Shown here: positions 1 to 32,202 of the stretch, one piece after another
How the letters are laid out: each line of letters begins with the position of its first letter
Position numbering within the stretch: the stretch's first letter is position 1
NCBI GenBank assembly: GCA_005881895.1
Contig: VBCG01000007.1
Location: 1 to 32,202 of the forward strand
Direction: 5' to 3'
DNA length: 32,202 nucleotides
Source: Betaproteobacteria bacterium
GTDB lineage: Bacteria > Pseudomonadota > Gammaproteobacteria > Burkholderiales > Casimicrobiaceae
Translations under genes and position numbers: made by a program
Notes under the pieces: model-generated
Seen by the model: the letters and a program-made list of their open reading frames with translations, nothing else
The model's database searches: none
Told to the model about the DNA's origin: nothing

Positions 1-224
1 ACCGCGGCTACCAATGCCGCAATTTCGCTCGCGGGATCCGCTTCTCGCGGAAACAAGCGATGTGCGCGCCGATACCAGTAGCGCGCGTTACCGAGATCGC
101 CTTCCATCAGATGCACGATGCCGTGTGCCCAGCAGCCCAGTGCCGACTCGTCGTTCTGGACCAACGTATGCGCTTTCGACCAATCGCCTTTGCGCAGATG
201 ACGAATAGCGGTTCCCAATGCCAT
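1..224 (-). CDS. Conserved hypothetical protein, C-terminus cut off by window edge
   Basis: Minus-strand reading frame that starts at ATG 224 and runs off the left edge without a stop, so only the first 74 residues are seen. The ATG follows a good Shine-Dalgarno (GGGAGAG) and lies 12 bases after the SDR stop, so it is probably the last visible gene of the dgo operon. The peptide is rich in Trp, His and Arg, with a segment reading GDLGNARYWYRRAH and helix-like spacing suggestive of a small TPR-like fold. I do not assign a function. It resembles a small conserved protein family seen beside sugar-acid catabolism genes, but that is memory rather than something the sequence proves. Confidence 0.7.
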   Translation of the reverse strand, partial: MALGTAIRHLRKGDWSKAHTLVQNDESALGCWAHGIVHLMEGDLGNARYWYRRAHRLFPREADPASEIAALVAA

Positions 225-236
225 GTGACTCTCCCT

Positions 237-974
237 TCACATCGCAAGATACCCGCCGTCGACCGGCAGCACGACGCCGGTCACGAAACGCGCAGCGGGT
301 GAACAGAGAAACACGACCGCGCCCGCAATGTCAGCGGGCTCGGCCCAACGCCCTTGCGGCGTACGCGCCAAAATCGCTGTACTTCGTTCGCTGTCATTTT
401 GCAGCGTCTGGGTCAACGCGGTGCGGACCCATCCCGGCGCGACGGCGTTGACGCGAACGCCGTCGGCGGCGTACGCGATCGCCAGCGACTTCGTCAGCTG
501 CGCAACGCCGCCCTTGCTCGCGCTGTAAGCCGGGACACGCGCGCCGCCATGATAGGCGAGCATTGACGCGGTGTTGACGATCGCGCCTCGCGCTGCCTTC
601 AATCGTTCGCGCGCCGCGCCGCAAAGCCGCATCGTTCCGTTGAGATTGATGTCGACGACTTCCGCGAACACGTCGGCGTCATGCTCGGCGTCGCGGCGGA
701 TGACGCCCGCACAATTCACGAGGATGTCGAGCCGCGGCAAATCGCCGATCAGCGCAGCAATCGACTCGCCATCGCGCACGTCGAGCGCCACGGCGTCACG
801 ACAGCGGAAATCCGCACCGTCTCGCACGGCATTCACCTCTTCGTCCGTTGCGCCGGTGACCGTCACAACGGCACCCAACGTAGCGAATATATCGGCGATT
901 GCGGCGCCGATGCCACCGGTGCCGCCGACAACGAGCGCGACCTTGCCGGCAAAGAGGTTGTCGCGGAAAGTCAT
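237..974 (-). CDS. SDR-family NAD(P)-dependent oxidoreductase
   Basis: A 245-residue classical short-chain dehydrogenase. It shows the cofactor motif GGTGGIG (residues 17-23), NCAG (87-90), the catalytic Ser137 and the YSASK motif with Tyr150 and Lys154, then the usual PGWVRT segment and a C-terminal DGGYLAM. Length is normal for the family. It overlaps the upstream kinase by four bases (ATGA), so it is translationally coupled to the dgo genes. From that context it probably oxidises a sugar or a keto-deoxy sugar acid (galactose-type dehydrogenase or KduD-like activity), but the substrate cannot be read from sequence. SDR assignment is secure; the specific reaction is inference. Confidence 0.9.
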   Translation of the reverse strand: MTFRDNLFAGKVALVVGGTGGIGAAIADIFATLGAVVTVTGATDEEVNAVRDGADFRCRDAVALDVRDGESIAALIGDLPRLDILVNCAGVIRRDAEHDADVFAEVVDINLNGTMRLCGAARERLKAARGAIVNTASMLAYHGGARVPAYSASKGGVAQLTKSLAIAYAADGVRVNAVAPGWVRTALTQTLQNDSERSTAILARTPQGRWAEPADIAGAVVFLCSPAARFVTGVVLPVDGGYLAM

Positions 975-1903
975 GATCGGCGTTCAAGCAATGCGCGAAC
1001 GTCGGCGTCGCGCGGCAACGGTGCGACCGCGCCGAAGCCCGTCGTGGCCAGCGCCGCAGCGGCATTCGCATAGCGCGCGGCGGCAAACGGATCGTCGCCC
1101 GCAACAATCCGCGCTGCGAACGCGCCGTCGAAGCAATCGCCGGCGCCTGTCGCGTCCACGTCGCGCACGTCATGGCCCGCCACCGTTTCACGACGGTCGC
1201 CATTGGATACGACGCAGCCTTGCGAGCCGCATTTCAGCACGACCACCGGTGCGCCCGCTTCGTGACAGGTCGCGACGATCGCGTCGTTGTCGCCCGAGTC
1301 GAAGAGCCCACGAGCATCGTCGAGGCTTGGCAAACACCAGTCGCAACACGCCAGCGACGCAACGATCGTGGCACGTGCGCGAGCGATCGGCCACAGCGAG
1401 AGACGCAGGTTGGTGTCGTACGACACTTTGACGCCGGCGGCACGCGCAGCCTCGAAGGATGCGAACGCGGCGTCGCATGCTGACGCAGAAATCGCCTGCG
1501 TAATGGCCGACACGTGGATAACGCGCGCGTTGCGTATCACATCGAGCGGAAGCTCTGCGGGCGTGAGCCGGCTGGCGGCCGACCCCGCACGCAAATAGCT
1601 GAATGCATGCCCGCGGTCGCCGTGCGTCACGAAATAGATGCCGGTCGGTGCGCTCCGATCGATAGCGACGCCGCGCGTATCAACGCGTTCGTGTCGCCAC
1701 AGCGCAATGAACATCTTCCCGAACGCGTCATCGCCAACCCGCGTGATATAGCCGGCTTGCGCGCCGAGCCGTGCGGCGGCGATCGCCATGTTCGACGTGT
1801 CGCCGCCGAAACCCTGTAGATACGTGTGCGGATCGCCGGCGTGAATCTGATTGAATTCGACGAGCGGCTCGCCGAGCGCAACGATCTCCGGACCGTCATT
1901 CAT
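971..1903 (-). CDS. kdgK: 2-dehydro-3-deoxygluconokinase (PfkB-family sugar kinase)
   Basis: A 310-residue ribokinase/PfkB-fold kinase expected to phosphorylate 2-keto-3-deoxygluconate to KDPG using ATP. The N-terminus carries GEPLVEFNQ and, shortly after, the glycine-rich GFGGDTSNMA typical of KdgK. The C-terminal PfkB signature DATGAGD contains the catalytic base Asp256. I chose ATG 1903 because it overlaps the aldolase stop as ATGA and removes an unsupported 41-residue extension. It lies in the operon dgoK-dgoA-kdgK-SDR, overlapping both neighbours by four bases. Having this kinase together with dgoK is unusual: the two act on C4-epimeric keto-deoxy acids. Family certain, substrate likely. 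Confidence 0.9.
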   Translation of the reverse strand: MNDGPEIVALGEPLVEFNQIHAGDPHTYLQGFGGDTSNMAIAAARLGAQAGYITRVGDDAFGKMFIALWRHERVDTRGVAIDRSAPTGIYFVTHGDRGHAFSYLRAGSAASRLTPAELPLDVIRNARVIHVSAITQAISASACDAAFASFEAARAAGVKVSYDTNLRLSLWPIARARATIVASLACCDWCLPSLDDARGLFDSGDNDAIVATCHEAGAPVVVLKCGSQGCVVSNGDRRETVAGHDVRDVDATGAGDCFDGAFAARIVAGDDPFAAARYANAAAALATTGFGAVAPLPRDADVRALLERRS

Positions 1904-2529
1904 CGCGAAGTCAGCGCGCGAAAGCCCGCAGCATAGGCCGCTGCCGCCGCACGCACTTTTGCAGCGTCGGCGCCGGGCACATAGAGATTCGATCCCGTAC
2001 CGAATCCGTTGGCGCCCGCCGCCCAATACGGCGCCATGTTGTCGGGCTTGATCCCACCGACCGCGAACAAAAGTGTTTCACCGGGCAGCACCGCACGCCA
2101 TGCCTTGAGCGCTCCGGGCGGCAGCGCCTCGGCGGGAAACATTTTCAGCGCGTCGGCGCCGGCGGCGATCGCCGCAAAAGCCTCGGTCGGCGTGGCCACG
2201 CCCGGAATGCACACGAGCCCAAGACGCTTCGCCTCCCGCACAACCGCCGTGTCGCCGTGCGGCATCACGATCAGCGCGCCGCCACTGTCGCGCACGCGTG
2301 CGACATCGGACGACGCGATCACGGTCCCCGCGCCGATAAGACAACGTTCACGGAACTCGCGCGCGAGCAATCGAATCGACTCGAACGGCCGTGGCGAGTT
2401 GAGCGGCACTTCGAGTACGCGAAACCCTTCGTCGAAAAGAACGCCGGCAATCGCCGGCACCTCCTCGGGCGTGATGCCGCGCAACACCGCGATCAGCGGC
2501 AGAGGACTCAAATATTGGCGCAGGTCCAT
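1900..2529 (-). CDS. dgoA: 2-dehydro-3-deoxy-6-phosphogalactonate aldolase
   Basis: A 209-residue class I KDPG/KDPGal aldolase that cleaves the phosphorylated keto-deoxy acid to pyruvate and D-glyceraldehyde 3-phosphate. The catalytic Glu40 sits in VLEVPLNSP and the Schiff-base Lys129 in ADALKMFPAE, matching the family's Glu/Lys pair; GAGTV and VGGIKP phosphate-binding segments are also present. Position between dgoK and kdgK favours DgoA over Eda. It starts eight bases after the dgoK stop with only a weak ribosome site, suggesting coupling to dgoK translation. It is the only aldolase in the operon, so it may handle both C4 epimers. Confidence 0.93.
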   Translation of the reverse strand: MDLRQYLSPLPLIAVLRGITPEEVPAIAGVLFDEGFRVLEVPLNSPRPFESIRLLAREFRERCLIGAGTVIASSDVARVRDSGGALIVMPHGDTAVVREAKRLGLVCIPGVATPTEAFAAIAAGADALKMFPAEALPPGALKAWRAVLPGETLLFAVGGIKPDNMAPYWAAGANGFGTGSNLYVPGADAAKVRAAAAAYAAGFRALTSR

Positions 2530-2537
2530 TTTTCTCG

Positions 2538-3449
2538 TCAGTGCAGGAGGCCGGCTTGGCGGGCGATGCGCCAGAGTCCACGCGCCGCGGCATGGCGGTC
2601 ACCTCGCTCGATCGCAACGCCGGCCTGCGCAAGAGCGGTTTCGTAACGGGCCGCCAGCCGATCGTCGCCGATGATACGCACACGGCTCGCATCGGTGCCG
2701 CGATCCGTTGACCACGCGAGCGCGGCGCGAATCTCGTCGCCGATGAGCACGCCCGAAAGCCAGTCGTCGACGTCGTTCGAAGGGAGCGCGCCCGTCAACA
2801 CGAGCGTTCGCGCGCCGAAGATCGCGTGCGTGACACTCTCGGTTCCAAGCCCGCGTTCCACGCCGCGAGTAAATGCAGAGCCGATCATCGACGCATCCGC
2901 GCGCGTCCCCATTCGCCCGAGAATGCTGTGCGCCAGCAGAACACCGTAGAGCTCGCCGGTCATGTACGTCGTGAAGTCGATTACGCGGCCGTGTTCAACG
3001 TGCGCCCACTTGCTGTGCGTTCCAGGCAGCACAGCGAGCACCGTTTCGTTCGCTGCGACGGCGCCGACAAGCTGGGTCTCTTCACCGCGCATGACGTCGG
3101 GTGTGCCAGATCGGTCGCGTGTGATGAGGCCTGGCACGATTGAGAGCGTCGCCTCGCGCACGGGCGCGAGGCCGGCGACGAGCGTGTCGAGCGACGCGGG
3201 ACATGCGACGTACGGCGCCTCGATCCAGCCTTGCCGACTACCGATCATCCCGCAGGCGAGCCGCGGCGCAGGATCAGCCCGCCAGTCGCCCAACAGCGTT
3301 GCCAGCGCCTCGTGATAGCGTCCACCGACAACCTGCGAAATCCCGAGCGCAGCGCTCCGCTCGTCGCGCACGTCACCCCGCGCATCCAAACGATAGGCGC
3401 GCGCAGACGTCGTCCCCCAATCGATCGCGATGAGCGTTGACGCGCTCAC
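2538..3449 (-). CDS. dgoK: 2-dehydro-3-deoxygalactonokinase
   Basis: A 303-residue DgoK-family sugar kinase of the ASKHA fold, converting 2-keto-3-deoxygalactonate to its 6-phosphate in the De Ley-Doudoroff pathway. The phosphate-1 loop DWGTTSARAY lies at residues 10-19; a central LPGTHSKWAHVEHGRVIDF segment and the TYMTGELYGVL stretch are family hallmarks. I chose the GTG at 3449, preceded by GGGGGAT, because the fold begins six residues later; a longer frame to 3581 adds 44 basic residues that look like untranslated leader. It is the first gene of the operon, and the 73-base gap to moaE presumably holds the promoter, though no clear -35/-10 pair is visible. Confidence 0.92.
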   Translation of the reverse strand: MSASTLIAIDWGTTSARAYRLDARGDVRDERSAALGISQVVGGRYHEALATLLGDWRADPAPRLACGMIGSRQGWIEAPYVACPASLDTLVAGLAPVREATLSIVPGLITRDRSGTPDVMRGEETQLVGAVAANETVLAVLPGTHSKWAHVEHGRVIDFTTYMTGELYGVLLAHSILGRMGTRADASMIGSAFTRGVERGLGTESVTHAIFGARTLVLTGALPSNDVDDWLSGVLIGDEIRAALAWSTDRGTDASRVRIIGDDRLAARYETALAQAGVAIERGDRHAAARGLWRIARQAGLLH

Positions 3450-3522
3450 GATGGATCCCCCCGCATTGCGCGCATTTGCGTTTGCTGCCCCGCGCAACTC
3501 TAAGGGGCTTATTCTGCGCTGG

Positions 3523-3987
3523 TCAAGTCGTGGTGTCCGTCTTCCATCGTGCGACCGCTTCATCGTCGGTGGTGCGCGCATCGACCCAACGAGCGCCTTC
3601 GGGCGTCTGTTCTTTTTTCCAGAACGGCGCTTCGGTTTTCAGATAATCGATGATGAAGCGGCACGCATCGAACGCTGCGCCGCGATGCGCGCCGGTCACG
3701 GCGACCAGCACGATTTGGTCCGTCGGGCGAAGCTCACCGACACGATGGATGACCAACGCATCGTAGATGTCGAAGCGCTGCCTCGCCTGGACGACGATGG
3801 CGTCGAGCGCTTTCTCGGTCATTCCCGGATAGTGCTCGAGCGTCATTTGCAAAACCTGCGCATCAGCGTTCACGTCGCGGACCGTGCCGATGAACGTGAC
3901 CACCGCACCGACACGCGGATTGCTCTCGCGGAGCGCAGCGATTTCCTGCGCCACGTCGAAGTCCGTCGTTTGAACGCGAACGGCCAT
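3523..3987 (-). CDS. moaE: Molybdopterin synthase catalytic subunit MoaE
   Basis: A 154-residue MoaE, the large subunit of molybdopterin synthase, which moves sulfur from thiocarboxylated MoaD onto precursor Z. It shows GAVVTFIGTVRD (residues 28-39), HRVGEL (81-86) and the conserved Lys117 and Lys124 in DYLKTEAPFWKKE, equivalent to the catalytic lysines of E. coli MoaE. I prefer ATG 3987, which gives the usual MAVRVQ start one base after the moaD stop; an in-frame GTG at 3996 would overlap moaD. It ends a probable minus-strand Mo-cofactor operon. Confidence 0.95.
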   Translation of the reverse strand: MAVRVQTTDFDVAQEIAALRESNPRVGAVVTFIGTVRDVNADAQVLQMTLEHYPGMTEKALDAIVVQARQRFDIYDALVIHRVGELRPTDQIVLVAVTGAHRGAAFDACRFIIDYLKTEAPFWKKEQTPEGARWVDARTTDDEAVARWKTDTTT

Positions 3988-3988
3988 T

Positions 3989-4273
3989 TCATCCACCCGT
4001 TACGGGCGGCAGAAGCGCGACCTCGTCACCTTGCTGCACCCGAGCTTCGCGCGAAACCAGCGTGTGATTGACGGCGACCCGCACCGCCCGTCCTGCTGCA
4101 AGCTCCGTTGCGAACGCGCCACCGCGGGACGCAAGCGCCGTCAGCACATCGTTGACAGTCGCGGTCGCCGTTGCGAGTTGCAGCGGTTCGCCAGCGCTGC
4201 CGAATGCCTCACGCAAGCGCGCGAGATAGACGACGTTCACCGTGAGCGTATGGCGGATCGCTGTGTCGTTCAT
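3989..4273 (-). CDS. moaD: Molybdopterin synthase sulfur carrier subunit MoaD
   Basis: A 94-residue ubiquitin-like sulfur carrier. The decisive feature is the C-terminal VTGG, whose last glycine becomes the thiocarboxylate used by MoaE. The body has the beta-grasp pattern with VVYLARLREAFG near the start and GDEVALLPP before the tail. It is slightly longer than typical MoaD because of about ten extra N-terminal residues; the ATG at 4273 has no strong Shine-Dalgarno, so the true start could be internal. moaE follows within one base. The gene upstream is an outer-membrane protein rather than the moeA one often finds here. Confidence 0.93.
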   Translation of the reverse strand: MNDTAIRHTLTVNVVYLARLREAFGSAGEPLQLATATATVNDVLTALASRGGAFATELAAGRAVRVAVNHTLVSREARVQQGDEVALLPPVTGG

Positions 4274-4321
4274 GATGCCGAAATGCTTGCAGCGGTCGCC
4301 GCAAACGTGGGAGGCACAACC

Positions 4322-5008
4322 TCAAAAGCGGAATTGCATGCCGAACTGTACCTGGTCGGATTCCGGAAGGAAGCCGCCGATATTTTCGCCGGCGAATCGC
4401 CCGAAGCGCGCGTATTCGAGCCGCAATCCAAGTGCCGGTGTAACGTCGTAGCGCAAGCCCACACCGTAGTTGACACCATCGCGCGTCCGCCGGTCGATCG
4501 ATGGCAACGCCGATACGAAGGCTGCGGCAGCGTCGGACTGGACATACCCGAGACGGCCGTACAGCGCGAAGCTCGGACGGAAACTCCAGCTCGTGTACAC
4601 GTCGGCATTCCACGTGCGACCCGTCGTCGATTCACTGGTTCCGGCAAGCGACAATCCGACGCCCCGACGTGCCCCGGGTGCCAGTGCATAGCTTTCGGCC
4701 GCCGTACCGAACGCGGCCTCGAGCGCGACGTCGTTCCGCCAGCGGTACCCGCCGAACATGAGCGCGCGGGAACCTGATTCATCCGCAGTGGGCGCGACGA
4801 ACTTGCCCCATGCCGAGCTCAAGCGTCCCAAGCTGATGCCGACGGTATCTTGCGCGTTTTCACGCAACGCGATGCCGCCGTAGAAGCCGGGCTCGGGTGT
4901 ATTGGCCTGGAAGTGGGAGACGGCCGCTTCCTGCGCGAAGACCTGCGCGGCGCATCCTACGCCGAACGCAATCGCGGCCACGCCTGCAACTTGTTGTTTC
5001 CACAACAT
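4322..5008 (-). CDS. Small outer-membrane beta-barrel protein (OmpA/OmpW-like size)
   Basis: A 228-residue exported protein. ATG 5008 follows GGGGAT and opens a signal peptide with a hydrophobic core and a probable cleavage after AQVFA (about residue 26). The mature part alternates polar and aromatic residues as in beta-strands (for example MFGGYRW, VYTSWSF, ALYGRLGYV, GLRLEYARFG), and ends in a terminal Phe (MQFRF), the classic barrel-assembly signal. The pattern fits an eight-stranded outer-membrane barrel of the OMP_b-brl type. Function is unknown. It interrupts a molybdenum-cofactor gene set (mobB before, moaD after), which is odd. Upstream lie a hairpin leader and a weak TTGACT/TAGGTT promoter-like pair near 5115-5143. 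Confidence 0.8.
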   Translation of the reverse strand: MLWKQQVAGVAAIAFGVGCAAQVFAQEAAVSHFQANTPEPGFYGGIALRENAQDTVGISLGRLSSAWGKFVAPTADESGSRALMFGGYRWRNDVALEAAFGTAAESYALAPGARRGVGLSLAGTSESTTGRTWNADVYTSWSFRPSFALYGRLGYVQSDAAAAFVSALPSIDRRTRDGVNYGVGLRYDVTPALGLRLEYARFGRFAGENIGGFLPESDQVQFGMQFRF

Positions 5009-5048
5009 TTTTAATCCCCGGCGGCATTGCACGCTCCCCCGGCGTGCC

Positions 5049-5089
5049 CAGGGTACGATCCGCTTTTGAAGCCTCAAGCGCGTACCCTT
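5049..5089 (-). other. Stem-loop in the leader of the outer-membrane gene
   Basis: Two nested perfect arms, GGGTACG (5051-5057) with CGTACCC (5081-5087) and CGCTT (5061-5065) with AAGCG (5076-5080), leave a ten-base loop and a three-base bulge. It lies between the mobB stop and the barrel gene, so it could end mobB transcription or act in the 5' leader. No U-tract follows in either direction, so a simple intrinsic terminator is not convincing. Confidence 0.4.
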
Positions 5090-5139
5090 GGTCCGTCGAA
5101 ACTGCCGCTAGTTCAACCTACTCTGCCCACGAATCGAAG

Positions 5140-5652
5140 TCAACGAAGCGCCCCGCCGCCGGTCGCCTCGGCCAGGACAAACGTCGCAATTGCGTCAATC
5201 TCGTCGAGCGCGAAGGAGGTCAGACGGTCCGCAAAGCGGCCGGGATCGTCAGTCGCGATGGCCTGAATGTGGGGATCGTCGGGAAACAGCAGTGGTTCCC
5301 CCAGGCTCTCCCGCCAGATTTCAAGCTTCGGCACCGCCGCGGCCTTGAAGCCCTCCACCAACAGGAGATCGCAGGGCGAGATGCGGGCGATCGCTTCGTC
5401 CAGCGCGAGCTCGGACTGGCCGCGTAACTCATGGACGAGGGCCCAGCGCATGGCAGAGGTCACCAGCACCTCAGTGCAGCCGGCTTGCCGATGCCGCCAA
5501 GAGTCCTTGCCCGGTTGGTCGACATCGAAGCTGTGATGCGCATGCTTGACGAGCGAAACGGTCAAGCCGCGCGCCGCGAGCCGCGGCACCAGCCGTTCGA
5601 TGAGCGTCGTCTTGCCGCTGCCGGACCAGCCGGCGAATCCGAAGAGGCGCAT
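5140..5652 (-). CDS. mobB: Molybdopterin-guanine dinucleotide biosynthesis protein MobB
   Basis: A 170-residue P-loop GTPase-like adaptor for molybdopterin guanine dinucleotide formation. Residues 8-16 read GWSGSGKTT (Walker A); VKHAHHSFDVDQPGKDSWRH, the MobB hallmark, follows, and CDLLLVEGFK supplies the Walker-B-like strand. ATG 5652 is chosen because the longer frame upstream overlaps the dehydrogenase gene heavily. It begins one base after the stop of the upstream alanine dehydrogenase-like gene, so the two are probably co-transcribed. moaD and moaE follow in the same direction but are separated from it by the barrel gene. Confidence 0.93.
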   Translation of the reverse strand: MRLFGFAGWSGSGKTTLIERLVPRLAARGLTVSLVKHAHHSFDVDQPGKDSWRHRQAGCTEVLVTSAMRWALVHELRGQSELALDEAIARISPCDLLLVEGFKAAAVPKLEIWRESLGEPLLFPDDPHIQAIATDDPGRFADRLTSFALDEIDAIATFVLAEATGGGALR

Positions 5653-5653
5653 G

Positions 5654-6760
5654 TCAGCGAAGAGCCATGGCCAGATCCGAATGCACGATCGCGCCGCCTG
5701 CGACGAGCATGCCCTGAGCAAGCCCGGGATCATCCGCCAATGCACGCGAGACTCCGACACGCGCGAGACGATGGACATACGGAAGCGTTGCGGCCGTCAA
5801 CGCTTCCGTGGCCGTTCGCGCGACGAGTGATGGCATGTTAGGCACTGCGTAATGGACGATGCGCTCGTCCACATACGTCGGATTGGAGAGCGTCGTCATC
5901 CGTGACGTTTCCGCGATACCGCCCTGATCGATGCCGATGTCGACGATCGCGCTGCCGGTGCGCATCGAACGCAAATGCACGCGTGTAATGAGCCGTGGCG
6001 ACAATTTTCCTGGATCGAGCACTGCGCCGATGACAAGATCCGCGCCGGCGATCGCCTCGGCGAATCCATCAGGCCCCATCTTTTCAATCGTGCTGGCGGC
6101 GATCGGCGTGCCGAGTTGAGCGAGCTCGATCGCGAGTGCGTTCAGGCGGTTGCCGCCACGCGAAAGCACGGTTACGCGGCATCCCAGCCGTGATGCAATC
6201 CGTGCGGCTTCTGCACCCGCGGTCCCCGCACCAATGACCAAGACGTTGGCGCCCGCGACACGATCGATACCGGTCAACAACACGCCCGATCCGCCGCGAT
6301 CGGTGTAAAGCGATTGCGCGCCGACGAACGGCGCCAGTCGGCCAGCGATTCGCGACATCGGCGCGAGCAGCGGCAATGCACCCGACGCGTCGCGAACGAG
6401 CTCGTACGCGATGATGCGCACGCCCGCGCGAAGCACGACGTCGACGAGCTCCGGATCGCGCGTCAACTGCGCGTAGCCGAAAATCGTCGTGCCCGGAGTG
6501 AGCAATGCGTATTCCGGCGGCTGGAGCTCCTTGACCTTGACGATCAGCTCGCAGCGCCAGATATCGGGCGCGTGATCGACCAGCGTCGCGCCCGCGCCTG
6601 CATATTGCGCATCGTCGAAACCGACCGCCAATCCTGCGGAGCGCTCGACCAACACGTCGTGACCCACGTCGGCGAGCGCACGCGCGCCGTCTGGGGGCAA
6701 ACCCACCCGACGTTCGCCGTCCTTGATCTCGCGCGGCACGCCGATACGCATCGAGCCCAT
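5654..6760 (-). CDS. ald: Alanine dehydrogenase-family protein (catalytic His replaced by Gln)
   Basis: A 368-residue Ald/transhydrogenase-alpha family protein; true Ald interconverts L-alanine and pyruvate with NAD. Seen: the N-terminal RIGVPREIKDGERRVGL signature, KVKE with Lys77, the Rossmann glycine motif VIGAGTAGAEAA and the DIGIDQGG segment containing the family's catalytic Asp. However, where Ald has LFTYLHLA with the catalytic His 21 residues after the Lys, this protein has IFGYAQLT with Gln98. That substitution is visible and argues for altered chemistry or substrate. Start is ATG 6760 with GGGGGAA nine bases upstream; ATG 6751 is the alternative. mobB follows after one base. Confidence 0.8.
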   Translation of the reverse strand: MGSMRIGVPREIKDGERRVGLPPDGARALADVGHDVLVERSAGLAVGFDDAQYAGAGATLVDHAPDIWRCELIVKVKELQPPEYALLTPGTTIFGYAQLTRDPELVDVVLRAGVRIIAYELVRDASGALPLLAPMSRIAGRLAPFVGAQSLYTDRGGSGVLLTGIDRVAGANVLVIGAGTAGAEAARIASRLGCRVTVLSRGGNRLNALAIELAQLGTPIAASTIEKMGPDGFAEAIAGADLVIGAVLDPGKLSPRLITRVHLRSMRTGSAIVDIGIDQGGIAETSRMTTLSNPTYVDERIVHYAVPNMPSLVARTATEALTAATLPYVHRLARVGVSRALADDPGLAQGMLVAGGAIVHSDLAMALR

Positions 6761-6811
6761 TGTAGAGTGTTCCCCCTCGAGCCATCACGAGTGGGCGCTT
6801 CCGGCCGCTGG

Positions 6812-6817
6812 TATGCT
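6812..6817 (+). promoter_or_regulatory. Possible extended -10 box for the EcsC-SRAP-uraD operon
   Basis: TGGTATGCT (box TATGCT at 6812-6817) fits an extended -10 about 43 bases before the EcsC-family ATG, in a 100-base divergent gap. No good -35 is seen, so this is tentative. Confidence 0.3.
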
Positions 6818-6860
6818 GACGTTTGGCTGCGAGCCGAATGCCCCCATCTGAGGAATCGTT

Positions 6861-7463
6861 ATGCACGACCTCGTGATTTCCAACAACGGCGACGTGTCCC
6901 TTCCCGCGCGCAAGATCGAGGGGGCGATCGAGCGCGTGATCACTGCGATTCCCGCACCGAGGACGCGGCCCGTGCCGCATCCGGATCACGAAGCGGCACA
7001 AATCGCGCAGCGGGCGGCGAAGCGCGCCGCCGTGCTGTCCGGCTCGTTGGCACTACCGCCGGGACCGTTCGGTTTGATGACGGTCCTGCCCGATCTCTAT
7101 CTGATTTGGCAAACGCAGCGGCAGATGATTGCCGACATCTTCGAGCTCTACGGCCGCACGCCGGAGCTCACACGCACGCATATGCTGTATTGCCTGTTCC
7201 GTCACGCCGCGAGCCATGTATTGCGCGACGTGGCCGTTCGCACCGGCGAGCGACTGATCGTCCGGCAAGTCTCGGCGAGCGCGTTGTCGAGCTTGCTCAA
7301 CAGCGTCGGCATCAGCGTCACGCAGCGGATCATCGGAACCGCCGCGGGTCGTTGGGTGCCGATCGTTGGCGCAGTGGCTGTCGGAGGCTACGCGTATTGG
7401 GACACGATGCAGGTCGCGAAGACCGCGCGTCGCCTGCTCGCCACGCTCGCTTCGACGGACTGA
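6861..7463 (+). CDS. EcsC-family protein
   Basis: A 200-residue protein of the EcsC family (named for Bacillus EcsC; molecular role unclear). The diagnostic part is GSLALPPGPFGLMTVLPDL followed by IWQTQRQMIADI and TRTHMLYCLFRHAA. There are hydrophobic, glycine-rich stretches (around LPPGPFGLMTVLPDLYLIW and VPIVGAVAVGGYAYW) suggesting membrane association. The ATG follows GAGGAA by eight bases. The SRAP gene starts 12 bases after its stop, so it is likely the first gene of a four-gene plus-strand operon with purine-degradation genes. A functional link to those genes is not evident. Confidence 0.85.
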   Translation: MHDLVISNNGDVSLPARKIEGAIERVITAIPAPRTRPVPHPDHEAAQIAQRAAKRAAVLSGSLALPPGPFGLMTVLPDLYLIWQTQRQMIADIFELYGRTPELTRTHMLYCLFRHAASHVLRDVAVRTGERLIVRQVSASALSSLLNSVGISVTQRIIGTAAGRWVPIVGAVAVGGYAYWDTMQVAKTARRLLATLASTD

Positions 7464-7475
7464 CTCTCGCATCCG

Positions 7476-8207
7476 ATGTGCGGCCGCTACGAACTGCATA
7501 CGCATCCGGCGGCGATTGCGCTTGCGTTCGGACTCTCCGCGCCGCCCGCATTGCGCCCGCGTTACAACATTGCGCCGATGCAGCCGGTGCCGATCGTCCG
7601 CCAGAATTCCGCCGGTGAACGCGTGCTCTCGGAGATGCGCTGGGGGCTTGTGCCGCGCTGGGCCAAGGATCCGTCGATCGGCGCAAAGCTGATCAATGCA
7701 CGCGGTGAGGGTATCGCGGACAAACCTGCGTTTCGCGCGGCATTTCAGTGGCACCGGTGCCTGTTGCCCGCCGATGGCTTCTACGAATGGAAGCCCGTCA
7801 AGGGCGGCAAGCAGCCCTACCTCGTCGCCGGCAAAAGCGGTGCGCCGCTGGGGCTCGCGGGCTTGTACGAACGCTGGCTTGCACCCGATGGACAGGTGCT
7901 CGACACGTGCACGATCGTCACCACCGACGCGAACGATTTGTTGCGGGACGTGCATGATCGAATGCCGCTGATCATCGCGCCGGAAGATTACGCGCGCTGG
8001 CTCGATCGCTCGACAAGCGCAGTCACCGATTTGATCACGCCGTATCCGGCGAACGCGCTGAACGTCCATCCGATCTCAAGCCGCGTCAACGCGGTGAAAA
8101 ACGACGATGCCTCATTGCTCGAGCGCGTGGAGGAAGCGCCGGTTGACGAAGGTCCCGAGCCCGTACCCGATGACGTCGATGTCCCCGAACAGCAATCGCT
8201 GTTATGA
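7476..8207 (+). CDS. yedK: SOS response-associated peptidase (SRAP), HMCES/YedK family
   Basis: A 243-residue SRAP-domain protein that forms a thiazolidine crosslink to abasic sites in single-stranded DNA, protecting them during replication. The key residues are present: Cys2 (MCGRY, exposed after Met removal), Asn31 in RYNIAP, Glu104 in GFYEWK and His160 in VHDRMP. MRWGLVPRWAKD and INARGE are family motifs. The last 30 residues are acidic and Pro-rich. It overlaps uraD by ATGA, so the two are translationally coupled, an unexpected pairing of a DNA-lesion protein with urate catabolism. Confidence 0.96.
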   Translation: MCGRYELHTHPAAIALAFGLSAPPALRPRYNIAPMQPVPIVRQNSAGERVLSEMRWGLVPRWAKDPSIGAKLINARGEGIADKPAFRAAFQWHRCLLPADGFYEWKPVKGGKQPYLVAGKSGAPLGLAGLYERWLAPDGQVLDTCTIVTTDANDLLRDVHDRMPLIIAPEDYARWLDRSTSAVTDLITPYPANALNVHPISSRVNAVKNDDASLLERVEEAPVDEGPEPVPDDVDVPEQQSLL

Positions 8208-8710
8208 CTCTCGCCGATCTGAATCGACTCGATCAAGCGCAATTCGTCGCTGCGCTGGCGGGCATCTACGAACACTCGCCATGGGTGCCTGAGCGCGCAT
8301 GGTCGCGACGACCGTTCGTCGATATCAATGATTTGCATGCGGCGCTCGCCGCGGTTGTCGCGGCCGCGGAAAAGGACGAACAGCTGGCGCTCATTCGCGC
8401 GCATCCGGAGCTTGCGGGCAAAGCGATGACCGACGGCTCGCTGACGGCGGATTCAACGGCGGAACAATCGCGTGCGGGACTCATGCACTGCTCACCTGCC
8501 GAACTCGCGCGCCTCCGCGAGCTCAACGCGCGCTACAACGCCAATTTCGGCTTCCCCTTCATTCTGGCCGTCAAAGGCTACGATCGCGCCGGCGTGATCG
8601 CGGAATTTGCACGGCGCGTCGACAATGACGCCGCGGAAGAGTTTGCGGAAAATCTGCGCCAGATCGACAAGATCGCGCGCTTGCGACTCGATGCGGTAAT
8701 CGATGGTTGA
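8204..8710 (+). CDS. uraD: OHCU decarboxylase (UraD)
   Basis: A 168-residue 2-oxo-4-hydroxy-4-carboxy-5-ureidoimidazoline decarboxylase, the last step from urate to S-allantoin. The catalytic His67 lies in RAHPELAGK and Glu87 in the AEQSRAGL segment; the N-terminal YEHSPWVPERAW and the FGFPFILAVKG stretch are typical. It starts in the SRAP stop codon (ATGA) and is followed 26 bases later by an NCS2 permease. The other urate pathway genes (urate oxidase, HIU hydrolase, allantoinase) are not in the window. Confidence 0.95.
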   Translation: MTLADLNRLDQAQFVAALAGIYEHSPWVPERAWSRRPFVDINDLHAALAAVVAAAEKDEQLALIRAHPELAGKAMTDGSLTADSTAEQSRAGLMHCSPAELARLRELNARYNANFGFPFILAVKGYDRAGVIAEFARRVDNDAAEEFAENLRQIDKIARLRLDAVIDG

Positions 8711-8736
8711 TGACGTTTTTCTTGGGGAGAGAAACG

Positions 8737-10095
8737 ATGAGCGCATCGCGTGAGCGCGGCCATCCGGTCGATGAAGTCTTGCCGGCCGGACCCATGTTGG
8801 CCGTTGGATTGCAACACGTGCTGGTGATGTATGCCGGCGCGATCGCCGTTCCGCTGATCATCGGCGGTGCGCTCAAGCTCCCCAAGGACCAGATCGCGTT
8901 CCTCATCAACGCCGACCTGTTCGCCTGCGGCATCGCCACGTTGATCCAGTGCCTTGGCGTGTGGAAGTTCGGCATCCGTCTGCCCGTCGTCATGGGCGTC
9001 ACATTTGCCGCCGTTGGACCGATGGCGGCGATGGCGACGAGCGGCGTCGGCATGACGGGAATTTTCGGCGCGGTGATCGGCGCCGGCGTGTTCACTGTTC
9101 TCGTGGCACCGTGGTTCGGCAAGATGGTCCGCTACTTCCCGCCGATCGTCACGGGAACGATTATCGCGGTGATCGGCATAACGCTGTTGCGCGTCGGTGT
9201 CACGTGGGCTGGTGGCGGCGCCGGCAACAAGAACTTCGGCGCACCCGAATATCTGGGCATCGCAGCGGTGGTGCTCGCGATCATTCTTCTTCTGAACAAA
9301 TTCGCGCGTGGGTTCGTCGCGAACATCGCCGTGCTCATCGGCCTCGCGGTGGGCTTCGGCGTCGCGATCACGGCTGGGATGGTCAACTTCGCCGGTGTCG
9401 CCGAGTCGGATTGGTTCGCCATCGTCTATCCGTTCCGCTTTGGGACCCCGACGTTCGACTTTAGCGCGGTCGTTTCGCTTTGCATTGTGATGATCGTCGT
9501 CATGGTCGAATCGACCGGCATGTTTCTCGCTCTTGGCGAAATTTGCGAGCAGAAGATCGGACCCGCGAAACTGGGTCGCGGCCTTGCGACCGATGGACTC
9601 GGCACGATCATCGGCGGCGTGTTCAACACGTTTCCGTACACGTCGTTCTCGCAAAACGTCGGTCTGGTCGGCATGACTGGCGTGCGGAGCCGATTCGTCG
9701 TCGCCATGGCGGGCGCGATTTTGATCGCGTTCGGGCTGTTCCCGAAAATGGGCGCGGTCGTCGCGTCGATTCCGCAGCCGGTCCTCGGCGGCGCAGGACT
9801 GTGCATGTTCGGCATGGTCGCTGCGACCGGGATCAAGATTCTCGCTCGCGTCGACTATGGTCCGCGACACAATCTGCTGATCGTTGCTGTCAGCATCGCG
9901 CTCGGCATGATTCCTTTGGTCGCGCCGACATTTTTCGATCAGCTACCGAAGTGGCTCGGCCCGATCACGCATAGCGGCATCACGCTCGCCGCCATCTCGG
10001 CGGTATTGCTGAATGCGTTCTTCAATGGGCCGCGCGGTGGCGAAACAATCGTTGCAGAGCTCGTCGACGTAGCGAAAGAGGGCAGCCTCGAATAA
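8737..10095 (+). CDS. NCS2-family purine (urate/xanthine) permease
   Basis: A 452-residue polytopic inner-membrane transporter of the nucleobase-ascorbate (NCS2) family. The first membrane segment has the conserved QH motif in GLQHVLVMYAG, and the family signature QNVGLVGMTG lies at residues 306-315. ATG 8737 has an excellent Shine-Dalgarno (GGGGAGAG), so the ten residues further upstream in this frame are not used. Placement directly after uraD points to urate or xanthine uptake; NCS2 also includes uracil carriers, but the operon makes a purine the better guess. Length and about 12-14 hydrophobic segments fit the family. Confidence 0.93.
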   Translation: MSASRERGHPVDEVLPAGPMLAVGLQHVLVMYAGAIAVPLIIGGALKLPKDQIAFLINADLFACGIATLIQCLGVWKFGIRLPVVMGVTFAAVGPMAAMATSGVGMTGIFGAVIGAGVFTVLVAPWFGKMVRYFPPIVTGTIIAVIGITLLRVGVTWAGGGAGNKNFGAPEYLGIAAVVLAIILLLNKFARGFVANIAVLIGLAVGFGVAITAGMVNFAGVAESDWFAIVYPFRFGTPTFDFSAVVSLCIVMIVVMVESTGMFLALGEICEQKIGPAKLGRGLATDGLGTIIGGVFNTFPYTSFSQNVGLVGMTGVRSRFVVAMAGAILIAFGLFPKMGAVVASIPQPVLGGAGLCMFGMVAATGIKILARVDYGPRHNLLIVAVSIALGMIPLVAPTFFDQLPKWLGPITHSGITLAAISAVLLNAFFNGPRGGETIVAELVDVAKEGSLE

Positions 10096-10105
10096 CGGCT
10101 GCGAT

Positions 10106-12040
10106 CTATCGGCCGCCGAACAGTTTGCCCAGCGCCTTGCCGATGTCCTGCGGCACGGTGCCCGCTGGCGAGGATTTTAGAGCGGCCGCGCTCGGGGTCT
10201 CCGCAGCTGTCGCATGGCCGGCGGCAATGTCGCAAACGTTTTCGTTCGCGGTCGCGCGCTCGATGAGCGCGGTGCCAATCATACTGAGGCCGCCCGTGCC
10301 GATCGCCGCGCCGATCTTGGCGATGGTTGCGGCGGAAGCCACTGCGTCGACCGACACGCCGGGATGCGCAAACGGGCCGGTGAACCGGACGAGCTGGGCG
10401 ACCTGCGGAATATCGATCGGAATGCCCTGCTTGATCCGCGGATGCAGCGAGAGATCGAGCGTTTCGTTGCGGAAATCCAGCGTGCCGCTCGCCGATGCAT
10501 TGAATTTTTTCGAATCGACCGCAATCGAGCGATCGACATGCGCGATGCCGTCCTTGAGCGGCAAGCGCACAACGGCGCACTGCAATTCGGTGGACGGGTC
10601 GCGCTCGCGAAACGGATTGACGGCTTGTGCGAACTTGTCGAGCACATTATCGAGATCGAGCTTGGTGTTGACGAGCGTCGCCGGCCCGACACTCGCGATC
10701 GCTGTCCCGCTTGCGCTGCTTGCCCAAGCGTGCGGCGACATGCCGCGCGCAGCGATGTCTACGTCGATCGCGGTCGCTCCTCCGCGCGTCTGCCGCGGTT
10801 CGCCCACGGCCGCGAGAATCTCCGCGAGACCGAGATTTCGGCCGGTGACTTTTGTCGCAAGCGCCGCCTCGGTATGCGCCGTGTCGAGTGAAATCTTGCC
10901 CCGTAACGTCCCACCCAAGGCGTTCGCTTGCCATTGACCGACGTCGAGCTTGCCTTCGTGCAGCGTAAGCGAGATGTCGACGTCGGCGAGCTTCACGCCA
11001 TTCTTCCGCGTGACCGCGGCCATCGACAGATGTCCGTCGGCATCGAATGACTTGAGCGCGTCGAGCGGCAGCGGTTCGTCGCTGAATAGGAAGTGGGCAT
11101 TCGATGCCGGCCGCGGTACGGTTGCCGCCGGGGCGCGTCCCACTGGAATAGGAACGTCGGCGAGTACAACGGCGGGTGTCGCCAAGTCAAACACGTAGCG
11201 CTTTCGGCTGCCGGCGGAGACGACGCTCATCTTGCCTTTGGCTTTGAACGTTCCAAAGGCGAGATCGAGCGCGTCGAGCTGAACCGTATTTCCCTGCACC
11301 GCGACTTTCGTCGTGATTGCCGCGGCCTTTTCGTCCAATGTGCCCTTGGCTTCCACTGGATACGGCCACCGTCCCGCGCGCAATGCATCGATCGGTCCGA
11401 AATTGCCGGTCAACGTGAGCGAGACCTCGTCGACCTTGCCCCGAAACTCGGCTTGGACCGGCGCATCGCCACGGCGTGCGTGTACGGCAAGGTGGTCGAT
11501 GATCACGCGTGTCGTCTTGCCGCTCACGCCGTCGACATACATCACTGTCCCATTATCAACGGTGAAGTTGCCGACGCCGAACGCGCCCGCGGCAGCCGAG
11601 GGTGCCACCGTTGTGGGCGTAGCGGAAGGTGTCGAAGACGGAGGGCCAAAGTCCCAGTTCGCGCGTCCTTGGGCGTCGGTCTCGAGAGCGATCACCGGAT
11701 CAGTCAACGTGAGCTCCACCACCTCGAAGCGCCGCGACAAGAGCGGCAACAGCGCGACTTGCACGTCGACACGTTTCGCTCTGACCATGTCGGCTACCTT
11801 GCTTCCAGCCGCGTTGCTGAACGTTACGTCGGCAAGAACGATCTTCGGTTCGAGGGACAGCTTGAGATCGATCGCGCCGTTGATGGCAAGATCGCGTCCG
11901 GTGGACGACTTGATGCTCGCTTGTACGGGACCGATCAGCGTGTGAAGATCAACGGTCGCGACCGCGATCGCGGCCGCAATCAGTATCAGCGCGATGACGC
12001 CGCCGGCTGCGGCGAGAACGATGAGCGCGGTGCGACGCAT
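10106..12040 (-). CDS. AsmA-family protein
   Basis: A 644-residue AsmA-like protein with an N-terminal membrane anchor (about residues 6-29, preceded by MRRTA) and a long periplasmic body. The N-terminal AsmA domain is recognisable from TGRDLAINGAIDLKLSLEPKI-type sequence, the NAAGSKVADMVRAKRVDVQVALLPLLSRR segment and DPVIALETDAQGRANWDF; the C-terminal AsmA_2-type part includes LDFRNETLDLSLHPRIKQGI. A Ser/Thr/Pro linker separates them. AsmA relatives are bridge-like lipid transport proteins that affect outer-membrane composition. It lies 37 bases after korB on the same strand and converges on the permease gene with ten bases between. Confidence 0.88.
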   Translation of the reverse strand: MRRTALIVLAAAGGVIALILIAAAIAVATVDLHTLIGPVQASIKSSTGRDLAINGAIDLKLSLEPKIVLADVTFSNAAGSKVADMVRAKRVDVQVALLPLLSRRFEVVELTLTDPVIALETDAQGRANWDFGPPSSTPSATPTTVAPSAAAGAFGVGNFTVDNGTVMYVDGVSGKTTRVIIDHLAVHARRGDAPVQAEFRGKVDEVSLTLTGNFGPIDALRAGRWPYPVEAKGTLDEKAAAITTKVAVQGNTVQLDALDLAFGTFKAKGKMSVVSAGSRKRYVFDLATPAVVLADVPIPVGRAPAATVPRPASNAHFLFSDEPLPLDALKSFDADGHLSMAAVTRKNGVKLADVDISLTLHEGKLDVGQWQANALGGTLRGKISLDTAHTEAALATKVTGRNLGLAEILAAVGEPRQTRGGATAIDVDIAARGMSPHAWASSASGTAIASVGPATLVNTKLDLDNVLDKFAQAVNPFRERDPSTELQCAVVRLPLKDGIAHVDRSIAVDSKKFNASASGTLDFRNETLDLSLHPRIKQGIPIDIPQVAQLVRFTGPFAHPGVSVDAVASAATIAKIGAAIGTGGLSMIGTALIERATANENVCDIAAGHATAAETPSAAALKSSPAGTVPQDIGKALGKLFGGR

Positions 12041-12077
12041 CCGGCGATTCTACCGCCGCGTCGTGCGGTGTGGCGGA

Positions 12078-13133
12078 TTAACGCAGTGACGCGTTTAGGG
12101 CGGCGAGCGCGGCGTTGCCGGGGACGAGATCGGCGTCCGACAGCGCGTTCAGCGGCGTATCGACGGTTTCGAGCGCGTCGTGCATGTCGCCGCTGTCGGG
12201 ATGCACGTAGAGCAATCCCGTGACGACCTCGCCTTGCGCGCGGCGTGATTCAAGATACGTCATCGCGCCGACCTTGTTCGACGGATCGTAATCGTCGTCG
12301 AGCTTGTGCAGACGGATCCTGCCGCCATCGAACAACTCGACATCGCGCACGCCGCCCGGAGGATATTCTGCCGTGATTGGTTCGCGAGACGGCCAGAAAT
12401 CGAGACGATTCACCGCATCGTTGTGCTCGCGGACATAATCGTAGCTCTTCGTCGAGCCGGGATGGTTGTTGAATGCGACGCAGGGACTGATGATGTCGAT
12501 GAACGCCGCGCCGCGATGCGCAACCGCCGCCTTGATCAACGGAACCAGTTGCGTCTTGTCGCCGGAGAAGCCGCGCGCAACGAAGGTCGCGCCGAGCGCG
12601 AGGGCAAGCAGCACGAGGTCGATCGGCTCGTCGCTGTTGACTTGGCCGCGCTTCGACTTGCTGCCTTTGTCGGCCGTCGCCGAGAACTGTCCTTTGGTGA
12701 GGCCGTAGACGCCGTTGTTCTCGACGATGTAGACCATGTTCACGCCCCGCCGCAGGATATGCGCGAACTGACCGAGGCCGATCGACGCCGAATCGCCATC
12801 GCCCGACACGCCGAGATAAATCAAATCGCGATTGGCGAGTGCCGCGCCGGTGAGCACCGACGGCATCCGCCCGTGAACGCTGTTGAAGCCGTGCGAGTTG
12901 CCGAGAAAATACGTCGGGGTCTTCGACGAGCAACCGATGCCGGAGAGCTTGGCGACGCGGTGCGGCGCGATGTCGAGCTCGAAAAACGATTGAATGATCG
13001 CAGCGGAAATCGAGTCGTGGCCGCAGCCGGCGCATAGCGTCGAGATCGCGCCTTCGTAATCGCGGCGCGTGAACCCAAGCGCGTTTTTCGGCAGATCGGG
13101 ATGATGGATCTTCGGTTTGGCGAGGTAGGTCAT
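12078..13133 (-). CDS. korB: 2-oxoglutarate oxidoreductase beta subunit (KorB)
   Basis: A 351-residue thiamine-diphosphate-binding beta subunit of a 2-oxoacid:acceptor oxidoreductase. The TPP motif runs from GDGDS (residues 111-115) to ENNGVYG; cluster-ligand cysteines are Cys34 and Cys37 (CAGCGH), Cys68 (GIGCSSKTP) and a Cys in IISPCVAFNNH. Together with korA it would oxidise 2-oxoglutarate with CoA to succinyl-CoA. It begins in the korA stop (ATGA overlap). Length is at the long end for the family (about 290-350). Substrate is inferred from overall resemblance to KorB and from the GltD-like partner. Confidence 0.92.
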   Translation of the reverse strand: MTYLAKPKIHHPDLPKNALGFTRRDYEGAISTLCAGCGHDSISAAIIQSFFELDIAPHRVAKLSGIGCSSKTPTYFLGNSHGFNSVHGRMPSVLTGAALANRDLIYLGVSGDGDSASIGLGQFAHILRRGVNMVYIVENNGVYGLTKGQFSATADKGSKSKRGQVNSDEPIDLVLLALALGATFVARGFSGDKTQLVPLIKAAVAHRGAAFIDIISPCVAFNNHPGSTKSYDYVREHNDAVNRLDFWPSREPITAEYPPGGVRDVELFDGGRIRLHKLDDDYDPSNKVGAMTYLESRRAQGEVVTGLLYVHPDSGDMHDALETVDTPLNALSDADLVPGNAALAALNASLR

Positions 13134-14968
13134 CGCGCCACCTTCCGCAACGGCGTGACGTTGAACACGCGCGCCTTTTCCGCAATCTCACGCGTGATGA
13201 AGCGCTCGGTGATCGGCGTGCCGTCGTAGTGAAGCACCGAGATCAGCTTGTCCGGATCGATGCCGCACTCGTTCACGAGCAGCATCTTGAGTTGCGCATC
13301 GCGGTTCTGTTCGACGACGAATACATGATCGTGGTCCGCGATGAAGTCTGCGACGTCGTCGTGGAACGGAAATCCGCGCAACCGCATCTGATCGAGATAG
13401 ATGCCTTGCCGGTCGAGCTCGGCCAATGACTCCGCCATGGCGGCGCCCGTCGAGCCGAACCAGATCGCGCATGTACGCGTCGCCTGTGTCGCACGCTTGA
13501 TGGCAGGCGCGGGGACCAGCATCTTCGCCGTCTCAAACTTGCGCAACAAGCGCTGCATGTTGTCGACGTATGCAGGACCCTCTTCGGTATAGCGGGCGTA
13601 GCGATCTTTCGTCGTGCCGCGCGTGAAGTATCCGCCCTTGCTCGGATGCGTGCCCGGATACGTCCGGTAGGGAATGCCGTCGCCATCGACGTCGAGATAC
13701 CGGCCGAAATCCTTGCCGGCGTCGAGCGCGGCAGCCGTCATCACCTTGCCGCGATCGATCCGCCGCGCGTCGTCCCACGCAAGCGGCTCGGTCAACCAAT
13801 CCTGCATGCCGATATCGAGATCGAGCATGACGAAGATCGGCGTTTGCAGGCGATCGGCCAGGTCGAACGCGAGCGCACCGAACTCGAAGCATTCGCGCGG
13901 GTCCTCGGGCATCAACAGCACGTGCTTCGTGTCGCCGTGCGATGCATACGCGCACGAAATCAGATCGGCTTGCTGCGTGCGCGTCGGCATGCCCGTTGAC
14001 GGGCTGCCGCGCTGAACGTCGAAGATCACCGCGGGCACTTCGGCGAAATACGCGAGGCCGAGAAACTCCTGCATCAGCGAAATGCCGGGGCCCGACGTGG
14101 CCGTGAACGCGCGCGCGCCGTTCCACGCCGCACCGATGACGATGCCAATCGACGCCAGCTCGTCCTCGGCCTGAATGATCGCGTATTTGTGCTTGCGCGT
14201 CGCCTTATCAGTGCGCAACTTGCCGCAGTGCTTTGCAAACGCCTCCGCAAGCGACGATGACGGCGTGATCGGGTACCAGGCCGCAACCGTCGCACCACCG
14301 TAGACGGCGCCAAGCGCCGCAGCAGAATTGCCGTCGATGAATATACGGTTGCCTACTTTGTCGCGGCGCTCAACGCGCAACGTCAATGGGCATGCGAAGT
14401 TCGCGAGCGCGTAATCCCGTCCCATCGCCAGCGCCTTGCGGTTGGAGTCGAGCAACGCCTCCTTGCCTTTGTATTGCTCGGCGAACAGACGCTCGATCTC
14501 GGCTGGATCGATGTCGAGCAATGCGGACAGCGCGCCGAGATAGATGATGTTCTTGAACAGCTGCCGTTGCCGTGCATCGGTGTATTCCGCATTGCAGATC
14601 GCGGTGAGCGGAACGCCGATCGCGTTGACGTCGGTACGAAACTTCGACGCCGGGAACGGTTTCGTCGAGTCGTAGAACAAGTAGCCGCCCGGCTCGATCT
14701 CCGCGACGTCCTTTTCCCACGTTTGCGGATTCATCGCCACCATCAGATCGACCCCACCACGGCGCCCGCGCCAGCCAGCTTCGACAATCCGCACCTCGTA
14801 CCAGGTGGGCAGGCCCTGGATGTTCGACGGAAAGATGTTGCGGGCCGCGACGGGGACGCCCATCCGCAGGATCGCGCGCGCGAACAAACCGTTCGCCGAT
14901 GCCGAACCGGAACCGTTGACGTTGGCAAACTTGACGACAAAATCGTTGACGCGTGCAATCGGCTTCAT
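13130..14968 (-). CDS. korA: 2-oxoglutarate oxidoreductase alpha subunit with fused gamma domain (KorA)
   Basis: A 612-residue fusion of the gamma domain (about residues 1-190, beginning VVKFANVNGSGSASANGLF) and the alpha chain (from about 205, with ITPSSSLAEAF and GPGISLMQEFLGLA). The fused order is usual for KorA-type enzymes. The alpha part shows the YASHGDTKHVLLMPEDP stretch and a C-terminal domain with GSTGAAMAE and FVVEQNRDAQ. It makes the catalytic heterodimer with KorB, joined by a four-base overlap. The start lies only a few bases after a palindromic spacer, and its ribosome-binding region (AGGCCCTT) sits in the edge of that repeat. Confidence 0.92.
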   Translation of the reverse strand: MKPIARVNDFVVKFANVNGSGSASANGLFARAILRMGVPVAARNIFPSNIQGLPTWYEVRIVEAGWRGRRGGVDLMVAMNPQTWEKDVAEIEPGGYLFYDSTKPFPASKFRTDVNAIGVPLTAICNAEYTDARQRQLFKNIIYLGALSALLDIDPAEIERLFAEQYKGKEALLDSNRKALAMGRDYALANFACPLTLRVERRDKVGNRIFIDGNSAAALGAVYGGATVAAWYPITPSSSLAEAFAKHCGKLRTDKATRKHKYAIIQAEDELASIGIVIGAAWNGARAFTATSGPGISLMQEFLGLAYFAEVPAVIFDVQRGSPSTGMPTRTQQADLISCAYASHGDTKHVLLMPEDPRECFEFGALAFDLADRLQTPIFVMLDLDIGMQDWLTEPLAWDDARRIDRGKVMTAAALDAGKDFGRYLDVDGDGIPYRTYPGTHPSKGGYFTRGTTKDRYARYTEEGPAYVDNMQRLLRKFETAKMLVPAPAIKRATQATRTCAIWFGSTGAAMAESLAELDRQGIYLDQMRLRGFPFHDDVADFIADHDHVFVVEQNRDAQLKMLLVNECGIDPDKLISVLHYDGTPITERFITREIAEKARVFNVTPLRKVAR

Positions 14969-14970
14969 AA

Positions 14971-15249
14971 GGGCCTGTTAACGCTATGGGCGCGAACGCG
15001 TTGCACGGCCGAAAACGCCGAGCGCAAGGCGCGAAGGCCAAGGCAGGTCAGATACCCGGCGAGACTTGCAACGTAGCGATGGGCGTTTTCGGCAGCAACC
15101 CGAAGGGAACGGACGGCCTGGGGCGCCACTCTGCGTTGTTCTCCTCGCCCGACGCCCGTTCTTCGCTTCCGATTTTTGTCAAAATCGCCGCCTTGATTGG
15201 CGCCCCATGCCACCCGTTCGCGTTCCGCGTCCATAGCGTTAACAGCCCT
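14971..15249 (-). repeat. Palindrome-rich spacer between korC and korA
   Basis: The gap is framed by near-terminal inverted repeats: CTGTTAACGCTATGG at 14975-14989 and its exact complement at 15231-15245, extendable to about 24 bases with mismatches. Inside are three more perfect pairs: GCCGAAAACGCC (15008-15019) with 15082-15093, TGGGGCGCCA (15119-15128) with 15198-15207, and a tight hairpin CGATTTT-TGTC-AAAATCG (15170-15187). The ends nearly coincide with the korC stop and korA start. It looks like an interspersed miniature repeat or a structured mRNA segment. An 89-codon minus-strand frame (14965-15234) crosses it and overlaps korA by ATGA, but it is shaped by the repeats and I do not call it a gene. 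Confidence 0.65.
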
Positions 15250-17116
15250 ACTCCGCCGCCAGCCCGGCGAATTCTACCGGCACAGCGCTCGCGTGCTTGC
15301 CGTGGCAGCGATCGTCGGCATGTGCAGGTTCGAACAGAAATTTCTGCATGTCCCAAGCACCCGTCGGACAGCGCTCGGCACACAGGCCGCAATGGAGGCA
15401 AACGTCCTCGTCCTTCACCATCACGCGACCCGTTTTCACCGGCGCGGATACATACAGCGCCTGTTCGAGATCGGGCGCCGGCGCCATCAGTCGTGTTCGC
15501 AAATCAGGTTCGGCGCCGTTGACCGTGAACGTGATGCAATCCATCGGACAGATGTCGACACACGCGTCGCATTCGATGCAGAGCTTGTCCGAGAAAACGG
15601 TCTGCACGTCGCAGTTGAGGCATCGCTGCGCTTCTGCATAAGCGGTGCGCAGATCGAACCCCAGCTCGACTTCGGCGCGAATGTCCTTCAACGCGATGAC
15701 CTTGTCTTTGAGCGGCACACGGTAACGCTTGTCGCCATGGATCGCGTTGTCGTAGCTCCACTCGTGGATGCCCATCTTTTGCGAGAGCAGATTCACGTGC
15801 GCCGGCGGCCGCTTCGCGAGCGACTCGCCGTGGCAGTACAGATCGATCGAGATCGCCGCATCGTGCCCGTGCGCCACGGCCCAGATGATGTTCTTCGGTC
15901 CGAATGCAGCATCACCGCCGAAGAACACGTCGGGTCGCGTCGACGCCATCGTGGCCTTGTCGACGACCGGCATGTCGTGCGCGTCGAAGGCGATGCCCAG
16001 GTCGCGCTCGATCCATGGAAACGCGTTTTCCTGACCGATGGCGACGAGCACGTCGTCGCACGGGAAATGAACAACCGGCTCGCCCGTCGGCACGAGCTGC
16101 CGCCGACCATTCTTGTCCTTTTGCGGCGCGACTTTCTCGAACGTGACGCCGGTCAGCTTACCGTTGTCGTGCGTGAACGCCTTGGGAACAAGATAGTTGT
16201 GGATCGGGATGCCCTCGTGCATCGCATCCTCTTTTTCCCACGGCGATGCTTTCATCTCGTCGAAGCCCGAACGGACGATGACGTCGACTTGCTCGCCGCC
16301 CAAACGCCGCGAGCTGCGGCAGCAATCCATCGCGGTATTTCCCCCGCCCATCACGACGACGCGTTTGCCGATCGACGTGACGTGGCCGAACGACACCGAC
16401 GACAGCCAATCGATGCCGATATGAATGTTCTTGCGCGCCTCGTTGCGTCCGGGAATCGCGATATCGCGCCCGCGTGGCGCACCGCTGCCGACGAACACGG
16501 CGTCGAACTTTTGCTCGAGCAGCGCACGCATCGAGTCGACGCGGGTGCCGCCGCGAAATTCGATGCCTTGATCCAGGATGTAGCCCACTTCCTCGTCGAT
16601 CACGCTGTCCGGCAGGCGGAATTTCGGGATCTGCGTGCGCATCATGCCGCCGCCTTGACGGTCGCCGTCGAAGATCACGCACTCGTAGCCGAGCGGTACG
16701 AGATCGCGTGCAACAGTCAACGAAGCGGGCCCGGCGCCAACCAGCGCGATGCGTTTGCCATTACGCGCTGTTGGGGGCTTGGGGAGCCGTCCACGAATGT
16801 CGCCCTTGTAATCGGCGGCAACGCGTTTGAGTCGGCAGATCGCAACGGGCTCAGGCTTGGCGCTGGCTTTGCGGTGTTCGGGAGAACCTTCTTCGACGCG
16901 TCCGCGACGGCACGCCGGCTCGCAAGGACGATCGCACGTGCGGCCCAGAATCCCCGGGAAAACGTTCGATTCCCAGTTGACCATGTACGCGTCGCCGTAG
17001 CGGCCCGCCGCGATCAACCGGATATATTCAGGAACCGGAGTATGGGCCGGACAGGCCCACTGACAATCGACGACTTTATGGAAATAGTCCGGGTGCGCAA
17101 TATCCGTCGGGTTCAA
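15248..17116 (-). CDS. korC: GltD-like FAD/NAD(P) oxidoreductase with ferredoxin domains (KorC-like)
   Basis: A 622-residue flavoprotein. Domains in order: an N-terminal Fe-S domain of GltD type with CQWACP and CDRPCEPAC; an FAD-binding Rossmann motif (VGAGPASLTVARDL); an NAD(P)-binding motif (MGGGNTAMDCCRSSRR); the second flavin site (FFGGDAAFG); and a C-terminal pair of [4Fe-4S] motifs, CIECDACVDICP and CLHCGLCAERCP. Plain GltD is about 470 residues, so the ferredoxin tail is the extra part. With korAB it matches the three-subunit 2-oxoglutarate:NAD(P) oxidoreductase known from Thauera and Azoarcus, passing electrons between clusters and NAD(P). The start is a TTG with GAGGTAAAGG upstream; no in-frame ATG or GTG is available between the upstream stop and the domain. 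Confidence 0.88.
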   Translation of the reverse strand: MNPTDIAHPDYFHKVVDCQWACPAHTPVPEYIRLIAAGRYGDAYMVNWESNVFPGILGRTCDRPCEPACRRGRVEEGSPEHRKASAKPEPVAICRLKRVAADYKGDIRGRLPKPPTARNGKRIALVGAGPASLTVARDLVPLGYECVIFDGDRQGGGMMRTQIPKFRLPDSVIDEEVGYILDQGIEFRGGTRVDSMRALLEQKFDAVFVGSGAPRGRDIAIPGRNEARKNIHIGIDWLSSVSFGHVTSIGKRVVVMGGGNTAMDCCRSSRRLGGEQVDVIVRSGFDEMKASPWEKEDAMHEGIPIHNYLVPKAFTHDNGKLTGVTFEKVAPQKDKNGRRQLVPTGEPVVHFPCDDVLVAIGQENAFPWIERDLGIAFDAHDMPVVDKATMASTRPDVFFGGDAAFGPKNIIWAVAHGHDAAISIDLYCHGESLAKRPPAHVNLLSQKMGIHEWSYDNAIHGDKRYRVPLKDKVIALKDIRAEVELGFDLRTAYAEAQRCLNCDVQTVFSDKLCIECDACVDICPMDCITFTVNGAEPDLRTRLMAPAPDLEQALYVSAPVKTGRVMVKDEDVCLHCGLCAERCPTGAWDMQKFLFEPAHADDRCHGKHASAVPVEFAGLAAE

Positions 17117-17425
17117 ACCTTTACCTCTTCAGTGGCACGCCCGGCTCTCTTTATGCACTGACTGCAGCGGCAGCTCACGTATTCCGTTGCGATCGCGAGC
17201 CTCCCGAGCCGTTTGCGTTGCCGGGATGCTACGCCTGACGCGTTCGCATGGAAAGGCGACTCGCGTCGCGCGGCGTCGCGTTCGTCAGTTTTTTGCAACC
17301 TTGTTGCATTGCAGCATCCCCACACCCCGCATGTGGGCTACATTGCGATGCTGTCCGGTTAGACAAAGTTCGAACGCTAAAATGTGCGTCCGCGTTGACA
17401 TATCAAATCCCCATTTGTTCATTCG
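17117..17425. other. Divergent intergenic region between korC and selD
   Basis: About 309 bases without a gene. It must contain the promoter of the kor operon (leftward) and of selD (rightward). I see a small inverted repeat TGCAA-CCTTG-TTGCA near 17294-17308 and a GC-rich part near 17250-17285, but no convincing tRNA, riboswitch or regulator box. Confidence 0.5.
17378..17383 (+). promoter_or_regulatory. Possible -10 box for selD
   Basis: TAAAAT matches the -10 consensus at five of six bases and lies 42 bases before the selD start. No matching -35 is present at normal spacing, so the call is weak. Confidence 0.25.
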
Positions 17426-18481
17426 ATGAGCACAGAAGGCGGTAAACCCCGTCGCCTGACGCAGTTTTCGCACGGCGGCGGCTGCGGCTGCAAGATCGCG
17501 CCGGGGGTCCTCCAGCAAATCCTCGCCGGTTCGACGGCTGGATTGGTCCCGCCGGAGCTTATCGTCGGCATCGAAACGGCCGACGATGCCGCCGTCTATC
17601 GGATCAACGAAACCCAAGTGATCATCGCGACGACAGACTTTTTCATGCCGATCGTCGATGATCCCTACGACTTCGGCGCGATCGCCGCGACCAACGCGAT
17701 TTCGGACATCTACGCTATGGGCGGAACGCCGCTGTTCGCGCTCGCGCTTCTTGCGATGCCCGTAAAGGAACTGCCGATCGAAGCGATCCGCCGTATCGTC
17801 GCCGGCGGGGAGATGATCTGCGCCAAGGCAGGCATACCCATTGCCGGCGGACATACGATCGATTCGGTCGAACCGATCTATGGTCTCGCGGTGATCGGTG
17901 CCGGCAACCCCGACCACATCAAGCGTAACGGCGGGGCGGAAGTCGGCGATGCGTTGATCCTCGGCAAACCGCTCGGCGTCGGCATTTACAGCGCGGCATT
18001 ACGCAAGGATGCTCTGTCCATCGCGGCATATCGCACATTGATCGACAACACGACTCAGCTCAACACGCCGGGCATCGAATTGGGACGTCATCCCGCCGTT
18101 CACGCGATGACCGACGTGACCGGCTTCGGTTTGCTCGGACACTTGCTCGAAGTCTGCCGCGCGTCGCACGCCGGCGCATCGATCGACTTCGCGCGCGTTC
18201 CGCTATTGCCGGACGCGTTGGACTTCGCGAAGCGTGGCCATATCACCGGCGCATCAGGGCGCAATTTCGACGGCTATGGCTCCCAAGTGACGATTGCGCC
18301 GAAGCACGGCGAGATCGAGCGGGCACTTTTGACCGATCCGCAGACCTCGGGCGGGCTGCTCGTCGCATGCGACGTGGCTTATACCGACGAGGTTCTCCAC
18401 ATCTTCCGCAGCAAGGGTTTCGAGAATGCGGCGACTATAGGCGTAATGGTGGACGGTCCTTCGCACGTAAACGTCAGCTAA
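17426..18481 (+). CDS. selD: Selenide, water dikinase (SelD; possible SenC role)
   Basis: A 351-residue selenophosphate synthetase making selenophosphate from selenide and ATP. The flexible N-terminal catalytic loop reads GGGCGCK with Cys20 (the position that is Sec or Cys in the family) and Lys23; DDAAVY, TTDFFMP and [11 protein letters not shown] are the AIR-synthase-fold ATP/metal motifs, and [10 protein letters not shown] is the C-terminal hallmark. It is the Cys form, so no UGA recoding is needed. No strong Shine-Dalgarno precedes the ATG. It is followed 82 bases later by an EgtB/SenA-type gene in the same direction, so it may supply selenophosphate for selenoneine as well as for selenocysteine or selenouridine. 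Confidence 0.95.
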
Positions 18482-18563
18482 GCCACGCGGGAATCAATTT
18501 CTGCGCGAGTTGTCTTGCCAAATAACCCTCCGCCTTGCGCGGCATATGCGTCTGGAGATACCG

Positions 18564-19862
<1,299 letters not shown>

Positions 19863-19865
19863 GCT

Positions 19866-20831
19866 CTAGGTCGCCCAGTACACGGCGAAATCGCGGGCCG
19901 GATCCTGCCAACATCGCACACAGGCGAATCCCGCCTCCTGCAGCAGCGTCGTGAATTCGGCCGGCGTGTACTTGTACGAATATTCGGTGTGAATCAGGTC
20001 GCCGGTGGCAAATGTGCGTGAAGTTCCATCGATGCGAACGACTTGCGGGGCTCGCGCCGCGAGATGCATTTCGACGCGGCCTTGTCGCTCGTTGTAGAAC
20101 GCGACATGTGCGAACGCGGCTGGATCGAAGTTCGATGCAATGATGTCGTTCACGTGGCGCAGCATATTGCGGTTGAACGCGGCGGTCACGCCCAGCGCGT
20201 CGTCGTATGCGGCCGTGAGGCGCCGCGATTCTTTCTTTGTGTCGACGCCGATGAGGAGGCCACTACGCCCCGAAGCCTCGGAGGCAATACAGTGCAGCTG
20301 AATGTCGGATAGAAAGCGGCGCGCTTCGCCGGGCAGGAAATTGCCAATCGACGAGCCCGGGTAGAAAAACATCGTCGGCGCGTCGCCAAGGTCGTTGCGC
20401 AAATCGAGGCCGCGGGTGAAATCGGCCACGATACCGGTCACCTCGAGCTCGGGAAACTCCGGTGCCATCCGCGCGAGAGCGCGCGCCAATGCGTCGCCGG
20501 CAATGTCGACGGCGATATAGCGCGTCGGAGCGAGAAAAGGCAGCCAGCCCTGCGCTTTACAGCAATCACCGGCGCCAAGGTCGACAAATTGCCGGCCACT
20601 TCCAATGGCTTCGGCAATTTCTTCACGGTGCTCGACGAAAATCGCGCGCTCGGTGCGCGTCGGGTAGTATTCCGGCAGCTCGCAGATCGCCCCAAACAGT
20701 GCGCAGCCCACCGAGTCGTAAAAATGCTTGGGTGCAATTGCCGGCGTATTCGCTAGAAGTCCTGCGACGATCGCGCGCCGCTCAGCGGCCGCGTCGGCGC
20801 GCAAACGATCGAAGAACCGGTAATCCGACAT
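19866..20831 (-). CDS. egtD: L-histidine N-alpha-methyltransferase EgtD
   Basis: A 321-residue SAM-dependent methyltransferase converting histidine to hercynine, the first step to ergothioneine and selenoneine. It shows KHFYDSVGCALFGAICELPEYYPTRTE near the N-terminus in family-typical form, the SAM motif DLGAGDCCK, YIAVDIAGDAL, FFYPGSSIGNFLPGEA and a C-terminal HTEYSYKYT segment. Length matches EgtD. ATG 20831 begins the conserved domain at SDYRFFDRL; the longer frame to 20969 is rejected as leader. It is convergent with egtB, with three bases between stops, so the pair is not one operon despite acting in one pathway. Confidence 0.95.
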   Translation of the reverse strand: MSDYRFFDRLRADAAAERRAIVAGLLANTPAIAPKHFYDSVGCALFGAICELPEYYPTRTERAIFVEHREEIAEAIGSGRQFVDLGAGDCCKAQGWLPFLAPTRYIAVDIAGDALARALARMAPEFPELEVTGIVADFTRGLDLRNDLGDAPTMFFYPGSSIGNFLPGEARRFLSDIQLHCIASEASGRSGLLIGVDTKKESRRLTAAYDDALGVTAAFNRNMLRHVNDIIASNFDPAAFAHVAFYNERQGRVEMHLAARAPQVVRIDGTSRTFATGDLIHTEYSYKYTPAEFTTLLQEAGFACVRCWQDPARDFAVYWAT

Positions 20832-20937
20832 GGGAGCACTTTGCCGAAGGATGAAGATGGACGGTAGACGGGTTATTTCGCGCCTACGTGTCAGTGTTCG
20901 TCTGACCGTGCAATGAAACGCGCGTCCGTCAAAGCCG

Positions 20938-22620
20938 ATGAGTCGCCTGCGACGGGACAATCCTTTCATTTCGAATGGCGGTCATCGCGATTCCGTTGTC
21001 GTCATGCCTGATCCCGACGCCGTGGTGACGCAAGAATTGCCGATCGCGGCGACGCAAACGGGATTCTTCGGTCTCTATCCCGCCGGCGATTTTCGTCTCA
21101 TCGACGGCAAATGCACTGATTGCGGCACGATTCCATCAGCGCGCTGGTACTTCGAGCACGAGACGATTGCTGTGCCTGCTGGCGGGCTGGCGATGGCAGG
21201 GTATGCGCGAAGAATCGCGACCTTCGATGACGTGCGCGCGTGGCACGCGGGGCGGTCCGACGACGCGCGGCCGGAGTACCCGCCGTTGGTATGGGTTGCG
21301 GCGCCGCAACTCGTCCGTCATGCGCGCCTGCGTGCGGACGGCGCATCACTCGATCTTGCGGGGACGGTGCTTCCGATCGAGCGCGTCGCTAAGATTCCGC
21401 TCAATCGGTCGTACTACGATGCGTCATCGACGCGTTTCTTCGCTTCGCGTCCGCTGACGGCGCGCGGTTGTCTCAATGCAAACGGCCGCTTTGTCGTGCG
21501 AACGCTGTGGCCGGAAGGCTTCCACCTCCGCGATGTGCCGCCATTTCGTGCATTGCCCGCGGATTTTGCACCTGCGCTTGCGCTGCGGCAGCTGATGCGC
21601 GAAGAGCCCAACGGTGGTGCACGAAGCCCCTTCGCGGCGTTCACTCTTTGGCAAAAAACGTCAACGGTGACGGACTGGCGCGGCCGCGCGGTGCTGGCCT
21701 TCATCGTGAATGGGGGGCAAGGCGACGACGATGAGGCGCACGCCGGGCATTTTGCCATCGTCACCGGACGCATCGCCGACGACGGCGCGATCGGCGATTG
21801 GCTTGTCAACAACTTCTACACGCTGGACGCCGAAAGCGAAAAGGGCATCATTGCCGCGCCGGTTCCCCTCGACAACTATCTCGCCGATTTGAACAGCGGC
21901 CAGGCGTACTACCGGCCGTCGTATCTGCTCGTGGCCGTCCTCAGCCGCGAACGCGCGACAGCGCTCGTGCAAGCGGCGCTCGGACGCGTCTACAACCAGT
22001 TCTACCGCCATCAACTCGTCTACTATCATCCGACGACGAACTGCACGAGCATCAGCGTCGATACGTTGCGCGCGCTCGGATTCGACGTGCCGGCGCGAGG
22101 ACCGACGAGCCGTCTACTCGCATGGGTTGGCTTTCCGTACTTTGCGGCAAAGGAACGATCGGTGGATAAAGCAAAGCTCGCGTTCGACTATCTGACGGTC
22201 GATCAGACGCGACTCATGCCGGCGGCTGCGATCGAGACCATTTTTGGCGGTCTGTTGTCGCTGTCGAGCGGGACGGCGACAACAGAGTCGGCCGACCGGT
22301 CGCTTGGACAAATGCTGGCGCAGGATCTCGATGCGCTCGCGTTTCTGCGGATCCCTCAGATTCCATCGAGTCGCGCTTGGGGCGATGCGCCGGCCGTCAA
22401 TGCGCGCGAATATCGAGCGCGCATGCCACGCGATCGCTCCAAGGTCCAAATCGTTCCCGTGCCGGTGCGCCCGTTTCCCGCACGGCTTCGCGACGATGAT
22501 CTGCAGCCATCGTCTCCGCATCCCTCCGAACGGGCAGCGCTGGCGTGGGGCATCGTGCTGCTCGTCGGCATTCCGGGGCTCATCGCAAAGGCTTGGAAGT
22601 ATCTGCGCGCTTCACGCTGA
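20938..22620 (+). CDS. Uncharacterised C-terminally anchored protein with a His/Cys hydrolase-like pattern
   Basis: A 560-residue protein I do not recognise with certainty. The N-terminal half has a CTDCGTIP motif and ALRQLMREE; the middle has HAGHFAIVTGR (His268, His271), WLVNNFYTLD and YHPTTNCTSISVDTLRALG with Cys369. A His then a Cys in an NC[TS] context recalls DUF4105-like or permuted NlpC/P60 cysteine hydrolases, which is inference. The C-terminus has one hydrophobic helix (about 536-553) followed by a basic tail. No N-terminal signal peptide is obvious. ATG 20938 and ATG 21004 are both possible; neither has a good ribosome site. Its last 41 bases overlap the convergent MFS gene. Confidence 0.75.
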   Translation: MSRLRRDNPFISNGGHRDSVVVMPDPDAVVTQELPIAATQTGFFGLYPAGDFRLIDGKCTDCGTIPSARWYFEHETIAVPAGGLAMAGYARRIATFDDVRAWHAGRSDDARPEYPPLVWVAAPQLVRHARLRADGASLDLAGTVLPIERVAKIPLNRSYYDASSTRFFASRPLTARGCLNANGRFVVRTLWPEGFHLRDVPPFRALPADFAPALALRQLMREEPNGGARSPFAAFTLWQKTSTVTDWRGRAVLAFIVNGGQGDDDEAHAGHFAIVTGRIADDGAIGDWLVNNFYTLDAESEKGIIAAPVPLDNYLADLNSGQAYYRPSYLLVAVLSRERATALVQAALGRVYNQFYRHQLVYYHPTTNCTSISVDTLRALGFDVPARGPTSRLLAWVGFPYFAAKERSVDKAKLAFDYLTVDQTRLMPAAAIETIFGGLLSLSSGTATTESADRSLGQMLAQDLDALAFLRIPQIPSSRAWGDAPAVNAREYRARMPRDRSKVQIVPVPVRPFPARLRDDDLQPSSPHPSERAALAWGIVLLVGIPGLIAKAWKYLRASR

Positions 22621-23794
22621 CCGCGCGCTGATACGCGTACAACGCGAGCGCCGCGCATCCGACGAGCGTCCATAGCGACACGTTGCGCGACGCATCGACG
22701 ACGAATACGAGCGTCAACGCGAGCGGCGCGATCGCCTTCGCGATGAATTGCGGTTGCGCGAGGCGGCCGAGCAGCGCGCCGTAACCGCGTGGCCCGAACA
22801 ACTCGGCGGGCACGGTGCCCCGCACGATCGTCATCACGCCGTTGCTCCATCCATAGAGCAGCGCGAATGCGAGCGCGACGATCCAGATTCCGCGCACTTG
22901 CGCGAGCACCAGCAACGACGCCGCCAGCAGCGCGAACGCGAGCGTTCCGACGAACAATGCGCGAACGTGCCGCGTGAAGGCAAACTCCATCACGCGTCCG
23001 GCGACCTGCATCGGGCCAATCAACGAACCGACCAGGACAGCATCCTGCGCGCTAAGCCCTGAAGTGGTGAGCAGCCCGATCAAGTGTGCGGAGAGCGCCG
23101 AGCTGATGAACGTCGCAAGCGCGAACGCACTCGCAATCCAAACGAATGCCGACCCCACCTGCGGCTGCATCGCACTCCTTTGCGGCGGCGATTCCGGAGG
23201 CGTGATGCGCGGCGCATCCCGAGGAAGGAAAGCGGCGTGCAATGGAAAGCACACGAGCGCATGGAGCGCGGCGTACACGCCAAACGCGGCGCGCCAGCCG
23301 ATGGTGTCGAGCAGATATTGCGACAGCGGCCAGAAAACGGTGCTCGCGAAACCGCCGAAGAGGGTCAACGCGGTGACGGCGTGCCGATACGAGACGCCCG
23401 AGATCCGGTGCAACGTCGCAAACGCCGGATCGTAGAGACAAGCCGCGCTTGCGACGCCGGCCAACACCCAACCGGCAAGCAACGTGATCGGTCCGCCCGA
23501 AAGCGCCAACGTGATGCATGCCAGCGCGCCGACGAGCGAGCCGCCCGCAAGAACGACGCGGCCGCCGCGCGCGTCGATCCTCCGGCCGACCCACGGCGAG
23601 ACGATGCCCGACACGAACAAGCCGCACGTAAAACTTCCGAACACGATGACATCGCTCGTCTTCAATTCCTCGCGCATCGCCGAACCCAACACGGCGATCG
23701 CATAGAACAGCGTTCCCCACGAGATGATTTGCGCGACACCAAGCGCCGGAACGACTCGACGCAAGTCGATGTCGGAATCGCTGTCAGATGTCAT
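22580..23794 (-). CDS. MFS transporter
   Basis: A 404-residue major facilitator protein with about twelve hydrophobic segments. The loop between helices 2 and 3 reads GRRIDARGGR (residues 70-79), a form of MFS motif A. The N-terminus is acidic (MTSDSDSDID) before the first helix QIISWGTLFYAIAVLG, a start typical of the oxalate/formate-antiporter-like and monocarboxylate-like branch. Substrate unknown. It ends inside the last codons of the convergent unknown gene, an overlap of 41 bases, and is divergent from the META-domain lipoprotein. Confidence 0.9.
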   Translation of the reverse strand: MTSDSDSDIDLRRVVPALGVAQIISWGTLFYAIAVLGSAMREELKTSDVIVFGSFTCGLFVSGIVSPWVGRRIDARGGRVVLAGGSLVGALACITLALSGGPITLLAGWVLAGVASAACLYDPAFATLHRISGVSYRHAVTALTLFGGFASTVFWPLSQYLLDTIGWRAAFGVYAALHALVCFPLHAAFLPRDAPRITPPESPPQRSAMQPQVGSAFVWIASAFALATFISSALSAHLIGLLTTSGLSAQDAVLVGSLIGPMQVAGRVMEFAFTRHVRALFVGTLAFALLAASLLVLAQVRGIWIVALAFALLYGWSNGVMTIVRGTVPAELFGPRGYGALLGRLAQPQFIAKAIAPLALTLVFVVDASRNVSLWTLVGCAALALYAYQRAVSVKRADTSKPLR

Positions 23795-23851
23795 CGTTGG
23801 CGGCTGCTAAGAATGCCGTATGATTTGAATGGGATGTCACGGGATGATTCA

Positions 23852-24349
23852 ATGGAGCGCACCCTTCTCAATCGTGTCGCTGTCGCGCTTGTCGTCTTCC
23901 TCGTCGGTGCGTGCTCCGCGAATGAAACGACGACGAAGCCATCATTGCCACCGGTTACGCCGATCATGGTGCCACCAACGATGACGAGCGCGAACGAACC
24001 CACCCTTGGTGGGCGCGTATGGGCGTGGCAAAGTACGCAGCCAGCGGGCAGCGAGCGTATTGTTCCCGACGCACCCGAACGCTATACGATTGAATTTCTG
24101 CCGGATGGTCGCGTGCAGTTGCGTGCCGACTGCAACCGAGGTAGTGCGGGATACGCGGCCGGCGCCAATCGATCGCTCTCGATTACAGCGGCAGCGACAA
24201 CGAAAATGGGGTGTCCTTCCGGATCGAAAGGAACCGAATTCCTGCGGCAGCTCACCGAAGTGAACGGCTACGATTTTGTAAACGGCAATCTTGTACTGAC
24301 GCTCAAGTCCAACGCCGGCGCAATGCGCTTTACGCCGGTGACGAAGTAA
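23852..24349 (+). CDS. META/HslJ-domain lipoprotein
   Basis: A 165-residue lipoprotein. The signal peptide ends in a lipobox LVGAC (Cys at about residue 21). A Thr/Pro-rich linker is followed by a META domain recognised by WAWQST near its start, YTIEFLPDGRVQLRADCNRGSAGY, the TTKMGCP stretch and a FLRQLTEVNGYDF segment. META-domain proteins such as HslJ have roles in heat and antibiotic tolerance, but the molecular function is unclear. ATG 23852 is chosen for its GGGAT eight bases upstream; ATG 23834 is an alternative adding six residues. Confidence 0.87.
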   Translation: MERTLLNRVAVALVVFLVGACSANETTTKPSLPPVTPIMVPPTMTSANEPTLGGRVWAWQSTQPAGSERIVPDAPERYTIEFLPDGRVQLRADCNRGSAGYAAGANRSLSITAAATTKMGCPSGSKGTEFLRQLTEVNGYDFVNGNLVLTLKSNAGAMRFTPVTK

Positions 24350-24967
24350 TTAGGAGGCTTTGGGCGCGGCAATCAGTCCACGCGCCGCAAGCTGTCCGAT
24401 GATGAGCTTGGCGAAGCCGGGTGTTTCCTGTCCCACGCTCGACGGATTGAATGTTTGCGTCGTACCCGACCAAACGACGCGTTTCGTCTTCACATCGAAC
24501 AAATTCGTTTCGACATTGGCGACGTCGTACTGCGTCACCTCCGGCACTGCGATCATCTGCGGTCCCCAAGGCCTGCCGTAGGGTCCGAAATAGATTGGGC
24601 CGGGAACCATCGTCGTCATCACCTGCGTCTTCGTGTCGACGCCCAATACGCGAACCAGCAGCAAACCATCGGCGCCTGATTTAGCGATGCCCTCGTTCCA
24701 TCCGGGCTCGTTCGCCCGCGCATTGTCAGGCAGGAATTGATAACCGGGAATGCCTTGCGTCCCCGTCGCGTTCAACTGCTGCGCAAAGATATCCTCGAAC
24801 ACACGCCGGTCGGTGAGATTCGCACCGACGCCGACGACCAGGATCTTTCGAAATGCGCCGCCGTTATAGCTTGTGTCGTACCACGCGCTCTGCAGCGACG
24901 TCGACGCGCATCCCGCGAGCAGCAATCCCGCGAAGAGCAACAACGTAGTGCGAACGGTCTTGCTCAT
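24350..24967 (-). CDS. Lipoprotein, DUF4136-like
   Basis: A 205-residue lipoprotein with signal peptide and lipobox LLAGC (Cys20). The mature part begins STSLQSAWYDTSYNGGAFRKILVVGVG and contains RRVFEDIFAQQL, a pattern like DUF4136 envelope lipoproteins; a Gly/Pro-rich segment (VPGPIYFGPYGRPWGP) sits near the middle and a NVETNLFDVKTKRVVWSG strand follows. Function unknown. Its stop is immediately adjacent to that of the convergent META-domain gene (no bases between). The enoyl-CoA hydratase lies 11 bases upstream on the same strand. Confidence 0.8.
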   Translation of the reverse strand: MSKTVRTTLLLFAGLLLAGCASTSLQSAWYDTSYNGGAFRKILVVGVGANLTDRRVFEDIFAQQLNATGTQGIPGYQFLPDNARANEPGWNEGIAKSGADGLLLVRVLGVDTKTQVMTTMVPGPIYFGPYGRPWGPQMIAVPEVTQYDVANVETNLFDVKTKRVVWSGTTQTFNPSSVGQETPGFAKLIIGQLAARGLIAAPKAS

Positions 24968-24978
24968 CGTGGTATCCG

Positions 24979-25755
24979 CTAGCGGTTCTTGAACACCGGC
25001 GGTCGCTTGTCGACAAAAGCGCGCATACCTTCCTTCTGATCGTCGAGCGCGAACGTCGAATGGAATTCACGCCGCTCGAACAGCAGACCTTCGGACAGCG
25101 ACAATTCGTACGCCCGGTTGATCGCCTCCTTGACCTTCATCACGACAGGAAGGGAGTGCGACGCGATTTTCGCCGCGAGCGCGAGCGCTTCGCTCTCGAG
25201 CTTGTCGGCGGGCACGACGCGTGCGACGAGCCCGCTGCGCTCGGCTTCGGCGGCATCGATCATCCGGCCGGTGAGACACCAATCCATCGCCTTCGCCTTG
25301 CCAACGGCGCGCGGCAGACGCTGGGTTCCACCAAATCCGGGCATTGTGCCGATCGTGATTTCGGGCTGACCGAACTTCGCGGTTTCCGCCGCGATAATGA
25401 TGTCGCACGCCATCGCCAGCTCGCAGCCGCCGCCAAGCGCATAGCCGGCGACCGCCGCGATCACCGGCTTGCGGACGCGGCGAACGTCGTCCCAGTCCTT
25501 CGTAATGTAATCGTCGCCGTAGACTTTCTGGTAATCCCATTCGGCCATCGCGCCGATGTCGGCGCCCGCTGCGAACGCTTTCTCGTTTCCGGTGACGACA
25601 ATGCAGCCGATCGCTGGATCAGCGTCGAACGCGAACAGCGCAGCTGACAATTCTTTCGCGAGTGCGCCGTTCAATGCATTGAGCCGCTGCGGACGATTCA
25701 AACGGATGACGCCGACGCGATCGCGCGTCTCAACGAGTATGTTTTCGTAGCTCAT
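24979..25755 (-). CDS. Enoyl-CoA hydratase/isomerase family protein
   Basis: A 258-residue crotonase, probably hydrating trans-2-enoyl-CoA in fatty-acid or aromatic-ring side-chain oxidation. It has the oxyanion-hole segments KAFAAGADI and [13 protein letters not shown], and both catalytic glutamates of the classical enoyl-CoA hydratase: Glu112 in GGGCE and Glu132 in [17 protein letters not shown]. Length is standard. It starts at ATG 25755. It lies downstream of the TRAP operon, with a 304-base palindrome-bearing gap between, so it may or may not be co-transcribed. Confidence 0.94.
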
Positions 25756-26059
25756 GATTTATCGAGTGGCTGGCGAGTGAGCATTCTACCGGTCCGAGTG
25801 ACGCATATCTCGTAGTGTGCCAGCGAGCAGGGCGCGTCGATGCGCTCGGATGTCCGCAATCTAGGTTTCCTACGGGGCGCATCCGACCAATGGGAGGATG
25901 CGCGCGAGCGGCCGCTCGCCAACCCAAGGCTTCGCTCGCAGCGCCACCCGTGACGGAAACCGCGGACACTCGCGCTCGCCGCGCCCTGCCCGCTGCCACG
26001 GAAACGCCGATGTGATTCGAAGCAAGTTGCGACGAGCCGATCGAATTGAGCGCCTCGGA
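25756..26059. other. Gene-free spacer with strong palindromes
   Basis: About 304 bases without a supported gene. It holds a hairpin with arms GCGCATCC and GGATGCGC (about 25877-25903, eleven-base loop) and, directly after, a perfect 16-base palindrome centred on a GCGGCCGC core (25904-25919). No T-tract follows. The rest is GC-rich with no clear promoter. It could carry transcription stop signals for the dctQMP transcript. Confidence 0.5.
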
Positions 26060-27250
26060 TCACCACAGCGCGTCGAAGCGGGGTGAGCCGCTGCGCGAAG
26101 GGCGCCTGTGGCGCAGTCGGCGAAGCGGACGGCGCGGCCGGGTCGGCGGCGTTGGGTCGACGCTCACGGCCGCGCCGGGTCGTCCCGCTTCGACGACGTG
26201 ATTTGCGCCACGCCGAAGCCCCGAGTTTTTCTTGATCATCGCCTTTGCGTCATCGAGCAACGCCTGACCGTTCGCACCTTTTGCGCCGGCTTCCTGGATC
26301 CATTCTTTGACGACGCTCTCGGTCGCCTTCTGCCAGCGATCATATTCAGCGGGCGTCAAGACATCGAACACACCGTTCGCTTCGCGGGCGAGCTTCTTCG
26401 CGGGCTCGGTCGTTGCGTCAAACGCCTGACCGATCATTTTTGACGTTTCGATTCCGCTGTTGGCGTCGATTACCTTCTTGAGATCGGGCGGCAGGCTGTC
26501 GTATTTCGCCTGATTCATGGCAACGACGAAAATCGAGTTCGACATCTTCGGCGCGTTCGGCGCGTTGTCGAGGTGATATTTGGCGATTTCTTGTAGCTTG
26601 ATCGTCGGCACGATCTCCCACGGCACCGCAACACCGTCGATCACGCCCTTCGCGACTGATTCCGGCACTTGCGGCACCGGCATCTGCACGGGGCTCGCGC
26701 CCAAGGAAGCAAGAAACTTCGAGCCGATGCGCGTGGGCGCGCGGACCTTCTGTCCCTTGATCTCATCGAGATTGGTCACGCGCTTGTTAGCGAAGTGCAA
26801 GAGCGATCCGTCATGCAGGTGCGCCGCGATCAGCTTCGTCCCTTTGAATTCGTCCAGCGAATTTTTCTGGATGTATTCCCACAGCGCCGGGCTGCCGCCT
26901 TCTGCGTTCTTGGCCATGAACGGCAGCTCGAACACTTCGGACTTGATGAAACGGCCCGCCTGGTATGTGGGGATCGTCCAGATGATGTCCGCCACACCGT
27001 CGCGCGCTTGATCGAAAAGCTGCGGCGGCGTTCCACCCAATTGCATCGCCGGATAGATTTGGCACTTCAAGCGTCCGCCAGATTCCTTGTTGATCTTGTC
27101 GCACCACGGGTTGAAGAACTTGGCCTGGATCGTCGCTTGCGGTGGCAGAAAGTGATGGACCTTGAGCACGACTTCCTGCGACAGAGCGCCGCCCGCATAC
27201 AAAGTGACCGCGGTCGCGAGCATGTATTTGATCCACAGCGAGTGTTTCAT
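26060..27250 (-). CDS. dctP: TRAP transporter substrate-binding protein DctP, abnormally extended C-terminus
   Basis: A 396-residue periplasmic solute receptor. ATG 27250 follows a perfect AGGAGG; the signal peptide probably ends at Ser24 (GGALS-QEV). The mature protein is typical DctP: LKVHHFLPP, FFNPWCDKINKESGGRLKCQIYP, ELPFMAKNAEG, the RAPTRIGSKFLASLGASPVQMPVPQVPE stretch containing the carboxylate-binding Arg, and AMIKKN at the usual end. After that the frame continues for about 50 residues rich in Arg and Pro, encoded by a nested palindrome (26071-26195). DctP proteins are normally about 330-345 residues, so the tail looks like a lost stop codon. The ligand is unknown; an aromatic or other carboxylate is likely from the pobA neighbour. 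Confidence 0.9.
   Translation of the reverse strand: MKHSLWIKYMLATAVTLYAGGALSQEVVLKVHHFLPPQATIQAKFFNPWCDKINKESGGRLKCQIYPAMQLGGTPPQLFDQARDGVADIIWTIPTYQAGRFIKSEVFELPFMAKNAEGGSPALWEYIQKNSLDEFKGTKLIAAHLHDGSLLHFANKRVTNLDEIKGQKVRAPTRIGSKFLASLGASPVQMPVPQVPESVAKGVIDGVAVPWEIVPTIKLQEIAKYHLDNAPNAPKMSNSIFVVAMNQAKYDSLPPDLKKVIDANSGIETSKMIGQAFDATTEPAKKLAREANGVFDVLTPAEYDRWQKATESVVKEWIQEAGAKGANGQALLDDAKAMIKKNSGLRRGANHVVEAGRPGAAVSVDPTPPTRPRRPLRRLRHRRPSRSGSPRFDALW
26071..26195. repeat. Nested palindrome covering the dctP 3' end
   Basis: Outer perfect arms of 12 bases, CGTCGAAGCGGG (26071-26082) and its complement (26184-26195), enclose inner perfect arms of 10 bases, CGGCGCGGCC (26130-26139) and 26168-26177; a further 6-base pair (CTGCGC with GCGCAG) lies in the left half. 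Such architecture fits a REP-like intergenic element or terminator, and it is being read as codons of dctP. Confidence 0.6.
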
Positions 27251-27276
27251 TTTTCCTCCTTCTGGTTGATGAACGA

Positions 27277-28602
27277 TTACTTGAACGTATGAACAAGGTA
27301 GAGCGATATGATCGGAAAGAACACCAGCAGAACGATGCGCACGAAGTCCGACAGCAGGAACGGCACCACACCCTTGAACGTTTCGGTAAGCGGGACGTCT
27401 TTCGCGAGCCGATTGATGATGTAGACGTTCATCCCAACCGGTGGATGCACGAGGCCGATTTCGACCACCATCAACGCCAGGATGCCGAACCAGATCGACT
27501 TGTCGACCTGCGACAACCCGAAGTAGTCGAGACCCATCACCATCGGATAGAAGATGGGGATCGTGAGCAGGATCATCGCCAGCGCATCCATCACACAACC
27601 AAGGAAGATGTAGATGGCAAGGATCATGAACATCACAAGCAGTGGCGACAGGCCGCTATCCTTGACCCAGGTCGCGAGCTCCACCGGCATTTGTGAAAGC
27701 GCGAGCGCTGTATTCAGCATGTCGGCACCGAGCAGCACGAGAAAGATCATCGCCGTCGCCTGCGCCGTCCCAAGCGCACTATCGGTGAGTCCCTTGGCGC
27801 GCATGCCGCCGATGACGGCGAGACCGCCACATGCCGCGGCGCCGATCGCTGCTGCTTCGGTCGGATTCGCCCAGCCGCCGTAGATGCCGACGATGACGAC
27901 GAGAAACACGACCAGCACAGGAAAGACCTGCAGACTGCTCTTCAGCCGCTCGGACCACGGGAAACGCGGTCCGGCGGGCCCCGCTGCGGGCTTCAGTGTC
28001 ACGATGATCCGCACGACAAGCATGTAACCGAGCATCGCGATGATGCCCGGGATGAACGCCGCGACGAACAGCTTGCCGATCGATTCCTGCGTCAGGATTG
28101 CGTAGATGACGAGCGGCACCGACGGCGGAATCATGATGCCCAGTGTGCCGCCCGCGGCGAGGGCGCCGGTCGCGAGCGAGCCGGAATAGCCATACCGGCG
28201 CAACTCGGGCAGCGCGACTTGCCCCATCGTCGCTGCGGTCGCGAGCGAGCTGCCGCAGATTGCGCCGAATCCCGCGCAGGCGCCGATCGCGGCCATCGCG
28301 ACTCCGCCCTTGCGATGGCCGAGAAACGTTTCGACGAAGCGAAACAGCAAGCGGCTCAAGCCGCCGTGCGTCGCGAACTGGCCCATCAGCATGAACAGCG
28401 GAATGACGACGAGGTCGTAGTTCGAGAGACGCGCATACGCAAGATTCTTGAGCGAATTGAGCAGTGTGCCGACATTGCCGCCCGTCAAGTAGACGTAAGC
28501 GCCGGCGCCGACCATGAACATCGCGATGCCGATCGGCACGCGGATAATCATCAATGACAGCATGATCGCGAACATGATCGAGCCGATCGCAATCCCGCTC
28601 AT
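27277..28602 (-). CDS. dctM: TRAP transporter large permease DctM
   Basis: A 441-residue membrane protein of the DctM family, the ion-coupled translocation subunit. About twelve to thirteen hydrophobic segments are visible. Typical motifs are IPLFMLMGQ near residue 75, GAICGSSLATAATMG, GTLGIMIPPSVPLVIY, and GLVHPPVGMNVYIIN near the C-terminus. ATG 28602 overlaps the dctQ stop (ATGA), so the subunits are translationally coupled; the longer frame upstream lies inside dctQ and is rejected. dctP follows 26 bases after its stop. Confidence 0.95.
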   Translation of the reverse strand: MSGIAIGSIMFAIMLSLMIIRVPIGIAMFMVGAGAYVYLTGGNVGTLLNSLKNLAYARLSNYDLVVIPLFMLMGQFATHGGLSRLLFRFVETFLGHRKGGVAMAAIGACAGFGAICGSSLATAATMGQVALPELRRYGYSGSLATGALAAGGTLGIMIPPSVPLVIYAILTQESIGKLFVAAFIPGIIAMLGYMLVVRIIVTLKPAAGPAGPRFPWSERLKSSLQVFPVLVVFLVVIVGIYGGWANPTEAAAIGAAACGGLAVIGGMRAKGLTDSALGTAQATAMIFLVLLGADMLNTALALSQMPVELATWVKDSGLSPLLVMFMILAIYIFLGCVMDALAMILLTIPIFYPMVMGLDYFGLSQVDKSIWFGILALMVVEIGLVHPPVGMNVYIINRLAKDVPLTETFKGVVPFLLSDFVRIVLLVFFPIISLYLVHTFK

Positions 28603-29144
28603 CGTCCTGCGCGTCCAGATGCGATCCGCACGTACTTGGCAAAAAGATAGAAGCCTGCAATCGCGAGGAGCGCAAAGCTCGGGACCATCAGTGCCTGCGC
28701 GATCCAGACCGGAAAGCCGAGAATCGCGGACGTCTCTCCGACTTCCTTGATCCCCAACGCGCCGGCGGCCGTACGCCACGCGATCAACGCGCCGAAAAGT
28801 CCGACAAGGAGCGAGCCCAGCGCGTCAAGCGCGGCGACTTTGCGGGTTCCCAGATTGTGCGTGAAGAAATCGACCTTCACGTCGCCGCGCACCATGTGGC
28901 AATAGGCGAAGAACGCTGCCGACGCGAACGCCGCGCCCATCTGCAAGAGCTCGACGTCGCCCGGAACCGTCCACGAAAAGACCTTGCGGCCGACGATCGA
29001 CACGATCTCCATCACGACCATTGCGACGAAGACGAGGCCGCCTGCGATCGCAACGTATTTCGATACAAGCAGCAAAAGGCGTCCGCCTGGACCGAGCTTC
29101 GGTCCAACGGGCTGCTGTCCGCCGATAACCTCCCCTTTGTTCAT
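28599..29144 (-). CDS. dctQ: TRAP transporter small permease DctQ
   Basis: A 181-residue membrane protein with four hydrophobic helices, the small DctQ subunit of a TRAP transporter. Family features are the VGRKVFSWTVPGDVELLQMG segment (the R-x-x-F-x-x-x-x-P-G-x-x-E-L pattern), FAYCHMVRGDVKVDFFT and a third-helix WIAQALMVP. It overlaps dctM by four bases and starts 72 bases after the pobA stop on the same strand, so it may be in one transcript with that broken gene. Confidence 0.93.
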   Translation of the reverse strand: MNKGEVIGGQQPVGPKLGPGGRLLLLVSKYVAIAGGLVFVAMVVMEIVSIVGRKVFSWTVPGDVELLQMGAAFASAAFFAYCHMVRGDVKVDFFTHNLGTRKVAALDALGSLLVGLFGALIAWRTAAGALGIKEVGETSAILGFPVWIAQALMVPSFALLAIAGFYLFAKYVRIASGRAGR

Positions 29145-29216
29145 TCGTTCCGCTCGCGTGACGCGCCGGCTCGCATTGTATGGTCGATTCCGGGCAATGG
29201 CGCTGCCCCTGTACCG

Positions 29217-30463
29217 TCACGCAATTCCAGCGCCGTGTTCCCGACGTATCTTGGCTTCGGATCGGCGCTTAAATTTTTCCACGAGAGCGTATCGCCGAAT
29301 CGGCAATCCGACGTAGTTTTCGGCCAAGGCGGTCTGGAACGCGTGCGAGCTCGCCACCTGATTCAGCTGCGCGAACTGCAGGCGCTGCTGAAATGGATCG
29401 CGATCATCGTAACGGTGCAGCATCGACGTCATCCACCACGACAAATGCTCGGCCGCCCAAACACGCTGGAGCGCCATGGCCGAATAGTGCTCGAGCCCGT
29501 CCCGCCGACCGGTCGCATAGTATTCGATCAACGCGTCCGAAAGCACGCGCACATCGGCGACCGCGAGATTGAGCCCCTTCGCACCCGTCGGCGGTACGAT
29601 GTGCGCCGCATCGCCGGCGAGGAACAGCGTGCCGAACTGCATCGGTTCCAGCACGAAGCTGCGCATCGCGATAATGCCCTTCTGAAAGATGGTGCCTTGC
29701 TTGAGCTCCCAGCCGTCGTTCGTTTCAAGCCGCGCTCCGAGCTCGGCCCAAATGCGTCCGTCGGGCCAATTGTCGATGCGTCTTCCGGATTGCACTGAAA
29801 GTACAGTCGCTGCACTTCGCGCGACCGCGTGCTCACGAGCGAGAACCGCTCGTGATACGCGTAAATCAGCTCCGGCGAATACGGCAGGGCATTGACGAGG
29901 ATACCGAACCAACCGAATGGATACGCGCGTGCGAACTCCTGGCGCGCAGCGAGTGGCACCGAAGGCCGGCACACGCCGTGATAGCCGTCGCAGCCGGCGA
30001 TGAAATCGCAGCGAAGCTCGTATACGCGTTCGTCATGCTCGAAGCGGATGCGCGGCTTCGCCGAGTCGAAGTCGTGGAGGGCGACGTTGCGCACGTCGAA
30101 TAGGATCGTTCCGCCGGCAGCGAGCCGCGCATGAATCAGATCCTTGATCACTTCATCCTGTGCGTACAGCATGATCGCGCGGCCATCGGTCAATTCCGAC
30201 AACGGAATCCGATGACCGCGTCCGCCAAACCGAAACTCGATCCCGTGATGCGGAGCGCCCTCGAGCAACATGCGCTCGCCGACGCCGGTCTCGACCAGCA
30301 GATCGACCGTGCCCTGCTCCAGCACGCCGGCTCGCAGCGTCGTCTCGACTTCAACGCGGCTCCGCGACTCGAGCACGACCGATTCGATGCCGGAAAGATG
30401 CAGGAGATGCGAGAGCAGCAGTCCGGCCGGCCCCGCACCGACGATGGCGACATGCGTGCGGGC
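29217..30463 (-). pseudogene. pobA: 4-hydroxybenzoate 3-monooxygenase, frameshifted and without a normal start
   Basis: An FAD-dependent PobA-type hydroxylase that would turn 4-hydroxybenzoate into protocatechuate. The N-terminal part (30463 to about 29778) reads VAIVGAGPAGLLLSHLLHL, RAGVLEQGTVDLL and FIAGCDGYHGVCRP; the rest is one base out of frame (29777 to 29217) and continues NWPDGRIWAEL, LFLAGDAAHIVPPTGAKGLNLA and LSWWMTSMLHR. A single missing base near 29777/29778 would restore NPEDA-IDNWPDGR. Upstream, the frame holding RTHVAIVGAG (from 30460) has no ATG, GTG or TTG back to the TGA near 30548. The C-terminus runs to a stop at 29217. Either a decayed gene or sequence error; everything else is well conserved. 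Confidence 0.85.
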
Positions 30464-30543
30464 CGGCGCGGAGTTCGTTTCCGCCTTACTTCCTGTGCGA
30501 TCCCCGTTCAGGCGGGTTGAAAATCCGCGGCTGACGCAAGATC

Positions 30544-30612
30544 ATTCGGCTTGGCAGCCATTCGATCAAGACGCGATCGCGAATAACTCTTATTTGACTT
30601 TCGAATACGAAT
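30544..30612. promoter_or_regulatory. Cluster of ATTCG/CGAAT half-sites between pobA and lysR
   Basis: In the 162-base divergent gap the pentamer ATTCG occurs at 30544 and 30560 and its complement CGAAT at 30580, 30602 and 30608. The arrangement of inverted half-sites is what one would expect of a LysR-type operator controlling pobA and its regulator. No clean -35/-10 pair is obvious. Tentative. Confidence 0.35.
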
Positions 30613-30625
30613 CGCGCAAAAAGCC

Positions 30626-31587
30626 GTGTTGAACAAAGTCGATCTCAATCTTCTGCCGATCGCCCTCGCGTTGTACGACGAGTTGAGCGTCAGTCGCGCG
30701 GCGCAGGCGCTCGGCATGAGTCAGCCGGCGGTCAGCATGGCGCTGCGCAAGATGCGCGCAACGTTTAACGACCCGCTGTTCGTGCGCGCGCCGCGCGGGA
30801 TCACACCCACGCCACGCGCGCATGCGTTGATCGCAGTCGCGCGGCCGCTTGTTAGCCAGCTTCGGCAAGGCTTGCTTGCCGAAGAAACATTCAATCCCGG
30901 CGTCAGCACGCGGCCGTTCACATTCGCACTGTCGGATGTCGGCGAAATGGTGTTCCTGCCGAAGCTGCTCGAGCGGTTGCGTGCCCAGGCTCCGCGCGCG
31001 GCGATCCGATCGGTATCCATGCCGCCGCATCAGATCGCCGAAGGACTGGAAAAAGGCGACATCGATCTGACGATCGGATATTTTCCCGACCTTACGCGGC
31101 AGAGCTTTTTCCAGCAGCGATTGTTCACGCATCACTTCGCGTGTCTGATGCGCGCCGGTCACCCGCTCCGCGCGAAACGCTTGACGCTCGAAACGTTTCT
31201 CGCGACGGAACACGCGGTCGTGCGCGCCGGGGGCCGCAGCCAGGAGATCTTCGAGCGTTTTCTCGAGCGCAAGAAGATTTCACGCAAAATCGTTCTCCTC
31301 ACGCCGCATTTCCTGAGCCTGCCGATGATCATCGCCCGCTCGGACCTTGTCACGACGGTGCCGCATGCGCTCGCCTTGTATTTCTCGCGCTTGTCGCCCG
31401 ATCTTGTGATCGCGCGACCGCCGTTCGACATCGCCGGCTTCGACTTGAAGCAGCACATCGCAAGTACCACAATGATTCACGCAACCAATGGCTGCGCAAG
31501 CAGGTGGCGCAGCTTTTCAACGACGAGAGCGACGAATGGAAGGCTGACTGGCAACCAGCCGCACGATCGGGATCGTCAGCGCGCTAG
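30626..31587 (+). pseudogene. LysR-family regulator (NahR/DntR-like), frameshifted near the 3' end
   Basis: A LysR-type regulator divergent from pobA, probably its controller. Start is GTG 30626. The winged HTH reads SVSRAAQALGMSQPAVSMALRKMR, then DPLFVRAPRGITPTPRA; the effector domain has GDIDLTIGYFPDLTRQSFFQQRLF, a NahR/DntR-group pattern. Up to GFDLKQH (about 31453) the frame is normal. After that it reads IASTTMIHATNG and runs to 31642, whereas the next frame gives HRKYHNDSRNQWLRKQVAQLFNDE and stops at 31587, which is the family's usual ending. Restoring four bases (expected KQHWHRKYHND) fixes it. The lost part is about 40 residues, so function could be reduced rather than absent. Confidence 0.83.
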
Positions 31588-31604
31588 CAAGATAGGAGTG
31601 ACGG

Positions 31605-32202
31605 ATGGACACTGCTTCGCAATTTCCGCTCCGCGGCTTTGAGAAGAATCGCATCGAGGCGCTCATCGACGGCATCTTCGCCGTCGCGCTGACGCTGCTC
31701 GTGCTCGACATCAAGTTGCCGGAAGGCATGACTTATGCCACCAACGAGGCGCTATGGAATCGTCTGCTCTCGCTCGAGCGGCATTTCGCGATCTACGCGA
31801 TCAGCTTCATCGTGATCGGCATCTACTGGGTCGCGCATCACGTGCAGTTTCATTACGTCCGCTACACCGATCGACGGCTGATCTGGATCAACATGCTGTT
31901 TCTGCTGCTGATCAGCTTCCTGCCTTTCGCGACCGACCTGGTGGGCGATCACGAAGATCTCGTCCTTCCCTGCGAGATCTACGGCGTGACGCTATTGCTG
32001 CTGAGCGGCTTAAGCTACCTCCATCTGCGCTACCTCAGCCGTCATCCCTATCTCGCGACGCCCGAGCTGACGCCGCTGGCCGTACGCCTAATCAAGCGCC
32101 GAATTGCATTGTTCACCGCTATTCCGGCCTTATCGATGGTGATTGCGCTGTTCAACACGCGTCTGGCGCTCCTTGCATATCTGCTGATCCTCACAGCGCA
32201 TT
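31605..32202 (+). CDS. TMEM175/DUF1211-family membrane protein, right end cut off
   Basis: Reads without a stop from ATG 31605 to the window edge (199 complete codons). The ATG follows AGGAG by eight bases and lies 17 bases after the restored LysR stop. The first helix has NRIEALIDGIFAVALTLLVLDIKLP, a variant of the RxxxFSDGVFAIAITLLVLEI signature of TMEM175-type potassium channels (here LID replaces the FSD triplet). Further helices include YAISFIVIGIYWVAHH and WINMLFLLLISFLPFA, giving about five or six segments so far. The FSD change is worth noting, since that motif lines the pore in the family. Confidence 0.88.
   Translation, partial: MDTASQFPLRGFEKNRIEALIDGIFAVALTLLVLDIKLPEGMTYATNEALWNRLLSLERHFAIYAISFIVIGIYWVAHHVQFHYVRYTDRRLIWINMLFLLLISFLPFATDLVGDHEDLVLPCEIYGVTLLLLSGLSYLHLRYLSRHPYLATPELTPLAVRLIKRRIALFTAIPALSMVIALFNTRLALLAYLLILTAH

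Follow-up and report, generated by a model that had tools for sequence, protein, structure and literature searches.

The analysed stretch of DNA (the window, 32,202 nucleotides) carries two adjacent genes on its minus strand, separated by a 278-bp MITE core (14971–15248) that was delimited from copies in the same genome, their alignment and the end motif. By Pfam, the upstream gene (15248–17116, minus strand) encodes a 622-aa protein with Fer4_20, Pyr_redox_2 and Fer4 domains. The downstream gene (13130–14968, minus strand) encodes a 612-aa protein with POR and POR_N domains, identified by Pfam and by homologues in the genus as a 2-oxoacid:ferredoxin oxidoreductase with fused gamma and alpha subunits; this is the gene named korA in the original prediction, and the gene for the TPP-binding beta subunit comes after it. 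The label korC, given to the 622-aa gene, was without Pfam support; the gamma (POR) and alpha (POR_N) parts both lie in the downstream gene. The stop codon TAG of the upstream gene (15250–15248) is completed by the first G of the element, which results in a one-base overlap. The element had been described as filling the gap between the two genes exactly; it does fill the spacer, but the core overlaps the stop codon by that one base, and the left flanking dinucleotide is AA.

The predicted 15-base perfect inverted repeats were confirmed at 14975–14989 and 15231–15245, and extend to 23-nt arms at 14972–14994 and 15226–15248 (91%). The left terminal inverted repeat (14971–14994, plus strand) was assigned from the inverted pair and the end motif, and supplies one side of the closing stem; this stem is helix 1 of the family structure, in which 94.1% of cells are paired. 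The right terminal inverted repeat (15226–15248, minus strand) was assigned from the same evidence and shows three mismatches to the motif because one C of GGGCC is missing. When the family end motif was sought with up to three mismatches across the 32-kb window, two matches were found against 0.19 expected, both at the ends of the element. Next to the right end, a target TA (15249–15250) and G15248 together form the TAG stop of the 622-aa gene on the minus strand, as supported by the empty site described below. The second target copy (14969–14970) reads AA where TA is expected and directly precedes the CAT (ATG) of the 612-aa gene.

The three inner perfect pairs of 12, 10 and 7 bases were also recovered: the 12-mer within an 89% pair (15008–15025/15076–15093), the 10-mer within an 84% pair (15107–15131/15195–15219), both located by eye, and the 7-mer as a perfect pair at 14994–15000/15219–15225. 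The interior comprises hairpin arm A with a CAAGGC ... GCAACG core (15000–15098, limits approximate, plus strand), a central mini-hairpin, CCC-GAA-GGG, with a GNA loop common in the family (15099–15107, plus strand), and hairpin arm B (15108–15219, limits approximate, plus strand), the inverted counterpart of arm A with its core on the opposite strand. Arm A was assigned from the 89% pair, helices 2–5 and the core positions in relatives, arm B from the 84% pair, helices 7–11 and the core symmetry in relatives, and the mini-hairpin from the sequence. By eye, the tip of arm B is approximately 12 bp longer in the window copy, a feature common to one other copy in the genome (C194). RNA folding of the minus strand (301 nt) gave −154.9 kcal/mol with a z-score of −5.3, and none of 100 shuffles was as low. 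The window copy is largely spanned by an 89-aa frame and is also crossed by longer ones; a coding function was rejected despite these frames, on the covariation of the stems.

Ten matches were found in the window's own genome, comprising four full-length copies (C88, C194, C4 and C239) and parts of two others (C248 and C124), at 74–100% identity. The three further full-length copies were 90, 81 and 74% identical to the window copy, and alignment of the copies showed unrelated flanks. A DNA search of 41 genomes returned a match in 11, all within the genus (11 of 22 including the window's own genome, and 0 of 19 outside it); this count holds at the sensitivity of a DNA search, and includes two genomes with a weak stretch of about 30 bases only. 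The exact end motif was present in 10 of the 22 genus genomes (control 0). Other inverted-repeat sequences, without the ends of the element, were noted by eye at or near the junction of the korA homologue in two relatives (L224 of G013 and L210 of G008).

Close homologues of the downstream gene (at least 74%) were present in 20 of the 22 genus genomes, including the window's own, with a 33% relative in one more. The distance from the upstream stop to the aligned downstream start was between −4 and 26 nt in 18 of 19 measurable relatives and 90 nt in one, and the ends of the element were found at this junction in none of the 19. In the closest relative (L222, 89% over 496 residues) the empty site reads GCGGCGGAG-TAG-TGCG-ATG-AAG, including GGCGGAG-TAG-TGCG-ATG, and the window junction reads GCGGCGGAG-TAG-GGC ... 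GGCCCTT-ATG-AAG. On the simplest account of these two sequences, the element would have entered the TA of the stop codon, its own first G restoring the stop; some five bases adjoining the downstream start deviate from the prediction for a simple insertion, and the second TA is changed. Relative to L222, the insertion widened the gap in front of the downstream gene from about 4 nt to about 280 nt. By sequence, the GGAG of the old junction was displaced from the downstream start codon, and an AGG in the end of the element sits five bases before the downstream ATG. One promoter-like match fell outside the element, within the downstream gene. A search of 14900–15330 detected no site resembling an intrinsic terminator, and a role as an intrinsic terminator was rejected on that basis. 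The insertion may have an incidental local effect on the downstream gene.

The wider family was assembled from an exact scan for the end motif in named bacterial and archaeal genome contigs, which returned at least 117 stretches, with two-ended elements defined as 100–350 bp with up to three mismatches at each end. Among the matches listed there were 41 two-ended elements, 32 of which were 268–272 bp in length, and the family ends read TAGGGCCTGTTNACNCTAT. Members of 268–272 bp occurred, according to record titles and among the matches listed, in Variovorax, Ramlibacter, Polaromonas, Hydrogenophaga, Thiomonas and Dyella, and also in Zooshikella, Marinicella, Woeseiaceae, Thiogranum, Competibacteraceae and an Acidobacteriaceae MAG. 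An exact two-ended copy of around 270 bp was present in 11 of 398 genomes drawn from the phylum, including the window's own (control 0). In 29 named genomes, selected for the presence of the motif, there were between 1 and 71 occurrences per genome of the 18-base end when at most one mismatch was allowed (control 0).

The insertion target was analysed in 40 two-ended copies from Variovorax sp. MHTC-1 (16), a Thiodiazotropha MAG (11) and Zooshikella ganghwensis (13). TA was present on both sides in 37 of the 40 recent copies, indicating a TA duplication, and the TA position was preceded by a pyrimidine and followed by a purine in all 40 (YTAR). In Variovorax sp. MHTC-1, whose 16 copies had a mean identity of 98.3%, the preceding base was C in 16/16 and the following base G in 15/16. 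Gene avoidance was rejected, the bias of insertion sites away from long open runs being only mild (27 sites vs. 164 random points, p = 0.004); an earlier version with unequal windows (59 sites vs. 295 points, p = 0.62) was discarded. No match to one family member (L175) was found by blastn at E 1e-5 in 72,556 plasmid records or in 50,697 phage records, and the reading of the element as plasmid or phage cargo was rejected accordingly. Two contigs of a viral collection contained an exact two-ended element (L324, 936–1203, and L325, 366–630) and are possibly rare horizontal carriers.

Several derivatives of other lengths were observed. The Thiodiazotropha MAG (G069) held two-ended size classes of about 294, 321, 228 and 178 bp besides that of about 268 bp, and these derivatives seem able to move because each class has more than one copy. 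Ends-only derivatives of approximately 50–56 bp, with the terminal repeats back to back, were identified at L105 (4078–4133), L108 (21–75), L039 (1501–1555), L040 (1464–1519) and on contig C30 of a Candidimonas genome (G048). Two elements from Desulfovibrio MAGs, L130 (1782–2011, 230 bp) and L135 (7269–7562, 294 bp), had the same ends and, by eye, an unrelated interior. Shortened copies of about 183 bp (L005 and L029), 182 bp (L103), 169 bp (L031) and 171 bp (L168) had apparently lost one whole arm, also by eye; from their sequences, this appears as would be expected from the loss of a hairpin during replication.

A consensus fold was derived from an alignment of 32 hand-picked elements of 51 oriented ones. 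Before counting, L135 with its unrelated interior was excluded, and so were several near-duplicates and longer members; shortened elements such as L130 were outside the 51. The fold comprised 90 pairs, with a closing stem formed by both ends, arm A (~100 nt), the central CCC-GNA-GGG hairpin and arm B (~100 nt). The closing stem accounted for 29 pairs and its outer part was nearly invariant. Paired cells amounted to 92.4% vs. 68.0% in shuffled and 35–41% in slid controls, double-changed cells numbered 712 vs. 224.5 shuffled, and the covariation score was 0.609 vs. 0.169 shuffled and at most 0.134 slid; these figures are to be read with the structure having been derived from the same alignment, and the slid control, fairer with respect to relatedness, leans towards structure. 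Changes on both sides (covariation) were seen in 68 of the 90 pairs. The original prediction had made its reading depend on further copies and on covariation, both of which were thus found. Three members (four strands) folded at −176 to −224 kcal/mol with z-scores of −17.2 to −19.8, compared with which the fold of the window copy was far less exceptional.

The loop of the central hairpin was GAA, GGA or GCA (GNA) in 40 of the 51 members and TTC in five. Nine unpaired columns (A62, A109, A110, G142, A144, T179, T180, G181 and C236) were 84–100% identical among fast-changing stems. Over the whole alignment, unpaired columns were no better conserved than the inner paired columns (0.67 vs. 0.65), and the conserved cores are local. 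Symmetry of the cores was counted in a set of 26 elements, drawn from 90 distinct ones, in which all pairwise identities were below 80%. CAAGGC, with up to one mismatch, was present in both halves of 21 of these, mostly 53–56 nt from each end (chance 0.22 per half), and GCAACGC, with up to two mismatches, in both halves of 24, mostly near 97–101 nt from each end. The second arm is thus the inverted counterpart of the first, and either strand shows the same order.

The best explanation, to which we assign a probability of roughly 0.8 as a whole, is that the spacer is a non-autonomous mobile element, a MITE with IS5-type ends, belonging to a widespread family of conserved shape, and that the ferredoxin-oxidoreductase operon is affected, if at all, only as a by-product. 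The MITE traits observed were terminal inverted repeats, TA duplication, dispersed copies, one empty site and no room for a transposase gene. The suggestion of a miniature mobile repeat was supported by same-ended dispersed copies, the empty site, the lack of element ends at the junction in 19/19 measurable relatives, the duplication of TA in YTAR, and the existence of IS5-type insertion sequences that end almost identically. The persistence of one length and of a three-hairpin shape despite changed sequence points to the folded shape itself as important for the element. By comparison with its closest relative, the element inserted into the TA of the upstream stop codon, which was kept as TA plus G, and pushed the downstream gene to its distance of about 280 nt. 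The family duplicates TA in YTAR and has multiplied recently in several genomes, its predicted fold persisting through strong sequence change. An IS5/IS427-like DDE transposase would move it in trans via the common ends, and folded DNA, as a hairpin or cruciform, would be what the element needs to spread; such a fold would bring both ends together and present the same core on either strand. Against this explanation, ends-only derivatives and other size classes exist, and the arms may not be strictly needed; the window copy itself lacks one TA and has a fold with a z-score of only −5.3.

The way in which recent copies change was compared between paired and unpaired columns. Among the 16 copies of Variovorax sp. 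MHTC-1, 8/222 paired and 9/44 unpaired columns were variable (p = 0.0004), compared with 52/204 and 22/61 in Thiodiazotropha (p = 0.14) and 42/218 and 8/47 in Zooshikella (p = 0.84). The lower variability of the Variovorax stems points to constraint in young copies, unlike in the other two genomes. One-sided vs. compensated cells numbered 13 vs. 0 in Variovorax, 51 vs. 42 in Thiodiazotropha and 73 vs. 1 in Zooshikella. Recent Zooshikella copies gather one-sided changes with no difference between stems and loops, and it therefore seems that copies which still move preserve the fold, and not host use at each site; our reading is that many copies decay freely after insertion, and that those still moving keep their shape.

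The upkeep of the shape could also be mechanical, with template switching or gene conversion in a long imperfect palindrome copying one arm onto the other and producing paired changes without function. Such correction between the arms is a real, if somewhat unlikely, alternative. It is favoured by three Thiodiazotropha copies that differ from the 11-copy consensus by 12 double-changed pairs, each changed in all three and together making up most of the 42 compensated, double Watson–Crick cells, and by matched changes at both ends of similar copies within one genome (C4 vs. C30 of G260). However, copying would erase the unpaired columns or let them drift, and these are 84–100% identical at fixed positions; the length and the core spacing are likewise fixed, and Zooshikella showed a single compensated cell. 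The counts of single and double changes fit selection and copying alike and do not decide between them.

Insertion sequences of the IS5 type, 824–828 bp in length and with nearly the same ends as the element, were identified in Desulfovibrio sp. ZJ369, Pelomonas sp. Root1217 and a Verrucomicrobia MAG, and encode DUF4096 and DDE_Tnp_1 proteins in overlapping frames. In the Pelomonas element (L193/L303), the 17-base end AGGGCCTGTTNACNCTA was present on either side without mismatch; in Desulfovibrio ZJ369 (L191/L311 and L192/L313), one end was exact and the other had one mismatch. In L097, one end was exact and the other had two mismatches to the 18-base form. At about 265–272 bp (278 bp in the window copy), the element is too short for the genes of these ~820-bp insertion sequences. 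IS427/IS1301-like elements, which are members of the IS5 family with DUF4096 and DDE proteins, duplicate TA. Because its ends and target are shared with IS5-type insertion sequences, we infer that the element is probably mobilised in trans by an IS5/IS427-like DDE transposase. In Pelomonas (G063), a matching insertion sequence and a shortened MITE, the 171-bp L168, were present in one genome.

Ten genomes were searched for DUF4096. No match was found in six, all of them end-rich drafts and among them Variovorax MHTC-1 with its 16 copies at 98.3% identity, which weighs against the best explanation; the other four had some match, and insertion sequences with matching ends were those of Desulfovibrio ZJ369 and Pelomonas. 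The window's own genome had two DUF4096 genes, close to contig edges, with no matching end found nearby. PF01609 gave two matches in each of three genomes, with their ends only partly checked, and no pair of ends 0.8–1.5 kb apart was present in Variovorax MHTC-1 among the ends listed. An autonomous partner in the copy-rich genomes was thus not found by the DUF4096, PF01609 or end-pair searches. These results would be expected if the mover were some other recombinase or transposase common to the copy-rich genomes, with the similar-ended insertion sequences themselves being opportunists. We consider this rather unlikely, given that IS5-type elements from three unrelated genomes have nearly identical ends and a target that contains TA; moreover, draft assemblies lose multicopy elements, and movers can vanish after a burst.

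A bolder and tentative extension of the best explanation, which we also regard as rather improbable, is that the family is a shape-selected DNA parasite of Proteobacteria and perhaps beyond. The transposition substrate would then be folded DNA with equivalent strands, whose paired ends, two hairpins with a conserved bulged core and central C(GNA)G hairpin would be read by a protein. If this were true, the element would move in some hosts without a recognisable IS5 transposase, and it would be, to our knowledge, the first transposable element bounded by terminal inverted repeats to have an extensive, covarying and largely sequence-independent DNA structure.

Functional RNA was considered as another reason for the fold. 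Among 26 members less than 85% identical to each other, G-U pairs numbered 118/2790 on one strand and 122/2768 on the other; this symmetry is compatible with a DNA structure, or with an RNA that either strand can yield, since a transcript of one strand would favour G-U pairs on that strand. The equal rarity of these pairs on both strands speaks against a functional RNA from one strand. A search of Rfam 15 (E-value mode) with the window copy found nothing near the gathering score, and only a tRNA was matched among 12 loci; a known structured RNA family was rejected. An RNA acting independently of orientation would show CAAGGC/GCAACG in the first arm of either transcript and the complement in the second, and could serve in mRNA protection, as an RNase site or as a trans-acting RNA. 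It would agree with the same architecture on both strands, and the C(GNA)G loop reads CTNCGG on the other strand, which we take to be compatible with a UNCG-type RNA loop. In the available text of two papers (PMC10969869, PMC2267715), ERIC and Correia elements act on mRNA. We nevertheless consider this reading doubtful, given the low proportion of G-U pairs (about 4%, equal on the strands, although an RNA from either strand would be symmetric too), the missing terminator-like site and the lack of an Rfam match. A cis-acting mRNA structure kept for tuning the two flanking operon genes, as originally proposed in terms of the korC:korA ratio or the protection of a processed end, is very improbable despite the filled gap, the strong fold and the exchange of GGAG for an AGG five bases upstream of the start codon, as the ends are at the junction in 0/19 measurable relatives, copies in the same genome have unrelated flanks, G-U pairs show no bias (118 vs. 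122) and no terminator-like site was found in 14900–15330.

With IS5-family MITEs, the element shares terminal inverted repeats, TA duplication in YTAR, dispersion and a length too short for a transposase. Unlike them, it has an interior with one architecture and length across many lineages, covariation and conserved cores, and six end-rich genomes are without a DUF4096 match. ERIC/IRU elements of Enterobacteriaceae are likewise large imperfect palindromes that fold on either strand, and insert at TA; they are about 127 bp and of another sequence, and by description are set apart from the element with its length of about 268 bp, three long stems and ends shared with IS5-type insertion sequences. 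At IS200/IS605 ends and integron attC sites, folded DNA hairpins are read on one strand by other enzymes. Folded DNA would be read likewise in the boldest reading of the element, which differs in its TA-duplicating inverted repeats and strand-symmetric fold. Correia elements (NEMIS), RUP and QMITEs are also small mobile repeats, with other ends and other sizes, and REP units are far shorter and are not known to carry TA-duplicating terminal inverted repeats.

REP/REPIN sequences with RAYT transposases are described in the available text of two papers as palindromic non-autonomous repeats, as is the element (PMC2817692, PMC3116915). In the available text of a MITE review (PMC10969869), Correia and ERIC elements can affect transcripts, no constant architecture across phyla is described for Correia, RUP or QMITE elements, and the main text does not mention Variovorax, cruciform or betaproteobacter. 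The beta-proteobacterial repeat BRE, found in Bordetella, Polaromonas, Acidovorax and Delftia and usually intergenic, is 75–91 bp and often tandem (VNTR), with no terminal repeats or TA duplication described in the available text (Hot et al. 2011, PMC3110155). Compared by description only, such a tandem 75–91-bp unit seems different from a dispersed element of about 268 bp. No earlier description of the element was found in the literature searched, which did not cover ISfinder and most subscription papers; among the matches listed, the literature match to the end sequence was a sequencing primer, and nothing bearing on the element was found.

The usual view of bacterial MITEs is that they are insertion sequences which have decayed and whose interiors are dispensable. 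Unlike in this view, the interior of the present family is conserved in shape, with one length, a three-hairpin architecture and a symmetric pair of cores kept through heavy sequence change, which offers a case in which selection on DNA shape in a mobile element can be tested. The family also poses the question of its mover in those genomes where copies are fresh and no matching transposase was found. It may explain unannotated spacers of ~270 bp and assembly breaks in Beta- and Gammaproteobacteria, the korC-korA spacer included, and could be included in repeat or RNA-motif libraries. As a mobile repeat, it is ordinary in why it is present, and unusual in how strictly its shape, length and symmetric cores persist across distant bacteria.
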